Part shown: piece after piece, positions 1 to 64,000 of the stretch
Layout of the letters: every line of letters begins with the position of its first letter
How positions within the stretch are numbered: the stretch's first letter is position 1
Origin: Candidatus Heimdallarchaeota archaeon
Lineage (GTDB): Archaea > Asgardarchaeota > Heimdallarchaeia > Heimdallarchaeales > Heimdallarchaeaceae
NCBI GenBank assembly: GCA_018238545.1
Contig: JABCTC010000006.1
Coordinates: 1-64,000 of the forward strand
Reading direction: 5' to 3'
Length of the DNA stretch: 64,000 nt
Made by a program: the position numbers and the translations under genes
The notes under the pieces: generated by a model
Told to the model about the DNA's origin: nothing
Database searches by the model: none
Seen by the model: the letters and a program-made list of their open reading frames with translations, nothing else

Positions 1-2
1 AC

Positions 3-1814
3 CAGCACCAACGAGAAGAGATTAACCAAAGGATAAGAAAACTAGAAGAACAGCAACTGCTCCTCCTTTCTCCGCAAATAGTAAAGAAAGCAGAAACGTT
101 ATACAGTTCCAATCCTAAGGAAGGGTTCTTCACCCGCCAACTATGCAAAGAAGTGGGGAAGAGTCCTAACATAGCAGAAAGTGCTTTCCATTGGTTGTAT
201 ATAGCAATCAAAGGGAAAAGAGATAAGGAACAGAAAGTGCAAGGGTTGCTCAATTTCCTTGCTAAGAACCCTCAACAATTAGTGGAGTGGATGATCTTTG
301 GCAGGTCACCTTATACTGAAAGCAGTTTAGGGAACTATTGGAAACTTAAAAGAAGGTACGTTATCAACCTCTTAACCAGCACTAGACAACAAGCAGATGG
401 ATATTGGAGAAAGAAAAAGAAAGCAACTTACCATCTTAATAACTTACACCATAATTCTTTCCTCACCTCTACAACACAACAAGCAATAGTACAAGCGATA
501 GATGACGCACTGTTCTTTTACACTAATGAATTCACTACTATTTCCCAAATAACCAAGAGGCAACAAGCCTTTCTAGCCAAACTCCAATTATTAAAGAACG
601 AACAAGCTGTCGTTGCCCCTTTTCTCACCTCATGGATCAACAGTCCCCAACCTTCTCGTTGGAAAAGTCTCAAAACACTAGCAGAACAACTAGCAAATAC
701 TCTTGGGAAACCTTCCCGAAAACTCTTCTCAGCTGTCAGGCTGATAGTTGTTTTCACACTCTTTGACCATTTCATGCAGAGTGCCCCTCAGTTACTTAAA
801 GGCCTCCCAGTAGCAAAAGTTGTTCCCTTACCATTTAAAAGAAAAAAGAAAGGAAGATTACCCATAAAATTGTTAATGAAAAAAGATTATGTTATCACCC
901 GACAAGGGAATGCAAAAACACTAACAGCACAAATCAATAAACAAGGATGGACAGAATTAGGTTTCCCTCAGAAAGGGAAGAAGAAACTTGTTGCAAAAAC
1001 ACTTTTCCCCTCCAAAGTACGAGAGTATATTCATAATGGTGCAGAGATCAAACTTTTCCAAGTTAGCAGCGGTCAAGCACCTAGTTACAAACCTCGAGTG
1101 GATGTCGTTCTCGAGGGAGCAATGGCCTGTTTCCACTCCTCTACCCTTCTCCACACCTATCTCCCGCTTATTTCCGGGAGGAAAAAATCTATTCTTGGTC
1201 TAGATATTAACCGCTTAGGGGCACATATGATGGCTTTTAACACCTCCGTTTCTCTCCCTCCTGAAACCTTGCTTCTAGCTGAACGTTATTCCCACCTTAC
1301 TTCTAAAGTTCTCCCCGAACTTCATCGGGGGTTGATGCGCAAACGTAAAGCTCGAGACACTCTTGGTTTCTGTAAGTTGCAAGGAGAGCTCAATAGAGTT
1401 TATACTCGTCGCATGAGACTCATTCGCGAGCTTACTCGCTGTTTACCACCCTTTCTTGCTGCAGTCATGGTGAAAAAACAGTGTAAGACCTTAAAGGTTG
1501 AACAGTTAACTGTTGACCCCTCAGGTACTAAGGGAGCATTAGCTAAAGCAATATACACTATGCCTGATAGTCTCTTCATCTACCAGAAAGCTGTCTGGTT
1601 AGCTTCTCAAGAGTTAGGTTATAAAGTACAGTTAGAGTCTGTTTCCCCCTACCATACTAGCACTATTCATTATGGTTGTGGAGGAATGTTAGTTCGACTT
1701 CAAGGGCAGTATGATCTTGCCCCTTGCAGAAAATGTGGACGAAAAGTTAATACTCACATTAATGCTGCGCACAACATTGCTTCTCTGTCTGGTACGCTCC
1801 TTCCTTCCTTCTGA
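3..1814 (+). CDS. tnpB: TnpB-like RuvC nuclease, 5' end outside the window
   Basis: TnpB proteins are RNA-guided RuvC nucleases of IS200/IS605-group transposons. The frame is open from base 3, so the start lies outside the window; a GTG at 153 is internal. The visible part is over 600 residues, longer than a usual TnpB (about 400), with a long N-terminal region. The C-terminal third has the expected order: RuvC-I 'LGLDIN' (Asp codon at 1203), RuvC-II 'KVEQL' (Glu codon at 1500), the 'SVSPYHTSTIHYGCGG' segment, a 'CRKCG' half of the zinc finger, and the RuvC-III region 'NTHINAAHNIA'. Two key positions deviate: the RuvC-III Asp (family pattern D-x-N-A-A-x-N-I) is His at 1755, and the first zinc-finger Cys looks replaced by His. 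It may be a weakened or inactive nuclease. The TnpB assignment is firm; the activity state is inference. Confidence 0.85.
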   Translation, partial: QHQREEINQRIRKLEEQQLLLLSPQIVKKAETLYSSNPKEGFFTRQLCKEVGKSPNIAESAFHWLYIAIKGKRDKEQKVQGLLNFLAKNPQQLVEWMIFGRSPYTESSLGNYWKLKRRYVINLLTSTRQQADGYWRKKKKATYHLNNLHHNSFLTSTTQQAIVQAIDDALFFYTNEFTTISQITKRQQAFLAKLQLLKNEQAVVAPFLTSWINSPQPSRWKSLKTLAEQLANTLGKPSRKLFSAVRLIVVFTLFDHFMQSAPQLLKGLPVAKVVPLPFKRKKKGRLPIKLLMKKDYVITRQGNAKTLTAQINKQGWTELGFPQKGKKKLVAKTLFPSKVREYIHNGAEIKLFQVSSGQAPSYKPRVDVVLEGAMACFHSSTLLHTYLPLISGRKKSILGLDINRLGAHMMAFNTSVSLPPETLLLAERYSHLTSKVLPELHRGLMRKRKARDTLGFCKLQGELNRVYTRRMRLIRELTRCLPPFLAAVMVKKQCKTLKVEQLTVDPSGTKGALAKAIYTMPDSLFIYQKAVWLASQELGYKVQLESVSPYHTSTIHYGCGGMLVRLQGQYDLAPCRKCGRKVNTHINAAHNIASLSGTLLPSF

Positions 1815-1821
1815 TCCTCTT

Positions 1822-1842
1822 CCCCTCAACGCACGTGAGGGG
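1822..1842 (+). other. Hairpin just after tnpB (right end / omega-RNA 3' region candidate)
   Basis: A 7-bp perfect stem (1822-1828 with 1836-1842, CCCCTCA/TGAGGGG) with a 7-nt loop begins 7 bp after the tnpB stop. IS200/IS605-group right ends carry such hairpins, and the guide (omega) RNA of TnpB usually covers the end of tnpB and this right end. Assignment as omega-RNA scaffold is inference. Confidence 0.4.
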
Positions 1843-1859
1843 ACCCACCTAAACGACGG

Positions 1860-2090
1860 TTAGATCGCCTCTGGCAAGTTTAACCAAGTTTCATAACGTG
1901 CGTAATCACCTGGGAAATGAACAGATGAATGCAAAACACGATCCAAGTAAATTATACCATCTTTCCCTAACTCATATTTGTTCTTACTATTTTTAGGGTT
2001 CTCAATAATAGCATAAACCTCTTCAGGAGGATTTGGACCAACTTTGATTGTGTGCCACAAAGAGTCTGTATCTACCATATTGCTTCCCAT
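1860..2090 (-). pseudogene. ppa: Truncated inorganic pyrophosphatase (N-terminal fragment)
   Basis: The 76-residue frame matches the start of family I soluble inorganic pyrophosphatase: 'KVGPNPPEEVYAIIE', then 'SKNKYEL', then 'LDRVLHSSVHFPGDY'. The family pattern is GPxxPxxVxxxIExPKxSxxKYExDK followed by LDRxLxSSxxxPxxY. Similarity stops at residue 63 (base 1902), just before the expected GFIPxT segment, and 13 unrelated residues lead to a stop. All catalytic Asp residues (DGDPxD region) and about 100 C-terminal residues are missing, so the product cannot be active. The break coincides with the end of the tnpB element, which probably interrupted or recombined into the gene. A functional copy would be needed elsewhere in the genome. 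Confidence 0.75.
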
Positions 2091-2556
2091 TAACCTTTTC
2101 GCGCAATGATAAAAACATTGTCAAAAAGAAAAAAAGAAGATTTGGCATATTATTTCATAGTAGTTTTTTTAAGATGAACACATTCAACTAGTGGAAGTAG
2201 AGGGTGGCGAAGAGAGGGTAGAAGGATATACAAGCATCACTCGAGGGGAACAAAACCTCTATTTCCTCTCCTTTTCTCAAGCTTATTTGATTTAAATAAT
2301 CTATAATTTGTCCCTAGAAATGTTTATCGGACAATTAAAAGTAGAAAATGGCAACCGATTCTAATTGCAGAACCAAAACCGACAGCCGACACGAAAATAG
2401 AATTAATCTTACCACGTAAAATACTATAAGTGTGGTAAGATAGAAGAACATGAAAACTTGACCTGAAGGGCTTGGAAGATTGAAATCGTATTTACAAAAT
2501 ATTTTTTAGGACAAATGACAAAACCTCAAGAGTCTCTAAGAAACCTTTTTTGAGTT
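2091..2556. other. Intergenic region without a recognised gene
   Basis: AT-rich spacer of 466 bp between the pyrophosphatase fragment and the 3' end of the first TPR gene. It would hold the old ppa promoter (beyond 2090) and the 3' flank of the TPR gene; 'GACAAA...AAACCTC' near 2512-2530 resembles the 3' flank of the second TPR gene (5955-5991). No supported coding region or RNA gene was found. Confidence 0.5.
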
Positions 2557-4140
2557 CTACACGGTTCTTGTTATTTGCTCTTGCTGCAATTGTAAATACT
2601 TTAGTAATGTATTTTCTAATCTAGAGAATCCGTAGAGCCTACATTTCTTTATAGCCATATATTGCAAAGCTGGACCTAGAGGATCTCCGTTCTTATATGC
2701 TCCTACTTGGATAAAAGCTTCCATAAATATGCGCATTTCTAGAACCTCAATTCTATGGAGCTTGTTCTCATATTGTTTGAGAAGAGGAGAGATTTCAGCA
2801 TACCGTTTAAGAGTAAACAACTGTTGAGCAATAAGGAGATTTGCATAAACATTTTCCATAAATGTAGTTTTCTTTGTTTTTACGCGCTTTTCTAAGATGG
2901 AAATACAGTTCAAAACCCTTTGTTCTTGACTAATCTCTCTCTCTAATTGTTGTTTTTCAAGCATAAACTCGATAAGATATTTTATTCGGTTAACGCTGAA
3001 ATTATCTATTTCTAATAACTGTTGAAGTTTGTCAGTATCGAGATTGGAATTGAGGATAAACTCACTAAGAGTCATGAAATCGCTAAACAAGTCTTTACAA
3101 TTTGCGAATATATCATCGATCAGTTTTTGATGTTCTTGAGAATTATAATTACTTAAACGTGAAATATTGTAAAATTTTACGAGATTATGGGTATGTAGAA
3201 TCTGCTTCTTGGTATTTATATCTATATTTTTCTGGATAAATTCAGTTTGAAGGAGCGTATCAGCAAGTTTGTCAATTTCAATCGCTTGTTTTGTTTTCCC
3301 TAGTAAACCTGTGACAGTAGCAAGATAAGAATGTAAAACGATAAAATAACCATAAAAATCACTTTTCAAATAAATTGGTTTAAGAATACTGTAAGCCTCC
3401 TGAAAATATGATTCAGAAATTCTCAAATTAGCATCTAACATGTATCCTAATCCCACAAAATAGTAAATCATACCCTTAACTTCTTGAGCTAGTCCATCGA
3501 ATAAAATCCTATCAGAAAAGATTCTTTTGCTTATATTCAGTGCTTTCTTACTGTCATGAGTTCTAGTGTATATAATACTTAGAAGACCAAATGTTTGGGC
3601 TAAACTTCTATGATAACCTTCCTCAAAGAAATAACTTGAACATTCTTCTAAAATTGTGGAACTTTCAATATCATGTTCACTTAACCATTTTTCTACTGCT
3701 AGAGAGTACATACAAACATGAAAAGCATATTTCTCGGGATTGGATATCTTCTCTATATAAGCGATAGATTTGCTAAGAGCTTTTTTACTCTTTTCTGTGT
3801 TCCCCTTTATTTTTTCTATATACCATTCAACATTATAAGATAAAGCTAAACCCTCTATATAGTTAATCTCGTTTGATAGATCTTTCATGGCACTTGCTAT
3901 TTCTGAGATTTCAGAAGCTCTACTAAATAGATGTTCTATCAATGATACCTTAATTTCATATACTTTCACTAAGGATTTTTTATCATCAAGTTGCTTACAT
4001 TTTTCAATGACCTTTTCAATAAATATCAAATTCTCATTGTTGGATTTCTCATTTTTAGCTACAACTCTAAATCTTTCAATAAATGTAGATAAAGATTCTT
4101 TTGACTCAAGTTTCTGAAAATCTTTGAATTTATGTTCCAT
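2557..4140 (-). CDS. TPR-like all-helical repeat protein 1, candidate peptide receptor
   Basis: A 527-residue protein with no signal peptide or membrane segment, predicted to be almost entirely helical. It has TPR-like helix pairs (for example 'SLAQTFGLLSIIYTRTHDSKK', spanning about residues 180-200). The N-terminal end shares 'ANEKS'-type wording with the paralogues at 6003, 17820 and 61601. The last 75 residues are nearly identical to two paralogues, including 'AYKNGDPLGPALQYMA'. There is no helix-turn-helix, so by layout it resembles bacterial Rap rather than Rgg/PlcR. It lies directly downstream, on the same strand, of two tiny peptide genes (4192-4320 and 4453-4524). Intracellular peptide sensing is inferred from this pairing; TPR scaffolding of other partners is the alternative. 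Confidence 0.8.
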   Translation of the reverse strand: MEHKFKDFQKLESKESLSTFIERFRVVAKNEKSNNENLIFIEKVIEKCKQLDDKKSLVKVYEIKVSLIEHLFSRASEISEIASAMKDLSNEINYIEGLALSYNVEWYIEKIKGNTEKSKKALSKSIAYIEKISNPEKYAFHVCMYSLAVEKWLSEHDIESSTILEECSSYFFEEGYHRSLAQTFGLLSIIYTRTHDSKKALNISKRIFSDRILFDGLAQEVKGMIYYFVGLGYMLDANLRISESYFQEAYSILKPIYLKSDFYGYFIVLHSYLATVTGLLGKTKQAIEIDKLADTLLQTEFIQKNIDINTKKQILHTHNLVKFYNISRLSNYNSQEHQKLIDDIFANCKDLFSDFMTLSEFILNSNLDTDKLQQLLEIDNFSVNRIKYLIEFMLEKQQLEREISQEQRVLNCISILEKRVKTKKTTFMENVYANLLIAQQLFTLKRYAEISPLLKQYENKLHRIEVLEMRIFMEAFIQVGAYKNGDPLGPALQYMAIKKCRLYGFSRLENTLLKYLQLQQEQITRTV

Positions 4141-4191
4141 AAATTAGTCCACCAAACAAAGTAAACTGTACTCTTCGAGATATAAGTCATT

Positions 4192-4320
4192 TCAAAAAAA
4201 TTGCATTAAGATTGCATTTTTTAGTATGCGTAATAATAAAAAAACCCTTATGGGTCTCCATAAGGGCGGCATTATACTTTCATCTCCGTCTTCCGGATCA
4301 TATTTTTGTTTCATTTGCAT
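4192..4320 (-). CDS. Short peptide gene 1 (YDPEDGDES family) with altered C-terminus
   Basis: A 42-codon frame starting ATG-CAA-ATG. It shares the core 'KYDPEDGDESIMPPLW' with the other peptides in this window, but instead of the usual 'FPN' stop it reads on as 'RPIRVFLLL' and about a dozen more residues. The extension coincides with a terminator-like hairpin (4236-4266), so the original 3' end has probably been replaced. It is 51 bp upstream of the TPR gene 2557-4140 on the same strand and has the conserved upstream block (4321-4381). It may encode a variant peptide or a decaying copy. Too short for normal gene finders; support comes from the family comparison. Confidence 0.6.
   Translation of the reverse strand: MQMKQKYDPEDGDESIMPPLWRPIRVFLLLRILKNAILMQFF
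4236..4266 (-). terminator. Intrinsic terminator-like hairpin with T-run
   Basis: On the minus strand CCCTTATGG pairs with CCATAAGGG (plus coordinates 4258-4266 and 4245-4253; 9 bp, 4-nt loop), followed directly by a run of seven T. It lies within the 3' part of peptide gene 1, between that gene's core and the TPR gene, so it could end a short peptide transcript or attenuate read-through into the receptor gene. Confidence 0.6.
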
Positions 4321-4381
4321 CACTCTATTAGTTATACTTAGAAGTGCTATAACATACTAAAAGACAACAAGAAAGAAACTG
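4321..4381 (-). promoter_or_regulatory. Conserved upstream block of peptide gene 1
   Basis: Read on the minus strand it contains 'CAGTTTCTTTCTTGTTG' then 'CTTTTAGTAT' (4354-4381) and 'CTTCTAAGTATAA' (about 4332-4344), followed by 'ATAGAGTG' before the ATG. The same words recur in the same order and spacing upstream of the peptide genes at 4453, 7664 and 61369. The TTTTAGTAT part could be the TATA element; the outer T/G-rich word may be a regulator site. Confidence 0.65.
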
Positions 4382-4452
4382 ACAATATAGGTGCTTTACT
4401 AGTAAACACATACAACAAAACAAGAATTTGAAAAGAAAAATTAGAAATGAGA

Positions 4453-4524
4453 TTAATTAGGAAACCACAGTGGGGGAAGGATTGATTCGTCTCCATCTTC
4501 TGGATCATATTTGTTTTTCATCAT
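4453..4524 (-). CDS. Short peptide gene 2 (YDPEDGDES...LPPLWFPN)
   Basis: A 23-residue peptide starting with two ATG codons. It has a short basic start, the acidic core 'KYDPEDGDES' and the hydrophobic C-terminus 'ILPPLWFPN' ending at TAA. Closely similar peptides occur at 7664 (minus), 19536 (minus) and 61369 (plus); conservation at the protein level with many synonymous changes argues for real genes. There is no signal peptide or membrane helix. The layout (charged leader, 7-9 residue Pro/Trp C-terminus) resembles bacterial ComS/XIP and SHP pheromone precursors. It precedes peptide gene 1 and the TPR gene 2557-4140 on the same strand. Confidence 0.75.
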   Translation of the reverse strand: MMKNKYDPEDGDESILPPLWFPN

Positions 4525-4527
4525 TGT

Positions 4528-4592
4528 GCATCACTCATTACGTTATACTTAGAAGAGACAAAAGATACTAAAAGGCAACAAGAAAGAAACTG
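4528..4592 (-). promoter_or_regulatory. Conserved upstream block of peptide gene 2
   Basis: On the minus strand 'CAGTTTCTTTCTTGTTG' and 'CTTTTAGTAT' (4565-4592), then 'CTTCTAAGTATAA', then 'GAGTGATG'. It is nearly the same as the blocks at 4321-4381 and 7739-7799. The distance from CTTGTTG to the start codon (about 44-52 bp across copies) fits an archaeal promoter with a short leader. Confidence 0.65.
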
Positions 4593-4666
4593 ACGATAAA
4601 ATCGTTTTACTAGTAAACATATCAACGGAAAAAGCATAAAAGTCTGCACATCCTAATTCAATTGTC

Positions 4667-5785
4667 ATGACTATTCAAGAATTATCAAAACGAGATGTCT
4701 ATAATCTAGTTATAGGTGCAAAGATTTTAGCCTGTGGTGGAGGGGGAAGTGAAGCTAAGGCTCTCGAGAATATCAATAAAATATATGACATAGGTCTAAA
4801 TTTTACGATTGCTGACTTAACAGATTTTCAACCAGATGATAGTCTTTGTATCATTGGAATGGTTGGAGGAGGAATTACTGAAGAAGAAAAAAGAATAGTT
4901 GAAGAAAAAGAAATAGTAGAAAAGAAACCTATGATTAGAGCTGTTAAAGAACTTGAATTGTTCCTAGGGGAAGAATTCAGCGCTTTTGTAGCCACTGAAC
5001 TTGGACCTTACAACAGTATTATTCCTTTGATGGTAGCTGCTCAAATGGGTAAAGTTGCCATCAATGGAGATTGTTGTGGAAGGAGTAAGCCAAAAATATC
5101 TATTAGTACAACAAGGGTCAAAGATTTTTCAATTGCACCTTTCTCAATCGTTAGCCAATATGGTGATATTCAGATTGTGAAAAATGTAGCAGATGATATT
5201 AGAGGTGAACTCATTGCTAGAACCTCTTCACGTTTGTCGGGAGGATCAGTGAGCGTTGCTCGATGTCCTATGAAGGTTAAAGAAGCTCAGAAAGCAGTTA
5301 TTCCTCAAACTCTGTCTTTAGCAATAGAATTAGGTAAACAGGTAAGGACAGCTAATGAACAAAAAAAACAACCGATGAAAACAATTCTCGATACACTCCC
5401 TGAAACTAGAATAGTTTTTACTGGGAAGGTAAGAGATTTTTCAAGAACCGAAGAAGGAGGTTTTACCTCAGGGGAAATTATACTAGATTCTCTGAATGTA
5501 AAGAACCATGAATTAAAGTTTTGGTACCAGAATGAATATCTTCTCTCTTGGTTAAATAACGAACCATTCGTTACCTGTCCAGATGGGATTTACATGGTTG
5601 ATTCTAAAACAGGGTACGGTTTAACTCCGTGGGAGAATGATTTCAAACGAAATAGAGAAGTTACAGTCTTTACAAGAGAAGCTCCAGAGATTTGGAGATC
5701 AGAAAAAGGGTTACAGGTATTCGGGCCTAGAGCTTTCAATAAGAATTGGCCAATGTATAAAAGAGCAAGTTCATTCAAACTATAA
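4667..5785 (+). CDS. DUF917 family protein (hydantoinase/oxoprolinase-like)
   Basis: A 372-residue protein matching the DUF917 family by the N-terminal glycine-rich motif 'GAKILACGGGGSEAKAL' (about residues 17-33), the 'ATELGPYNSIIPLMVAA' segment (about residues 108-124; family pattern E-x-G-x-N-x-x-x-P) and 'INGDCCGRSKP' (about residues 130-140; family pattern D-x-D-x-x-G-R-x-x-P). DUF917 proteins are often found with hydantoinase or oxoprolinase-type genes; the reaction of this one is unknown. It is cytoplasmic, with no signal peptide. It stands alone between two TPR/peptide cassettes and is transcribed opposite to both, so a functional link to them is not evident. ATG start at 4667; its promoter must overlap the region upstream of peptide gene 2. 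Confidence 0.8.
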   Translation: MTIQELSKRDVYNLVIGAKILACGGGGSEAKALENINKIYDIGLNFTIADLTDFQPDDSLCIIGMVGGGITEEEKRIVEEKEIVEKKPMIRAVKELELFLGEEFSAFVATELGPYNSIIPLMVAAQMGKVAINGDCCGRSKPKISISTTRVKDFSIAPFSIVSQYGDIQIVKNVADDIRGELIARTSSRLSGGSVSVARCPMKVKEAQKAVIPQTLSLAIELGKQVRTANEQKKQPMKTILDTLPETRIVFTGKVRDFSRTEEGGFTSGEIILDSLNVKNHELKFWYQNEYLLSWLNNEPFVTCPDGIYMVDSKTGYGLTPWENDFKRNREVTVFTREAPEIWRSEKGLQVFGPRAFNKNWPMYKRASSFKL

Positions 5786-5831
5786 TTTACTAAAGAATTT
5801 TCAAGAAGTAGAAGAAGAAAAAGAAATGAAA

Positions 5832-5900
5832 CTAGTATGGAGATCACAATGGGAGAAGGATCGATTCGTCTCCATCTTTGGGGTTATATTTAGTCTTCAT
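5832..5900 (-). pseudogene. Decayed short peptide gene 3
   Basis: The frame reads 'KYNPKDGDESILLPL' and then TGA where the family has TGG (Trp). After the stop the frame continues S-P-Y then TAG, matching the family's F-P-N-stop with point changes (F to S, N to Y). The upstream block is only partly recognisable (a 'TTTCTTTCTT' word). It lies about 100 bp downstream of the 3' end of TPR gene 2 on the same strand. A relic of a full cassette is the simplest reading; an 18-residue product cannot be excluded. Confidence 0.6.
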
Positions 5901-5954
5901 CGTCTATCATTAATTTAAAAAGAAAGAAACACAAAAAACCAGAAGAAATTTAGA

Positions 5955-5991
5955 GACAAAAAGAAAAACCTCCAAAGAACATAAGAACCCC
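5955..5991 (-). repeat. 3' flank element shared by TPR cassettes
   Basis: About 37 bp just after the stop of TPR gene 2. It is similar to 10158-10194 (both include 'CCTCCAAAGAA', then 'AAGAACCCC' here and 'AGGAACCCC' there), more weakly to about 2512-2530, and in the opposite orientation to about 63203-63236 downstream of the fourth TPR gene. It may be a transcript end signal (T-rich in the sense of the TPR gene) or the edge of the duplicated unit. Confidence 0.5.
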
Positions 5992-6002
5992 TCTCTTGAG
6001 TT

Positions 6003-7583
6003 CTATATTGTTCTTGTTATCTCCTTATGCTGCAATTGCAAATAATCCAATAATCTGTTTTCCAATCGAGAGAAACCATAGAGCCTACATTTCTTTATTG
6101 CCATGTATTGTAAAGCTGGACCAAGAGGATCTCCGTTCTTATATGCTCCTACTTGAATAAAAGCCTCCATGAAAATACGCATTTCCAGAACATCAATCTT
6201 GTGAAGTCGTTTCTGATATTTCTTTAATAGAGGTGAAATCTCTGCGTATCTTTTTGAAGAAAATAGTTGATTAGCTATGAGTAAATCAACATAAACATGT
6301 TCAATATAAGTGTTCATTCCTGTTTTTATTCGGTTTTTCAAAATAGCTATACAGTTCTGAATCTTCTGCTCTTTACTAATCTTTGACAAAGATTTCTGTT
6401 TTTCAAGTTTAAATCTAATAATATGCTTAATTCGATTTATACTGTAGTTATTGATTAATAACATTTGTCTTAGATTCTTACTGTTAATGTCTGCAACAAG
6501 CATGAATTCACTTAACATTACAAAATCGCTATAATACAATTTACAATCTTTTAGAATAATAGAAATTAGTTTTTGATCTTCAATTTTTTCATATACAGCA
6601 GTCCTAGAATAGACATAAAATTTCGTTAAATTAAATGTGTGTTTAATCTGATTTTCATTAAATTTAGTAAGATTGCTCCTCAAAACATCCATTTCTAATA
6701 ATTTTTCAATTTGTGCTATTTCTTTTTGGGAAGTATCTAAATTTCCTTGTAAAGCTGTAATTACTAAAAGATGGGAAAGAGTTGGAATATAGTATGTTGA
6801 TTTAATCATCTTATTCTGTTCAAATATTTGTTTTACTTTTAGGAAAAATGTTTTAGCTTTAGAAAGGGAACATTGCAACTTAAAAGAAACCCCCAAAAAG
6901 TAATAGGCTATAACCTGCAAGTCTTTTGGAAGTATCTCTAGATCTAACTTCATGGAAAGAATCTTCTGTGCTATCTTAATCGCTTTATTTCTTTTCTGCA
7001 TATGCAGATATATGATACTCAGATATCCCAATGAATGAAACAGACCTTTATAGTTTCCCACATTAATAAAATATGAAACACATTCCTCAAATATTTCACA
7101 GCTCTTGAAATCATAATCCTCTAACCAGATTTCTATTGCGTAGCTATATCTAGTTACATTATAGGTATATATGTCTAGATTGTTCGATGATTTTAGTAAT
7201 TCCATGGCTTTTAGTATTGCTTTCTTGCTCTTTGTTTGGTTTCCTATAAATTTCTCAAAGCCCCATTCAATTGAATAACAAAGAATTAGCCCCTCAGTAT
7301 AATTCATTTTTGTTGCTAAATTCTTCATATCTTGAAGTGTCTTACTAATTGAGGAAACAGTGTTTCGATTTCCAAACAATTGCTTTATCCTTAATTCATA
7401 TAACTTGATTGTAGCAATTGAATGGTTTAATCTACAGCTCTTTTCAATTGCTTTTTCTATTATACTGATAACTCCGTCTGATTTCTCATTTGCTGATAAA
7501 ACACGAAGTTTATCAATTATCTCCTCTAAATCCTTCAACGTTTGAATTTTATCTATGTGAAAATGTTGATTACTATAACTCAA
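6003..7583 (-). CDS. TPR-like all-helical repeat protein 2, candidate peptide receptor
   Basis: A 526-residue helical protein, full-length paralogue of the one at 2557-4140. The N-terminal 430 residues are clearly related but well diverged. The last 75 residues are almost identical ('MRIFMEAFIQVGAYKNG', then 'DPLGPALQYMA'). No helix-turn-helix, signal peptide or membrane segment is visible. TPR-like pairs recur through the middle, for example 'GLFHSLGYLSIIYLHM' (near residue 180) and 'IAYYFLGVSFKLQCSL' (near 230). Peptide gene 4 (7664-7738) lies 80 bp upstream on the same strand and decayed peptide gene 3 lies downstream. The contrast between a variable front and a constant end suggests a variable ligand-sensing part and a shared output surface; this is inference. 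Confidence 0.8.
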   Translation of the reverse strand: MSYSNQHFHIDKIQTLKDLEEIIDKLRVLSANEKSDGVISIIEKAIEKSCRLNHSIATIKLYELRIKQLFGNRNTVSSISKTLQDMKNLATKMNYTEGLILCYSIEWGFEKFIGNQTKSKKAILKAMELLKSSNNLDIYTYNVTRYSYAIEIWLEDYDFKSCEIFEECVSYFINVGNYKGLFHSLGYLSIIYLHMQKRNKAIKIAQKILSMKLDLEILPKDLQVIAYYFLGVSFKLQCSLSKAKTFFLKVKQIFEQNKMIKSTYYIPTLSHLLVITALQGNLDTSQKEIAQIEKLLEMDVLRSNLTKFNENQIKHTFNLTKFYVYSRTAVYEKIEDQKLISIILKDCKLYYSDFVMLSEFMLVADINSKNLRQMLLINNYSINRIKHIIRFKLEKQKSLSKISKEQKIQNCIAILKNRIKTGMNTYIEHVYVDLLIANQLFSSKRYAEISPLLKKYQKRLHKIDVLEMRIFMEAFIQVGAYKNGDPLGPALQYMAIKKCRLYGFSRLENRLLDYLQLQHKEITRTI

Positions 7584-7663
7584 TCAAACCCACTAAATAT
7601 ATTATGAAAACTTTGATTTATATACTTGGTAGATATTTCAGCTCCAAAAAGAAGGTAAAAAGG

Positions 7664-7738
7664 CTAGTTTGGAAACCAGCCAGGAGGAAGAATGTCTTCA
7701 TCTCCGTCTTTAGGATCATATGTTTGTTTCATTTGCAT
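7664..7738 (-). CDS. Short peptide gene 4 (YDPKDGDED...LPPGWFPN)
   Basis: A 24-residue peptide starting ATG-CAA-ATG. It has the core 'TYDPKDGDED' and the C-terminus 'ILPPGWFPN' ending at TAG. It differs from peptide 2 at few positions: the Leu before Trp is Gly, and there are charge changes in the core. It is 80 bp upstream of TPR gene 2 (6003-7583) on the same strand and is preceded by the conserved block 7739-7799. The small difference in the C-terminal octapeptide beside a different receptor paralogue is what specificity pairs would look like. Function inferred. Confidence 0.75.
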   Translation of the reverse strand: MQMKQTYDPKDGDEDILPPGWFPN

Positions 7739-7799
7739 CACTCTATCAATTATACTTAGAAGAGGCAAAATATACTAAAAGACAACAAGAAAGAAACTG
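7739..7799 (-). promoter_or_regulatory. Conserved upstream block of peptide gene 4
   Basis: On the minus strand 'CAGTTTCTTTCTTGTTG' and 'CTTTTAGTAT' (7772-7799), 'CTTCTAAGTATAA' and 'ATAGAGTG', 44 bp from CTTGTTG to the ATG. Same order as at 4321-4381, 4528-4592 and 61300-61361. Confidence 0.65.
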
Positions 7800-7888
7800 C
7801 CAATTCCTCACCTTGTCTAGTAATATTATCAACAAAACCCATTTAATTTTTAAATATCGTAAATAAGGTACAATTACTTGTTCAAAAG

Positions 7889-8155
7889 GTGCTCAATGAA
7901 CAACCCAAACTAGGGAAGTACTACAAAGAAGAACAGGTGTTTATCAAGGAAACTACAGTTGATACTAGTGGTACAGTAAAGATGACAGGGGAAGAATCAC
8001 CGCCAACTACAGAAAAAAAAGTAGAAAAGGGGGTAACCCAAGCAGCTAAGCCCACAATATCTGTCATAAAAAAGTTCCAAGAGATGTATGATAATATTGG
8101 GGGTGAGGATGATGCACAGAGAGACTGGGTAATCTTCAACTCAAATTTCACTTAA
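7889..8155 (+). CDS. Unknown protein, N-terminal part (zero frame before a possible -1 frameshift)
   Basis: An 88-residue frame from a GTG start, with an A/T-rich promoter-like stretch ('TTTAAATAT') some 35-45 bp upstream. The product is hydrophilic with a Thr/Glu/Lys-rich stretch and ends 'DWVIFNSNFT'. Near its stop a heptamer A-AAT-TTC (8143-8149) fits the X-XXY-YYZ slippery pattern. A -1 shift there would continue without a gap into the frame that carries the next 660 residues, which otherwise lacks a good start until a GTG at 8245. It is probably the front of a roughly 750-residue protein, expressed by frameshifting or broken by a 1-bp mutation. No family recognised. Confidence 0.5.
   Translation: MLNEQPKLGKYYKEEQVFIKETTVDTSGTVKMTGEESPPTTEKKVEKGVTQAAKPTISVIKKFQEMYDNIGGEDDAQRDWVIFNSNFT
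8143..8149 (+). other. Possible -1 slippery heptamer (AAATTTC)
   Basis: In the zero frame the codons are TCA AAT TTC ACT TAA. Slipping back one base on A-AAT-TTC gives AAA TTT CAC TTA and avoids the TAA at 8153. The heptamer fits the classical X-XXY-YYZ rule (retroviral A-AAU-UUA is a known relative). A plain frameshift mutation or assembly error is the alternative. Confidence 0.35.
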
Positions 8156-8244
8156 CAACTAAAGAAGCTGAAACGTATCTCAATTTCATTAAGAAAGGAG
8201 CGGGAGAGAAAGAGATTATACTAACTAGTCACGATAGAGAGTTC

Positions 8245-10143
8245 GTGCAACGAGCTTGGAAGAAGATATACCTAGTTAAGGATAAATTTCAAAGAAATAG
8301 TTCAAAGAATTTAATGAAAGAATATTATGATAAACTATCAGGAGCTCACAATGGATTTGATGATGTTGTCTTTACAAAAGAAGCAAATGAGACTTTCAAG
8401 GTTATTTTTTTAGACTATAAATTCGGTGATCGTGCAACAAAATATCCATGGGAGTACATTCCAAAATTTGGCTATCATCTGATCAGAAGAGAGTTAAATA
8501 GAAAACAAATAGTTAGATACTCTAAACTCATGAAGAACAAAAGTTTTCTAAAATCACCAAAAGTAAAATTGGGAGAAGCAATTGTTCCTCAATTAATAAA
8601 GAAACTTATCTATGATAGGAATAGACAGTATCATATTATAGGTAATGATTGGCTGATTAAATTTCTAAACGATGATTTTAAGGAATCCTTACTGAAACTA
8701 GTAGAAAAAGGGATAATAAGTAAAGTAGTTTGCCAACGTATGTTTGATGGTTTAATTGAACAAAACCAAGTAATTGGTTTAGCACAAAACGGTCACACAC
8801 TTGCTCTGTACAAAGGTAAGGCCGCGATTAAAATAATTGATTACTGTAAAATTCTTATAGGAAATGAACATGTAAAAATAAGCCACGAATTCTTTTTACC
8901 AAAATTTACAGAAAAAAATGGTAAAAAACAGATTTCTATACGAGGTTTTTCTGAAGTAAAAAACAAAACTGAATCCTTTCTCAATAGTCTAATAGAAGAA
9001 ATTGAAGCTAAAGAAGAAATCAATGATGATGAAGTTCTAATTGTATATTCTAAAGTCAAAAGAGAATTTTTGTTGAAACTATTTAACTCTAAACGATTAT
9101 CTAATCTTCAAGATTTTAAGTCAAATCGTGGTTTATATGGAATTGATTCTATCTCTTCTAATGATATGAAAGATAGGCTTTCAGAGATTGAAAATCAACC
9201 AAACAAACATAGAGGAATTTCATGGTTTTATGATTCTATCCAAACACATGTGATTAGTTTCTTGACGAATAATGATTTGAAGTCTATTTTAGATGGAAAA
9301 GAAGAGTTTGATGTTTATGAGGAATTACTACAAGTGTTATCAGATCCAGAGTCATTTTTTGATGCAAAAGAGAATCAGTATATATTAAGTAAGAATATTT
9401 TTGAAGAAAAGCCGTTTGACTTCTTTCTCTTTAACTCCGAGACTAAAAAACAATTAATTCCTCCCACATTTTCATTTAGAAAGGGGCAAAATCCAAGAAC
9501 TGGTATTGTTTTGAAAAAAGAAAAACATGGAGATATTTCTGATGAATATATGAAAAACGTTGTTTCAATTCAAATGGAAGAAGAAGATATTCTTATGAAT
9601 TTTCCATTCAGATGGGATATTAGTTACAAATATTACTGTTTTACACAAAAAGGTAATAGGTCAACAAAGATTTCCAAGGCTTGGTACAGTTGGTTGAAAG
9701 AAAATAAATTACCCCTTCCAACAGGTTCTAGCGCAAAAATCCCTTCTAAATCTGTAATTGCTTTGCTCTTTAAATGGTGGAGATTACAGGAAGAATTCTT
9801 CTCAAACAGAATTCTGTCCAATATGAAGTTCATTGATGTGTGTGAAGAAAACAATTTGAATATAAAACCATCATCATTCGAAATTTGCAGCGAGGAAGGT
9901 GACCTATTCCACATTGTTAAAGTTACAGTGACTACAAACAATAATATTGTACACAAAAGTAGTTGGAAGTATTTTGGTTTCCATAACATAGAAATCCGAA
10001 ATATGATGAAGGTACTAGAATCGGTAATATGTGATAGTATTGTTGAGCAAACTGAAACTGAAGGTAATTCCATTAATAATATCAAAAATTGGGTCAAGAA
10101 TAATTTGAGAGAACCTTTTAATTTCTTAAAAGATATTTTTTAG
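8245..10143 (+). CDS. Unknown large cytoplasmic protein (C-terminal part of the 7889 gene?)
   Basis: A 632-residue frame from GTG. The same frame is open back to about 8111 and reads 'FHLTTKEAETYLNFIKKG' before the GTG, so the true protein probably starts in the upstream frame at 7889. It is rich in Lys, Glu, Asn and Phe, with no signal peptide or membrane helix. Segments such as 'DDEVLIVYSKVKREFLLKL' (about residues 253-271) look like ordinary alpha/beta folding. I do not recognise the family. It lies between a TPR/peptide cassette and the 16S rRNA gene, with a TPR-type 3' flank relic right after its stop. Such isolated, AT-rich unknown genes are common in accessory or defence regions, but no domain supports that here. 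Confidence 0.65.
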   Translation: MQRAWKKIYLVKDKFQRNSSKNLMKEYYDKLSGAHNGFDDVVFTKEANETFKVIFLDYKFGDRATKYPWEYIPKFGYHLIRRELNRKQIVRYSKLMKNKSFLKSPKVKLGEAIVPQLIKKLIYDRNRQYHIIGNDWLIKFLNDDFKESLLKLVEKGIISKVVCQRMFDGLIEQNQVIGLAQNGHTLALYKGKAAIKIIDYCKILIGNEHVKISHEFFLPKFTEKNGKKQISIRGFSEVKNKTESFLNSLIEEIEAKEEINDDEVLIVYSKVKREFLLKLFNSKRLSNLQDFKSNRGLYGIDSISSNDMKDRLSEIENQPNKHRGISWFYDSIQTHVISFLTNNDLKSILDGKEEFDVYEELLQVLSDPESFFDAKENQYILSKNIFEEKPFDFFLFNSETKKQLIPPTFSFRKGQNPRTGIVLKKEKHGDISDEYMKNVVSIQMEEEDILMNFPFRWDISYKYYCFTQKGNRSTKISKAWYSWLKENKLPLPTGSSAKIPSKSVIALLFKWWRLQEEFFSNRILSNMKFIDVCEENNLNIKPSSFEICSEEGDLFHIVKVTVTTNNNIVHKSSWKYFGFHNIEIRNMMKVLESVICDSIVEQTETEGNSINNIKNWVKNNLREPFNFLKDIF

Positions 10144-10157
10144 AGCTTTTTTTTCAT

Positions 10158-10194
10158 GACAAATAAAAACGCCTCCAAAGAATATAGGAACCCC
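10158..10194 (-). repeat. Orphan copy of the TPR-cassette 3' flank
   Basis: Closely similar to 5955-5991, the flank just after TPR gene 2, and in the same orientation. No TPR gene precedes it here: the next gene on that strand is the 16S rRNA. It looks like the relic of a deleted or rearranged cassette. Confidence 0.45.
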
Positions 10195-10227
10195 GAGACA
10201 AAAGATACTCTAAAGTAAGTAACTACG

Positions 10228-10251
10228 GCGACTTCTTCTAAAAGAAGTCGC
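10228..10251 (-). terminator. Perfect 10-bp hairpin downstream of 16S rRNA
   Basis: GCGACTTCTT (10228-10237) pairs with AAGAAGTCGC (10242-10251) across a CTAA loop, about 55-80 bp beyond the 16S 3' end. It may be a terminator or processing hairpin of the 16S transcript; there is no long T-run directly after it. Confidence 0.4.
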
Positions 10252-10305
10252 AACAAGGCCTTTTTACAGGCCCTGCGCGGAAGAAACCCTAAGGTTTCTA
10301 AACTT

Positions 10306-11817
<1,512 letters not shown>

Positions 11818-11829
11818 TAGTTTCTTTCG

Positions 11830-12554
11830 ATTAATTTGGTACGATCTTATTTTGACTTTTTTTAAAATAAATTTACGCTAAGTTTGCCACTTATACGTTT
11901 GTTTGTTTTTTTGTCACACAAAAATGTCCGTTTATACTTTTTTCAGAAGTATCTTTTAACGTCTCGGAGTTCTTATTTTCCTTGGAGGTGATTCTGCTTT
12001 TCATACAGCAACCTTTTATGATTTTGTATGCTTTTTTAAGTTATCGTTCGTTGGCTTTTTAGATAGCCCTCGAGAAGTCTCATACACAAGACTTACTAGC
12101 TTACGGATTCTCCTTTCTTTTTTATTACTTGTGTTGTGAGTGTTTTTTGCCTCAATAATTAAAACAGTAATTCTTTCTTAAGAAGACAAAGAAGGGGAAA
12201 CTATTTCTTTCTCCCCATCCTTGTCTATAAAGACATGGCTTACATCCACAATAGACTTCTACAAGAAATCTTGTGGCACTATACTTAGACTAACTTCGAT
12301 ATATATAGTTTGCTCTTTTTCCCCCAATGCTTAATTTTCTAGCTCTCAAGACTTAAAACAAGATATTCACAGAACCATTTTCTAATTCTTTTGTTTGTAA
12401 CTTTCTTTTGTGGATCTGATTGAGATTTACATTGAAAGGTAATTTTTCAGTTTCCTATTATTACAAACGAGAAAAGAGTATAAACTACCTTCTCTTGACA
12501 ATCATTCTATCTGATCATTGAGTTTAAACAAGGCCTCTAATCATTTTTTGTCTC
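11830..12554. other. 16S upstream region, no protein gene recognised
   Basis: AT-rich region that on the minus strand leads into the 16S gene. A TATA-like element is at 11929-11938. On the plus strand only short chance frames occur. It is part of the 2.2-kb stretch separating the divergent 16S and 23S genes. Confidence 0.5.
11929..11938 (-). promoter_or_regulatory. TATA-like element upstream of 16S rRNA
   Basis: Minus-strand 'AAAAAAGTATAAACGG': an A-rich BRE-like run followed by TATAAA, about 110 bp before the mature 16S start. A second candidate ('ACGTATAAGTG') lies nearer, around 11890-11899. Confidence 0.45.
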
Positions 12555-12585
12555 ATTTTTTCTTGTTGGTTTTTAATTCATTCTT
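12555..12585 (+). promoter_or_regulatory. Diverged copy of the peptide-gene upstream block
   Basis: 'TTTTTTCTTGTTG' followed by a T-rich TATA-like stretch, 47 bp (from CTTGTTG) before the ATG of orphan peptide gene 7. It shares the 10-base word TTTCTTGTTG and the spacing (44-52 bp) of the other peptide genes but has lost the CTTCTAAGTATAA word. Confidence 0.4.
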
Positions 12586-12615
12586 TCCTTTTACATATGT
12601 CTGAAAAGAAGACGC

Positions 12616-12681
12616 ATGACTAACCACATATATGACCCTGAAGAAGAAGACAAAAGCTGCTACCTGTCTTGTGCGTTTTAG
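12616..12681 (+). CDS. Orphan short peptide gene 7 (YDPEEED core)
   Basis: A 21-residue frame between the two rRNA genes. It has the family core 'HIYDPEEED' but a different C-terminus, 'KSCYLSCAF', with two Cys in place of Pro/Trp. A diverged copy of the peptide-gene upstream block precedes it at the usual distance. No TPR gene is adjacent; the nearest is at 17820, beyond the 23S rRNA. It could be a divergent signal with a distant receptor, or a decayed copy. A frame on the same strand at 12632-12835 overlaps it but shows no protein-like features. Confidence 0.4.
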   Translation: MTNHIYDPEEEDKSCYLSCAF

Positions 12682-13082
12682 CTTCATTCTCTTCTTTTTC
12701 TTTGTGATTTTTCATTTTTGCTTTATCTTGGTACTACCTTGTTATAAAAGCGCTTTTCACGCTCCTTTACTACTCCACGTGCCCTATTTCACTACCTATT
12801 CGGAGATTACATTACCCCCTTTTATGAGTGCCTAAGAAATAGGCTTTTCACCCTTTAGATTAATTCTAAAAGTATTATTTTACTCACTTATTCTACCTGT
12901 TAGGAATTTTTGGATTATTTATACTATTATAATATTATTAATTAATAGAGGGTGGTGATTAATAGGGAATAAACTTCTCCAAATTTTATTGAATGGAATC
13001 TTCCCTCCTTTCTTTTTTCTTTAGTATTGCAACTTTGGAAAAACATTAATCTGATTTCATATATAGTATTTTTTGATACTCT
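12682..13082. other. Intergenic region without a recognised gene
   Basis: About 400 bp of AT-rich sequence between the orphan peptide gene and the zinc microprotein. It contains T-rich runs that may end the peptide transcript and an AT-only stretch near 12920-12950 ('ATACTATTATAATATTA') that could be a promoter for the gene at 13083. Nothing else seen. Confidence 0.4.
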
Positions 13083-13232
13083 ATGGGTGATGAAGATACT
13101 AAACAATGTTTTCACTGTAATTCAATGATGATCAAAAAACAAGATTATTTGCCTGATGACTTTAAGCTTACCGAAGTCAAACATTTTTGGTTATGTAGTG
13201 GTTGTATGTCTTACGAGATAATAGACTCTTAG
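13083..13232 (+). CDS. 49-residue zinc-ribbon-like microprotein
   Basis: ATG at 13083, stop TAG at 13230-13232. It has two Cys pairs, 'CFHC' (residues 9-12) and 'CSGC' (near residue 40), separated by about 27 residues, as in a small treble-clef or zinc-ribbon fold; the middle contains 'KKQDYLPDDFKL'. A TATA-like 'CATATATAG' lies about 25 bp upstream. Its last 4 bases overlap the end of the convergent cytidine deaminase gene. It is probably a small metal-binding protein of unknown partner. Below common length cutoffs, but the paired CxxC motifs and tight fit to the neighbour support it. Confidence 0.6.
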   Translation: MGDEDTKQCFHCNSMMIKKQDYLPDDFKLTEVKHFWLCSGCMSYEIIDS

Positions 13233-13645
13233 CCTTTCTTTTTTACTTGGATTTCTCCTCCAGGCAGTAGCTTACTCAGCATCATATCTATTTTCTCTTC
13301 TTTATCGTTAACAGCTATTACTCTAATATCATGTCCATGTAACTGAGAGAACTCATACAACTTTTGTCTACATGACCCACAAGGTAGTACTGGTGGAGAG
13401 CTATACGAGTAGACTACCACAAGCTGAATGTCTGTATCTCCTTCGTTCACTGCGGCACCTATTGCATTTACCTCTGCATGTAAAGCGAGATAATCTGCAA
13501 ATTCTACATTACATCCTGTAAAGATTTTCTCTTTTGCTGTTAAGAAAGCTGCACCAACCTGGAAGTTACTGTAAGGGGCATAAGCTTTCTTGCTTATTTT
13601 CCTCGCTTGTTCAATTAATTTTGGTAGATACGATTCCACCTTCAT
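13229..13645 (-). CDS. cdd: Cytidine deaminase
   Basis: Converts cytidine and deoxycytidine to uridine and deoxyuridine in pyrimidine salvage. The 138-residue length fits the small homotetrameric class. The zinc/catalytic motifs are clear: 'HAEVNAI' (His56, Glu58 as proton shuttle) and 'PCGSCRQ' (Cys89, Cys92 as zinc ligands). The N-terminal 'YAPYSNFQVGAAFLT' substrate loop is typical. It ends in a 4-bp overlap with the convergent zinc microprotein gene. It is a single gene within the rRNA interval, with no operon partner. ATG start at 13645. Confidence 0.95.
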   Translation of the reverse strand: MKVESYLPKLIEQARKISKKAYAPYSNFQVGAAFLTAKEKIFTGCNVEFADYLALHAEVNAIGAAVNEGDTDIQLVVVYSYSSPPVLPCGSCRQKLYEFSQLHGHDIRVIAVNDKEEKIDMMLSKLLPGGEIQVKKKG

Positions 13646-13870
13646 TCAAATCAGCTTAACTTCAAACGATTTTACTAAAAACTTTTCCTAGTTTTTTTCA
13701 TTATTAATCTTAGTATAATTTGAGGTAAAAGAATCTCAAAACAATACCTTTTTATCTTTACCCTTTTTTGTTCTAATTGCGAATAGCAATATTTGTTTAT
13801 CTGTTATCTCTTACCCTAACCGGTAGGAAAAAAGTTGCAAAACTTTGATATTGAAAATTGTTTGAAAAGA
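13646..13870. other. Spacer between cdd and the 23S promoter
   Basis: AT-rich intergenic sequence carrying the cdd upstream region (toward 13646) and the distal upstream region of the 23S gene. No gene recognised. Confidence 0.4.
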
Positions 13871-13885
13871 AACAATTATAAATAA
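13871..13885 (+). promoter_or_regulatory. Promoter (BRE/TATA) of 23S rRNA
   Basis: 'GAAACAATTATAAATAAG': an A-rich BRE followed by a strong archaeal TATA box (TTATAAATA at 13876-13884), about 110 bp before the left strand of the 23S processing stem. Confidence 0.65.
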
Positions 13886-13992
13886 GAGGAATAGACCCTC
13901 TTCTCGCGCAATAATAATGTGCGAATTATCTCCTCCTGGATTTATATCCACTGAACAAAAAGAGAATAATTACGTTCATCTTTAGAGTTCAG

Positions 13993-14017
13993 TCAGCTGA
14001 CAAGAACTCTCCAAGAA
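13993..14017 (+). other. Left strand of the pre-23S processing stem
   Basis: This 25-nt segment is perfectly complementary to 17481-17505 on the far side of the 23S gene. In archaea the two flanks of 23S form a long helix containing a bulge-helix-bulge that the splicing endonuclease cuts. The perfect 25-bp pairing is seen directly; the processing role is family knowledge. Confidence 0.75.
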
Positions 14018-14029
14018 GGCGAAAACTGA

Positions 14030-17000
14030 TTCCTAAATTAACCTACACTATGCATACGCCATGTAGTGGATGACTCGGCTAGGGTGCCGATGAAGGGCGC
14101 GGTAAGCAGCGAAATGCTGCGGGGAGACGCAGACTGTCTACGATCCGCAGATTCCCGAATCGGATTTCCGGTCATAGCTTAATAAGTTGTGACAGCCAGT
14201 AATGGCGGGGTACCCAGGGAACCAAAACATTCAAGTACCTGGAGGAAAAGAAAACAATCGTGATTCCGGTAGTAACGGCGAGTAAACCCGGAACAGGCCA
14301 AACCGAATTCCCTTTTGGAAACATTAGGGTAGATGTGGTGTTTTTGACTACGTAAAAGATCGTCAGAGTTAAGTCGAATATCCCTGGAAAGGGAAGCTAT
14401 AGAGGGTAATAGCCCCGTAGACGTAAGCTCCCGACTTAGTAGTATCAAGACTAGCGTGGCTTGGATTTGTCGCGCAAATATGGGAGGACTAACTCCCAAG
14501 CCTAAATACACCCCTAGACCGATAGCGCACTAGTAACGTGAGTAAAAGTTGAAAAGTATTCGAAGTACGAGAGTGAAAAGTACCTGAAACTACATGGTAA
14601 CAGACGTGGATGGCCCGAAAGGGTAGAGTCTCGGTGAAGGAACCCATCGTGAGGTGGTAGTACGAGCTGAGAGGACCAGGGTCATCCGTTCCGTCTCGAA
14701 ACACGGGCCGAGGAGTTCAGGTTTGTGGCGAGCCTAAGTTTTATACGGTGGCGTAGCGAAAGCAACCTGCGCGCAGCTTCGGCAAGGCGCGACGTCCGAT
14801 AAGGGCGTGAAGTCACAAGTCTGAGACCCGAAAGCAGTTGATCTATCCCTGACCAAGGTGAAGCGCTTCGAAAGGAGCGTGGAGGCCTGAAGGGTTATTG
14901 ATATGCAATTCATTCCTCTGAGTTGGGGATAGTGGCAAAAGACCAATCTAAACTGCTGATAGCTGGTTCCCCCCGAAGTATCACCACAGGATAGCGTCGC
15001 TGGAGGTGGCATGTGAGGTAGAGCTACGGACGGAAGGTTCTGGAGAGTGAAATCTTCACCCTTCCTTCCAACTCCGAACTTGCATGCGCCGTAGAAGGCG
15101 ACAGACGGGCGCGTGTCCGCAAGGGATGCGGCCGAAAGGGGAACAACCCTACATCAGGTTAAGGGCCCTAAATCCCGGTTAAATGTTAAACAGAATGGCG
15201 TCCAATAACAAAGACAATGAGGCGGTAAGCTTAGAAGCAGCTATCCGTTAAAAAAAGCGTAACAGCTTACTCATCGAGTTGTTGGGCCCAGAAAATGGAC
15301 GGGGCTAAACCGGGTCCCGATACCTGATTGAACTTCAAAAGAGTTTTAGGTAGGGGGGCGACCGGGTTGGGTAGAAGCTGGGGAGTGATTCCCAGTGGAC
15401 CGATCTGGTTTGCAGATCTCGGTGGTAGTAGGAGCATAGTGAGGTGAGAATCCTCACCGCCGGAAGCCCAAGGGTTCCTTGGCACTGTTCGTCAGCCAAG
15501 GGTTAGTCGGTCCTAAGGTCGATCTTAAAACGAGTCGATCGAAAGGGGAACAGGTTCATATTCCTGTACCACGCTTATAGACGCGGCGACGCAAGCTTTG
15601 AGCTAACGCTGGTGGGTAGGTGACCTAGGAGAATATCCTAGTTAAATTTCGAAATCTGGGGAGAACCGTTAAGGTGAGAACCAGAAGAATAGATGAAGAG
15701 GCTGGCCATTGGTTGCTGGCTGTCATCAACCCCAACAGCTCATAAAAAGGCAAAGAGAACGATTAAGCGTGTCCGTACCCAGAACCGAAACAGGTGTGGC
15801 TAGCTTAGAAGGCTAAGGCGTGTTAGGAGAGCTTAGGTGAAGGAAATCGGCAAATTAGTCCCGTACCTTGGGTATAAGGGATGCCTGGCGAGGTGTATGC
15901 CTCACCAGGTCGCAGTGACTTGGGGCACCCGACTGTTTAATAAAAACATAGCAAACTGCAAGGGCGAAAGCCTGAGTACAGTTTGTGAATCCTGGCCGGT
16001 GCTGGTGATTGAAACCTGGGTTCAACCAGGCTAAGACCCAGTAAACGCCGGAGCTAACTATGAGCTTCTTAAGGTAGGCAAATGCCTTGTCTGCTAATTA
16101 CAGACGTCCATGAAGGGACCAACGAGGTGCCCACTGTCTCCACCTAAAGCCTACTGAACCCACAGTCCAGCGAACAGTCTGGAACGCACCATCGGGAAGA
16201 GAAGACCCTGTGGAGCTTTACTGCTGTCAGGGGCTGTTGTATTGGTGTGCATACATAGCATAGTCAGGAAACGTTATATCCTACATTCTCCGGGATGTAG
16301 GGGAGTTGATCTTGAAATACTGACTTTGTGCATTGGTACGACTTACCTCTCGCGAGGGGGACACCCCCTGCCTGGCAGTTTCACTGGGGCGGTAGCCTCT
16401 TGAAAAGATATCAAGAGGGCCCAAAGCCAAGCTCAACCGGGACAGAAATCCGGTGTAGAGTGCAAGGGCAAAAGCTTGGTTGACTGTGAACTCACCAACA
16501 CGGTTCGCAGATGTTAACGCAGGGCCTAGCGATCCTTCGCAATGCCCTTAGTAGGCGGCGGAGGTGGCAGAAAAGTTACCCCAGGGGTAACTGCGCTTCT
16601 TTATAATACTTACGTGTAAAGTTGTGCTCTCATCTGGGTAACATTTATCTGTTGCAAAAATTTTTTCAATTGGCAGAGCTAAAATAAATTATTAGAAAAT
16701 TGCTCCTGTCTTCAATTTCCGGTGAGGAAATTATATAGGTTTTCGCCAAATTGGCATAATAAAATCTTGAACAGAATGGGTCCATTATCTGTCTGATATC
16801 CCAACAAATTGATAAGGAATTCCCTAAAAAGATTAACAACACAACAGATGAAGAGCTACAACAAAAGCGTGAGTACTCGATAGGTGACAAGATTGGTAAC
16901 TGCCCTTCACGGGGTTAACAATTGATCTTCGAACCAATGTGCTATGTATTTTGCATAAGCGCAGCCCTGAACAGAGTTGTCGTGGGTAAGAGTTCACATC

Positions 17001-17458
17001 GACCTCACGGCTTGCTACCTCGATGTCGGCTCTTCCTAGCTTGGTCCTGATTCAGGGGCCAAGAGTGGGGTTGTTCGCCCATTAAAAGGGAACGTGAGCT
17101 GGGTTTAGACCGTTGTGAGACAGGTTGGATTCTATCTGATGGTGCTGGCGGGCGATTGAGAGTAAAGCTTCCACAGTACGAGAGGAACAGGCAGCTGGGG
17201 CCGCTGGTGTATCGGTTGTTCTACCGAGCATGCCGAGTAGCTAAGCCCTTGTAGATAAGAGCGGAATGCATCTACGCTCGAAGCTACCCTCGAAACGAGT
17301 CGCCCACTCTGCAACACTATAAAGGGACTGGTGACAGTAACTTTCGTTGTAGACGAGAACGCGGAAAGAAGATCCGTTTGATAGAGAAGGGATGTACGCG
17401 TCGAGCTTAGGCGAGATGTTTAGTCCACTTCCACTAATTGTTCAAGCGTAGTTAGGCC
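14030..17458 (+). rRNA. rrl: 23S ribosomal RNA, interrupted by an intervening sequence
   Basis: Full 23S gene, recognised by its 5' domain ('GTAGTGGATGACTCGGCTAG'), the 'ACGAGAGGAACAGGCAG' sarcin-ricin region near 17176, the 'GTTCGCCCATTAAA' segment near 17072, and others. Without the intervening sequence (16589-16969) the length is about 3.05 kb, normal for archaea. The ends are approximate and are set from helix 1 and the outer processing stem (13993-14017 with 17481-17505). It has its own promoter and is transcribed divergently from the 16S gene. No 5S gene or tRNA follows. Confidence 0.95.
16589..16969 (+). other. Intervening sequence (intron) in 23S rRNA at the peptidyl-transferase loop
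   Basis: The conserved sequence '...CCCCAGGGGT|AACAGAGTTGTCG...' is split after the T at 16588 (E. coli U2449) and resumes at 16970. The insert is 381 nt, AT-rich, without a credible reading frame. It ends in G and the upstream exon ends in U, as in group I introns. A 7-nt segment at 16702-16708 can pair with the last 7 exon bases (16582-16588), including the required U-G pair. Alternatively, the ends can form a helix (CTGCGCTT 16591-16598 with AAGCGCAG near 16957-16964) next to CAGGG/CCCTG, as in an archaeal bulge-helix-bulge intron. I could not find a clear group I P7 core by eye. The AAC repeat makes the junction uncertain by 3 nt. Confidence 0.7.
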
Positions 17459-17480
17459 AAATAGGAATCGGTTCGTCAGA

Positions 17481-17505
17481 TTCTTGGAGAGTTCTTGTCA
17501 GCTGA
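17481..17505 (+). other. Right strand of the pre-23S processing stem
   Basis: Perfect 25-nt reverse complement of 13993-14017; together they enclose the 23S gene. Confidence 0.75.
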
Positions 17506-17819
17506 TTTTAGTTTACTTGATTTTTTTGACTCTTTTGTAGTTTTTACAATTATTCAATAAATAACATAGAGAAGTTTCTGCTTACAGGGCTTGGTGATTA
17601 TTATTTATTATTTATTCTTGCCTTCACTGATTAACAACGAGAGTATAAAATGAAAAACTAACAGGAAAAAGTTAAGTCTATCGAGACTCAGAGAATTGTT
17701 GGATTCAAATCCATTCTTTATTATCAAGTTTAGCGAAGGTATTTTATACTCTTTTCTCGTTTTAATTAATGGTAACAACAGAGTAATTTACTGAGGAAAG
17801 AATTTAGTGGGGACTAAGT
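17506..17819. other. Spacer after 23S, promoter region of TPR gene 3
   Basis: About 310 bp, T-rich at first (possible 23S termination: 'TTGATTTTTTTGACTCTTTTG' region near 17518-17540). It then has a TATA-like stretch near 17745-17752 ('ATTTTATAC') about 70 bp before TPR gene 3. No 5S rRNA, tRNA or peptide gene was found here. Confidence 0.4.
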
Positions 17820-19505
17820 ATGTTTAATATTAAAGAATTCTACAAAGCAAGGGAAAGATTGTTTGAGAATCAGAATAATATACATGCTTTGCCTGATTTA
17901 CAGGATTATCTTTTAGATTTGGATATGGTTTGTGCAAATGAAAGATCAAAAGAGATGGCAGATTTGCTTTCAGCTTTAATAAATATAGCAAAACCATTAA
18001 ATGACAATCAAGTACTATTTGAATTATACTGGCAATACTTTCTTCAAACATATTATTATGTTAAACAATTGAATAAAACAGAGTTTACTATTGATAACAT
18101 GAAACAAAACATGGAAGAAACCAATAATATGGAACAAATCTCAAGAATTTTTCAAGCTGAATCTCTAATTAATCAATTAAAGGGCAATAAAAAAGAATCT
18201 ATTGAATTCATGCATAAAGCACTAGAAGTAATAGAAACTCACAAAGATGATTACCCTGAGATTTATTATAGTGCTCTATATGCATACTCACATTTTTCTT
18301 TTCTTCAAAATAAACATTCCCCTAAAGTTGAAGTAAATATGGAGAAATGCCTCAGATATTATTCAAAAAGCTATAATATGAGAGGTCTAAATGTAGTAAT
18401 TAATCAACTTTTGAGATTTTATCTACATTCAGGAAACGTGGAAAAGATTGAGAAACTTCTAGAATGGGTTTTTGAAAAGGAACAACTTCATAAACGCATG
18501 TTGGACAATCATCTTATTTCGTTTTATTGGTTTTTGGGAACCATGAATACAATTAGGAACAAACTAACTCATGCAATCGAATATCTTAATAAGGCATATT
18601 CAAAGATAAAAGAACAGAAGTTACAACAAGAAATGATGTATGAATACACAGATATTTTGAAATTTTTAAGTCGATGTTATGCACATCAAGGGAAATTCCA
18701 GTTAGCACATGATCTATTAATAGAGTTAGCAAGTTTTATGGAAGATGAAAATGTAAAATCAAATTACTTTGCAAGAGGTAAATGGTATATATTTGTAAGT
18801 TCATATTACACACTTCTGTTCATTTTTATTCAACTAGACTTGAATATTGAAGATGTAAAAGATGAAAAATTAAGAAGAATTTATGAACATACAAATTCTC
18901 TATTAAGTAAGTTTAAAATATCTGAAAAGCTCATTTTAAGTGCTTTCTCCGATGATAAAAACATACAAGAAATATTTGAAAATAACATTGATAAAAGTGA
19001 AACAGAAGTATCAATTATATTACAGCAATTATTACTTACACATGTGCCATATAAAAGCAAAGAGAAAAGCGTTCAAACAATCGAGAAACTAAGAGAATAT
19101 GCTATTGATCCTTTATATGCAGATATTTTAATAGGAAAAATTCTCATTTCTATGGGGAATTATGATAAATTTAGAGAAATAGTAAACAAAATTGTGAGAG
19201 AAACAACGGAGACTAAAGCCCCTATCTTGAAAATCTGGAGGGATTTTTATGTCTTACTAAGGAATTATTTAGATGAGTCTGATAACAAGAATGTTATTGA
19301 AGGACTAGTAAAGTTAGAGGAGCATTGTAGAAGAAATAATTTCTTTAAGATGGGGGAAGAGATAAAGATGTATCATAGATTAATTTCGTTTTCAAGAACA
19401 ATAAATCAATTTACAGACAAAATTAAGCAAACAGCTTTTATGGATATGTACGATAAAGAATCAAGAAGAATGGCAATGGAATATCTGGAAAGTAAAGAAA
19501 GTTAG
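17820..19505 (+). CDS. TPR-like all-helical repeat protein 3 (divergent paralogue)
   Basis: A 561-residue helical protein. Its opening ('MVCANERSKEMADLLSALIN', about residues 37-56) aligns with the 'ANEKS' opening of the other three TPR proteins. The C-terminal region follows the same helix layout but lacks their near-identical 'AYKNGDPLGPALQ' block, so it is an older or independently evolving member. No helix-turn-helix, signal peptide or membrane helix. TPR-like pairs include 'YEYTDILKFLSRCYAHQGK' (about 275-293). Peptide gene 5 (19536-19619) faces it tail to tail, 30 bp after its stop. Its divergence matches that of the peptide, which supports a specific pair. Confidence 0.75.
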   Translation: MFNIKEFYKARERLFENQNNIHALPDLQDYLLDLDMVCANERSKEMADLLSALINIAKPLNDNQVLFELYWQYFLQTYYYVKQLNKTEFTIDNMKQNMEETNNMEQISRIFQAESLINQLKGNKKESIEFMHKALEVIETHKDDYPEIYYSALYAYSHFSFLQNKHSPKVEVNMEKCLRYYSKSYNMRGLNVVINQLLRFYLHSGNVEKIEKLLEWVFEKEQLHKRMLDNHLISFYWFLGTMNTIRNKLTHAIEYLNKAYSKIKEQKLQQEMMYEYTDILKFLSRCYAHQGKFQLAHDLLIELASFMEDENVKSNYFARGKWYIFVSSYYTLLFIFIQLDLNIEDVKDEKLRRIYEHTNSLLSKFKISEKLILSAFSDDKNIQEIFENNIDKSETEVSIILQQLLLTHVPYKSKEKSVQTIEKLREYAIDPLYADILIGKILISMGNYDKFREIVNKIVRETTETKAPILKIWRDFYVLLRNYLDESDNKNVIEGLVKLEEHCRRNNFFKMGEEIKMYHRLISFSRTINQFTDKIKQTAFMDMYDKESRRMAMEYLESKES

Positions 19506-19535
19506 TAAATAAAAAGAAAAAAGATAGTGATTTCC

Positions 19536-19619
19536 TTAAGGGATTATCGGAAACCAGCAAGGAGGTAAACTCTCATCATCGGTTGGTTCTGGATCATATG
19601 TGTTATTTGTGTTTTTCAT
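19536..19619 (-). CDS. Short peptide gene 5 (YDPEPTDDES...LPPCWFP)
   Basis: A 27-residue peptide with core 'TYDPEPTDDES' and C-terminus 'LPPCWFPIIP' ending at TAA. It is the most divergent intact member: Cys before Trp, and 'IIP' in place of the terminal Asn. It is convergent with TPR gene 3, the most divergent receptor paralogue. Upstream it keeps only the proximal 'GAGTGATGCAAAATG' word and lacks the 'CAGTTTCTTTCTTGTTG' block, so it is regulated differently from peptides 1, 2, 4 and 6. Co-divergence of peptide, receptor and promoter is the best single argument for pairwise function. Confidence 0.7.
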   Translation of the reverse strand: MKNTNNTYDPEPTDDESLPPCWFPIIP

Positions 19620-19871
19620 TTTGCATCACTCATAGTTCATATTCTACTATTATCCTTCAATGAAAGAATAAGTATGCAAAGGAAATTCATTGCCAATTAG
19701 ATGGTTTTTCTGACAAAAGTATCAACATAAAGAAGAAAAACGCATTCTAGTGGCTTTGGAACAAATTATCTCCTCTCTCTCTTCCTTAACAATTTTGCTG
19801 TGCTTTTATAGTTCGAAGTAGTACATCTTTTGTATAAAATCAGTCTTCTATCACCCCTAAGAGGAGAGTTC

Positions 19872-22712
19872 ATGAGCAAAAAGAATAATCTCCATTATGA
19901 AAAAAGATACGGATATCAATCAAAAAAACACTCTAACAGAGTGCTAAAGAGTTTACTTTCCATTATTTCTGTTGTATCAGTAGGTATCATTTCTCTATTT
20001 TTCCTCTTCCCTGAGATTACAATATTGATTCCTTCAACCTTTGTTCAATCATTTTCTCTTTTTTGTGAGAGCATAGGCACTGCCATAGTTATCTTTTTTA
20101 CAACTGTATTGACAAATAAATATTTTCTCATTTCACTTTTTTGTTTATTAACCTGTTTAACAATCATCTTCTTTTTACCATATAGACCCGTTAGAGGTAA
20201 GAAGCAATTTACCTTGAAAAAATTAGGTTTACCTCTCTATAAGACTGTCAGTATGGTTGTTGTGTATTCTTCTTCTTGTGATAATCCTAAAAATTTCAGA
20301 TTCAATGCTTATGCAAATAAGACTCATTCTGCTTTTCTCAGTAGTTTATTAATGAAGTTCAAACTTCTTTCTTTGGTCTTCTACAAAAACAATGAAAACC
20401 TTAACATGCTCCTTCCTATAGTTTCGAAGGGCTTTAATTTGAAAAACCTTCAAAATAAAATGAGAAGACAAATTGATTTTGTTGCTAATTCCCTTGATAC
20501 TCATTATGGTAGCAAGGTAAAAGAGCTATCAGCTGAACAGGTCAATAATCTTCTAATTTCTTTAGAAAAAATGGAATCAAGAACAAAAGTAGATCTTACT
20601 TCTGATTTAATTAATAACTTCAATCTTACAGACCAATTACACAACACTCTCCTAAGAAAAGATGCTGGTTGCACCTGTTTATTGATAAAAGCGGAGAAAA
20701 AATCTAATGATAAGAGTCATTTGGCCTCAGACATGATTATATTCTCTGAGAATAGAAAAATAGAATCTCATGTCTTGAACTCCTGCGGGTTGAAAAAGAA
20801 AAAAACACTGGATTTGCTTACCAAGAGATTGAAATTTACCGATTTATTGTTTTCATCTCTTCGGAAAAGAAATCTTTCAGAGATTGAAGAATTATCAACA
20901 TTATTTCATATCCCTCTCAACTATAAGGGTGGACCAATTTCAATACGGTCTTCTTCTACTTCTACAAATCTCTCTTCTGCACTTAAAGATCAGAATTTAA
21001 TGATAGTGGGTCAGACAGTTGAGGGCGATGAAATAGGTAAAGATGTCACTATAAATGTTAAAGACCTTCTTCTAAATATAGAAATATTTGGAATGATAGG
21101 AAGAGGGAAGACGAAACTGGTCTCTTCTTTACTAAAACAGGTTCTAGATTACAATGTTAGTGCTCTTGTTTTTGACATTAAAGGGGAATATTCAAGATTC
21201 TTTGTAGACGATCCTCGAGTGGAAATTTTTACAATAGGAGAGCCTAGACCCCTATGTCTGAATCTATTTGAAACAATTGATAGTGAAGATGTACATAATA
21301 CATTGTTAATTATTGAAGAGATGATGATGTCATCAAATTTGGAATTTACTCCTTCGATGAAAAACTTGTTCGAAACAGCGTTATTCCAAACACATGGTTC
21401 TTCAAAAAGGAACCTACAAACTTTTGTAGAAAACGTGTACAAAGTAGCGGAAAATATTCGTTCTACTACAAATAGTTCCTATATTCAACAAACTATTGAT
21501 GCTGTTCTAAATAGATTAAATTTCATCTTCAATCCAATTAATTATGAAATATTAGGGGCGATACGAACAACCTTAGATTTATCTCTTCTGGATAATAACA
21601 AAAGCATAATCTTGGATTTGAGTCAGTTTCAAAAACGTGCAGCTAGACCCTCAGACATTTTTCTAATTTGTAATCTTATTTTGAAAAAACTTTATCGCCA
21701 CGCTTCTGCTAAGGAAATTACAGATAAACTAAGATATGTTGTTGTCTTGGAAGAAGCTATAAACATTATACCAAATTTTTATCGACCAGAGAGTTCTGCA
21801 TCCCTCATAACCTCTGAGAACAATTTCTTGTTGGGACGAAACTTGGGTATTGGTCACATAACCATCTCACAGTTGTGGTCTAGCGTTAGTAATATTGTCC
21901 ATGGTAACTCAGCTACCAAAATCATCTTTCGTTCAAGCGAAAAAGCCGATATTATAGGCAAATCTATCAATTTATCAGAAGATGAGATAAGCAAGATTCA
22001 AACACTGCCAACTCAACATTGCTATATTTTCTTTGAGGGATCAGAGAAGCCTATTAAGATTAGAACATTTGATTTACTAAGCGATCCCCTTAACTTTGCT
22101 GAATACCGCTCTAAAATTATTAAACGATATGGAAGAAGTGTCTTTCCCTTACTTTACAATAATTTTATTGAAATGAGAACCTCACTTTACCAGAAATACA
22201 ATCTCAGTACTAAGAAAAAATTCGGTCAATCAAACCAAGGACGGAGTACAAGTAATGCACAATCAAGGTTGAAGGACTTCCCACTCCAAGTAAAAACTGA
22301 AGACGATGAGAGAAAGGCTGTTGATAATTCTATAGCTGAAAAAGAAACGATGGATATTGTAAATTCGGCAGAGTTTTTACCTGAAAACTTGTTATGTGAA
22401 CAACTATGTCCAGAGAAAAACCATGGGAGAGATTGTGTTAAGTATAATATTGGGTCAAAAATAATCAAAACCATTATTACTAAAAACAGTTCTTCAAAAG
22501 AGTTAGCTTTCCTATTAGATAATCCCTCTCAACTGCTATCTATAGTCAAAGATTATGCTGAAAAGAGAAATCTAGAATATGATTCGTTTCTAGCATTTTG
22601 CACTGTAAAGAGCCTAACCTTAGATTTAGTTACAGGTGGAATTCTAACCTTCCAGGAAGCTTTTGAGTTTCTTAAGAAATTCTCTCCTCAAACTCAAACA
22701 ACAATGACATGA
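19872..22712 (+). CDS. Membrane-anchored HerA/VirB4-like ATPase (DUF87-type)
   Basis: The start is placed at ATG 19872, preceded by GAGGAG; an upstream in-frame TTG at 19830 is less likely. The protein has 946 residues. Two or more membrane helices occupy roughly residues 25-110. The ATPase core has Walker A 'GMIGRGKTKLV' (about 407-417), 'SALVFDIKGEYSRFF' (the strand after Walker A typical of HerA/DUF87), and Walker B-like 'LRYVVVLEEA' near residue 630. The tail is helical. HerA-family hexamers pump DNA or drive secretion and conjugation. With N-terminal anchors this one resembles VirB4/TraC-type or chromosome-pumping proteins rather than the soluble repair HerA, and no NurA gene is adjacent. 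Substrate unknown. Confidence 0.75.
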   Translation: MSKKNNLHYEKRYGYQSKKHSNRVLKSLLSIISVVSVGIISLFFLFPEITILIPSTFVQSFSLFCESIGTAIVIFFTTVLTNKYFLISLFCLLTCLTIIFFLPYRPVRGKKQFTLKKLGLPLYKTVSMVVVYSSSCDNPKNFRFNAYANKTHSAFLSSLLMKFKLLSLVFYKNNENLNMLLPIVSKGFNLKNLQNKMRRQIDFVANSLDTHYGSKVKELSAEQVNNLLISLEKMESRTKVDLTSDLINNFNLTDQLHNTLLRKDAGCTCLLIKAEKKSNDKSHLASDMIIFSENRKIESHVLNSCGLKKKKTLDLLTKRLKFTDLLFSSLRKRNLSEIEELSTLFHIPLNYKGGPISIRSSSTSTNLSSALKDQNLMIVGQTVEGDEIGKDVTINVKDLLLNIEIFGMIGRGKTKLVSSLLKQVLDYNVSALVFDIKGEYSRFFVDDPRVEIFTIGEPRPLCLNLFETIDSEDVHNTLLIIEEMMMSSNLEFTPSMKNLFETALFQTHGSSKRNLQTFVENVYKVAENIRSTTNSSYIQQTIDAVLNRLNFIFNPINYEILGAIRTTLDLSLLDNNKSIILDLSQFQKRAARPSDIFLICNLILKKLYRHASAKEITDKLRYVVVLEEAINIIPNFYRPESSASLITSENNFLLGRNLGIGHITISQLWSSVSNIVHGNSATKIIFRSSEKADIIGKSINLSEDEISKIQTLPTQHCYIFFEGSEKPIKIRTFDLLSDPLNFAEYRSKIIKRYGRSVFPLLYNNFIEMRTSLYQKYNLSTKKKFGQSNQGRSTSNAQSRLKDFPLQVKTEDDERKAVDNSIAEKETMDIVNSAEFLPENLLCEQLCPEKNHGRDCVKYNIGSKIIKTIITKNSSSKELAFLLDNPSQLLSIVKDYAEKRNLEYDSFLAFCTVKSLTLDLVTGGILTFQEAFEFLKKFSPQTQTTMT

Positions 22713-22834
22713 GCTGTTTTGTTCAATACTCTTAGTTAATAAAACTTAAAAGTGACCAAATTTTTGCTTGTATTAAGTTCTGATCACGTCGACCGTTGAT
22801 TAATTTTACAACGGAAGTGGTAGAGGATGATATT

Positions 22835-23473
22835 ATGGTAGATAAAGAACTTAATACCGCTATTGAGAATATGATGAAACAATCACCATCTCGTAAATTC
22901 GTTGAATCTGTAGACATAGCTATAAATCTTAAAGATATTAATCTTCAAGACCCAGCAAAAAGATTTCAAATGGATGTACGGCTTCCACACCCATTACAAA
23001 AAGATGTAAAAGTGTGCGTAGTGGCTGAAGGTACTCAATTTGTTGAGGCAGAATCAGCTGGAGTAAGAGTGGTTGGTAAAGAAGAATTAGAGAATATTAG
23101 CAGAGATCCAAAACTAGCTAAGAGATTATCTAAACAGTATGATTTCTTTCTAGCAAGTGCTCCATTAATGCCTCTAATTGGACGAAATCTAGGTAAGTTT
23201 CTCGGACCACGAGGAAAGATGCCTAAACCTGTTCCCCCAAACGCTCCTATCGGACCTCTAATTGAAAATTATCAATCTACTGTTCAAGTTCGTTTACGTC
23301 AATCCCCAGTAATTCATGCTAGGATTGGAACAGCTGACATGAGTAGTGATGCTATTGCTGAAAATGTTCTTTCAGTTCTAAGAAACATAGAGAGCAAATT
23401 GGAAAAAGGCGAGAATAACATTAAGTCGATTTATATCAAGACTACAATGGGTCCTGCCATAAAAGTAAAGTAG
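22835..23473 (+). CDS. rpl1: Large-subunit ribosomal protein uL1
   Basis: Binds 23S rRNA at the L1 stalk and, in archaea, may repress its own operon. ATG at 22835 is preferred over an in-frame TTG at 22796. About 212 residues, the usual archaeal length. The family signature is present: 'LPLIGRNLGKFLGPRGKMPK'-like 'MPLIGRNLGKFLGPRGKMPK' (about residues 115-134). It heads the stalk operon L1-L10-L12. The usual upstream partners L11 and NusG are not here; the HerA-like gene precedes it. Confidence 0.96.
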   Translation: MVDKELNTAIENMMKQSPSRKFVESVDIAINLKDINLQDPAKRFQMDVRLPHPLQKDVKVCVVAEGTQFVEAESAGVRVVGKEELENISRDPKLAKRLSKQYDFFLASAPLMPLIGRNLGKFLGPRGKMPKPVPPNAPIGPLIENYQSTVQVRLRQSPVIHARIGTADMSSDAIAENVLSVLRNIESKLEKGENNIKSIYIKTTMGPAIKVK

Positions 23474-23481
23474 GTGACACA

Positions 23482-24492
23482 ATGTCAACAATAATTTCAA
23501 ATAAAAAAAAGGAGATCGTTAATAATCTCAAGAAAGAATTGCTATCCTACCCCATTATTGGTTTAGTTAAAATTGATAATATCAATGCAAGAGTTGTACA
23601 AAACATTCGAAAAGATTTACATAAAGAAGCTAAGATTGTCATGGCTAAGAACAGTTTTATGAAACTAGCCTTGGATGGAGTTAAGAAAGATATTAAAGGT
23701 ATTGAAAAATTAACAGAATACATAGTCGGTTCCTGTGCTTTCTTACTAACTAATACTAACCCCTATAAATTAGCCTCTTACATGGATGATAATAAGGTTC
23801 CAGCACCTGCAAAAGCAGGACAAGTGGCACCGAATGATGTTATAATTAGACCAATGAACACTGGTATTCCTCCAGGACCTGTTATAGCTGAACTTCAATC
23901 TTTAGGCCTGAAAACTAGAATTGAAGGTGGTCAAATCAGAATCTCTGAAGAAGCTGTAGTGACCAAAGAAGGCCAACGAGTTAATAGAACAGTTGCACTT
24001 CTTCTAAGAAGACTAAACATCGAACCCTTTCAAACAGGTTTGAGTTTTGTTGTTGCTTTTGAGGGTGGAGATATAATTGCAGGTAAAGACTTAATCATTA
24101 ACTATAGTATGTATGAACAGAACCTCAAATGGGCTTACTCTTCAGCATTAAACCTCGCGGTTAATGCTGGAATCATTACAAAACAAAGCGTTGCACTAAT
24201 TATAGCCAATGCTAATCGATTTGCCCTTAATCTTTCTGTAAATGCAGGTATAATTAATAGTAAATCATTACCTCTTATTTTATCAAAAGCTGTTCAAGGA
24301 TCATTGTCTGTTGCATCTAAAGTGGCAGAACAAGATTCAAATGCAATATCTGATAAAATACAAGAAAAACTAACCTCTGCACCAAAAACTCAGCTTGTTG
24401 AAACAGTTAAAACTGAATCAAAAGAGGAAGTTAAGGAGGAAGTAGAAGAAGAACCTGAGGAAGACTTAGGGTTAGGATCACTATTTGGATAG
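23482..24492 (+). CDS. rpl10: Ribosomal stalk protein uL10 (P0)
   Basis: Base of the ribosomal stalk, carrying the L12 dimers and recruiting translation GTPases. 336 residues, the archaeal/eukaryotic P0 type with the extra domain ('PMNTGIPPGPVIAELQSLG' around residue 130) and C-terminal helices. The tail 'EEEPEEDLGLGSLFG' is the acidic, flexible GTPase-contacting motif, also found on L12. It starts 8 bp after the L1 stop and abuts the L12 reading frame. Confidence 0.96.
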   Translation: MSTIISNKKKEIVNNLKKELLSYPIIGLVKIDNINARVVQNIRKDLHKEAKIVMAKNSFMKLALDGVKKDIKGIEKLTEYIVGSCAFLLTNTNPYKLASYMDDNKVPAPAKAGQVAPNDVIIRPMNTGIPPGPVIAELQSLGLKTRIEGGQIRISEEAVVTKEGQRVNRTVALLLRRLNIEPFQTGLSFVVAFEGGDIIAGKDLIINYSMYEQNLKWAYSSALNLAVNAGIITKQSVALIIANANRFALNLSVNAGIINSKSLPLILSKAVQGSLSVASKVAEQDSNAISDKIQEKLTSAPKTQLVETVKTESKEEVKEEVEEEPEEDLGLGSLFG

Positions 24493-24501
24493 GTGAATAA
24501 T

Positions 24502-24810
24502 ATGGAATATGTATATGCCGCACTAGTACTACATGAATTAGGAGAAAAAATTACACAAGCAAAAGTAAAAGGAATTCTTGAAGCTGCTGGCGCAACAGCA
24601 GATGATTCTCGTATCAAAGCTTTAGTAGCTGCTTTGAAAGAAGTTGATATCGAAGAAGCATTGAAAACAGCTGTTATGTCCGCCGCAGCTGCACCAGCCA
24701 CTGCTCCTGCAGGAGCAACAAAGGAAGCAGCCGCACCAGCAAAAAAAGAAAAAGTTAAAGAAGAACCTGAAGAAGATACTGACTTAGGCTTAAGCGCTTT
24801 ATTCGGATAA
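24502..24810 (+). CDS. rpl12: Ribosomal stalk protein L12 (P1)
   Basis: Dimeric stalk protein that recruits elongation factors. 'MEYVYAALVLHELGEKI' is the standard archaeal start, so ATG 24502 is preferred over GTG 24493. It has a helical dimerisation domain, an Ala-rich hinge ('AAAAPATAPAGATKEAAAP') and the acidic tail ending 'LGLSALFG', matching that of L10. Last gene of the operon; a T-rich run (24811-24835) follows as a likely terminator. Confidence 0.96.
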   Translation: MEYVYAALVLHELGEKITQAKVKGILEAAGATADDSRIKALVAALKEVDIEEALKTAVMSAAAAPATAPAGATKEAAAPAKKEKVKEEPEEDTDLGLSALFG

Positions 24811-24873
24811 TCTTTCTTTTCTTATTTTTTTCAGAAATTTCATTTTAAAATTTTTAAATTTTTATTATTCTTT

Positions 24874-25191
24874 CTAAGTTTTCTTTAAAAAATCGTTGAA
24901 TGCTTCAACTATGTCATTATATTCTTCTAATATTTCATAATCTCCCAAGGATTTAACATCTTTTTCTATAGTTAAATTAGAACTAAGAGATGCAATCCTT
25001 GATCTTCTTACTTGTCCTCGACCATCGATTGATATGATTAACGTATGATCTTCTGCATGCATCAGAACAAAATTAAACAGTTGACCGTCTCTTAATTCCT
25101 CTAATTGTTTTCTATCAATTCTACATTCTAGCATTCTACCGCATTTTTCACAGTTAAATGCCTTTATTATGAATTGGTTTTCCATTTCCAT
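24874..25191 (-). CDS. Small Cys-pair protein at the end of the GTPase operon
   Basis: 105 residues, family not recognised. One CxxC pair 'CEKCGRMLECRI' (about 14-25, third Cys nearby) sits at the N-terminus, followed by a beta-rich middle ('MHAEDHTLIISIDGRG') and a helical end. It starts 15 bp after the stop of the Ras-like GTPase gene and is the last gene of the five-gene operon, so it is probably a partner, for example an effector or a GTPase-binding beta domain. Cytoplasmic. Confidence 0.7.
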   Translation of the reverse strand: MEMENQFIIKAFNCEKCGRMLECRIDRKQLEELRDGQLFNFVLMHAEDHTLIISIDGRGQVRRSRIASLSSNLTIEKDVKSLGDYEILEEYNDIVEAFNDFLKKT

Positions 25192-25206
25192 TCTAGGTCA
25201 CTTTTT

Positions 25207-25803
25207 TTAAACATTAGAATATTTTGACAGTAGTTCTTCTGCTAAATTATCCTCTTTATTCACAATTTGATTGACCATATATTCAAATGGTTCAGAAACG
25301 TTAGCAGAAAAGAGACCACTTACTAAGAAATGTTTGCGTATATCATGTGTTTTCATAAAACTGTGAATATCTTCAACTGTTACTTCAACATTATCCAAAT
25401 CTAATTTGTTTCCAACTAAAATTTCAGGAATTTTAGGATAATAATGATTTTTAAGATAATTTCTAGTAAGTTCAACAAACTCACTAAGATCAAGTAGTGT
25501 TTCAATGTCTGTTACATCGTAAACATACATCACACCTTTGACTCCTCTCAGAAACACATCTATCATAAATCTGAACTGCCTTTGCCCAGCAAAATCCCAT
25601 ATCTGCAGAGTTACCGCTTTATCAAATTGTGCTATTCTCTTTATAGTAATATCGACTCCCTTAGTCATAGAAATTTCATTAGGGTCTGTCATTTCTCCTG
25701 TGTAACCTTTAGATATTGTTGTTTTACCAACAGATCCTAACCCAAGCACAGCAACTTTCAATATGTTCCCTTGGTTAGTGTTATGCGGTTGTCCAGCTAT
25801 CAT
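25207..25803 (-). CDS. Ras-like small GTPase
   Basis: A 198-residue Ras-superfamily GTPase. G1 'GLGSVGKTT' (21-29), G2 Thr at about 47, G3 'WDFAGQ' (69-74), G4 'GNKLD' (131-135), and a weak G5 near 'SGLFSANV'. Gln74 corresponds to the catalytic Gln61 of Ras. There is no C-terminal Cys for prenylation, so membrane attachment would need a partner. Many such GTPases occur in Asgard archaea. The operon also encodes a Roadblock/LC7 protein, the fold of bacterial MglB (a GAP of MglA) and of eukaryotic GTPase regulators, so this is probably its switch. Confidence 0.92.
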   Translation of the reverse strand: MIAGQPHNTNQGNILKVAVLGLGSVGKTTISKGYTGEMTDPNEISMTKGVDITIKRIAQFDKAVTLQIWDFAGQRQFRFMIDVFLRGVKGVMYVYDVTDIETLLDLSEFVELTRNYLKNHYYPKIPEILVGNKLDLDNVEVTVEDIHSFMKTHDIRKHFLVSGLFSANVSEPFEYMVNQIVNKEDNLAEELLSKYSNV

Positions 25804-25827
25804 TATATATCATATCCTAAAAAACAT

Positions 25828-27168
25828 TTAAAACACCACATTTTTTGTGGTATCTGTATTTTCACCAGCAACCATTCCATGTAGAGAAACAGCTGAAAAT
25901 ACTGGTTTATTTTTTATCACAGAAAATTCTCCTCCAGAATATAACGTTATGAATGGTACATCATTTCCAATTGCTTCTCTAATCATAACATTTTCTTTTT
26001 CAATTTTATCTCCTGCAATTAGCAATCTGTTGCTACAATTTACAAACATGCCAAAAAGTGGTTTTTCTATATTCTGGGATGCTTTCATAGCACACTCAAA
26101 AGCTGATTTTTGGATACCTGTTCCAGATTGAGTGAAGAAATCTGCATTAGTATTCTTCCTTTTTAACATTCTTTCTGGTATTGTAGTGACAACCCCATTC
26201 AAAATTGATTGACATATTGAAACATATGGTATATATTCTTCATCCTTTGAATTGAGTGCTGATAAGTATAATAACGAAGCATTAGCATATCGTGCAAAGG
26301 ATTCATTATATAGCTCCTCCGACATTCCAATAAGATCAAGAAATGCTTGACGAGCGGGTTCTTTGTTAATTTTCTGTACATATCCACTTGTAAGAAATTC
26401 TGAAACATCAAAATTGTTCAATTTTTGTGATTTGTCAAAAGCCCAATCAATGTCAAATTGCAACTTATCTGAGGAAAGAAACGTTCCAACCATTGCATCT
26501 TTTAGTACATTTGTTCCTTCAAACTGAAAACTTGTCCTCATGTCTAAATCGATGGTAGCTCCTCCAATTACATTATTGACACTATTTTCTGCAAGAATAC
26601 ATAGAATCTCATCTGCATAATTTGCTGTACCATATCCATTCTTACCCATGTTTTTGTTTATGATTTTTCCAATTAAATTGAACATTCCTTTGAATTTATG
26701 TGCGAAGAAAGTATCCAAAATTTTCATTTGTTCATATGCATCTGGTTCAAAGAAGGGCCCAGCTGCCAGAAACAATCCCATTTTATTTTTTTGTTCAATT
26801 TTCTTATGACAATCCAGAATGACTTTAGCGCCTTTTTTTGGATTTGTTCTAATATTAGAATAGGAGAAAGGGCTATGAACCTGAATATCATTAGATTTAA
26901 TTGCCATGACTGCGCATCCTTGTGTTGTTGGATACCCATTTGAGGTAGCAACTCCTGGAAATGTACCTCCAACTATATTTGATGTTCCACTTTCTTCACT
27001 TAATTTTGTGAGAGCTTCTTTGTAGGCTTGTTTACTTCTGTAATTTGGTGTAAAACCCACCAATAGGAAATCAGAAGTACCGTTCATATCACCAATTACA
27101 TCTTTTACTATATTTTTAGTTACTTGATGTATGGATCTATGGCTTGCAGTTCCTGTAGCTATTTTCAT
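25828..27168 (-). CDS. FIST-domain sensor protein
   Basis: A 446-residue protein with FIST N- and C-terminal domains: N-terminal 'FLLVGFTPNYRSKQAYKEAL' region, 'NIVGGTFPGVATSNG' (about 80-94), and a C-terminal half with 'GVVTTIPERM' and 'FGMFVNCSNR', ending 'FITLYSGGEFSVI'. FIST domains are sensory modules in signal-transduction proteins, thought to bind small ligands such as amino acids. There is no kinase or membrane helix attached. It lies between the Roadblock and GTPase genes, so the input may be passed to the GTPase. Start ATG 27168, 9 bp after the Roadblock stop. Confidence 0.85.
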   Translation of the reverse strand: MKIATGTASHRSIHQVTKNIVKDVIGDMNGTSDFLLVGFTPNYRSKQAYKEALTKLSEESGTSNIVGGTFPGVATSNGYPTTQGCAVMAIKSNDIQVHSPFSYSNIRTNPKKGAKVILDCHKKIEQKNKMGLFLAAGPFFEPDAYEQMKILDTFFAHKFKGMFNLIGKIINKNMGKNGYGTANYADEILCILAENSVNNVIGGATIDLDMRTSFQFEGTNVLKDAMVGTFLSSDKLQFDIDWAFDKSQKLNNFDVSEFLTSGYVQKINKEPARQAFLDLIGMSEELYNESFARYANASLLYLSALNSKDEEYIPYVSICQSILNGVVTTIPERMLKRKNTNADFFTQSGTGIQKSAFECAMKASQNIEKPLFGMFVNCSNRLLIAGDKIEKENVMIREAIGNDVPFITLYSGGEFSVIKNKPVFSAVSLHGMVAGENTDTTKNVVF

Positions 27169-27177
27169 ATAATCTCC

Positions 27178-27537
27178 TCACAAATTTGCTGAAATCAACA
27201 TTGATTTTCTTTTAGTTTCTATAGATAAAAGACTTAAATTAGCAGTTCCAGTTGCCAATGTTGTTAGAATTGTAACATTGTTAACCACAGAAAACAGAAC
27301 ACAGAAATTGTTCAATTCATAAGTTACCTTTGCTAGGTTGTTTGTTTTCATCTCAAGTGAAACTTTTTCCACATTAGCTTTGCACCATTGAATTGTTCTG
27401 AGAATATCATTGGAATGTCGTTCTTTAAATGCTGAATTGATAACGTTCCCATCTATTCGAAAAAGTATCGCGGCTTCAACATCATCTAAGTGTATTAAAT
27501 CAGACAACTCTGAGGATATCCCTGTGGCATCATTCAT
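27178..27537 (-). CDS. Roadblock/LC7-domain protein
   Basis: 119 residues with the Roadblock/LC7 pattern: helix, 'VEAAILFRIDGNVINSAF' strand pair (about 20-37), central helix, 'VTILTTLATGTANLSLL' strand and final helix. Roadblock proteins (MglB, Ragulator subunits) form dimers that regulate Ras-like GTPases. Its ATG overlaps the stop of the KaiC-like gene by 4 bp (ATGA-type coupling), and it precedes the FIST gene by 9 bp. Probably a GTPase regulator for the product of 25207-25803. Confidence 0.85.
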   Translation of the reverse strand: MNDATGISSELSDLIHLDDVEAAILFRIDGNVINSAFKERHSNDILRTIQWCKANVEKVSLEMKTNNLAKVTYELNNFCVLFSVVNNVTILTTLATGTANLSLLSIETKRKSMLISANL

Positions 27538-28460
27538 TTTTTTACCTCTTGAAGCATTTGAGGATTGGTTAATGCGTCCACAAGTTCAATTTTATCTCCC
27601 CTTTCTTGTCTATCATTAAGCAGATTTTTTGCTATTTGAGCAATGATTCTCTTTTTGGGGTCCTTATCCTTTGACATTTGTTTAACTTTCTTCATTAATT
27701 CACTATATCTAGTATCATAAACTAATGGTTCATTATATTCACCCTGAATTGAACTCGTATCAATAGCAACACCTGAACCATGAGCAAAATGCATTGGAAA
27801 AATGCCCTCATGATGGGCTGTTCTTCTAGACTTAACAATTTTACATGTTCTATTATATTTGCCTCCTAACCCAAGATTTTGAATGTGGACTACTGTGTCT
27901 GATAGATAAATTGGAACTCTTGTTTCTGTAGCACCAATATCTGTTTGTCCAAATGCATTAGGTTCTTCGACTGTTTGTAAAACAGTACCTAACGAACTTA
28001 GGTGCTGGTAAATTTTTGTTAGAACTTTTCTCTGTTCCTTTTCAGATGGAAATTCCCATAAAATTGGTGTAAGTGGGTCTAAAATGATTCTTGTGTGTCT
28101 AACATTTTTATGTTTAAGTTTTTGAGCTAAAGCAGGAAGTATATTAGTCATAAACTCAACGATTTTCTCGCTTTCCACAAGGTGTATGAGATCCGTAAAA
28201 TTCTGTGACACTTCTTTAATTCTTATCCCTAAAGATTCTGCCCCTGCAATGAGTTTAGCGGGTGTCTCTTCAAAGGACAAGTAAAGTGTATGATCTCCTT
28301 CAAGTAGGCCTTGGTAAATATAGGCTAGTGCGACAGTTGTTTTACCTGTACCACTGCTTCCTACAATGGAATTGATTGAATTTTTAATCATCCCACCTTG
28401 TAACAATACATCTAATCCTTCAATGCCTGAAGAAATTCTTTCAGTAATTGACATATTCAT
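27534..28460 (-). CDS. KaiC-like RecA-superfamily ATPase
   Basis: 308 residues, single KaiC/RadA-type ATPase domain. 'ISSGIEGLDVLLQGGM' (about 9-24) opens the domain. Walker A 'GSSGTGKTT' (34-42), 'LYLSFEETPAKL' (the KaiC EE motif) and Walker B-like 'RIILDPLTPI' follow, then 'KSRRTAHHEGIFPMHF' near residue 210. Single-domain KaiC-like proteins are frequent in archaea, often beside signalling genes. It is the first gene of the minus-strand operon with Roadblock, FIST, GTPase and Cys-pair protein. The divergent UFL1-like gene shares the upstream region (28461-28576). Confidence 0.9.
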   Translation of the reverse strand: MNMSITERISSGIEGLDVLLQGGMIKNSINSIVGSSGTGKTTVALAYIYQGLLEGDHTLYLSFEETPAKLIAGAESLGIRIKEVSQNFTDLIHLVESEKIVEFMTNILPALAQKLKHKNVRHTRIILDPLTPILWEFPSEKEQRKVLTKIYQHLSSLGTVLQTVEEPNAFGQTDIGATETRVPIYLSDTVVHIQNLGLGGKYNRTCKIVKSRRTAHHEGIFPMHFAHGSGVAIDTSSIQGEYNEPLVYDTRYSELMKKVKQMSKDKDPKKRIIAQIAKNLLNDRQERGDKIELVDALTNPQMLQEVKK

Positions 28461-28576
28461 CTATATTTTTATATGAAAAAGCTAAATAAACTCCACAATT
28501 TCCTTTAGGAATCAATTTGGTTTTATTTTCTAGCTAATCGAATTAAACACAATATTTTATAAAGAAATAGAAATAG

Positions 28577-29350
28577 ATGTTCTCGAGTATAATGACATCT
28601 CTCTTAGCCAAAATTAAAGAGTTATTCATCTCAAAAGAGAAAAAATTCATTATTGCCCTTCATGAAGCGCTAGAAAGTAAGAATTTTGTTAATTTAAAGA
28701 AAATCTCTTCTAAATTATCATTACAGCAAAGATATAACATAATCAATAAACTACAATCATCCAAAGAATTGCATGGTGTATTACTTGTTGAAAGAATGCT
28801 ATTTTTGTCTATTGATGAAGCTGATCTAACTGATTTGAAGGACAAAATAAAGAACATTGGAACAATTGAATTACCTGAACTAAAGGAACGATGGAAATTA
28901 AAAGATAATATTTTGGATAACCTCCTACAACACATTGAAAAAGGCGTAATGGGTGAAAAAGCCTTCTATACACACAGATATCTTCAACATCATTTTGTTG
29001 CTAATTTAACAAAAAATGATGAACATGATCTCATACAAATGAGCTCAAAACTTGGGCTAGACCCCTCTATAATACTGCCTTTTGTTCAAAAAATGATAGC
29101 TGAAGAAACAGTTTCTGGTGTGATAAAACAACAGCAATTTTTTGTAGATTCTGAATCCTTTGAAACTTCATTTTCTGAGTATCTTGAAGAAATAGAAGAG
29201 AATACAATAGAAAAAGAGTTCAGTGAGGTGGCTATAGAATTAGGCGTTTCATCTTCTGTGGTTGAAAAATATTTAGTGAAATACGTTGAGAGAGTACCTG
29301 GTCGCTTTGTTGTATATCCCCTTGAAAAGAAAGTAAGAATAAAAAGATGA
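28577..29350 (+). CDS. UFL1-like multi-winged-helix protein
   Basis: 257 residues. The layout and wording follow the N-terminal half of eukaryotic UFL1, the UFM1-protein ligase: 'LSLQQRYNIINKLQSSKEL' (about 46-64) parallels the first winged helix. 'GTIELPELKERWKLKDNILD' then 'FYTHRYLQHH' parallels 'ISELCKTYDLPGNFL...' then 'FTEAFVARHKARIR'. 'MSSKLGLDPSIILPFVQKMI' then 'SGVIKQQQFFVDSESF' parallels the segment before 'AVFVPDIYSRTQ'. No catalytic Cys is expected, since UFL1 is a scaffold-type E3. It is the first gene of a probable pair with the OSTC-like gene. Similarity judged by eye; a generic PCI/winged-helix protein is the alternative. Confidence 0.6.
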   Translation: MFSSIMTSLLAKIKELFISKEKKFIIALHEALESKNFVNLKKISSKLSLQQRYNIINKLQSSKELHGVLLVERMLFLSIDEADLTDLKDKIKNIGTIELPELKERWKLKDNILDNLLQHIEKGVMGEKAFYTHRYLQHHFVANLTKNDEHDLIQMSSKLGLDPSIILPFVQKMIAEETVSGVIKQQQFFVDSESFETSFSEYLEEIEENTIEKEFSEVAIELGVSSSVVEKYLVKYVERVPGRFVVYPLEKKVRIKR

Positions 29351-29493
29351 AGTATTACTGGGATTATTTTTTAATCTTTTTTCATTACATTAAACATTGT
29401 ATGCTTACATGCCATTTTTTACAATATCTTTTGTGGGTGTATTATCTGTCGAAATCTTTAAAATAGTGTGTTGTTTTCGAACGATAGATAAAA

Positions 29494-29919
29494 ATGGTAA
29501 AGAAGCTACCGTGGATTTTCCCCGGAATAAGAAGACCAAATTTCAGTTTACATCAAATTTCAATTAGACTACCTACAAGAATTCCTCGCAGTGTTCTTTA
29601 TATATTGATTTATGCTATTGTTTTCTACATTTTTGCTGGAGGAGCATATGACATTGTAAACAGTGAGACCCTTATTAGTATAGGATCAGATGGAAATTCA
29701 CCTGTATTTATTGCCCCTAATCAACATGCACAGTATCTAATAGAGGGGATTGTAGCAGGATTCGTTTTTTCATTTGCTGCGGCAAGTTTATACCTCTTTG
29801 AACATGCAACAAAATATGCTTTTGATGTAAATACAGCCCAAAAAGTTGAATTAATTGCAACAGTATTAGTGATTGTATGGTTTGTTGTTATTCTTTTGCT
29901 ATTTAATGCAAAAAGTTAG
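29494..29919 (+). CDS. OSTC/OST3-OST6-like membrane protein
   Basis: 141 residues, three membrane helices (about 33-52, 90-112, 118-137). The wording follows eukaryotic OSTC/DC2 and the C-terminal part of OST3/OST6: 'YIFAGGAYDIV' (OSTC has 'FLITGGIIYDVI'), then 'ISIGSDGNSPVF' (acidic-Gly turn), then 'HAQYLIEGIVAGFVFS' (OSTC has 'NGQYIMEGLASSFLF'). In eukaryotes these subunits tie oligosaccharyltransferase to the translocon; in archaea the role is open, but N-glycosylation or translocation at the cell membrane is likely. It lies 143 bp after the UFL1-like gene on the same strand. Confidence 0.75.
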   Translation: MVKKLPWIFPGIRRPNFSLHQISIRLPTRIPRSVLYILIYAIVFYIFAGGAYDIVNSETLISIGSDGNSPVFIAPNQHAQYLIEGIVAGFVFSFAAASLYLFEHATKYAFDVNTAQKVELIATVLVIVWFVVILLLFNAKS

Positions 29920-30142
29920 AATCTTTCTCTCCATCTTTTTCATATTTTATCATTAGATTTTTTCAATATGTCATTTTGTCTTCTTGTGTAGACACTATTT
30001 AGAACACTGAAAATTTGAGCTATAATTCTGTAAAATCCTTATTTGTAGAAAGATTTGTTACAATCTTTAAAATCACTTATAGTTTCAAATTATTACATCT
30101 ATATGGTGTGTCCTAGGCACTTCTGAAGCTTTTGTAAATAAT

Positions 30143-30772
30143 TCATGTCATGATTGTAACACCTTGAGATGATAGAACATAAAACATCTCTTGCTTTTCA
30201 TGCTTTGCTTTCCATAATTTTTTGTTAACATGTTCAAGCATGATGTTGATATCTGAGTAATTTGTTATGACGGAATTTGCAATAGGACGCACTATTTTGA
30301 GATTATTTTCTCTAAACACACTAACTTGATTGGTTAACACTATTGGTATGTTAAGTTTTCTACTAACCATCTGTAAATATGCCATTTGGAGAGATAATGA
30401 TTTATTCCATTTCATTTCATTCACATTTAGTGAACTGAATCTAAAATGATTAGTAAATCCGTTTATCCCAACAAAAAGGGGTTTTTCTTTCTTAAAGAAA
30501 CTATGCAATTTCATTATGATTCTTATTTGATTCGCTCTATCTACCACTCTTAAAAGCATTATATTTTCAAAATTAATTTCTTTTCCTAGAGTTATTTCTC
30601 GAAGCCTTCTGGCACTGAAATTTATTTCACAATCTAAAATTATTGCCTTTTTCCCTTTTTTTAACTTTTTACAAAGATGATAGAGAATTGTTGTTTTTCC
30701 AGAATTTGGAGGACCTGCTATATGTGTGATACCATCTGATACTATTGATTTTTCAAGAAAATTTGAAAGCAT
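30143..30772 (-). CDS. RadB-like RecA-family ATPase
   Basis: 209 residues, single RecA-type domain. Walker A 'GPPNSGKTT' (about 20-28), 'KKAIILDCEINFSARRL' (about 41-57), and 'NIPIVLTNQVSVF' (about 156-168), the conserved L2-proximal 'LTNQV' segment of RadA/RadB. It lacks the N-terminal helix-hairpin-helix of RadA, so it is RadB-like, a recombination accessory protein. Some key residues of the family are weakly conserved. Stand-alone gene on the minus strand. Confidence 0.75.
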   Translation of the reverse strand: MLSNFLEKSIVSDGITHIAGPPNSGKTTILYHLCKKLKKGKKAIILDCEINFSARRLREITLGKEINFENIMLLRVVDRANQIRIIMKLHSFFKKEKPLFVGINGFTNHFRFSSLNVNEMKWNKSLSLQMAYLQMVSRKLNIPIVLTNQVSVFRENNLKIVRPIANSVITNYSDINIMLEHVNKKLWKAKHEKQEMFYVLSSQGVTIMT

Positions 30773-30900
30773 AATTTAATCACATATTTTTATATCTACA
30801 CAAGATTAGTGCAGTTTATTTATATTAAACCCTTTACTAAAATGTTCTTATTTAATAACCAAAGGTTATTGGTTTAAAGCAGATAAAAACACGAACTAAT

Positions 30901-31134
30901 TTACACAACTAACATGTACAAAATCAGTGAGATAAGTATAAGCCCCACCCCTTTACTAATCGCAATCCCGTTCCATCTCCTTTCCTTGTAAAGAGTTGTT
31001 TTACTGGCTTTTTCAGTTGTAATCATAATCCCTATCCACATCCCTAGTTTTGCGATGTAGAATAATGCCACGGTGAGAATTGAAAGAAGGTTTTGGAAAA
31101 TATTATTACTAATGTCGGTAACCATCTGGATCAT
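30901..31134 (-). CDS. Small membrane protein, unknown
   Basis: 77 residues with two membrane helices ('LLSILTVALFYIAKLGMWIGI' region, about 16-37, and 'GVGLILISLILYMLVV' at the C-terminus) joined by a basic loop ('KASKTTLYKERRWNG'). No family recognised. It sits alone between the RadB-like and NAD synthetase genes on the same strand. Confidence 0.55.
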   Translation of the reverse strand: MIQMVTDISNNIFQNLLSILTVALFYIAKLGMWIGIMITTEKASKTTLYKERRWNGIAISKGVGLILISLILYMLVV

Positions 31135-31214
31135 TATGATATTTACATTAAATATTATATACTCAACAAAAAATCATACTAAAAACCCAACATCGAACTA
31201 TCCACTTATTCACA

Positions 31215-32000
31215 TTACTTTCTAGTTATCGAGAGTTTTTTTGGCATTCTTCTCTTGTGATGGCTTTTTGAGATAAGTTGTTTAATGCGTACAATTTGTT
31301 CGTCTTTTAACTGCAATTTTTTAGCTAGGAATTCTTCTTTCCTATTATTTTCCAACCCAATTAGAAATTTGTCAAGTTTTTCATAAGATACTCCGATTTC
31401 TTTCTCATCAGTTTGCCCTTTCCATAAACCTGCCGTTGGGGTTTTTGTAATAATTTTTTGGTTTACATCCAACTTTTCAGCGATTTTATACAGTTCTGTT
31501 TTATATAGCTCCCCTATTGGCCACATATCAGCTGCTAGATCACCAAATTTTGTCCCATAACCAATTGATATTTCGGATTTATTTGATGTTCCTGCTACCA
31601 GTTTATTATCAATATTTGCTATAGAATATAGAATTACCGCTCTAATTCTTGCTTTTAAATTCCCCTTAGCTAAAGCACTATCTTCAACATTTGGTAGTAA
31701 CTTAAATACACTATCAAGTGTTGGTGAAATTTTTATGATTCTTAAGGGAATGTTCAAATCATGAGCAACAGTTTGTGCATCCTCTGTATGAATGTTCTCT
31801 AACTCTTCCTCAGGTAAGTGAACTAAATCTACTCTCTCTTTCCCAAGCGCGATAGCTGATAAATGTGCGATAATTGCAGAATCAATTCCACCACTTAATC
31901 CTATAACTACTCCACTTGTTTGTGAATTATTTACTTCATCTTTAATAAATTGCACCGTCAAATCTATTATTTCACTATAATTCTTGATAAATTGAAACAT
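31215..32000 (-). CDS. nadE: NH3-dependent NAD+ synthetase
   Basis: Catalyses the last step of NAD+ synthesis: deamido-NAD+ plus ammonia and ATP. 261 residues, the short form without a glutaminase domain, so it uses free ammonia. The PP-loop 'SGGIDS' is at 36-41, followed by 'LAKGNLKARIRAVILYSIAN' and 'GTSNKSEISIGYGTKFGD', the typical substrate-binding segments, and 'ADMWPIGELYKTELYKIA'. ATG start at 32000; tRNA-Thr lies just upstream on the same strand. Confidence 0.96.
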   Translation of the reverse strand: MFQFIKNYSEIIDLTVQFIKDEVNNSQTSGVVIGLSGGIDSAIIAHLSAIALGKERVDLVHLPEEELENIHTEDAQTVAHDLNIPLRIIKISPTLDSVFKLLPNVEDSALAKGNLKARIRAVILYSIANIDNKLVAGTSNKSEISIGYGTKFGDLAADMWPIGELYKTELYKIAEKLDVNQKIITKTPTAGLWKGQTDEKEIGVSYEKLDKFLIGLENNRKEEFLAKKLQLKDEQIVRIKQLISKSHHKRRMPKKLSITRK

Positions 32001-32078
32001 GCTTTTACGTTCCTTAGAATTCGTAATAAATTCATTATTTTTAAATCTTAAGAAATGAAAAATCTCTGTAACTATTTT

Positions 32079-32154
32079 TGGAGCCTCGAAGGGGGATTGA
32101 ACCCCTGACCTTTACCTTACCAAGGTAACGCTCTACCAACTGAGCTATCGAGGC
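32079..32154 (-). tRNA. tRNA-Thr (GGU)
   Basis: Complete cloverleaf on the minus strand: acceptor GCCTCGA/TCGAGGC, D-arm with 'AGCTCAGTTGGTAGAGC', anticodon loop TTGGTAA (anticodon GGT), T-arm 'GGGGTTCAATCCCCC', discriminator T and encoded CCA. No intron. Confidence 0.95.
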
Positions 32155-32297
32155 TTGTTTAATAGAGTGCGACGACTGAAATTTTTAAAAGTTGTGTTTT
32201 ATGTAGAAGATTTATCCTTCTGATAAAATCCACAAAGGGCGAAAAGTCTAAATATACTATCTTTAAATTCCTAACAAATTAAGTGACTTGGGATATT

Positions 32298-33362
32298 ATG
32301 AAAAAGCGTTCATCTATGTTGCTATTTATCTATCTTTTTGCAATGACAAATCTATTTTTACCTATATCTATCAATGCCGATATTACTATTGAATATGTTA
32401 TAATGTACGATGAATATCATGGACAATTCTTTGATCGAGAATTAATGAGCACTGCTCTAAGCACACTTGATGAATTAGTGATATACAACAATGAAACCGA
32501 AGAAATAGTTGAAATCAAAATAACCCTGATATATAATAACGAAACAGAGTTCAATTCTACCAACCTTCAAGGTGTAGATTTACTCATAATGACAAATCCT
32601 GGGTTTGAAGAAGAAGACAATTTATCGCCTTCTGAAAGATTAGCTATTCTCGATTTTATGGAACTTGGAGGTTCTCTTTTTGCTTTATGCAATCCTTTAT
32701 CCTATGATGAAAATGTAACAGGAAATCCTGTAACCATTAATGCTTTACTTAATGAGAGAGATTCAGCATTAACTACTGCTCGATTACGAGCAAGTGCTAT
32801 TGCTAATTCTACTGTATTAGTTGATGATTTCTTCCATGTTTATGAAAATAACACTTTTCTTTCACTAACAAACTATGAAAGTGAGCATACAATCTTTGAG
32901 CAGGAAGTCGAAATCTCAAATTTAACAATCTATTCTGCTTCAATTGAATTGGGAAATGAACTTCAAGAGGATGCAATAGGTAGAACTCTTGAAACAACTT
33001 ACTCTATAGATGAATCTTATCATATATTCAGAGATCAAGCAGCAGGTTTTCTAACTTGGTTATTAACCCAAACCGTGGGTAACTCAAGATTTGTCATATC
33101 TGGTTCGACAATTATGTTTAGTGATTTCGAAATTGTTGAAGATGAAAAATGGATAGATCAAGAACAAAACTTGGACTTATGGAAGAATACAATTCTATGG
33201 CTTCTAAAATACACTCCTCATCCTGAATTACCTGCTTTACCTTTGCTACCTTTCTGGAGCTATGCTTTAATTGTGGTTGGTGTTTCAGTAGGGATTTTTG
33301 GATTTTCTGTTTTATTGTACAGATACCGCATTAGCAAGAAAACTGAATTTAAGGTAAAGTAA
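32298..33362 (+). CDS. Exported, C-terminally membrane-anchored protein, unknown
   Basis: The start is placed at ATG 32298, which gives a clean signal peptide (KKR then a hydrophobic run to about residue 27); an in-frame GTG at 32283 is less likely. About 354 residues. The exterior domain contains 'LLIMTNPGFEEEDNLSPSER' and 'ILDFMELGGSLFALCNPL', reminiscent of class I amidotransferase-like domains of DUF4350/GldG-type proteins, where a flexible 'sit on the membrane' sensor is proposed. It ends with a membrane helix ('FWSYALIVVGVSVGIFGFSV') and a short basic tail. Probable surface protein; function unknown. Confidence 0.65.
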   Translation: MKKRSSMLLFIYLFAMTNLFLPISINADITIEYVIMYDEYHGQFFDRELMSTALSTLDELVIYNNETEEIVEIKITLIYNNETEFNSTNLQGVDLLIMTNPGFEEEDNLSPSERLAILDFMELGGSLFALCNPLSYDENVTGNPVTINALLNERDSALTTARLRASAIANSTVLVDDFFHVYENNTFLSLTNYESEHTIFEQEVEISNLTIYSASIELGNELQEDAIGRTLETTYSIDESYHIFRDQAAGFLTWLLTQTVGNSRFVISGSTIMFSDFEIVEDEKWIDQEQNLDLWKNTILWLLKYTPHPELPALPLLPFWSYALIVVGVSVGIFGFSVLLYRYRISKKTEFKVK

Positions 33363-33419
33363 GTGATATTGTTTTAACAATAAAAAGTGGAGTATAAATA
33401 TTCAATTTTACTTAGTTTA

Positions 33420-34709
33420 ATGATGGAAAACAAAAAAATCGATATATTCGGTACTAAAGAATCTATGCTAATTTCCTCTTTACTTGACGGAGCTATTGAA
33501 GTTAGTGATTTTCGCTTATCCATTAGTCATTTCTCTAAAACGAAAGTTACTAATCTCTTCCGCGACAGTTTTCCCAAGTTTTCTTCTGGGGTAAAAACAA
33601 AGATTACAGATGTCTTTACTAGATACTTTTTCAGCAATGATAAGATTGACACTAATGAATTCTGGCGATTTGTAGATTTTAGAAATTTTTGGGCTGAATT
33701 GAGGAAGTTTCATAATGTCATCTATTCGCGAAACATGACTTTGAGAGACATTATCAAGTTTTTCGAGCAAACACTCTTTCAAACTAAATCTCGCTTGAAC
33801 CTCAATTTTTTGGAAAAGAAGATAGTTGAGAAACTCGGAAAAAAACCCTCTCTACTTTACAAACAACTAGCTGAAGACTTGAGTATCTCAGAGAAAAAGG
33901 TGAGTATAACGTTAAAGAATTTGAATTCTCGTGGCATTTATCTCGGTGGTTTAATTTCCTACGAATCAATTGGACTTCATGAATTTTTCTCTTTTAATCG
34001 TTCTAATGATTTTGGAGATAATGCTGTGCTTATTGATAGATATCTGCTTTTTCCGGATTTGAATATCACTCATGGAATAATGCCACGGAAAAAACATGGT
34101 CCTTCTTTTTATTATGTTAAAGAAAAGAAAATGTACTTCAATCCAGATATTTTGAACAAAGGATTACCTATTCAAGCATGGAAAAAACATTCTCTTACCA
34201 AACAAAAGAATTTCTCAGATTCTGATACTAAAACTAAACTCAAAAAAATTTCTTCAGAAAAACAACCTTATCTCCCCTACCTTTTGCGAAATTGCGAACT
34301 TGATTTCAAACGTCCTGACATTAAAACTATTGCAAAATCCTATGATGTTTCTGCTAGAACATTGTTTAGACTAAAATCCAGACTAATAGAAGATAAAACA
34401 ATTCAACCAAACATGGTTGTAGAAAATCCCGATTTACTTCAAGTGTTACTAGTATCTAAATCTGAATTGGTGGAATTGTACAACAAAGTTCCATTTATCC
34501 GTACTTATCAGATTCATGATGATTTTGGAGACGTCAGTTGGCTTTCATATCTGTCGATCTTTATGCCTGATTTCAAATATATATATTCACGTTTAAGTCA
34601 TCATGTTGAGGTATTTCAGGTGATTAAACGACAAATAAGGGATTTAAATATAGATATTGGTTTACCTACACTTTCGCATGCCAATCGTAAAACTTATACA
34701 AACAACTAG
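33420..34709 (+). CDS. Winged-helix DNA-binding protein, unknown
   Basis: The start is placed at ATG 33420. An in-frame GTG at 33387 overlaps 'GTATAAATATT', which looks more like the TATA box of this gene. About 429 residues. Two helix-turn-helix-like segments are visible: 'PSLLYKQLAEDLSISEKKVS' (near residue 150) followed by 'LNSRGI', and 'IKTIAKSYDVSARTLFRLKS' (near residue 305). This Lrp-like pattern with long flanks suggests a transcription regulator. No effector domain recognised. It is followed by the RPA gene on the same strand, 13 bp from stop to start. Confidence 0.6.
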   Translation: MMENKKIDIFGTKESMLISSLLDGAIEVSDFRLSISHFSKTKVTNLFRDSFPKFSSGVKTKITDVFTRYFFSNDKIDTNEFWRFVDFRNFWAELRKFHNVIYSRNMTLRDIIKFFEQTLFQTKSRLNLNFLEKKIVEKLGKKPSLLYKQLAEDLSISEKKVSITLKNLNSRGIYLGGLISYESIGLHEFFSFNRSNDFGDNAVLIDRYLLFPDLNITHGIMPRKKHGPSFYYVKEKKMYFNPDILNKGLPIQAWKKHSLTKQKNFSDSDTKTKLKKISSEKQPYLPYLLRNCELDFKRPDIKTIAKSYDVSARTLFRLKSRLIEDKTIQPNMVVENPDLLQVLLVSKSELVELYNKVPFIRTYQIHDDFGDVSWLSYLSIFMPDFKYIYSRLSHHVEVFQVIKRQIRDLNIDIGLPTLSHANRKTYTNN

Positions 34710-34722
34710 GTGTTGTCTTCAT

Positions 34723-36843
34723 ATGTCAAATCAACGCTCACTAAAGGAAATTGTTGATATAATATCTTCGGAAGCTGGATTAGGAAAAGAAGAAATCAAT
34801 CAGTTAATCAATAATAAGATGGATGAATTAGGAGAGTTTGTTACTGCTTTAGGAGCTGCTCATATTGTAGCAAGAGAAATGAGTGTTGATCTCTCTTCTG
34901 AACCCAAGGCCACAGTTCCTCCAATGATAAATGTGGATCAACTCGTACCAGAAATAACCAATGTTAATTTACTTGGAAGAATAACGAGAATTTATGATCA
35001 ATTTGTATTTAAGAAGAAAGATGGTTCTGAAGGAGTGCTCCAATCCATAATATTGGAAGATAAAACTGGTACTATCCGTATTGTATTCTGGGACCAAAAA
35101 GCTGGTGAATTTCAAAAAGGAAATTGTAGCTTAGGAAATCCGATACAAATACTAGGTGCATATACTCGAAAAGGAAAGGATGGTTCAACAGAAGTACACC
35201 TTGGGATTAGAAGTCATCTTCAAATTAGACCCTCTGGAATTAGGGATGATGATTTACCTGAGTCTAAGGATTCTTTCTTTAAAATTGATGAAATAAAGGG
35301 TAATGAAGCTGATGTTTCGATTAAAGGGCAGATTACGCAAATTGATGATGTCCTCGAGTTTGAGCGTTCTGATGGTTCTAAAGGAACAAAGCGAGGTTTA
35401 GTTATCGGAGATGAAACTGGCGAAGTTCTTGTGAATTTCTGGAATGAAAAATCTTCCCAAGTAAAAGATTTGAACCTCGGGGATATTATTAGTGTCATTG
35501 GTTTGTCATCAAAAATAGGTTTGAAAGGTTTAATTGAACTTCACTCAAACAGGTTTACAAATTTCACAAAAGAAGAACCAACTGCTGATTTTGTTGTGAA
35601 AAAAGGTCTTGTAGGAACCGTTTCTAAGGAAAGCATTCAAATTACAAAACTTAATGAAATCTCCATTATCAATCAACTCATCTCTGTTAAAGGTTTAATA
35701 ATACAAATAAATCCAATCCATGAATTTTCGCGTGAAAGTGGGAGTAAAGGAAAGGTACAAAACATAGTTATTTCAGATGATTCTCGTTTAATGAGAATTG
35801 TTCTGTGGGATGACAAAACAGCTTTGATTGGTTCTAAAGATACAGATAAAATGTTAAGCATCATTAATGGAAGCACTCGAAAGGGGAGGTTTACAGATAT
35901 TGAAATACATTGTGGAAACCAAACACAAATTGATTTTGAAGAAGTTGAGATTAGCGTTATTAAACAATATCAAGTAAAATTCACTAACCTTAATGATATT
36001 CATCCAACTGAAGCAGATGTAAATGTAAGAGGCATTATAACGGAATTTAATCCTGTACAAGAAATTACAACAAAAGAGAATGAGATCATCAAGTTACAGA
36101 GTTTTAAGATTAATGATCAAACCGCTGAAATCAAGGTTACTTGCTGGAGAGATAACGTGCAAAAACTAGCAAATCTAAGCAGTGGAGAGAGAATTGAAAT
36201 ATATCAGGCAAAAGTGAAGGAAGATTCAGGATATGGACACGAACTCACCATTACAGGGAATTCTTTTTTGAAAAAAGCTATTCACAATGACATGACACCT
36301 CAGGGTTTCGTGCCTAGTTCAACAATATCAAACCTTGGATCCCAAATTCAAGCAATTAATGATATTGAAGATATTAAAGACGGTGATACTGTCACAATTC
36401 AAGGTACGGTTGTGAAACTTAATGAAACACAGTTTGTCTATTCTTCATGCCCAGAATGTAAAAAAAAGGTCAATAAGCAAGACAAACTTTACATTTGTAA
36501 AGAACATGGAGAGATTGAGAAACCTATAAGCCGCATTCTATTTTCATTTGTTGTGAATGATGGAACAGGAAACATCAACATTTTATGTGCAGGTAAACTA
36601 GCTGAAATGATAATTGGCATGTCAGCTAATGCTGTTTCGAGAATGGTGGATGAACAAGAATCCGATCAGGCTCCTTACTCTATTTTGCGAAATAAAGGAT
36701 TTGAGAACTCGGAATTGATAATTAGTGGCAAAGTCAACAGAAATCAATATCTCAATAGTTTGGAAATCATAGCCAGATCTATTGAGGAAGTAAGTTATAA
36801 AGAAGCCTCTAAAAACATGGTCAAACAGATATTCACCGAGTAA
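34723..36843 (+). CDS. rpa: Replication protein A (RPA) large subunit, multi-OB-fold
   Basis: Single-stranded DNA-binding protein. ATG 34723 is preferred; the longer in-frame start overlaps the upstream gene. 706 residues. At least four tandem OB-folds, each with a 'VRGIITEFNP/VSIKGQITQIDD/LLGRITRIYD'-type first strand and an 'ISDDSRLMRIVLWDD'-type pattern (IRIVFWDQ, VLVNFWNE, MRIVLWDD, IKVTCWRD), then a C-terminal OB-fold with the zinc finger 'CPECKKKVNKQDKLYICKEH' (near 575-595). The zinc finger is typical of RPA70/archaeal RPA. Protects ssDNA in replication and repair. Confidence 0.93.
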   Translation: MSNQRSLKEIVDIISSEAGLGKEEINQLINNKMDELGEFVTALGAAHIVAREMSVDLSSEPKATVPPMINVDQLVPEITNVNLLGRITRIYDQFVFKKKDGSEGVLQSIILEDKTGTIRIVFWDQKAGEFQKGNCSLGNPIQILGAYTRKGKDGSTEVHLGIRSHLQIRPSGIRDDDLPESKDSFFKIDEIKGNEADVSIKGQITQIDDVLEFERSDGSKGTKRGLVIGDETGEVLVNFWNEKSSQVKDLNLGDIISVIGLSSKIGLKGLIELHSNRFTNFTKEEPTADFVVKKGLVGTVSKESIQITKLNEISIINQLISVKGLIIQINPIHEFSRESGSKGKVQNIVISDDSRLMRIVLWDDKTALIGSKDTDKMLSIINGSTRKGRFTDIEIHCGNQTQIDFEEVEISVIKQYQVKFTNLNDIHPTEADVNVRGIITEFNPVQEITTKENEIIKLQSFKINDQTAEIKVTCWRDNVQKLANLSSGERIEIYQAKVKEDSGYGHELTITGNSFLKKAIHNDMTPQGFVPSSTISNLGSQIQAINDIEDIKDGDTVTIQGTVVKLNETQFVYSSCPECKKKVNKQDKLYICKEHGEIEKPISRILFSFVVNDGTGNINILCAGKLAEMIIGMSANAVSRMVDEQESDQAPYSILRNKGFENSELIISGKVNRNQYLNSLEIIARSIEEVSYKEASKNMVKQIFTE

Positions 36844-36950
36844 TACGTTTTTATCTCCTTCCTTGAATATTTAAGCGTTTATTCATTTTTATTTTTGGCT
36901 TAATGTCGAAAAGCTTATTAATACTCACATGACTGCTTCAACGGGTTATA

Positions 36951-37061
36951 ATGGATTTTACTGTATTACTAACTGTGTCTATCATTTTAATTATTATAGC
37001 AATTGTTTTTGCATTATTTTATCATGCCTTTAGTATTGGAAAAGAAGAAGAAACGGAATGA
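36951..37061 (+). CDS. 36-residue single-helix membrane microprotein
   Basis: An ATG frame of 36 codons ending TGA, just before the convergent stop of the 967-residue gene. The product has a short N-terminus, a single strongly hydrophobic helix (about residues 4-24), then 'FYHAFSIGKEEETE'. The size (36 residues), single helix and charged tail resemble eukaryotic OST4 (36-37 residues, ending '...YHYVAVNNPKKQE'). With an OSTC-like protein in the same window this is tempting but weak; any small membrane protein could look like this. Frame well placed between RPA and the surface-protein gene. Confidence 0.5.
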   Translation: MDFTVLLTVSIILIIIAIVFALFYHAFSIGKEEETE

Positions 37062-37066
37062 TTTTA

Positions 37067-39970
37067 TTATATTTCTAATATCATGCCCCTTTTCTTATTG
37101 TAAACTTTCACTATTGTTGCTATTGCCCCTAATAATACAGTGGAACTTGAAACAACTGGTATTACTATATTTGTAATTGCATTAGCATTTGTTTTTTTAA
37201 CCCCAACTAAATCTAATACCAAATAACTTCCTTTTGCTATATCAACATTGGATAATAAAACATAAAGGTCATTTATTTGTAGCCCATATAATTCTGTTAC
37301 ATCTTCCTCCTTACTTGAGAAAACCTGCCATGTATATTTAGAAGTAACATAACTCTCATTCAAATGATAAACAAGAGAGATGTTTGTATAACTTTTAGTT
37401 CTTGCATCTATGATGAAATGTATTATTATTTCATCATTTTCTTCTTCAATATTTGTTGAAACCTCTGGACCTGTGGTCTCCACAATTAATTTGTGGTTTT
37501 CATTGCTTTTTTCGGTTTCAGCTTCCCAATAAATCACATTACTATCCCAATAAACTGGGATTCGTAAGGTATCTGCTTCAATATAGGCATTTGTGATTGG
37601 AGTCATTTCCTCTTCAATAATTGCAAACCACCTGTCGTGATTTTCAGGATATTGTATCTTATATACTAATGTTATATTATCGGAAATAGCTCTCACTTCA
37701 CCTTCTTGGACAATATTTGCTTGTAAATCGCTAAACTGTATTTCGTAAGATTCTGTGAAAATTGGATTATATTTGTTAATTACTGAATAATTCACATAGA
37801 TTTCCTTTTGGTTAAGCGGTAATTGAATTTCAAAGGAATATTCCCCCCAACTATCTGTAATTCCTGTGACAGTACCAATTGTTTCTATTTCTATTTTAAT
37901 TGGTGCATTACCAACTGGGAGGTCATTTGCAGTAACACAAAAATCAAATTGATAGCGTAATCCCGAATCCATTTTTGTATACGTGAATGAAGCTTCTAAA
38001 GTACTTTCTATAACATTGATTTCTATTGATTCTATTATTGTGGCATGAGTTTGAGATGCCGCCCATATGTCTAATTTGACTTCTCCCAATTCAAGATAGA
38101 ATGCTGATAAATGAAGCCTAAATGTATTTCCATTTTCTTCTACTGGAATTTCCTCATTATCTAAATATACAATAAGAGATGATTCTTCTATTGCTTGTCC
38201 ACTATCCAAATCTAAGTAGTTGATATCTAATATTTTAAGTGTGAATTGTGGCATTTCAATTTGATCTAAGACTATCAGTTGGGATGGTAGTCTGATTAAA
38301 CTGATTGTTGTACTTATGAATCCTATGGTATCTGCATCCAGCACTATGAATGTTACATCATATGTACCATTATGTACCCACGAAGGAAAATTGAGATCCA
38401 TTGTTTCATTTGTGATATAGCCTTTCATGGAACCATTTTCAATTCCTGACCAAAATGCGAAAACTGGTATTTCATCTATTGGATGGCTGAATTCAACCGT
38501 CGCATTTAACATCTCAAATATTGTTAGTTCAGAAAATATTGTTTTATTTATCAAATTCTGAATGGTAAATTGACAATTGAGATTGGTGGTAGAACCGATC
38601 TTTAATAAAGTCAAAACAGCTTGAGTTTCGTCTATATTTTCGATACTTTGAATCTGAAAATTTTCTATATTTTCATCTAGGATCCAATATTCAGGATAAG
38701 TGATGTTAATTTGGTTAATTTCTGAACTTATTTGATTTGTAGTTATCGTATATGAAATTGTGGTATCGCTTTCAGTCTGTATGTTTTTACTGAATTGCAT
38801 CATAATCGTTCCTGTTATGTTTAGAATATATTCTGATTTAATTTCGAAAGTTGAATTATGATTCCATTTCAAATCAATCTCATTATTTAGATTTGTCTCA
38901 TCTACAAGCACATCAATATCTATGGCCCCTGAACTAATATTAGTTGAACTGACCGAAAAATCGTTCAATTCAAGATCTATATCTTCTGGTGATACGGATG
39001 AAGTTACTTTAAACTCATCAATAAGGAGAGAACATTCTGAATATTCTGGTGAAATAACATAAATGCCTATGGATTTAAGAACCGTGGGAATATAGGGGTC
39101 TCCTTGATCAAAAAGATCTGATATCTCAAGGGAATAGAAGTTCCATTGATCATTCCAACTACTATTTTCTAAAAGTCGATAAACTACAAATGGCGTGGTT
39201 GTATTCTCTCCAATTTCAGGTGGGTCAATATCTGTATAGTGCCAATGTATAACCATAATTCTACAAGTATCAAAAACAATATCAAAAATCAGAGAAGAGT
39301 TTATGACATTTTGTAAAGATGAATTAGATTCTAATAGATAGTTATAGCTAATGCGTGTATCTGTTTGGTATAATTCTATGTTTTCTTGATATAATGAATA
39401 GGTCATTGTCTCTGTATTACTTGAATAAAATTTCCATACATTGTCTCCTTCTATACTCCTTGGATCTGCAGTTCTTTCTATACTCAAACCTGCTTGCATG
39501 ACATTATCTGAATAGAATGATTCTTGTACTTCAGCCCCAGAATTCTGAATATACTGCACTTCCATATTTGTAATTTCTCCCCTAAGATTATACATTCCTT
39601 GGCCTGGAACTGAAATAATTGAATCCCCATCTTCAATTTTACCTGCTATTTCTTGTCCTGTATAATTTGCTTCAAGACTCACATTTGGGTTAAAACTATC
39701 AAGGGTCTCGATAAGTGAAACATTATTTTCCTCCCAGCCATCCTCTAAGCCACTAAAACCTTGTTCAACATTAGAAACGGTATATTCTCTATAATTGTTT
39801 CCATTAACAGAATCTTCTATACTATCCTTTGTTGTGATTTCCTCCACTTTATCATTGTTTTGATAATAATCGTAATCGCTTATTCCACCATTCACTAACA
39901 AGGACCCTTGATTAATAGTAGATAAACTAACAAAAACTAGTATAACAAATAGCAATTTTCTGTATTTCAT
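37067..39970 (-). CDS. Large exported surface protein, membrane-anchored
   Basis: 967 residues. N-terminal signal peptide ('KLLFVILVFVSLSTINQGSL', about 5-24), a long beta-rich exterior part with many Asn-x-Ser/Thr sites, and a C-terminal membrane helix ('IVIPVVSSSTVLLGAIATIV', about 930-949) with a short basic tail. The middle contains Ig/cadherin-like stretches ('ITDSWGEYSFEIQLPLNQKE'). Likely a cell-surface or S-layer-associated adhesin-like protein; no known family. Stand-alone on the minus strand. Confidence 0.7.
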   Translation of the reverse strand: MKYRKLLFVILVFVSLSTINQGSLLVNGGISDYDYYQNNDKVEEITTKDSIEDSVNGNNYREYTVSNVEQGFSGLEDGWEENNVSLIETLDSFNPNVSLEANYTGQEIAGKIEDGDSIISVPGQGMYNLRGEITNMEVQYIQNSGAEVQESFYSDNVMQAGLSIERTADPRSIEGDNVWKFYSSNTETMTYSLYQENIELYQTDTRISYNYLLESNSSLQNVINSSLIFDIVFDTCRIMVIHWHYTDIDPPEIGENTTTPFVVYRLLENSSWNDQWNFYSLEISDLFDQGDPYIPTVLKSIGIYVISPEYSECSLLIDEFKVTSSVSPEDIDLELNDFSVSSTNISSGAIDIDVLVDETNLNNEIDLKWNHNSTFEIKSEYILNITGTIMMQFSKNIQTESDTTISYTITTNQISSEINQINITYPEYWILDENIENFQIQSIENIDETQAVLTLLKIGSTTNLNCQFTIQNLINKTIFSELTIFEMLNATVEFSHPIDEIPVFAFWSGIENGSMKGYITNETMDLNFPSWVHNGTYDVTFIVLDADTIGFISTTISLIRLPSQLIVLDQIEMPQFTLKILDINYLDLDSGQAIEESSLIVYLDNEEIPVEENGNTFRLHLSAFYLELGEVKLDIWAASQTHATIIESIEINVIESTLEASFTYTKMDSGLRYQFDFCVTANDLPVGNAPIKIEIETIGTVTGITDSWGEYSFEIQLPLNQKEIYVNYSVINKYNPIFTESYEIQFSDLQANIVQEGEVRAISDNITLVYKIQYPENHDRWFAIIEEEMTPITNAYIEADTLRIPVYWDSNVIYWEAETEKSNENHKLIVETTGPEVSTNIEEENDEIIIHFIIDARTKSYTNISLVYHLNESYVTSKYTWQVFSSKEEDVTELYGLQINDLYVLLSNVDIAKGSYLVLDLVGVKKTNANAITNIVIPVVSSSTVLLGAIATIVKVYNKKRGMILEI

Positions 39971-40230
39971 CTCATATGTTTATCTTAACTATATATTAAA
40001 AACCGCACATTTTTTACTCTCTTTCCCTTACGCTTACAACTTACCTTTGCTTACTGAATATGTTACTATGATAGTGTACTTGAATACTTTCGGTTAACTG
40101 TCTCTTTTTGTTGAAATTATCTGTTATAGTAGAGCTCTAGATACATTTAATTTAGTGTGACAGTTGCTCGAGCTTTGTTTCAATCTTAAAAATTTTGAAT
40201 AGTTTTACCGATATTGTTATTCTGAGTCAG

Positions 40231-41262
40231 ATGGAAGCTTATATGTGTGATGAGTGCAAGTCAAGGATAGTTAAAGAAAATGGGCTATACGTGTGCCAAA
40301 GCTGTGGTTTGGTTCACGACACGGTCTTAGATGCATCTTCCTTTCAATTAGGATCCGTATCCAAAAGTAATCAACGCAAGAGTCAACAGTTTACCTCTAT
40401 AAACAACAGACTAGCTGTTGTGAGTTCACTCGGTTCCTCTATTGGAACTGTGGAAGAATACATGTTTAGAGACGCTAATGGATCATTATTGGATCAAAGC
40501 ACTCAATCTAAATTTAGAAAATTTAAAAATTATTATCATATCCCAGGTGCAATTAAAGGAAAGGAAACCGACTACAGGACAATAAAAATAATGAATGAAG
40601 TATTCGTGCGACTTCATGTTTCTGAAAAAATACGCAATCGTTCTTTGTTTCTATATCACAAATACAAAAAAGAACATAAAGGCAAAATAACAAATCATGT
40701 CCTGTTATCTGCTTTGTCTCTTCTTCTTAGTGTCCGTGAATTCAAACATAATTGTCCTTTAACCCTCAAAGAGATAGTTGGAACATACAGAGAATTGGGT
40801 CACCGAGTATTGGGTAAAAACTTACTTAGTTTGATGCAAGATTTAAACATCAAATCTCCTTCTTCAAACATAAGAAGGAGTGAAGAATATGTTTTCCGGA
40901 TATGTTCTCTTATATGCCGCCATTCTCCAATAAAAGAAAGAATAGAAAAAAAATATTCTGTTGATGTTTATGTATATGAAAAAATGCTTCAATTACTTTG
41001 TTTACGAATTCTAGAAAGTATCCCTTACGTTGAACGTGGAGGAAAACGCCCTTATCCTTTTTCTGCAGCCTCTGCCTACGTAGCTGATAAACTTCTATCA
41101 AAGAAACTCAACAGTTCTTCAGCTCTAACTCAAAAACTAGTTGCTCAATCAACTAATGTTGCTGAATTTACTATCAGAGATCATGCAGAATTTATGTTTA
41201 GTTATGATTATGATCAAATAATCACTGAAATTAGTAAAAGGCTTTCTTCAAGTTTCGAATAA
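40231..41262 (+). CDS. tfb: Transcription initiation factor B (TFB)
   Basis: Bridges TATA-bound TBP and RNA polymerase at promoters. ATG 40231 is preferred over an in-frame TTG at 40195; ATG 40243 is also possible. About 343 residues. Zinc ribbon 'CDECKSRIVKENGLYVCQSC' (Cys pairs at the N-terminus), then a B-reader/linker with 'RKFKNYYHIPG', and two cyclin-like repeats (starting around 'IMNEVFVRLHVSEKIRNRS' and 'YEKMLQLLCLRILES'). The linker is diverged from standard TFB, so it may be a specialised paralogue. Another TFB elsewhere in the genome would be expected. Confidence 0.9.
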   Translation: MEAYMCDECKSRIVKENGLYVCQSCGLVHDTVLDASSFQLGSVSKSNQRKSQQFTSINNRLAVVSSLGSSIGTVEEYMFRDANGSLLDQSTQSKFRKFKNYYHIPGAIKGKETDYRTIKIMNEVFVRLHVSEKIRNRSLFLYHKYKKEHKGKITNHVLLSALSLLLSVREFKHNCPLTLKEIVGTYRELGHRVLGKNLLSLMQDLNIKSPSSNIRRSEEYVFRICSLICRHSPIKERIEKKYSVDVYVYEKMLQLLCLRILESIPYVERGGKRPYPFSAASAYVADKLLSKKLNSSSALTQKLVAQSTNVAEFTIRDHAEFMFSYDYDQIITEISKRLSSSFE

Positions 41263-41296
41263 TGCTTAGTAGAGAAATAAATGAAATTCCCCTACT

Positions 41297-41920
41297 TTAG
41301 AACCGAATTAGATTCGAAAAGAAATTTTGTACCACTAATACAATTGCTATGTGAAGAATAAAGACAATTACAACTTTAAAGATTATGCGCTTTTCATTAC
41401 TCATTTTCAATAAGTAGTAGTTATTTAAACAATTGATTACTAAAAAGGAAAATGACAAAAATGACCATATAGTAAACGAAAAAGAGAACGAGAAATCCCC
41501 GGTGCTAATTAAGGAATAAAAATTGGAAAATAAAGGAGAGAACCCTGCTATCATAGCTATTGTAATTAGAGTAACATAACGTATTATCCGCATCCTTCTT
41601 ATATGTACCTTTAATAAATCATCTCTCTCTTCAAGCGCTTCTTCTCGCATTTTAATGAGTTCTGCAGTTGATTTAAACCGTTCTATCATTTCTTGAGTAT
41701 CAGCTTGTAATGCTGATGCAAATAGATTAGCAATCTCGGAATAATCTAATTTAAGTGATGAGAAAATATCGGTGATTTCCTCTCCAAGCTGAATCCTTAG
41801 AAGTAATTCTTTAGGAAAATCTTGTATGGAGAACATAGCTCTCTCAAGATTTTCTCCTTTTTCCATTTGGTTTGCTATTTCGCGGAGTAAAATATGATCT
41901 GAAAATGATAGTTTATACAT
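41297..41920 (-). CDS. Tad/type IV pilus-like inner-membrane protein (TadC-like)
   Basis: 207 residues. A cytoplasmic helical part (about 1-100, 'ANQMEKGENLERAMFSIQDF') is followed by three membrane helices. The 'T2SSF'-type pattern, a helical region then a bundle, is typical of the platform proteins of type II secretion and Tad pili. It overlaps the upstream gene (41913-42722) by 8 bp. The two together correspond to TadB and TadC, with TadC as the smaller, C-terminal part. Confidence 0.7.
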   Translation of the reverse strand: MYKLSFSDHILLREIANQMEKGENLERAMFSIQDFPKELLLRIQLGEEITDIFSSLKLDYSEIANLFASALQADTQEMIERFKSTAELIKMREEALEERDDLLKVHIRRMRIIRYVTLITIAMIAGFSPLFSNFYSLISTGDFSFSFSFTIWSFLSFSFLVINCLNNYYLLKMSNEKRIIFKVVIVFILHIAIVLVVQNFFSNLIRF

Positions 41921-42722
41921 TCTCTCCTCCCATGCTTTTGTTCTGAATTAACCTAAGTGTTACAGTTCCAAAAACTGCGTAAAGTAATGGAAAAAGCAGC
42001 AATGTTGGTGAAGTTGGTGCTACTATAAGTGATAAAACTAAACTAAGAACCAAAGGTAATAGACACGAGATTGCAACAAAGATGACCATATTATCTTCAA
42101 TTAACTTGATTTCTCTTTTTAATTTGGTCAAGAAATCAGGATCGGTTTCTATGAAAGAATCTGGGTTTTTTAGGCTTTGAAAAGCATATTTGTGCTTTCT
42201 GTTCTGAAACATTTTTGAATTTTCGTCAATTGTTTGATTTTCATCAGCCCCAATGTTCAGATTGAAGATCATATCTTCAAAGTGTTTTTTGTAGAAATTA
42301 TCAGTTGTCCCTTTTTTTAGAAGTAATTCGATGGAGCGAGGTAAAGATTGTGTTGATTTCATACTGATTGAGAGAGAATTTATAATTAGAAAGGCTACCT
42401 CGTCAAACAATCTGTGCTTTTTTATTATGCTTGACCTAACATAATCACTAAAAATAAAGAAGAGAGCAAGTGAAATTACAATTGAAACAATCAGTGTAAA
42501 AACCAAGTTTAACTGAATTAGGAAGTAACAGAGTAGCATCGAAATAAAGAAACTAAAAATTGCAAGATTGCATAACACCACTAGTTTTACCAAATCGTTT
42601 TCTGATATGAAATCTTCTGAGTGTTTTTTTATTTTGCCTAATGTGATCTTATAAAGAAATTCTTTTGGTATCATGCTAAATTGCATTGTCCTTTGTATCA
42701 ACGAAAAATACCTCGACCCCAC
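41913..42722 (-). CDS. Tad/type IV pilus-like inner-membrane protein (TadB-like)
   Basis: 269 residues with membrane helices near residues 50-90 and 215-260 around a cytoplasmic helical region ('SLSISMKSTQSLPRSIELLL', about 112-131), the layout of GspF/TadB platform proteins. It starts right after the TadA-like ATPase gene stop and overlaps the TadC-like gene by 8 bp, so the three form one operon. Confidence 0.7.
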   Translation of the reverse strand: MGSRYFSLIQRTMQFSMIPKEFLYKITLGKIKKHSEDFISENDLVKLVVLCNLAIFSFFISMLLCYFLIQLNLVFTLIVSIVISLALFFIFSDYVRSSIIKKHRLFDEVAFLIINSLSISMKSTQSLPRSIELLLKKGTTDNFYKKHFEDMIFNLNIGADENQTIDENSKMFQNRKHKYAFQSLKNPDSFIETDPDFLTKLKREIKLIEDNMVIFVAISCLLPLVLSLVLSLIVAPTSPTLLLFPLLYAVFGTVTLRLIQNKSMGGENV

Positions 42723-44099
42723 TTACCTCACCGTTAACAGTTGCTCTTTTATCTTCTCAACATGATGTTGAAAACTTATGTCTCTTTTAATGATTGAATC
42801 AATTTTCTCTTTAATGAACGATTCTTCTTTTATTGTATCTATTGTTCTTTTCTTATCCCAAGAAGAGTCGTAAACTTTTGTTAAAAACCCATATTTTTTA
42901 TCTATTTGTAGATTATTTGCATTGACCTCATAGATTTCAGCGATAGTTCTAATAAAACTAGTTTTCAGTATTTCGCGTTTCATGATTATAATCGTTTCTA
43001 GAGATAGGAAGTCTGTAACTGAAATTTTGTGCAAATTCTCCCATCTTCTTAATATTTTTTCAACAGAGTCGGCATGAGCTGTCTGTATGCCTTTTAAACC
43101 AGCATTTAATGCTTCAAACATGGCTTTTGTGTGCTCACTCGATTGGATCTCTCCTAAATATATCCAATCAGGAGATCGATGAAGAAGTTTCAAAATTTCC
43201 GATGTTTTAGTGTATAAAGATCTATTAGATTCAAAAGAATCTACTTGTATTGATAATTGTTTATAACCTAACTCTGTTTGATTTATTGATTCAATAGCAT
43301 CCTCTATTGCAATTTTTCTCCAGTGCTTTGGTGTATACAGGTCTATGGCATTTGCCAATGTTGTTTTCCCTGAGTTTGGTTCTCCAATGACTGTGATATT
43401 TCTTCTTTTCTCTACGACTTCAACTAAGTAAGCTGCTATGAATGAAGGTAAGGTTTTCAGTTTTATTAAGTCAACTATTTTTAAAGGGTTCCTATGAAAT
43501 TTTCTGATATTGAATGTGGGACCGTTTGGAGATAATGGGGGGAAATCCATTGAAATTCTCATATGAAAATCATTAGTTTTAAACTCAATTTTGAGAGATG
43601 GTTTCTTTGTTGTAATGGTAATGGGGTGCTCTAATTTCAGTCTGTTTAGTAGACTTCTTATTTCTTCTTCTTCTAAAACTATCCCTGTATTGCACCTGCC
43701 GAATATCCTGTGATCAACATATATTGGAGCATTCATTTGATCCAGATATATCTCATTTACTCCATCATCCAAAAATAGTGGGATAATCCTATCTAGCTTT
43801 ATTAATTTGTGGATAAACAATTCCGCAAATAAATCGGGTTCTGTTGGCAAATTATCAATTTCTAATACTTTCCACATAAATATTGATTTTAATACACTAA
43901 TTAATTCATCAAACTTTAGTATTTTTTTCCCTAATCTTTCCTTGTTTTTGAAAACTATTGACGATAATTCTGTGAATAATAGTGGGTCCTGATCAAAATT
44001 ATACTCGGGTTTTGCACTGTAGACCAGGTAATTGCCATCGGTTGTAATTCTAATTTTGTATCCTTTGACTTTGTATTCACTTATTCCATTCTTTTCCAA
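42723..44099 (-). CDS. tadA: TadA/VirB11-like secretion ATPase
   Basis: Hexameric ATPase that powers pilin assembly or type II secretion. 458 residues. N-terminal domain with 'LFLDDGVNEIYLDQMNAPIY' (about 110-129, pattern of TadA/FlaI-type enzymes); Walker A 'GEPNSGKTT' (near 240); 'KIAIEDAIES' (Asp box with catalytic Glu); Walker B-like 'PDWIYLGEIQSSE'; His box 'GIQTAHADS'. It precedes the TadB- and TadC-like genes. The archaeal FlaI/PilT relatives drive archaella or pili. No prepilin peptidase is visible in the window; a pilin-like gene is at 48233-48418. Confidence 0.9.
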   Translation of the reverse strand: MEKNGISEYKVKGYKIRITTDGNYLVYSAKPEYNFDQDPLLFTELSSIVFKNKERLGKKILKFDELISVLKSIFMWKVLEIDNLPTEPDLFAELFIHKLIKLDRIIPLFLDDGVNEIYLDQMNAPIYVDHRIFGRCNTGIVLEEEEIRSLLNRLKLEHPITITTKKPSLKIEFKTNDFHMRISMDFPPLSPNGPTFNIRKFHRNPLKIVDLIKLKTLPSFIAAYLVEVVEKRRNITVIGEPNSGKTTLANAIDLYTPKHWRKIAIEDAIESINQTELGYKQLSIQVDSFESNRSLYTKTSEILKLLHRSPDWIYLGEIQSSEHTKAMFEALNAGLKGIQTAHADSVEKILRRWENLHKISVTDFLSLETIIIMKREILKTSFIRTIAEIYEVNANNLQIDKKYGFLTKVYDSSWDKKRTIDTIKEESFIKEKIDSIIKRDISFQHHVEKIKEQLLTVR

Positions 44100-44289
44100 T
44101 TAGAAATCTCCCTTTCAGTTTTCACACTATCTTAATTACTAATTAGTATATCAACACCACTTTTTTGAATAAATCAGCAATTACAAGATGAACTGCAGCT
44201 AAGTTTAGAAAAGCTAATTCATCAATAATTTCGACACATATATGTAATAACTTTAAATAGAAAAAACTTGCAGTTGATGATGTGAGAAA

Positions 44290-45261
44290 ATGGCCAATAA
44301 ATACGATGTAATGTGGACAGAAAAATATAGACCAAAAACTCTTGACGATTTGAAGGGCCACGAAGATATTATAGTACGTCTAAAAGGATTTATAAAAAGA
44401 AGGAATCTTCCTCATTTGTTATTTGCTGGACCTCCCGGCACAGGTAAAACAACAGCTCTTTTAGCCCTTGCCAATGATTTGTATGGTCACACAAATGTTT
44501 CTCGTAACTTTCTAGAAATGAATGCTTCGGACGATCGTGGAATTGATACAATACGAACTAAAGTAAAAGAATTTGCCCGTACAGCTTCTTATGGAAACAC
44601 CCCATTTAAGATAATATGTTTAGATGAAGCAGATAACTTGACTTCTGCAGCTCAGCATGCTTTAAGGAGAACAATGGAAAGATATGTAAAAACAAGTAGA
44701 TTCGCATTAATTTGTAACTATTCAAGTAAAATAATAGAACCTATTCAATCGAGATGTGCAATATTTAGATTTAAACCACTTGATGAAGATAGTATTCGAG
44801 AATTTCTCAAATACATATGTGATAATGAAAAACTAGTATATGATAAAGAAGGGTTGGATACAGTTCTTTACATATCGGAAGGAGATTTAAGAAAAGCTGT
44901 TAACATCTTACAATCTACTGCAGCCGCAGGCAAATCAGTGGAACGAGTAACTGTATTACAAACTGTAGGACATGCGGATCCTGAAAGGATTAAGGAGATG
45001 CTTAATCTTGCATTAGACAAAAAATTTGAAAAATCTAGAGCGGTTTTGCAGAACCTTATTCTACAATATGGGTTATCTGGAACAGATGTAACACACCAAA
45101 TTTATAGAGAAATATCTTCTCTCTCTATTCCTGATAGCAAAAAGTTGGAGATTACCGAATTTTTAGCTGAAATTGATTTTCGTATTTCAGAAGGTGCTTC
45201 TAGTAATATCCAACTGACTTCTTTCTTAGCAAAATTAGTAAAAGAAGCTGATAAAGAATAG
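44290..45261 (+). CDS. rfcS: Replication factor C small subunit
   Basis: Clamp loader subunit that places PCNA on DNA. 323 residues, the usual length. Walker A 'GPPGTGKTT' (47-55); 'EMNASDDRGIDTIR' (sensor region); Walker B 'CLDEADNLT'; the arginine-finger 'SRC' motif in 'PIQSRCAIFRF' (about 154-164), typical of RFC small subunits. A TATA-like stretch lies about 30 bp upstream ('CTTTAAATAG'). No large subunit gene is in this window. Confidence 0.96.
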   Translation: MANKYDVMWTEKYRPKTLDDLKGHEDIIVRLKGFIKRRNLPHLLFAGPPGTGKTTALLALANDLYGHTNVSRNFLEMNASDDRGIDTIRTKVKEFARTASYGNTPFKIICLDEADNLTSAAQHALRRTMERYVKTSRFALICNYSSKIIEPIQSRCAIFRFKPLDEDSIREFLKYICDNEKLVYDKEGLDTVLYISEGDLRKAVNILQSTAAAGKSVERVTVLQTVGHADPERIKEMLNLALDKKFEKSRAVLQNLILQYGLSGTDVTHQIYREISSLSIPDSKKLEITEFLAEIDFRISEGASSNIQLTSFLAKLVKEADKE

Positions 45262-45279
45262 TAGAAATTAACTGCGTTC

Positions 45280-46122
45280 CTATATATTTAAATCTTTGAT
45301 ATATTCCAAAATCAGTCTTTTTTGTACCTCTTCTTGTTTTATTTTTCTTAAAATACCACTGATTTTGTCTCTAATGATTTTTAATGCTTTACCATTAACA
45401 ATCCATTTTACATCTTCATAATACTGTTTTACCAAGATTAGATTATTGGGGTCTGCAGGTTGTATGTTTAAGCTATCAATATCTGTTCTCGTACGAAGGA
45501 GTGCTTTTGTATTTTTTAATTCAACAGATAATTTACTATAATTCATGATATATCCTACGATTCTTCTAACTTGTTCCCATAGAAAGGATTGTGCAACAAA
45601 TTCAAATAGAATATAACCTTGTTCTTCCATAATATTGATTTGTTCGATTTCCCTAATCGTATTGCGTTGATCATTCTTACAGAAGAGCCTATAATCGTTC
45701 TTTCCTTCAAAAAGTGAACAAATCTTCTGCATTTTACTTATCTCTTTTTCTATTTCGTCTTCTAAGTTCCCTTTTTCTGCTAAATACCAATATTTTTTCT
45801 TCAAACTGTGTTTAGGGGAAAAGTCTTCTTTGACTTTGGTATGAGACCAACATACAATCGAATTATCTTTAGGAAGTTGTGCATTTATTTGCTCTAAAAT
45901 TATCTCCTTTTCTGAATTGAAACCAATTACATTGCCTATAGCGTTTACATTTTTATCCGTTCTACTTGCACTAATAAACCAATTATTTTGTGCTGATATG
46001 ATGTGATTTGTTTCTATGAGTGCTTGTAGTAACGTTTCTTCAACCGTGGATATATTTGGCTGCCTTTGATAACCAAAGTAATTTTTACCTTCATAATAAA
46101 CTTGTACTATGTACCGTATCAT
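45280..46122 (-). CDS. truA: tRNA pseudouridine synthase (TruA family)
   Basis: Isomerises uridines 38-40 in the anticodon stem of tRNAs. 280 residues. 'YYEGKNYFGYQRQPN' (about 9-23) is the TruA start. The catalytic Asp56 lies in 'SASRTDKNVNAIGN' (family 'SRTDKGVHA'; the Gly-Val-His part is Asn-Val-Asn here). 'SLKKKYWYL' and 'SFLWEQVRRIVGYIM' follow in order. The changed catalytic-loop residues are mild and do not rule out activity. tRNA-Glu lies about 90 bp upstream on the other strand. Confidence 0.93.
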   Translation of the reverse strand: MIRYIVQVYYEGKNYFGYQRQPNISTVEETLLQALIETNHIISAQNNWFISASRTDKNVNAIGNVIGFNSEKEIILEQINAQLPKDNSIVCWSHTKVKEDFSPKHSLKKKYWYLAEKGNLEDEIEKEISKMQKICSLFEGKNDYRLFCKNDQRNTIREIEQINIMEEQGYILFEFVAQSFLWEQVRRIVGYIMNYSKLSVELKNTKALLRTRTDIDSLNIQPADPNNLILVKQYYEDVKWIVNGKALKIIRDKISGILRKIKQEEVQKRLILEYIKDLNI

Positions 46123-46209
46123 CTTCTACTTTTTATTCTCTATATGATTAAAAATATAATGTAACACAAAGAAAAAAATTAAAAACCCAACCCCTCTCAT
46201 TATCTTACT

Positions 46210-46287
46210 GCCTCGATGGTGTAGCTCGGCCAATCATTGCGGACTCTCACTCCGCAGACCCGGGTTCAAATCCCGGTCGAGGCACCA
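46210..46287 (+). tRNA. tRNA-Glu (CUC)
   Basis: Complete cloverleaf: acceptor GCCTCGA/TCGAGGC, D-arm, anticodon loop CTCTCAC (anticodon CTC), T-arm 'CCGGGTTCAAATCCCGG', encoded CCA at 46285-46287. No intron. Confidence 0.95.
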
Positions 46288-46310
46288 CTATTTCTTTTAT
46301 AATTACTTTT

Positions 46311-46613
46311 TTATTGCTTTTCTTCCCATACTGCAAACAGTTGCTTCAAAGATGATGCGAGGATATTTTCACTATCATATTGATATATCAAAATCCGTCC
46401 AAATTTCTTTTCTCTGATAAGTCCAGCTTTACATAAAAATTTCAAGTGCCCTTTTACCGACGAATGATTAAGATTTATGTTTCTTGAGATTGCAGATACG
46501 TTTAATTCGTCTAGTTCTGCTAGTAGTTTTAGGATTCTAACTCTACCTCTTGATGACAGAACATCTTCAACAGCGAGTCTTTGTGTATCTTTTATTTTGC
46601 CAATATTTGTCAT
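46311..46613 (-). CDS. ArsR-like winged-helix transcription regulator
   Basis: 100 residues, one winged-helix domain: 'SSRGRVRILKLLAELDELNVSA' (about 21-42), 'INLNHSSVKGHLKFLCKAGL' (recognition helix, about 46-65), 'REKKFGRILIYQYD' (wing). No metal-sensing Cys is visible. It lies 12 bp after the Orc1/Cdc6 gene stop on the same strand and may be co-transcribed with it, so it could act on replication or on nearby genes. Confidence 0.8.
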   Translation of the reverse strand: MTNIGKIKDTQRLAVEDVLSSRGRVRILKLLAELDELNVSAISRNINLNHSSVKGHLKFLCKAGLIREKKFGRILIYQYDSENILASSLKQLFAVWEEKQ

Positions 46614-46625
46614 TTTTTTCCCCTT

Positions 46626-47864
46626 TTATCGGTGTTCTATTGTTTTCTTTTGATTTTCAATGGTTTTAACCAAGAACTCTTCAATAGCTTCAACGGAAAT
46701 ATCTGGAATGCTTATTAATGTGGTTTTACCTCGCATTCCCTCACCTGAAATTTTTGTACTTATGATGTCCTGCTTTGATAGCTCTTTCAAATATGTCCAG
46801 ATTTGTGTATGTTTTCGTGGATCTTCGTTGTATTCCTCACATAGTAGTTTGTATGAACTAATCGCATCATTTGTTGAAATATATGCATTTTTTGTATGTT
46901 TTAGTTTTCGTATTGTTGCTAACAAAACTAGTTTTTGGTGTAATGTTAGAGTAAGAATAACTTCTCTCCTGATTTCTGGATGAATTAATCCCTTGGCTTT
47001 TCTTACATGATCTGGATAGATAATTGGAGAATTTTCATCATCTGCACATTGACCCGCACCCCATAACAATTCTATTGCATAACGAGCATCTCCTAATTTA
47101 CTCGCAATGTCAGCAATCAATTCTGTAGCATCTTCTGTTATTACCCCATCATAAAATGCTAATTCAGATCGAGATTTTATTATGTCCCGTAGATTTGTTT
47201 CGGAATATCTATCTAATGATATGTGACTTGTTTGAAAACTACTTTGTGTGCTTGCATCAAGACTATGGATGAAGTTTAGATTTCTAGCAATAAAAATGTA
47301 AGATATCCATTGTTTTGTTGTCATTTCGCTTATTCTTAATAAAGTATAGAGAAAATCTGTTCCTGCACGTGAGATAAGATAATCAACTTCATCCAAAATC
47401 AGCAATATTTTTTGTGAATAGAAGTCCAATAAACGAATCAAGAGGTCTTGTAGTTCCTCAAAAGAATATCCTCGTGGTGGAATTGCCTTATTCAACTGGC
47501 GCGCTAATGTGCTAATGATGAGATAAGGACTTTTATAAATTCGGCAATTGATGTAAACTAAACGGAAATTTTTCTGTTTATCAATATTTTCTAGTAATTG
47601 ACCAAACCGTTTAGCTAAAGTAGTTTTACCAGAACCTGTTGGTCCTGTTATACTTATTTTTCTTAAAGGTTCATCCCTTTCTTCAAAAATTGTTTTGAAA
47701 TATTTTGCTAAAGTTCTGAGTTCCTCCTCCCTGTGTGGTAGGTGTGGTGGGATATATGTGACGGATAAACAACTTATGTTCTTAAATACAGTAGGTTTTT
47801 TCAGTAAGGAATTAAAAAATTCCTCGTCAGATGTAGGCATCATTCTCTCTCTGATTGTACCCAA
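46626..47864 (-). CDS. cdc6: Orc1/Cdc6-type replication initiator
   Basis: Archaeal origin-binding AAA+ ATPase. 412 residues. Walker A 'GPTGSGKTT' (74-82); Walker B 'LLILDEVDYLI' (about 153-163); sensor 1 'YIFIARNLNF'; C-terminal winged helix around 'LTLHQKLVLLATIRKLKHTK' (about 300-319). Archaeal origins often lie beside orc1/cdc6. The 230 bp upstream (47865-48097) are AT-rich with a possible imperfect palindrome ('CTAGAACCAAG...CTTGTTCCTAG') but no clear ORB repeat. Confidence 0.88.
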   Translation of the reverse strand: MGTIRERMMPTSDEEFFNSLLKKPTVFKNISCLSVTYIPPHLPHREEELRTLAKYFKTIFEERDEPLRKISITGPTGSGKTTLAKRFGQLLENIDKQKNFRLVYINCRIYKSPYLIISTLARQLNKAIPPRGYSFEELQDLLIRLLDFYSQKILLILDEVDYLISRAGTDFLYTLLRISEMTTKQWISYIFIARNLNFIHSLDASTQSSFQTSHISLDRYSETNLRDIIKSRSELAFYDGVITEDATELIADIASKLGDARYAIELLWGAGQCADDENSPIIYPDHVRKAKGLIHPEIRREVILTLTLHQKLVLLATIRKLKHTKNAYISTNDAISSYKLLCEEYNEDPRKHTQIWTYLKELSKQDIISTKISGEGMRGKTTLISIPDISVEAIEEFLVKTIENQKKTIEHR

Positions 47865-48097
47865 GGGAAATTACTATTTATATTTAGCAGACAGACATCT
47901 CTGAAAGTGATAATCAAAAGCAACTCTAACACTTGTCTAGAACCAAGTTTCCTTGTTCCTAGTTACAATTTTCAGATTTGATAAAAACAAAGCTTGAATT
48001 GTAAGTATTCATTTTAGAATGTATATTCTCAGTTGTGTTATATTGAACATGTGCCGATAAAGTTAAAAATCAACGTTATCGGTTTTATTCACAACAT

Positions 48098-48182
48098 GTG
48101 GAGATTGCCGAGTGGTCAAAGGCGCTAGAATGAGGATCTAGTCCTTAGTGGTCCGGGAGTTCGAATCTCCCTCTCCGCACCA
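48098..48182 (+). tRNA. tRNA-Leu (GAG)
   Basis: Class II tRNA with a long variable arm. Acceptor GTGGAGA/TCTCCGC (with one G-U pair), anticodon stem CTAGA/TCTAG around loop ATGAGGA (anticodon GAG), variable arm 'TCCTTAGTGGTC', T-arm 'GGGAGTTCGAATCTCCC', encoded CCA at 48180-48182. Confidence 0.94.
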
Positions 48183-48232
48183 TCTAAAAAATATTTTTTT
48201 GTTATCTCCATTATCTGATTACAAGTTCTTTT

Positions 48233-48418
48233 TTAGCTGAACAAGTCATCTATAGAGGTAGTAGACCAATCAATTAGATTTAAAATCACACCAAAAATGA
48301 TGGCGAAAATGAAGACAGCTATACCGATGAGTAAAATTTCCTCAAGTATTGGGGATCCTCTCTTTTTACTAAATCTGAAACTTTTGAATAATTGAAATAT
48401 CATCCTCATAATTCTCAA
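48233..48418 (-). CDS. Type IV pilin-like small protein
   Basis: 61 residues. A basic leader 'KKRG' is followed by 'SPILEEILLIGIAVFIFAII' (about 22-41): processing after Gly would give a mature Ser1 with Glu5, the hallmark of type IV pilins, followed by the hydrophobic assembly helix and a short exterior end 'DWSTTSIDDLFS'. It is probably a substrate of the TadA-like machinery encoded at 41297-44099, although they are 4 kb apart. A small structural pilin or prepilin-like protein; no prepilin peptidase is seen. Confidence 0.65.
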   Translation of the reverse strand: MRIMRMIFQLFKSFRFSKKRGSPILEEILLIGIAVFIFAIIFGVILNLIDWSTTSIDDLFS

Positions 48419-48667
48419 TATTTAACTAAAGTTTGTTATTTAAACTCCACAAAACACACATTAAGCTTTCACTCTTCAGTAAAACACAGTTGTAAATATC
48501 CTCCATCCGCTATATTTTCTCGTTCATTTGTAAAATTGCTGTCATAATGATAAATTTGAGAATCATAATCATTCAGCAGAACATTATCTAAAATACTTGT
48601 GTATGGAAAACCTTTTTTATTATCATAAATCGGTGCGATATAGTATTAACCATTCCTAGGTGCCACT

Positions 48668-49501
48668 ATGGATATAGAGCTTGTTGAAATATTTCCAAAT
48701 TCAGTTAAATTCATCCTTTCGGATGTTTCATTAGCTTTCGCTAATGCTCTTAGACGTTTAGCTTTGGCTGAAGTTCCATCATTAGTAATTGAGGATGTTT
48801 ATGTATTACGAAACACTTCACCGCTTTTTGATGAATTTATTGCACATAGATTAGGGTTAACACCCTTAAAATATGATATTGATGAACTCGATTTGAATTT
48901 CAGAGACAAATGTGATTGTGGCGGAATTGGTTGCAATTTATGCACAGTAACTTTAATGCTCTCAAAAGAAACAGATGCTCAAACCACAACCGTTGTTTAC
49001 AGTGGTGATATTGTATCAGCCCAAGAAGGAGTAGAACCTGTAACATCAAAGATTCCAATCGTTAAATTAGGACCAAATCAAGCACTAGAATTGGAATGTA
49101 TGGCACAACTTGGAATAGGAAAAGAGCACGCTAAATGGCAACCAGTTTCTGCAATGGGATATCAAGAATTCCCAATACCAGAAATAAATAAGAGTAAATG
49201 TACTAACTGTCTTGCTTGTATAGATGCTTGTTACAGGGGAGTATATCAAAAAGTAGGGGACGAAGTTCAAGTGACCAATCCTTTAAGTTGCACCTTATGC
49301 AATTATTGTCTTGATTTTTGTGAACCTGGTGCCATTGAAATTGGAAACGACCCTTCCAAAATAATTTTTTCATTTGAAACAAATAGCGGTATTCCTCCTT
49401 CAAAAATACTTTCTAAAACAGGAGAAATACTTCTCACAAATATCGACGAATTCAAAAAGACATTAGAATCATCGTTATTAGAAAAAGAAGAAAAAGAATG
49501 A
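48668..49501 (+). CDS. rpoD: DNA-directed RNA polymerase subunit D (Rpo3) with ferredoxin-like domain
   Basis: Assembly-platform subunit of RNA polymerase (relative of bacterial alpha and eukaryotic Rpb3). 277 residues. Opening 'VKFILSDVSLAFANALRRLA' (about 12-31) is the alpha/Rpb3 dimer motif. A domain with two complete CxxCxxCxxxC sets, 'CTNCLACIDAC' and 'CTLCNYCLDFC' (about 179-219), could bind two [4Fe-4S] clusters as in some archaeal subunits; 'CDCGGIGCNLC' near 81-91 is a further Cys-rich site. First gene of the operon with L18e, L13 and S9. Confidence 0.95.
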   Translation: MDIELVEIFPNSVKFILSDVSLAFANALRRLALAEVPSLVIEDVYVLRNTSPLFDEFIAHRLGLTPLKYDIDELDLNFRDKCDCGGIGCNLCTVTLMLSKETDAQTTTVVYSGDIVSAQEGVEPVTSKIPIVKLGPNQALELECMAQLGIGKEHAKWQPVSAMGYQEFPIPEINKSKCTNCLACIDACYRGVYQKVGDEVQVTNPLSCTLCNYCLDFCEPGAIEIGNDPSKIIFSFETNSGIPPSKILSKTGEILLTNIDEFKKTLESSLLEKEEKE

Positions 49502-49512
49502 GGTGAGCTTAA

Positions 49513-49878
49513 ATGCCAAGAAGAACAGGACCAACAGATCCAAATATTATACAGTTAATTAACCAGCTTAAGAAGAAATCAGCTGAAACAAATGTTTCCA
49601 TTTGGAAAACAATTGCTGAAAGAATAGAGAAACCTAGAAGAAAAAGGGCCACTACTAATCTCAGTAAAATAAATAGATACTCAAAAGAAAATGATATTAT
49701 TATTGTTCCAGGTTCAGTTCTAAGTTCAGGGAAACTTGATCACCCTGTAACTATTGTGGCTCTTAAAACCACTGAACAAGCAAAGGAAAAAATACACGCA
49801 ACAAAAAGTAAATTCCTTACTATTCATGAACTATTAGAATCTAATCATGAAGTTGGTAAAATGAAAATAATAATCTAA
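49513..49878 (+). CDS. rpl18e: Ribosomal protein eL18
   Basis: 121 residues, archaeal/eukaryotic large-subunit protein. 'MPRRTGPTDPNIIQLINQLK' start and 'RRKRATTNLSKINRYSKE' then 'VPGSVLSSGKLDHPVTIVAL' are typical. It follows RpoD by 11 bp and precedes L13 by 14 bp, the standard archaeal order RpoD-L18e-L13-S9. Confidence 0.96.
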   Translation: MPRRTGPTDPNIIQLINQLKKKSAETNVSIWKTIAERIEKPRRKRATTNLSKINRYSKENDIIIVPGSVLSSGKLDHPVTIVALKTTEQAKEKIHATKSKFLTIHELLESNHEVGKMKIII

Positions 49879-49892
49879 TCAAGGTGAATTAA

Positions 49893-50363
49893 ATGGTAAA
49901 AACTGGAAAAAACGTTGTAACACAGTTAGTAACTCCCAAAATTATAATTGATGCAGATAATGCAATTTTAGGTCGTTTATGTTCTGAAGTTGCAAAATAT
50001 CTACTAGATGGTTATGCAGTAAATATTGTAAACTGTGAAAATGCTATAGTTTCTGGTAAAAAACACTCAATTTTAAATGAGTATAGAAACATGCACAAAA
50101 TTCACACTGCAACTAATCCCCGAAGAGGACCTTTCCATCCTAAACGACCTGATAGATTAGTACGACGCACTGTTAGAGGAATGCTACCTTGGAAAAAAAG
50201 CAAAGGTAGAAATGCGTATCATAGACTGTTAACATATATTGGAATTCCAGATGAGTTTTCTAATTTAGAAATTATTAAACCGAAGTATGCTGATGCAAAC
50301 AAACTGGACTGCAAAAAGACAACTGTTGGAAATCTATGTAAAGAGTTTGGCTGGCAAGAATAA
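49893..50363 (+). CDS. rpl13: Ribosomal protein uL13
   Basis: 156 residues. 'DADNAILGRLCSEVAKYLLD' start, 'NPRRGPFHPKRPDRLVRRTV' and 'GMLPWKKSKGRNAYHRLLTY' are the family signatures. Binds 23S rRNA early in assembly. Followed by S9, 10 bp after the stop. Confidence 0.96.
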   Translation: MVKTGKNVVTQLVTPKIIIDADNAILGRLCSEVAKYLLDGYAVNIVNCENAIVSGKKHSILNEYRNMHKIHTATNPRRGPFHPKRPDRLVRRTVRGMLPWKKSKGRNAYHRLLTYIGIPDEFSNLEIIKPKYADANKLDCKKTTVGNLCKEFGWQE

Positions 50364-50373
50364 GGTGATTAAT

Positions 50374-50778
50374 ATGGGTAAAGTTATTGTATCGTCTGGA
50401 AAGAGAAAAACAGCAATTGCACGTGCAACTATTAAAGAAGGAAAAGGAAGAGTTAGAATAAATGGTGTTCCATTAGAAGTTCTACCCAATGAGCTGAAAC
50501 GAGTAAAAATAAATGAAGTATTCGTACTTGCGGGTGGTGAAAGAAGAGATTCTGTGGATGTCAAAGTTAAAGTAAAGGGAGGCGGATTTATGGGACAAGC
50601 TGAAGCCGTTCGTACGGCTATTGCAAGAGGTTTAATCGAATTTTTTGATGACATGGTTTTAAAAGAAGTTTTTGTCGCTTATGATAAAACAATCATTTCT
50701 GGTGATCCAAGAAGAACTGAACCTAAACATTTTGGTGGGAAAAGTTCACGTTCCAGATTTCAAAAATCCTACCGATAA
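50374..50778 (+). CDS. rps9: Ribosomal protein uS9
   Basis: 134 residues from ATG 50374 (preceded by GGTGAT; a longer in-frame start overlaps L13). 'VIVSSGKRKTAIARATIKEG' start, 'GQAEAVRTAIARGLIEF' middle, and the C-terminal 'RSRFQKSYR' that reaches the P-site tRNA, ending with Arg as in other S9. Last gene of the RpoD-L18e-L13-S9 cluster; Rpo10 (RpoN), often next, is not here. Confidence 0.96.
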   Translation: MGKVIVSSGKRKTAIARATIKEGKGRVRINGVPLEVLPNELKRVKINEVFVLAGGERRDSVDVKVKVKGGGFMGQAEAVRTAIARGLIEFFDDMVLKEVFVAYDKTIISGDPRRTEPKHFGGKSSRSRFQKSYR

Positions 50779-50815
50779 CTTTTTCCCTTCCCTTATTTTA
50801 TTTTAAGTGAATAAA

Positions 50816-51853
50816 ATGTTGACTGTTCTAGATTGTTCTATGGGTGAAGGGGGCGGATCAGTTGTTCGCATTTCTGTTGCATTGGCAGCAGCTGCTAGCT
50901 CTTCCTTAAAACTGATTAATATAAGATCTAATAGATCAAATCCTGGTTTAAGAGCTCAACACCTTGAAGCAATAAATGCTTTAAGACAACTGTCTGGTTT
51001 TGAAATTGCTGGTGCAGAGTTGGGGAGTAAGGAAGTATATATTCACCAATATGGAAAAAGAAGAAATGAGGCAGCTGTGCACATAAATACAGCTGGAAGT
51101 ATATCTCTCGTTGCTCAAGCAGTTCAATATTATGCATTGAATAGGGAGGTCGAAATAGGATTAAACATACAAGGTGGAGCTACTCATGGCAAATGGGCTC
51201 CTTCAATTGAATTCATCACAAATGTTACTTTTAAAATTCTTGAAAAAATGAACAAAGTAATCGATGTAAAGATAGATCGACACGGTTTTTTTCCAAAAGG
51301 TGGAGCGCAATCCTGTTTTATATTTCGCCCCCATGATAGGATATTACCCCTGAATTTAACGGAAAAAGGCATTTTAGAAGAAATACATATTTTTTCAACA
51401 GCTTCCTCTCATCTTGAGAAAAGGAAGGTGGCTGAAAGACAGCTAGATTCTTTTGTTAAATTAGCAAAATCAACAGTAAACGCTGTACATCACATAAATT
51501 ATGTGGATAGCATATCTCCTGGAAGTGGTTTAACAGTTGTGAATCAGTATTCAACGGGAACTTCAAAGGGATGTTTTGTTCAAGGAGAAAAATTATTAAC
51601 GGCAGAAACTGTTGGTAAAATGTGTTGGAGACAATGGAAAAGCTTAGAGCAAGACTCAGCAGCTGTTGATATTCATACAGCTGACCAACTTATCGTTCCC
51701 ATGGCCTTAGCCGAAGGAAATTCAACAATAACAACAGCTAGATTAACTAATCACACCAAAACAAACATAGAACTAATTCAAAAATTCACCCATGCAGTTT
51801 TTAAAGTAAATAAAGAAAATGGACATTATCTCATATCTGTTAAACAGCCCTAG
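50816..51853 (+). CDS. rtcA: RNA 3'-terminal phosphate cyclase
   Basis: Makes a 2',3'-cyclic phosphate at RNA 3' ends using ATP. 345 residues from ATG 50816 (GTG 50807 is possible). 'DCSMGEGGGSVVRISVALAA' start (family 'GEGGGQ.LR'), 'RSNPGLRAQHLEAINAL' and 'GATHGKWAPSIEFITN', then 'DRHGFFPKGGA'. The adenylated catalytic His of the family lies in a late 'H.aDQL' motif; here 'DIHTADQLIVPMALA' (about 287-301) fits. It follows the ribosomal operon by about 40 bp and may be co-transcribed. Confidence 0.93.
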   Translation: MLTVLDCSMGEGGGSVVRISVALAAAASSSLKLINIRSNRSNPGLRAQHLEAINALRQLSGFEIAGAELGSKEVYIHQYGKRRNEAAVHINTAGSISLVAQAVQYYALNREVEIGLNIQGGATHGKWAPSIEFITNVTFKILEKMNKVIDVKIDRHGFFPKGGAQSCFIFRPHDRILPLNLTEKGILEEIHIFSTASSHLEKRKVAERQLDSFVKLAKSTVNAVHHINYVDSISPGSGLTVVNQYSTGTSKGCFVQGEKLLTAETVGKMCWRQWKSLEQDSAAVDIHTADQLIVPMALAEGNSTITTARLTNHTKTNIELIQKFTHAVFKVNKENGHYLISVKQP

Positions 51854-52029
51854 ACTAGCTGATTATTCATTTCTCGCTATTTCTTTCTTAACGACATATT
51901 TATATGATGCTATACAAGTCGGAGTACGACATAAGAGTATAATTTCTATAAAAATTTACTCTATTGAATACGTTTAGTAATATAAACTAATCAAAGAAAT
52001 ATAAATGAAACATTAAGGACGTTGAAAAT

Positions 52030-53031
52030 ATGGGGCATAGAAGGGTAAGTGCTCCCCATCGAGGATCTCTAGGATATCGAAGGGTAAGAGCAAGAAGAAC
52101 AGTACCTGCACCTCGCGCATGGCAAACATACGAGGGTGCTCCTAAGTTACTAGGTTTTCTTGGTATTAAAGCTGGAATGACACATTGCGAATATCTTGAA
52201 GATAGACCAAGAAGCCATTTAGTAAATAGGGAAGTTACTGTAGCGGTAACATGTATTGAAACACCACCAAATGTTGTATTTGGTTTACGTGGTTATAAAA
52301 AATCACCTTATGGTCTCAAAATTGTTGCTGATTTAATTACAACAGAGACAAAGGAAGAGCTTAAAAGAAGGGTTAAACTTCCTAAACAATACGATCTTGA
52401 GAAAGCAAAGAAAAATTTTGAAGACCACCTTGAGGAAATAGTTGAACTAAGAGCAATTGTTCATACTCAACCTTATCTCACAGGAGTTGGTATGAAGACG
52501 CCTCAAATTGCAGAAATTAAAATTGGTTGCTCAAAAATTGAGGAAGGATATCAGTATGGTATTTCTCTTCTTGGGAAAGAAGTGCTTATTCGAGATGTAT
52601 TCAAAGCTGGTGAATTTGTAGATTCTATTGGTGTAACAAAAGGAAAAGGTTTCCAAGGACCAGTAAAACGACATGGAATAAAAATCCTCCAACACAAGTC
52701 AAAAGCAACTAAAAGGGGAGTAGGTTCAATCGGTCCATGGACACCTTCAAGAACAATGTGGACTATTCCAAGATCTGGTCAGATGGGTTTCAATATTAGA
52801 ACCGAGTATAACAAAAGGATAATGCAGATTGGTTCTGATGGATCACAAATCGTTCCTAAGGGAGGATTTGTAAGATACGGTGTTGTGAAAAACAATTACG
52901 TTTTGCTTAAAGGATCTGTTCCAGGTCCTAAAAAGCGTACAATTCTACTAAGAGAACCTGTTAGAAAAGCTCCACAACCTGAGAAAGAGCCACAAATACT
53001 CTATATCTCAACAAGGAGTCAACAAGGTTAG
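52030..53031 (+). CDS. rpl3: Ribosomal protein uL3
   Basis: 333 residues, archaeal type with an N-terminal 'GHRRVSAPHRGSLGYRR' and a loop 'GVTKGKGFQGPVKRHGIKIL' (about 200-219) that reaches the peptidyl-transferase centre. 'GSIGPWTPSRTMWTIPRSGQ' (about 234-253) is typical. First of the block L3-L4-L23-L2. An AT-rich promoter-like stretch lies upstream (51950-52010). Confidence 0.97.
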   Translation: MGHRRVSAPHRGSLGYRRVRARRTVPAPRAWQTYEGAPKLLGFLGIKAGMTHCEYLEDRPRSHLVNREVTVAVTCIETPPNVVFGLRGYKKSPYGLKIVADLITTETKEELKRRVKLPKQYDLEKAKKNFEDHLEEIVELRAIVHTQPYLTGVGMKTPQIAEIKIGCSKIEEGYQYGISLLGKEVLIRDVFKAGEFVDSIGVTKGKGFQGPVKRHGIKILQHKSKATKRGVGSIGPWTPSRTMWTIPRSGQMGFNIRTEYNKRIMQIGSDGSQIVPKGGFVRYGVVKNNYVLLKGSVPGPKKRTILLREPVRKAPQPEKEPQILYISTRSQQG

Positions 53032-53047
53032 GATTGAGGCGATAAAG

Positions 53048-53845
53048 ATGAACACAAAAATATATTCCATCAAAGGAAAAAAACTTTCGGAAACAATTGA
53101 ACTACCAGAAGTATTCCAAACACAATTGCGACCAGATATAATTAAAAGAGCTGTACTTGCTGAACAAACCTGGAAGAGACAGCCAAAAGGCGTTAGTCCT
53201 ATGGCTGGAAAATCAGTTGCTGTTGAGAATTGGGGACCTGGTCGTGGTGCTGCAAGAGTTCCAAGAATAAAAGGTTCTAGAACACACAGTGCTCAACGAA
53301 CAGCTTTTATCCCACAAGCACGAGGCGGTCACAGGGCCCATCCTCCTAGAGCAGAGAAGAAGATAATAGAAAAAATCAATCGAAAGGAGCATCTAATTGC
53401 TTTGAAATCTGCTATAGCATATACAGCACAAAAAGAATCGGTGGGTCAAAGAGGGCATCGTTTTGATGATAAAACTGACTTCCCAATTGTTATTGAGTCA
53501 AAAGCAGAAGAACTGGCAAAGACTCAAGAGGTTGTTACACTGTTAGATAATTTAGGTCTATCTTTGGAATTATTAAGGGTGAAATTTGGTAAAAATGTTC
53601 GCCCTGGCAAAGGCAAAGGAAGAGGGCGTAAATACAAAGTACCTGTTGGTCCTTTAATAGTAGTAAGTAATAGTGAATGTTCTTTGGTCAAAGCAGGAAG
53701 AAATATTTTAGGTACCAATGTTGTTACTGTAAACAAACTTACAACTGAACTTTTAGCTCCAGGAACTCAACCTGGAAGACTAACAATCTGGACAGAAGAT
53801 GCAATAAAATCTTTGAATGAACGCTTTATTTCAGGTGATAAATAA
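53048..53845 (+). CDS. rpl4: Ribosomal protein uL4
   Basis: 265 residues. 'SPMAGKSVAVENWGPGRGAA' and 'RVPRIKGSRTHSAQRTAF', then the extended loop 'AHPPRAEKKIIEKINRKE', are typical of the archaeal/eukaryotic form. Lines the exit tunnel. The last base of its stop codon is the first base of the L23 start (TAATG). Confidence 0.97.
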   Translation: MNTKIYSIKGKKLSETIELPEVFQTQLRPDIIKRAVLAEQTWKRQPKGVSPMAGKSVAVENWGPGRGAARVPRIKGSRTHSAQRTAFIPQARGGHRAHPPRAEKKIIEKINRKEHLIALKSAIAYTAQKESVGQRGHRFDDKTDFPIVIESKAEELAKTQEVVTLLDNLGLSLELLRVKFGKNVRPGKGKGRGRKYKVPVGPLIVVSNSECSLVKAGRNILGTNVVTVNKLTTELLAPGTQPGRLTIWTEDAIKSLNERFISGDK

Positions 53846-54105
53846 TGGATCCGTACAAAATAATAGTAAAACCCCTTATCTCTGAAAAAGACTTCGAGTT
53901 AATTGAGAAAGAGAACAAGTTAGTTATCCAAGTTGCTCTGACCGCTACTAAGCACCAAATTAAAGAGGCGATGGAAAAATTGTACGAGGTTCAAGTTCTC
54001 AAAGTAAACACCTTGATCACACCAAAAGGAACAAAGAAAGCTTATGTAAAACTAAGCGAATTCGATGATGCTGCAGATATAGCTTCACGAATGGGATTAT
54101 TCTAA
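53845..54105 (+). CDS. rpl23: Ribosomal protein uL23
   Basis: 86 residues, the short archaeal form. 'IIVKPLISEKDFELIEKENK' start and 'TATKHQIKEAMEKLYEVQVL' (about 32-51) are family signatures. Sits at the exit-tunnel mouth where signal recognition particle docks. Start overlaps the L4 stop by 1 bp. Confidence 0.97.
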   Translation: MDPYKIIVKPLISEKDFELIEKENKLVIQVALTATKHQIKEAMEKLYEVQVLKVNTLITPKGTKKAYVKLSEFDDAADIASRMGLF

Positions 54106-54119
54106 AGGAAGTGAATTAG

Positions 54120-54857
54120 ATGGGTAAGAAAATATTAGTCCAAAGACGAGGTAGAGGAACATCACAATTCCGAGCTGCTTCCCATAAGAGAAAAGGTAGT
54201 GTCAAATATAGAAAAATTACCAAAATTGAATATACTGACGAAATAATAATCGGTTCAGTAAAGGATATTGTACATGACCCTGGAAGAGGAGCGCCTGTAG
54301 CAATAGTTCTTTTTCAAGATGGATTGAAAAAAGTGATACTGCCCTCTGAAGGATTAAGAGTAGGACAAACTATCGAATATGGTACTGGTGCATCAGCTGT
54401 TATCGGTAATACAATCCCCTTACAAGCAATTCCTGATGGATCTCCTGTCTTCAATATAGAATTAACCCCTGGAGATGGAGGTCGTTTAATCCGATCTAGT
54501 GGCGGATATGCAACTATCTTAGGTCGTGATAAAGGAAAAGTAACTCTTCAATTACCAAGTGGTGAAATGAAAGAAATTCCTCAAAGGTGCCGAGCAACAA
54601 TTGGTATTGTGGCAGGCGGAGGAAGAACCGAAAAACCATTTGTTAAAGCAGGAAATAAACATCATCTCAAAAAAGCAAAAGGGCATTATTATCCAAGAGT
54701 GAGAGGTGTTGCTATGAATGCGGTTTCTCATCCACATGGTGGTGGTGCACATCAAAGCCCTCCACGTGCAACAACCGTTTCAAGACATGCTCAACCTGGA
54801 AGAAAAGTTGGTCTTATTGCAGCAAGAAGAAGTGGAAGAAGAAGAGGCAAGAAATAA
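54120..54857 (+). CDS. rpl2: Ribosomal protein uL2
   Basis: 245 residues. 'RRGRGTSQFRAASHKRKGSV' start, 'DPGRGAPVAIVLF' and the C-terminal 'GVAMNAVSHPHGGGAHQSPP' with the conserved His at the peptidyl-transferase centre. After L2 the usual S19-L22-S3 genes are missing; a PAC2-family gene and tRNA-Arg follow. Confidence 0.97.
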   Translation: MGKKILVQRRGRGTSQFRAASHKRKGSVKYRKITKIEYTDEIIIGSVKDIVHDPGRGAPVAIVLFQDGLKKVILPSEGLRVGQTIEYGTGASAVIGNTIPLQAIPDGSPVFNIELTPGDGGRLIRSSGGYATILGRDKGKVTLQLPSGEMKEIPQRCRATIGIVAGGGRTEKPFVKAGNKHHLKKAKGHYYPRVRGVAMNAVSHPHGGGAHQSPPRATTVSRHAQPGRKVGLIAARRSGRRRGKK

Positions 54858-54947
54858 TTTTGCCCTTTTATTTTTTATTTTTACATTTTTTAATAAACAT
54901 AGTCATTAAAAACCCAAGGCTAAGATATATTGATAAGGAGTATTAGA

Positions 54948-55691
54948 ATGACAAGTAAGAAAACATACGGAGATGTCGAGTTTATATTTGAAAAACCTCA
55001 AAACTTTGAAGGTTGTGTTCTCTTAAACGGATGGCATGGGATCGGAGAATGTGGCTTTATATCGATGAGTCATTTAGTTGAAAACCTAGGATTAGAACGC
55101 ATCGGTTTCATCATTACAAATAACCTACCTCAGTTTATTTCTATCAAAAATGAGCAAATTACTTTTCCATTTGAAATTTATCGCAAAGATAATTTAGTCG
55201 TAATATTGCCCATTTTTGAACCAATAAAATCTGAACATTTGCTTTTTACCAAAACTATTGTTGAATGGTCTATTGAAGAGAAATTCCAACAGGCTATTCT
55301 TATTGGCGGGTTGGATAAGCGTTTGCAAGGTGAACATGCTGTCAAGGGGATTTACACCCGTTCTTTCAAAAGGGACACTTCTATTTCTTCTATCCCTGTT
55401 CTTGATGAAGGACTATATGTAACTGGTCCCTTAGCTTACATGCTCATGTTTTACGAGCTCAATCAATTCCCCGCTGTAGCTCTCTTACCATATGCGGAAA
55501 GATCACGACCTGATCCTGTTGCCGCAAGTGTAGCAATAGAACAGATCAATCTCTTATTAGGTATTGGAATTGACACAGAAGGATTGCTGAAAGAAGCAGA
55601 AAAGATAGAGAAGGAAATCGAGTCGTTAATCCAAGCAAGCAAACCTACAAGGGATAGAGATAAAGATTCTGATCAAGGAATGTTTGTGTAG
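54948..55691 (+). CDS. PAC2-family (proteasome assembly chaperone-like) protein
   Basis: 247 residues from ATG 54948 (preceded by AAGGAG; an in-frame TTG at 54930 is less likely). 'CVLLNGWHGIGECGFISMSH' (about 23-42) and 'AYMLMFYELNQFPAVALLPY' (about 164-183; family 'G.....A...g.p...l') match PAC2/DUF75 proteins. In eukaryotes PAC2 helps assemble proteasome alpha rings; archaeal relatives (PbaA/PbaB) are proteasome-related. No proteasome gene is nearby. Helical C-terminus. Confidence 0.85.
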   Translation: MTSKKTYGDVEFIFEKPQNFEGCVLLNGWHGIGECGFISMSHLVENLGLERIGFIITNNLPQFISIKNEQITFPFEIYRKDNLVVILPIFEPIKSEHLLFTKTIVEWSIEEKFQQAILIGGLDKRLQGEHAVKGIYTRSFKRDTSISSIPVLDEGLYVTGPLAYMLMFYELNQFPAVALLPYAERSRPDPVAASVAIEQINLLLGIGIDTEGLLKEAEKIEKEIESLIQASKPTRDRDKDSDQGMFV

Positions 55692-55705
55692 ACGAATAAA
55701 AAAAG

Positions 55706-55798
55706 TGGCGGACCAGACAGGATTTGAACCTGCGAACCCCGGCTTTCTTCAATAGATTTCCGGAGGCCGGTGCCTTATCCAGACTAGACTACTGGTCC
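55706..55798 (-). tRNA. tRNA-Arg (CCG) with a 15-nt intron
   Basis: Minus-strand tRNA: acceptor GGACCAG/CTGGTCC, anticodon stem CCGGC/GCCGG, anticodon CCG (complement at 55761-55763), T-arm 'GCAGGTTCAAATCCTGT', encoded CCA at 55706-55708. Between G37 and A38 there are 15 extra nucleotides (55745-55759), the canonical archaeal intron site (37/38), which the splicing endonuclease removes. Confidence 0.92.
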
Positions 55799-55854
55799 AT
55801 TTTCTTTTTCAAATAATGTAGAATTTATTAAAACTAATTCATTGGTATAAAAAA

Positions 55855-56970
55855 CTAAATGTCGTAAGAGAAATCCTCCTCCTCTTGGAGTAGAAACTCT
55901 TCAGAAATTGACAATTTAGCAACATCTTTGAATTTTTCTTTGGTTTTGAGCATAGTTAACACCATAGTCTTCAAAGCTTCTACAAGTTCTTCTAATCCCT
56001 TACCTTCCATAGTAGAAACGTGATATTCCGTTTTGAACTCAGCTTTAGCTTCTTTAATTTGCTCGTCAGTGAGCAGGTCTACTTTGTTAAGTACTCTAAT
56101 AGTAGGATTATCACTGAACTCATTGGAAATATCCTCAAGCAAATTATTCTGTTCTTTAGCAGATAATTCGGCCTTTTTTGAGTAATCAAACATGTATACA
56201 ATAACATCTGAAATATGCTTGATTGAAGCAATACTTTGAAGTTCAATTAAACTGCGTTCATCAAAAGGACGATCAAGTAAACCAGGTGTATCAACAATCT
56301 GAACGAGAGTTAAGCCAAAATTTGCATGACCAAACACTATCTGTTTTGTAGTAAAAGGATATTCACCCACTTCAGGTGATCCTGAGGAAATACACCTAAC
56401 AAGAGAAGATTTACCAACATTAGGGGCACCAGCAATGACTATCGTAGGGAGGATAGTATTAAAATCGGGTACAGATTTCAATTTTTTAACAATTCGGATA
56501 AGATACTTCACATCTCCACGAGCCTTTTTAACAAGAGACACATATCTACCTCCTGTTTCCTTTCTTATTGAAGCCATAACAATAGGGTGATTTGTATCAT
56601 TTAGTTTCTGTAATTGTTCCCTCTCAATTTCACGTAACTGATTAGACATGCCTTTTAATCTGCCAAGTACCTTCTTGATTTTGTCAACACTCCCCACTAA
56701 ATTACAAAGTTCTTGATAAAATGGATGAATATCTTCAACCCAAGGAAACAGATTAATTATGCTATCAATCTTTCTGGTTAATTCATCTGTTAAGGTATTA
56801 ATTCTATCTTTTTCAAGAAAAGAAAGTTTTTGTTCTCTGCTAATTCTTTTCTTAATACGTGTTCGTCTAATAGCTTGGCTTTGTTGAAAAGCATTGTCTA
56901 TGATTTCATCTATGGGAGAGATATAAGTAACCCTTCTAAACGGGTTGCTTGTTTTAGGGTCATTTTTCAA
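55855..56970 (-). CDS. NOG1-like GTPase (ribosome assembly)
   Basis: 371 residues. An N-terminal helical domain is followed by the GTPase: G1 'IAGAPNVGKSSLVRCISSG' (about 179-197), G2 in 'EVGEYPFTTKQIVFGH', G3 'VDTPGLLDRPFDERSLIELQ', G4 'VLNKVDLLTDEQ'. The order and N-terminal domain match archaeal/eukaryotic NOG1 (GTPBP4) of the Obg-HflX class, needed for 60S subunit assembly. It follows TrpS on the same strand by 2 bp, so they may be co-transcribed. Confidence 0.9.
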   Translation of the reverse strand: MKNDPKTSNPFRRVTYISPIDEIIDNAFQQSQAIRRTRIKKRISREQKLSFLEKDRINTLTDELTRKIDSIINLFPWVEDIHPFYQELCNLVGSVDKIKKVLGRLKGMSNQLREIEREQLQKLNDTNHPIVMASIRKETGGRYVSLVKKARGDVKYLIRIVKKLKSVPDFNTILPTIVIAGAPNVGKSSLVRCISSGSPEVGEYPFTTKQIVFGHANFGLTLVQIVDTPGLLDRPFDERSLIELQSIASIKHISDVIVYMFDYSKKAELSAKEQNNLLEDISNEFSDNPTIRVLNKVDLLTDEQIKEAKAEFKTEYHVSTMEGKGLEELVEALKTMVLTMLKTKEKFKDVAKLSISEEFLLQEEEDFSYDI

Positions 56971-56972
56971 TA

Positions 56973-58103
56973 TTAATCACTTTCTGAATCTAGCACTGTC
57001 ATGTCAATTTCGTGTTCAAAGTACTTGGGAAGACACTTTATTACTTCTTTTCGTTGAGTTTTATGTTTTTCTTGATACTTCAGTACCATCTCAAGTAAAC
57101 GGGGCTTACAATCAAGACCACAAATAAGTTTACCACCTAAACAGCCTTGACGAGTTTCCTCTAAATCATCATCATCTTGAATGAAAAATTTTTCAAACCA
57201 ATCAAAAATTGTACAAATGGTAGGATTTGCTCCAAGTTCTCTTTGTTCTTTAACTGTAGTTCTTCCACCAGTGAAAGCGCCCATTATCTTTTTCTTTACA
57301 GTCTTAGGATCATCTCTTAGGAAAACACATGTTTCAGGAGATGATGAAGACATAGGTCCCCCTGTAAGACCCTTCATATACCTGATGTATAAAGAGGCGG
57401 GCAAAGTAATTTTACGCTTTCGAGCAATGTCTCGAGTTAAGCGCATGTATACATCCTGATCAAGACCAATTGGAACAACAACTGGAAAATCATCATCTAC
57501 AGAGGGCTGGAGAATATGAGCTGCTTGAATGCAGGCATAATAAACAATACCCGCATTTTCCTCACCAGTTAGACCTAAGGCAGCTTTAATGGCATTATAT
57601 GTTTGGTTAATAGAAAACGTCAAAGCAAGATAATGGATTCTTGGTGTAACACTGGAAATGTAGGCATGAACATTATTAGGATTAAAACCTACTGCAAAAA
57701 TGTCAATAGCATTCTCCAAAGCAGGTTTATATGTATTTTCCAAGTTTTCAACTTTGCGAAAAACATACTTCTCGTCATCAGATAGGGGCATATAAAATTT
57801 ACAATCATATTTCTTTTGCAAGTAACGTATTAATTCAAAAAGAATCAAATGACCAAAATGTAAATCGTTTGATGGACCACGACCGCTGATAATGGCAAAT
57901 CCTTTGTTTTGTTCAATTCTGCTAAGGATTTTATCAAAGTCTCTATGTGCAAAGACTACTCCTCTCCTAAATAACAAGTGATCCTCTCCTATTCGAGGTA
58001 AAACATTATCTATTTTAGCAATACCAAACTCTTTGAGAATAGTTTCGTAATCCGTCCTTTTCTCTATCTCTCTATTTTCTACAATCTTGCTCATTCTAAA
58101 CAC
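56973..58103 (-). CDS. trpS: Tryptophanyl-tRNA synthetase
   Basis: Charges tRNA-Trp. 376 residues, the archaeal/eukaryotic type. The HIGH-like motif is 'SGRGPSNDLHFGHLILFELI' (about 93-112), and the KMSKS-like motif is 'GGPMSSSSPETCVFL' (about 249-263). 'VVPIGLDQDVYMRLTRDIAR' is the tRNA-acceptor-side helix. 'GREQRELGANPT'-type C-terminal region follows (here 'VKEQRELGANPTICTIFDWF'). ATG 58103. Confidence 0.95.
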   Translation of the reverse strand: MFRMSKIVENREIEKRTDYETILKEFGIAKIDNVLPRIGEDHLLFRRGVVFAHRDFDKILSRIEQNKGFAIISGRGPSNDLHFGHLILFELIRYLQKKYDCKFYMPLSDDEKYVFRKVENLENTYKPALENAIDIFAVGFNPNNVHAYISSVTPRIHYLALTFSINQTYNAIKAALGLTGEENAGIVYYACIQAAHILQPSVDDDFPVVVPIGLDQDVYMRLTRDIARKRKITLPASLYIRYMKGLTGGPMSSSSPETCVFLRDDPKTVKKKIMGAFTGGRTTVKEQRELGANPTICTIFDWFEKFFIQDDDDLEETRQGCLGGKLICGLDCKPRLLEMVLKYQEKHKTQRKEVIKCLPKYFEHEIDMTVLDSESD

Positions 58104-58271
58104 CTTTTACAAAATGAGAATAAAATACTTTTCAAAGAATAGCGATTTGGTCTGTCCCCTATAGAAATTTTGCAGTTGATAAAACAGGGGAAAGTCAATG
58201 CCAGTCCAAGTTACCACGCTCAATATCTTTTTACAAAAAAGTCTTTATAAGATTGTCGAACAAATAAAATA

Positions 58272-59696
58272 ATGATGGAAACTTGGAAAAAGATCTATCT
58301 AGAAGCATCAAAATCGATTGACGATGATAGTATTCGTTCCAAAGGTGTCATATTAGGATTTAATGTCAACATAGACAAAGTTATCAAAATAACTCCTGAA
58401 ATCCTCTCAAATATTCCACAGACAACTAGAGTAAAAAATAGATTATCAGGCAATAGTAGTCCAAAAGTAATTACGAATATTGAAGAATTGCTTATTTGTC
58501 TACTTCAATCAATTAACGAAGGTAAAGCAGATGAGGTTCTCATAAGTTCAGATGAGGTTGCTATCTGGATAGAGGAGCACTTTGTGATCTCAAGAACATT
58601 GTTGGGGGGTCAAGCAGGAATAATGGCAAACCTGTTGAGAAAAATTGAAGTAAATCCGGTATTGTTAAGCATGCCAATTTCAAGTCCCAATTTAACTAAA
58701 TTGCTTGATTCATCAATTATTGACCCAATTACAAGCTATGATAAATTTCAATTAGAATCAAAAAATGCTTCAGAGAAGATCGAACCAATAACACACTATG
58801 TTTTTGAGTTCTCTAAAGGTCAGTATTCGGTCGGTGACAGGATAATTAATTGCGAAAGATCAAACCGCTTTATTGGTTCATATGATAAAATAAATTCCCT
58901 ACTTATGTTTTCAGAGGAATTTAGTGAATATAGTATTAATAACATATCAAATTATACCTTATGTGTTATAGCAGGATTTCATCTCATTAATTTGGGAAAT
59001 AGTTCTTCTAAATCTTATGCAGAGTTTTTCGAACCTGTACTAAGTTTAATAAGAAAATGGAAAGAAAGAAAACCTTCTCTAATTGTTCATCTAGAACTTG
59101 CTGCAGTAAAAGATGGTGTTTTGAAACAAGCGATAATTGATAATCTATTTACAGTTGTTGATTCTATTGGATTAAATGAACAAGAACTTGTATCTTTTCT
59201 ACATTGTATTGATAAATCTCTTTCAATATCTTTGCATTCAACCATGTCTTCGATTAATATATTCAAAGGAATGCACGCTATTTTTTCCAAGTACCCTCAC
59301 ATCCGGCTACATCTTCACTATCTTGATTATTTTTTGCTTTTATCCCCTTTAATCTCAGAAGAATCTGCTCTTATGCGAAAAAATTCATTGGTTATTTCTT
59401 CACTTTTTGCTGCAACTAAAGCAAAAAACGGAAGTATAGATAGATTATCAGACACAAAACTGATTGATTATAATATATCGAAAAAAGGTTTAGAAGAGTT
59501 GCAGAATCTAGAAAATTATCTAGTAAACGAACGGGATGGTGATAATAGTTTCATAAATAATGGTTACATACAAACAAAATCATTTACTATGGTTGGAACC
59601 CCAACCATAGTTGTACCATCTCCAAAGTACTTGGTAGGCCTTGGAGATACTATTTCTCTGGTGTCACTTTTGTATGAATTCAATAAACTTGACTAA
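58272..59696 (+). CDS. ADP-dependent phosphofructokinase/glucokinase family kinase
   Basis: Phosphorylates fructose 6-phosphate or glucose with ADP in the modified Embden-Meyerhof pathway of archaea. 474 residues. 'KGVILGFNVNIDKVIKITPE' (about 24-43) start, 'LLGGQAGIMANLLRKIE' (about 114-130; family 'GGNAANMA'), 'SIGLNEQELVSFLH' (NE.E motif), and the C-terminal 'PKYLVGLGDTISLVSLLYEF' containing the catalytic Asp of G-x-G-D. The two substrates cannot be told apart from this alone. Own promoter upstream. Confidence 0.9.
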   Translation: MMETWKKIYLEASKSIDDDSIRSKGVILGFNVNIDKVIKITPEILSNIPQTTRVKNRLSGNSSPKVITNIEELLICLLQSINEGKADEVLISSDEVAIWIEEHFVISRTLLGGQAGIMANLLRKIEVNPVLLSMPISSPNLTKLLDSSIIDPITSYDKFQLESKNASEKIEPITHYVFEFSKGQYSVGDRIINCERSNRFIGSYDKINSLLMFSEEFSEYSINNISNYTLCVIAGFHLINLGNSSSKSYAEFFEPVLSLIRKWKERKPSLIVHLELAAVKDGVLKQAIIDNLFTVVDSIGLNEQELVSFLHCIDKSLSISLHSTMSSINIFKGMHAIFSKYPHIRLHLHYLDYFLLLSPLISEESALMRKNSLVISSLFAATKAKNGSIDRLSDTKLIDYNISKKGLEELQNLENYLVNERDGDNSFINNGYIQTKSFTMVGTPTIVVPSPKYLVGLGDTISLVSLLYEFNKLD

Positions 59697-59807
59697 TCAG
59701 AGAGAACATTATTCGCTGTTTTAGTAAATGCTAATTGATTTCTCGGTGTTTAAATAACTTCTTCTAATAAAGATAATGAGTTTCAATTCAAATTAAATAA
59801 TTCGAAG

Positions 59808-61217
59808 TTGACGACAATGATGACTGTAGATCACCTTTCAGAAGAAAAGCAAAATTCTTTAGATTGGAAGCAGAATAATGATATTATTACAATACAAGTA
59901 TTCGAGATTAGTTTGAATAGGAGTCGAGATCAACTAGCAAATTTGTTAACGGAATTAAAGTCAAAAAACGTAATGTTTACTTTGAAAATAACAAGAAACA
60001 ACCTTTTTCTCTTGATTTATTCTCTGAACAATTCAGGAAATACAAACAAAGAAACTGGGTTGATAAATCATGTTGTGCAAACTTATTCTCTCAATGATAC
60101 AGTTAATGTAGAGGATTTTTTCATTCAAAATGTGAAGAAAGTAGTTCAAAAGGATTACATTCTACAATTCTTTCATGAAGGTGAAAAACAGTCCTATGCA
60201 CTAGGGCTTTTGCTTTCTTCAATAGATTCAGATTCTAATAGTTTTTTGAAGCATTTTACTAATTTCATGGTTAATCTTGTGAAAGCTGATATTTTCTCAA
60301 TAATTATTTCTTCTATCCCATCAATTGACAGAACAGCTTCAATACGCTCAAAATGGGCGCTAATGCTTCTCGCTCAATCTGATAACCGAATTCAGATAGA
60401 AAAAAAGGAAGAAACATTTCATCGTTTCCTAAATGCGAATTCATCAAAACTACATTGTAAATTATCATATATAACAAAGAAAGAATTCGTGAGGCACAAA
60501 ACAAATTTTAGATACCTTGTTCCTTGGCATTATCATAAAGGCGATTTTGCAGATAATATTGAGATAAACAAATTACTGATATTTGATAACAATTCTCTTA
60601 ATCCAACAGTAGAGCATTACACAAATACACTTAGTACAACCCAATCTACTCCAGTTAAAGAAAAACTAATAATCAAAGAAGCTCGGGTGGTTAAACGACC
60701 CTTTCCTTCTGTCAAAGCTTCAAAACCTAGCAAACACATTTCTCCCCCAGTAATTGTTGAAGCGGAGAGAAAACCCAATTTTACAAGAATGAAGAGGGAC
60801 AAATATTTGGTAAGTAATTTAGACGATATTTCTATTCCTATGCCAAAAACAATGAATGTTGTTTTTGATTTAGAGTATTTGAAGGTAAGAATTAGCAAGA
60901 TGTTTAAGGATTTCGAATTTAAAGAAACAGTGATTTTTGAGGATGATTTTGACTTGGTTCTTCGAAAAGGATCCTTTTATATATTTACTAAATTCTATAA
61001 GGAGATTCTAAATCAAGCTGAAGCCTATAAAATTATTGAACATTTAAGTAGTATAGCAGGGTTAAGGAACCAATTTTTATGTATTGTAGTTGCTGATACT
61101 ATAGAAGAAAAATCTATGAAGATTCTAAACGAGTTTAATGTGCTTCATTTAACGTTAAGTGATGTTTTACTTGAGGATACGCTGAAAAATAAGATTTACA
61201 ATACTATCTTAGCCTAG
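59808..61217 (+). CDS. Unknown protein with possible restriction-nuclease-like C-terminal domain
   Basis: 469 residues. The N-terminal half has 'SRDQLANLLTELKSKNVMFT' (about 38-57), a basic Pro-rich linker near residues 290-325 ('VVKRPFPSVKASKPSKHISP'), and a C-terminal alpha/beta domain. In the last part 'DDFDLVLRKGSFYIFTKFYK' (about 382-401) resembles a PD-(D/E)xK pattern (D then x-K, here 'FTKF', as in Mrr-like nucleases), then 'FLCIVVADTIEE'. The active-site Glu is replaced, so it may be an inactive relative. This is a weak call. ATG 59808 or 59817. Confidence 0.5.
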   Translation: MTTMMTVDHLSEEKQNSLDWKQNNDIITIQVFEISLNRSRDQLANLLTELKSKNVMFTLKITRNNLFLLIYSLNNSGNTNKETGLINHVVQTYSLNDTVNVEDFFIQNVKKVVQKDYILQFFHEGEKQSYALGLLLSSIDSDSNSFLKHFTNFMVNLVKADIFSIIISSIPSIDRTASIRSKWALMLLAQSDNRIQIEKKEETFHRFLNANSSKLHCKLSYITKKEFVRHKTNFRYLVPWHYHKGDFADNIEINKLLIFDNNSLNPTVEHYTNTLSTTQSTPVKEKLIIKEARVVKRPFPSVKASKPSKHISPPVIVEAERKPNFTRMKRDKYLVSNLDDISIPMPKTMNVVFDLEYLKVRISKMFKDFEFKETVIFEDDFDLVLRKGSFYIFTKFYKEILNQAEAYKIIEHLSSIAGLRNQFLCIVVADTIEEKSMKILNEFNVLHLTLSDVLLEDTLKNKIYNTILA

Positions 61218-61299
61218 AAAGATGGCTGTTTTTTACCACCTTTGTTTATAATGCTGCATCAATTATTGCGGATAATACAACTAGAAAACAGGGGAATGG

Positions 61300-61361
61300 C
61301 AGTTTCTTTCTTGTTGTCTTTTAGAATATTCTTACACTTCTAAGTATGCCTTAATAGAGTG
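61300..61361 (+). promoter_or_regulatory. Conserved upstream block of peptide gene 6
   Basis: 'CAGTTTCTTTCTTGTTG' and 'CTTTTAGAAT' (61300-61327), then 'CTTCTAAGTATG', then 'ATAGAGTGATG'. Same order and spacing as the blocks at 4321-4381, 4528-4592 and 7739-7799, although more than 50 kb away and on the other strand. Confidence 0.65.
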
Positions 61362-61368
61362 ATGAATA

Positions 61369-61440
61369 ATGATGAAACAAACATATGACCCTGAACCTGG
61401 CGATGACGACATAGGACCACCGTTGTGGTTTCCTAATTAA
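61369..61440 (+). CDS. Short peptide gene 6 (YDPEPGDDD...PPLWFPN)
   Basis: A 23-residue peptide from a double ATG, core 'QTYDPEPGDDD' and C-terminus 'IGPPLWFPN' ending at TAA. It has the same last seven residues as peptide 2 and the conserved upstream block. It lies 160 bp upstream of TPR gene 4 (61601-63190, broken by one amber codon) on the same strand, giving the same order peptide-then-receptor as for peptides 1, 2 and 4. Function inferred from the family. Confidence 0.75.
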   Translation: MMKQTYDPEPGDDDIGPPLWFPN

Positions 61441-61600
61441 TTTTTTTTCTTAATCTGTTTTGAATGGATAATTTATATCAATGGTTTTTACTTATTTATT
61501 ACCCGAGTTTATATATGAAATGTCGGATTAATTTATAGATAACTGTTGCGCGCATGTATTGAAAAAAATAATTGTGTAGTAAATCAGTTTTCAAAGAAGT

Positions 61601-63190
61601 TTGGTGAGAGTTGTGTTGGATTCTAATCTGTGGAACAAGATTAAATTAGTTAAAACAAAGGAAGATTTAAGACGTTTTATTGATGCCTTGAGAATTATTG
61701 CAGCTAATGAAAAATCAGAAGGAGTAAGAGATCTCATTAATGAAACGATTAAAAAATCTCTAGAAATTGAGGATGGTATTTCTCGTATTCATCTGTACGA
61801 ATTAGAAATAAAGCAGATTTTTCATCAAACTACAGAATTGCCTAAGGCCGAGAAAAAACTAATAAAAATGAAAAAACAGTCAATTGAGCAGAATTACAAG
61901 GATGGTTTAATTCTTAGCCTTTCAATTGAGTGGGGAATTGAAAAACTAAAGGGAAACAAAGAGAATAGTAGAAGAGCCATTACTCAATGCATGACTCTGT
62001 TAGGAAATAATAATGCTACCGACGAATATGTTTATCATATTTGCAGATACATTTATGCAACTGAACAGTGGATAGACGAGCACAACTACCAATGTTCAAA
62101 CATCCTTGAGGGGCTTATTCCTTATTTTCATCGAAAAGGTTTCCACAGAAGCATTGCACAAATTCTAGGAATGTTGTTAATTATATATCAACACACTCAA
62201 AATGAAGCAAAAGCAAGTTATATAAGCGAACAGTTATTTAGCAAAAAATACCAAATTAGTCAGCAATCTGATGATTTCCAAGTAATGTCTTATTATTTAG
62301 CTGGTGTAGGGCAATTATTGGGTCACAATTTGAAACAAGCAGAGAATCTGTTCAATGAATCTTATGTCTTGTTAAATAAACAACTACAGCAGAGCAGTTA
62401 CTATGCCTATTATTATATTAGATTATTATCCCATATTGCGATTGTTCAAGCTCTGCAAGGTAAAATTGCTCTTTCATATGAAAATATTGGAAAAGTTGAA
62501 AAACTGCTTGAAGATGATTTCTTTTCAAAAAATATGGACCCATATAGTAAGAAACAAGTTCCACACACTTTGAATTTAATCAAATTCTATGTAAAATCAC
62601 GTCTATATGGCTTCAAAACTGAGAATATTCAATAGCTTATAGGACAGATATGTAGAGGGATTGAAGGTAATTATAGTGATTCGATCCTTCTCAGTGAATT
62701 TATTCTGAATGCAGCATTAAATGAAAAACTGCTAGAAAAACTAATTGAATCAAATAACGCAAGTTTACTGCGAATTAAACACATCATAGAATATATGTTA
62801 CTAAAATCACAGAACAATGATGAAGATACTGTTGGTTCTTATAGAAACGCTCTAAATAGAAAATTGAAAACTAAACGGATTACTTTTATTGAACAAGTAT
62901 TTTCTAAGCTTCTACTTGCTCAAGAACTTTTCAGTAAGCAACAATATTCAGAAATCGCTCCTCTATTGAAGAAATACGAGCACAGACTACGGCGAATTGA
63001 AGTCCTGGAAATGCGGATTTTTATGGAAGCTTTTATCCAAGTAGGTGCATATAAGAACGGAGATCCGCTTGGTCCAGCTTTACAGTATATGGCAATAAAG
63101 AAATGTAGAGATTATGGGTTTTCTAGATTGGAAAACAAACTGCTAGATTACTTACAACTACAGCGAAAGGAGATAACAAGAACTAAATAG
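61601..63190 (+). pseudogene. TPR-like repeat protein 4, interrupted by one in-frame TAG
   Basis: Paralogue of the TPR proteins at 2557 and 6003. The frame starts at TTG 61601 (GTG 61604 also possible) and stops at TAG 62633-62635 after 344 residues. The same frame continues 'LIGQICRGIEGNYSDSILL' and, from 62795, the conserved end including 'AYKNGDPLGPALQYMA' up to 63190. Where the paralogue has '...EHQKLIDDIF' this has '...ENIQ(stop)LIGQIC', so one Lys codon (AAG) has become TAG. No other lesion is visible, so the mutation is recent, or it is a sequencing error or a read-through codon. Peptide gene 6 is upstream. Confidence 0.75.
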
Positions 63191-63588
63191 GATTCAAGTG
63201 AGTTTTTCTATGCTCTTTGGATGTTTTTTGTTTGTCAAAACTCTTCAAGCTACAATGAAATCTTTCATGAATGAATTCCCAAAAAGAGAAGGAACTATGC
63301 AAGATGAAGAGTGAATCGAGTTTCGTTAAAGTTTGCTCAAGGGTTCCTTATCAATACTGATGTGGTTACAGCATACAACATATTAGTTAAAAACAACCTG
63401 AAAACACTATCTAAACTTATTGTAGACGGGGGTAGGGGGGATACGTGGTGTATCTATTCAGCTTTTGTCTAAGGCGATAGGAGAACAATAACCCATCGAA
63501 AATCTAATGAAAGCAGTATTTAATTTTTGTTTGAAAATCGTTTGATAAATTCACTACTTGTTTTCTGTATTACAGAAGATTATCAGTC
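63191..63588. other. Spacer after TPR gene 4
   Basis: About 400 bp without a recognised gene. The first 50 bp resemble the TPR 3' flank ('CTTTGGATGTTTTTTGTTTGTC' against 'CTTTGGAGGTTTTTCTTTTTGTC' after TPR gene 2). A short G-rich run ('GGGGGTAGGGGGG', about 63428-63440) occurs in otherwise AT-rich DNA. No YDP-type peptide gene was found. Confidence 0.4.
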
Positions 63589-64000
63589 ATGAAGAAAATA
63601 GTCATCATTATGGGGGAAGAATCAAAACTAATAACATCGTACATTGCTAGTATTGTTAAGAAATACTTGCCGAAAAATGAGGAAATCATTCACAGCGGTC
63701 TATTCCTATTATCTGCAAGAGAAGAACAATTGAAAATCCCAGATTGGTATTATAACGGATATTCAGTAATTTCAGAAACTGTATCAAGCTATCTCCAAGC
63801 TCTTTGCATGGAAAAGACTCTTACATTTACCAATAATGGAATGTACTTATTTATAGATGATCAGAATGCAATTCCAAGTGAAGATATAGAAACCGCTGTT
63901 TCTACTGTCGATAACATCTTACCAGATTGTGAATCAGGCATAAAAATAATAAAAAAAGCCAATAAAGAGTTTCAATTGAAACATATTGGCGCTGTCAGAT
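63589..64000 (+). CDS. Unknown protein, 3' end outside the window
   Basis: Open frame from ATG 63589 to the window end (137 codons). It starts 'KKIVIIMGEESKLITSYIAS', continues with 'SGLFLLSAREEQLKIPDWYY' and then a mixed alpha/beta part with 'GMYLFIDDQNAIPSEDIETA'. No family recognised. AT-rich upstream region. It follows the fourth TPR cassette, but no link is evident. Confidence 0.65.
   Translation, partial: MKKIVIIMGEESKLITSYIASIVKKYLPKNEEIIHSGLFLLSAREEQLKIPDWYYNGYSVISETVSSYLQALCMEKTLTFTNNGMYLFIDDQNAIPSEDIETAVSTVDNILPDCESGIKIIKKANKEFQLKHIGAVR

Follow-up and report, generated by a model that had tools for sequence, protein, structure and literature searches.

In one family of Heimdallarchaeota, genes for tiny peptides and adjoining genes for TPR-like proteins probably form cognate ligand-receptor cassettes, in which a leaderless peptide would lie antiparallel in the inner groove of its neighbouring protein and switch the contact of that protein with a shared partner. 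The 141 complete-core peptides and 64 clean pairs assembled here already show an ordered, testable peptide-TPR recognition code, so that peptide signalling within or between archaeal cells, and programmable TPR-peptide recognition, become directly testable in Heimdall archaea, which are related to the lineage discussed for the origin of eukaryotes. The starting point was a stretch of 64,000 nt from one such genome (hereafter the window).

The peptides are 18-27 aa long (about 22 typically), follow the pattern YDP...GD...PPxWxP, and adjoin TPR protein genes in 20 of the 227 genomes of the phylum, all within the same family; the recurrence in related Asgard genomes that a sequence-only reading of the window had proposed as a check is thus borne out. 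In the window's own genome (3.63 Mb), 13 profile matches were obtained (E<=10), all in TPR neighbourhoods. Chance is excluded by E-values down to 9e-14, by the confinement of all 13 matches to the vicinity of TPR genes and by the recurrence of the motif across 20 genomes. All 74 close TPR paralogues (group 1) have a same-strand upstream profile match, and 28 of them are preceded by two or three. In a second TPR subfamily (group 2), a peptide is adjacent in 15/16 cases, lying convergent downstream in 14/16, while none was found for the eight members of a third subfamily. Partial TPR matches outside the 74 (for example G002:C110:34132, G016:C210, G009:C121 and G018:C87) also occur, and G013:C299, G014:C23 and G001:C8:42893, likewise left uncounted, each have an upstream peptide. 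For some peptides, among them the intact-looking L156 and L157, the stretch fetched holds no TPR gene. No relative was encoded by any of the 112 stretches of viral contigs that matched the pattern.

Seventy-nine peptides, hand-picked for diversity from 125 found by motif, went into the profile (A1), some of them with the N-terminus cut back to a later M; variants with Y in place of W were reached through the profile only. The selection counts used the 141 of 160 local profile matches that fit the complete-core pattern; the other 19 were mostly copies ending or changing before W-x-P, with a few carrying one substitution. Purifying selection acts on the peptides, three positions of which are hypervariable. 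As the pattern itself demands Y/F/H-D/N, PP, W/Y and P, near-fixation at those columns (ratios of 0.03 and 0.10) is partly imposed, and the coding claim rests for this reason on the pattern-free positions, where pN/pS is 0.21-0.32, that is, not near the value of 1 expected if the sequence-only reading were wrong. Judged by this codon-level constraint, the peptides are protein-coding.

The ORFs named by that reading are all present in the window (Table 1), the last one (5832) being the decayed copy at 5844-5900, and five of the six peptide ORFs adjoin TPR proteins of about 525-560 aa, 12616 being the exception. The proposed order of peptide then receptor on one strand holds for four upstream peptides, two of which serve one TPR gene; it fails for 19536, which is convergent. 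Candidate 12616 was rejected as a family member and left uncounted because it lacks the PPxWxP end, a TPR neighbour and a place among the 13 genome matches (E<=10); an ORF resembling it near another group-2 locus reached a profile E of just 0.11. Two of the window's cassettes are partly decayed. Among the window's genes, the peptide gene at 4192 has lost its usual stop and reads on to 42 aa, the copy at 5844-5900 carries a stop codon at the place of its relatives' conserved W, and the TPR gene at 61601-63190 holds an in-frame TAG.

Table 1. Peptide and TPR features of the window, with one pair from beyond it
Feature	Position	Strand	Remarks
Group-1 TPR protein, 527 aa	2557..4140	-	TPR_12 E 0.0045, below Pfam cut-off
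Hyperconserved C-terminal block, residues 464-516	2593..2751	-	Proposed shared output surface
TPR gene part for residues 62-317	3190..3957	-	Holds most of the strongest covarying columns
Peptide gene MQMKQKYDPEDGDESIMPPLWRP	4192..4320	-	Closest peptide 5' of the 2557-4140 TPR gene; end ...IMPPLWRP
Peptide gene MMKNKYDPEDGDESILPPLWFPN	4453..4524	-	Profile E 9e-14; 310 nt 5' of TPR open frame 2557-4140
Decayed peptide copy	5844..5900	-	E 1.2e-4; some 100 nt downstream of TPR gene 6003-7583
Group-1 TPR protein of 526 aa, listed with a TTG start	6003..7583	-	Cognate of 7664
Peptide gene MQMKQTYDPKDGDEDILPPGWFPN	7664..7738	-	Profile match; 5' of TPR gene 6003-7583
Candidate MTNHIYDPEEEDKSCYLSCAF	12616..12681	+	Proposed from sequence alone; membership not supported
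Group-2 TPR protein, 561 aa	17820..19505	+	Downstream of LSU rRNA gene
Peptide gene MKNTNNTYDPEPTDDESLPPCWFPIIP	19536..19619	-	Convergent, 31 nt beyond the end of group-2 TPR gene 17820-19505
Peptide gene MMKQTYDPEPGDDDIGPPLWFPN	61369..61440	+	Intact; beside TPR gene 61601-63190; genome profile match
Group-1 TPR gene with in-frame TAG	61601..63190	+	ORFs listed 61601-62635 and 62795-63190
Peptide MKQTYDPEDGDESILPPLWWP			Named with the L096 TPR protein, a pair beyond the window

An all-helical, TPR-like fold is predicted for the receptors by AlphaFold2, with a mean pLDDT of about 90 or higher in most TPR blocks of the 2557-4140 protein. In the fold search, Rap-peptide and NprR-NprX complexes were among the matches but shared their level with LGN-peptide complexes (scores up to 19.2), and Foldseek's own top match was TSK/BRU1; an RRNPP-like fold is thus a candidate among the families listed. 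The docking suggested as a check did not succeed: on natural read-through fusions AlphaFold2 placed the peptide without confidence, one model having both peptides almost wholly in segments with pLDDT <50, and the other just residues 18-21 (LWWP) outside such segments.

Evidence for pairing also comes from covariation. Tests were run on 64 of the 74 group-1 genes (unbroken, with a complete-core peptide; effective number 39), the 2557 gene being scored with the farther peptide 4453 because the nearer one (4192) has lost its stop. The hypervariable peptide positions show an ordered covariation with their neighbouring TPR protein, antiparallel along the superhelix, with one site (pm2) breaking that order, and the covarying columns fall chiefly on helices predicted to be inner (A helices); the strongest within TPR residues 62-317 are 62, 66, 104, 107, 178, 182, 265, 272 and 317. 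When trained on TPR proteins less than 50% identical and applied to the 60 of 64 pairs with a distinct decoy, A-helix residues chose the adjacent peptide among same-genome peptides in 46/60 cases (chance 16), as against 22 for B-helix columns and 18 for synonymous sites, an A/B contrast that was noticed in the very data used to test it. In the window, peptide 7664 ranked first of nine for TPR protein 6003-7583, and the scored peptide 4453 fourth of nine for protein 2557. The WRP end, as in 4192, usually goes with receptor E62 (8/9) and S66 (7/9), and the 2557-4140 protein has both. Co-switching tests were less sharp: for x1 the best p (1.1e-3) did not hold up against the number of columns (448), and in the x2 test column 66 was outranked or equalled by columns 27 and 31. 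A group-2 replicate of 13 pairs gives no more than a suggestive match to the ordered pattern (x2 best at residues 34-94, 0.35; x1 at 216-275, 0.18; prePP 0.21-0.22 at several places), with the tail, present in just 2/13, falling elsewhere (0.51 at 306-365).

How might such a peptide be read? Residues on the predicted inner face of the TPR protein change with the neighbouring peptide, so each pair is likely a private ligand and receptor, and residue-by-residue covariation makes it likely that the peptide lies antiparallel in the inner groove. Direct binding, as this covariation suggests, would place the peptide C-terminus (tail and x2 of WxP) at TPR residues ~20-140 and, further along the protein, x1 of PPx at ~160-260 and the residue before PP with the acidic N-terminal part at ~240-440, with the invariant W close to helix 8 and its equally invariant face (Y145/A148/W152). 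The variable part may then serve as address and the C-terminal block (residues ~464-516) as common output surface; mean majority frequency reaches 0.81-0.87 within residues 455-504, compared with 0.33-0.64 on the N-terminal side of residue 430. Several cassettes per genome could act as insulated channels. The sequence-only reading had proposed cognate cassettes, a view that adjacency (74/74 and 15/16), purifying selection and covariation with predicted inner helices now strengthen; its cleaved C-terminal pheromone of 7-9 residues is not supported, as conservation and, more weakly, covariation extend N-terminally of PPxWxP, which makes the greater part of the ~20-residue peptide the apparent ligand.

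The strongest competitor, a somewhat unlikely one in our estimate, is that the peptide is an intracellular, constitutive small subunit that stabilises or gates the TPR protein and carries no cell-to-cell information; the sequence-only reading had likewise raised a peptide staying inside its cell. It fits the very acidic and hydrophilic composition of the 136 complete-core genes (18-27 aa, median charge -4.5, median GRAVY -1.13, maximum -0.41), the tight linkage in group 1, a recognition that apparently covers most of the peptide, and the lack of room for a Sec leader in 111/148 genes (in-frame stop <=3 codons before the first ATG), the judgement on Sec secretion being based on upstream stops and GRAVY values. 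However, hypervariable paired addresses would be superfluous for a pure subunit, except where paralogues have to be kept insulated from one another, a possible need, and two or three matches before one receptor, as well as peptides lacking a TPR gene on the fetched stretch, sit poorly with it. Distinctly less probable is a peptide toxin neutralised by the TPR protein (immunity or toxin-antitoxin), the two coevolving by specificity: pairwise specificity and tandem diversification of cassettes are typical of toxin-immunity pairs and are seen here, but the composition is hydrophilic rather than membrane-active, L156 and L157 look intact with no TPR gene on the fetched stretch, and peptide 61369 remains intact while the TPR gene next to it is broken by a TAG.

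Linkage, gene conversion and shared ancestry could also produce apparent covariation without any contact between peptide and TPR protein, which we regard as highly unlikely. The genes are adjacent and paralogous, frequently arranged in tandem and with a C-terminus that hardly varies, and nested conversion tracts could conceivably yield an antiparallel pattern by position. Against this, synonymous sites of the same peptide codons give no such signal, though they may be saturated, and B helices (AUC 0.46-0.73) and nearest kin (0.42-0.71) predict poorly compared with A helices (0.79-0.91). Tree simulations also weigh against it, yet they leave points against the cassette reading too: of 200, those reaching the observed z-score numbered 169 for n1 and 75 for n2 (both partly confounded with peptide length difference), 36 for d2, 47 for the tail, 10 for prePP and 9 for pm2, and by raw information 5 for pm2, 10 for n2 and 20 for d2. 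The simulations too favour A-helix columns (mean 4.2 vs 1.5), as synonymous sites weakly do (7 vs 2 at z>=3). Since co-inheritance would likewise yield the plain Mantel correlation (r 0.40; 2000 shuffles within genomes reached no more than 0.225), weight was placed on the A/B-helix, synonymous and held-out controls instead; by these sequence-level controls, linkage or ancestry alone does not explain the covariation. A leader-peptide attenuator, in which a PP/W upstream ORF (such motifs being found in arrest peptides) stalls ribosomes and controls the TPR gene in cis, suits the upstream, same-strand position in group 1 only and can scarcely be entertained, as in 14/16 group-2 loci the peptide gene is convergent downstream rather than 5' on the same transcript, making a leader role impossible there, as some copies lack a nearby TPR gene, and as it does not predict covariation with the receptor's predicted inner helices.

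Returning to cognate cassettes, recurrent neighbours include Orc1/Cdc6, PEPCK, an ABC ATPase with an FtsX-like permease, an M42 aminopeptidase and S-Me-THD proteins (identified by Pfam on one or two examples each, clusters by BLAST). As candidate partner genes they were set aside: they are apparently parts of orthologous loci, the peptide and TPR genes alone being constant, and no recurrent exporter, peptidase or effector gene was found around the cassettes beyond such loci. The M42 aminopeptidase was excluded as processing enzyme because just one of its five own-genome matches adjoins a cassette. A bolder proposal, which we hold as doubtful, is a multi-channel peptide language of Heimdallarchaeaceae, independent of RRNPP, in which peptides exit and enter cells, are read by a near one-residue-per-repeat code and feed one common output. 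If true, it would mean gene-encoded peptide communication in archaea, with a receptor code readable and rewritable from sequence, and orthogonal self-recognition channels for each lineage. No archaeal gene-encoded cognate peptide-receptor cassette was found among the literature matches listed (PMC full-text subset, without preprints).

The best reading by analogy is that the cassettes would work like Rap-Phr and other RRNPP systems, of which they are not filed as members. According to extracts of PMC10075063, RRNPP systems comprise an adjacent gene pair for a propeptide of 10-100 aa, Sec-secreted and matured (with exceptions such as SHP), and a receptor of ~250-500 aa whose TPRs recognise the peptide on the concave side, the hosts described being Gram-positive Firmicutes and their mobile elements. 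RRNPP quorum sensing also entails accumulation of the peptide outside the cell, its import and a density-dependent response. Small peptides and adjacency in both groups uphold the likeness drawn by the sequence-only reading, and A-helix covariation on a predicted fold would agree with concave-side recognition. Membership fails on other features: most peptide genes have no leader room and none exceeds a GRAVY of -0.41, and receptors are slightly longer (526, 527 and 561 aa in the window, other unbroken group-1 frames mostly 504-597). As to receptor homology, the PDB profile search retrieved no chain of Rap or of any further RRNPP receptor at E<=1, and the Rap and NprR fold matches tie with LGN. 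No N-terminal HTH appeared at E<=0.1 among the Pfam or NCBIfam matches listed for the TPR proteins; HTH is absent in Rap. Compared with Rap-Phr of Bacillus and its phages, the cassettes have an archaeal host, mostly no Sec leader, a PPxWxP core, a peptide seemingly recognised over most of its ~20 residues, and a gene that may be convergent. NprR-NprX, PlcR-PapR, Rgg-SHP and AimR-AimP differ in their Gram-positive hosts and in the possible presence of an N-terminal HTH, optional in RRNPP receptors according to extracts of PMC12700828 and not recognised here. The TPR domain of LGN/Pins, which binds Inscuteable, NuMA and Frmpd4 peptides, equals Rap in fold-match score. LGN/Pins is a eukaryotic scaffold whose ligands are segments of large proteins, whereas the putative ligands here are the products of adjacent tiny genes.

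The substitution pattern indicates that the peptides are genes. Nineteen of the 160 profile matches fail the complete-core pattern, most of them ending or changing before W-x-P in the manner of decaying copies, and in the 141 complete cores the third bases of P codons vary freely with the residues kept. Because the complete-core pattern itself fixes YDP-, PP-, W/Y- and P-type residues, pN/pS was recomputed at the pattern-free positions, where it is 0.32 (814 close pairs); the sequence-only reading had named a dN/dS near 1 as evidence against conservation, and selection on the peptides is borne out. The ratio is 0.21 without three variable sites and 0.58 at these sites, namely the residue before PP (prePP), that after it (x1) and that inside WxP (x2), with ratios of 0.79-0.99 over all pairs. 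Five of the 141 cores have Y for W. Peptides with this change (PPMYFP, PPLYFP, PPMYYP) lie at L053 11287-11361 and 11629-11706, L067, L095 and L152, and would be naturally occurring alternatives to the usual anchor. In 60/147 genes a Shine-Dalgarno-like motif stands before the first ATG, and in 78/147 before any candidate ATG, as against 93/3000 background ATGs. The peptides are acidic and 18-27 aa long (median charge -4.5, 136 genes), and no signal peptide fits in 111/148 genes, since a stop lies at most 3 codons before the ATG.

All the peptide reading frames named in the sequence-only reading are found in the window, and its order of peptide then receptor on one strand holds for 4453, 4192, 7664 and 61369 (peptide genes named by start), each upstream of a TPR gene. 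Peptide 19536 and its TPR gene stand tail to tail with 31 nt between, and the membership claimed for 12616 was not recovered by the profile search. Two cassettes are damaged in this strain. A stretch like TTTCTTGTTGTCTTTTAGTAT, ~40-65 nt 5' of the ATG, recurs before peptide genes and looks like a shared promoter or operator for several of them. The 553-aa protein gene at 153-1814 is perhaps an IS605-type element adjoining the cassettes. The two rRNA genes lie ~2.2 kb apart and share no operon.

Features of the window (peptide genes by start)
Feature	Position	Strand	Remark
553-aa protein gene	153-1814	+	TnpB/Cas12f-like TNB domain slightly below Pfam cut-off
TPR gene	2557-4140	-	
Peptide gene	4192	-	stop lost
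TTTCTTGTTGTCTTTTAGTAT-like stretch	4325-4390		
Peptide gene	4453	-	
TPR gene	6003-7583	-	
Peptide gene	7664	-	
TTTCTTGTTGTCTTTTAGTAT-like stretch	7745-7800		
16S rRNA gene	10306-11816	-	divergent to 23S
23S rRNA gene	14042-17457	+	group-2 TPR/peptide locus comes after
TPR gene	17820-19505	+	
Peptide gene	19536	-	
Peptide gene	61369	+	
TPR gene	61601-63190	+	TAG in gene

The TPR protein has relatives at 42 loci in named genomes, from MAGs labelled Candidatus Heimdallarchaeota or Asgard group archaeon, and these assign the window to a Heimdallarchaeota genome. Among the 120 best of 163 matches (7997 best candidates scored), named proteins are 'hypothetical' or 'TPR repeat', and organisms, where given, are mostly Heimdallarchaeota, with three labelled Thorarchaeota. 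The 2557-4140 protein has 9 matches within its own genome and matches in 21/56 relatives, itself counted. The surroundings of most TPR matches were fetched, and the proteins form three subfamilies. The proposed check on co-occurrence and adjacency came out in favour: all 74 group-1 genes or joined pieces (>=300 aa, first fetched loci) have 1-3 peptide-profile matches upstream on the shared strand, at a median of 82 nt from the open frame (64 clean pairs), and 15 of 16 group-2 loci (one per genome, >150 bits) have a peptide, 14 being convergent and 29-69 nt away and the fifteenth, at a contig edge, having an upstream peptide only. Group 3 had a peptide in 0/8 loci looked at (L040, L041, L086, L088-L092); in five loci its TPR gene adjoins a gene from a cluster in which the single member looked at proved to be a metallo-beta-lactamase/beta-CASP protein.

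Across the whole own genome, peptide profile A1 (E<=10) matched 13 places, every one in a TPR neighbourhood. It found the peptide in 20/56 relatives and in 20/227 genomes of the phylum, within one family only, and the profile search found none in G005, whose sole TPR protein is of group 3, in G012, a genus member with no TPR at all, or in G022 and G024, which have a distant TPR match only. A handful of intact-looking PPxWxP peptides (L153, L155, L156, L157) have no TPR gene within the DNA fetched around them and may be orphan ligands or remnants.

Covariation in the 64 clean group-1 pairs, with overall divergence removed, runs in antiparallel order along the receptor. The peptide tail (C-terminal) and x2 track TPR residues ~20-140, x1 ~160-260, prePP ~240-360 and the acidic N-terminal positions ~240-440, and synonymous sites of the same codons reach at most 0.17. 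The strongest columns for x1, x2, tail, prePP and the next sites fall in helices 4, 6, 8, 10, 12, 14 and 16: x2 and tail have 62 and 66 together with 104 and 107, x1 has 178 and 182, prePP has 265, the residue two further on has 272 and 227, and 317 comes next. For n1 and n2, sites near the N-terminus, some of the strongest columns are in loops (425, 156). Even helices we take to be the inner (A) ones by TPR consensus (e.g. YYFVGLGYML in helix 12), judged from sequence rather than coordinates. Columns with z>=4 in residues 14-326 number 13/139 in A helices, 1/111 in B helices and 2 in loops.

Joint switches on the tree rank first, out of 448 columns, 107 for tail (11 shared branches, p 1.4e-7), 265 for prePP (6 shared, p 2.4e-6) and 227 for d1, a further peptide position. 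For x2, 27 ranks first, then 31 and 66; for x1, 178 is first, but its p of 1.1e-3 loses significance over 448 tests. With every TPR protein >=50% identical held out and scored peptides ranked within their own genome, A-helix columns put the adjacent peptide first in 46/60 cases (AUC 0.89), B-helix columns in 22/60 and columns past residue 400 in 19/60 (chance 16.0), an A/B contrast first noticed in the very data used for testing; synonymous sites gave 18 (chance 16.6), and nearest kin an AUC of 0.71. AUCs for A helices, B helices and kin are 0.79, 0.46 and 0.42 at a 45% limit and 0.91, 0.73 and 0.67 at 60%. Where several peptides precede one receptor, the scored one wins 24-25/26 comparisons. 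For the 2557 receptor, scored peptide 4453 is only fourth of 9, and a WRP-type peptide is picked, the type of its nearer neighbour 4192.

No tree simulation (0/200) gave an A-B gap as large as observed, and the simulations also favour A helices (mean 4.2 vs 1.5). Observed raw information was reached in 0 of 200 for n1, d1 and x2, 1 for prePP, x1 and tail, 5 for pm2, 10 for n2 and 20 for d2. By z-score, x1 (0), x2 (2) and d1 (2 of 200) stand above this null, prePP (10/200) and pm2 (9/200) at its edge, and n1, n2, d2 and tail well within it. Linkage alone does not predict the pattern of the controls; putative direct recognition in the groove does.

The anatomy, as read from the genes, is that of cognate ligand-receptor cassettes. 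A ligand-receptor switch seems to us fairly probable, and true communication between cells by the peptide rather doubtful; the peptide may be an internal partner and not a message between cells, which overlaps with the switch reading. Most of the peptide probably serves as ligand, rather than the heptapeptide-like cleaved C-terminus once proposed. No peptide-TPR system of archaea was found in the full-text literature subset, preprints excluded. PMC10075063 gives RRNPP criteria, in a main text without the word archaea; PMC9765709 treats a concave pocket, and PMC12700828 clans and leaderless peptides. As for the suggested likeness to Rap-Phr and RRNPP, the peptide-receptor cassette stands, but Sec secretion and receptor length fail for the class and homology is unproven, so the Heimdall cassettes are not filed as RRNPP; set apart from that class, they would work like Rap-Phr.
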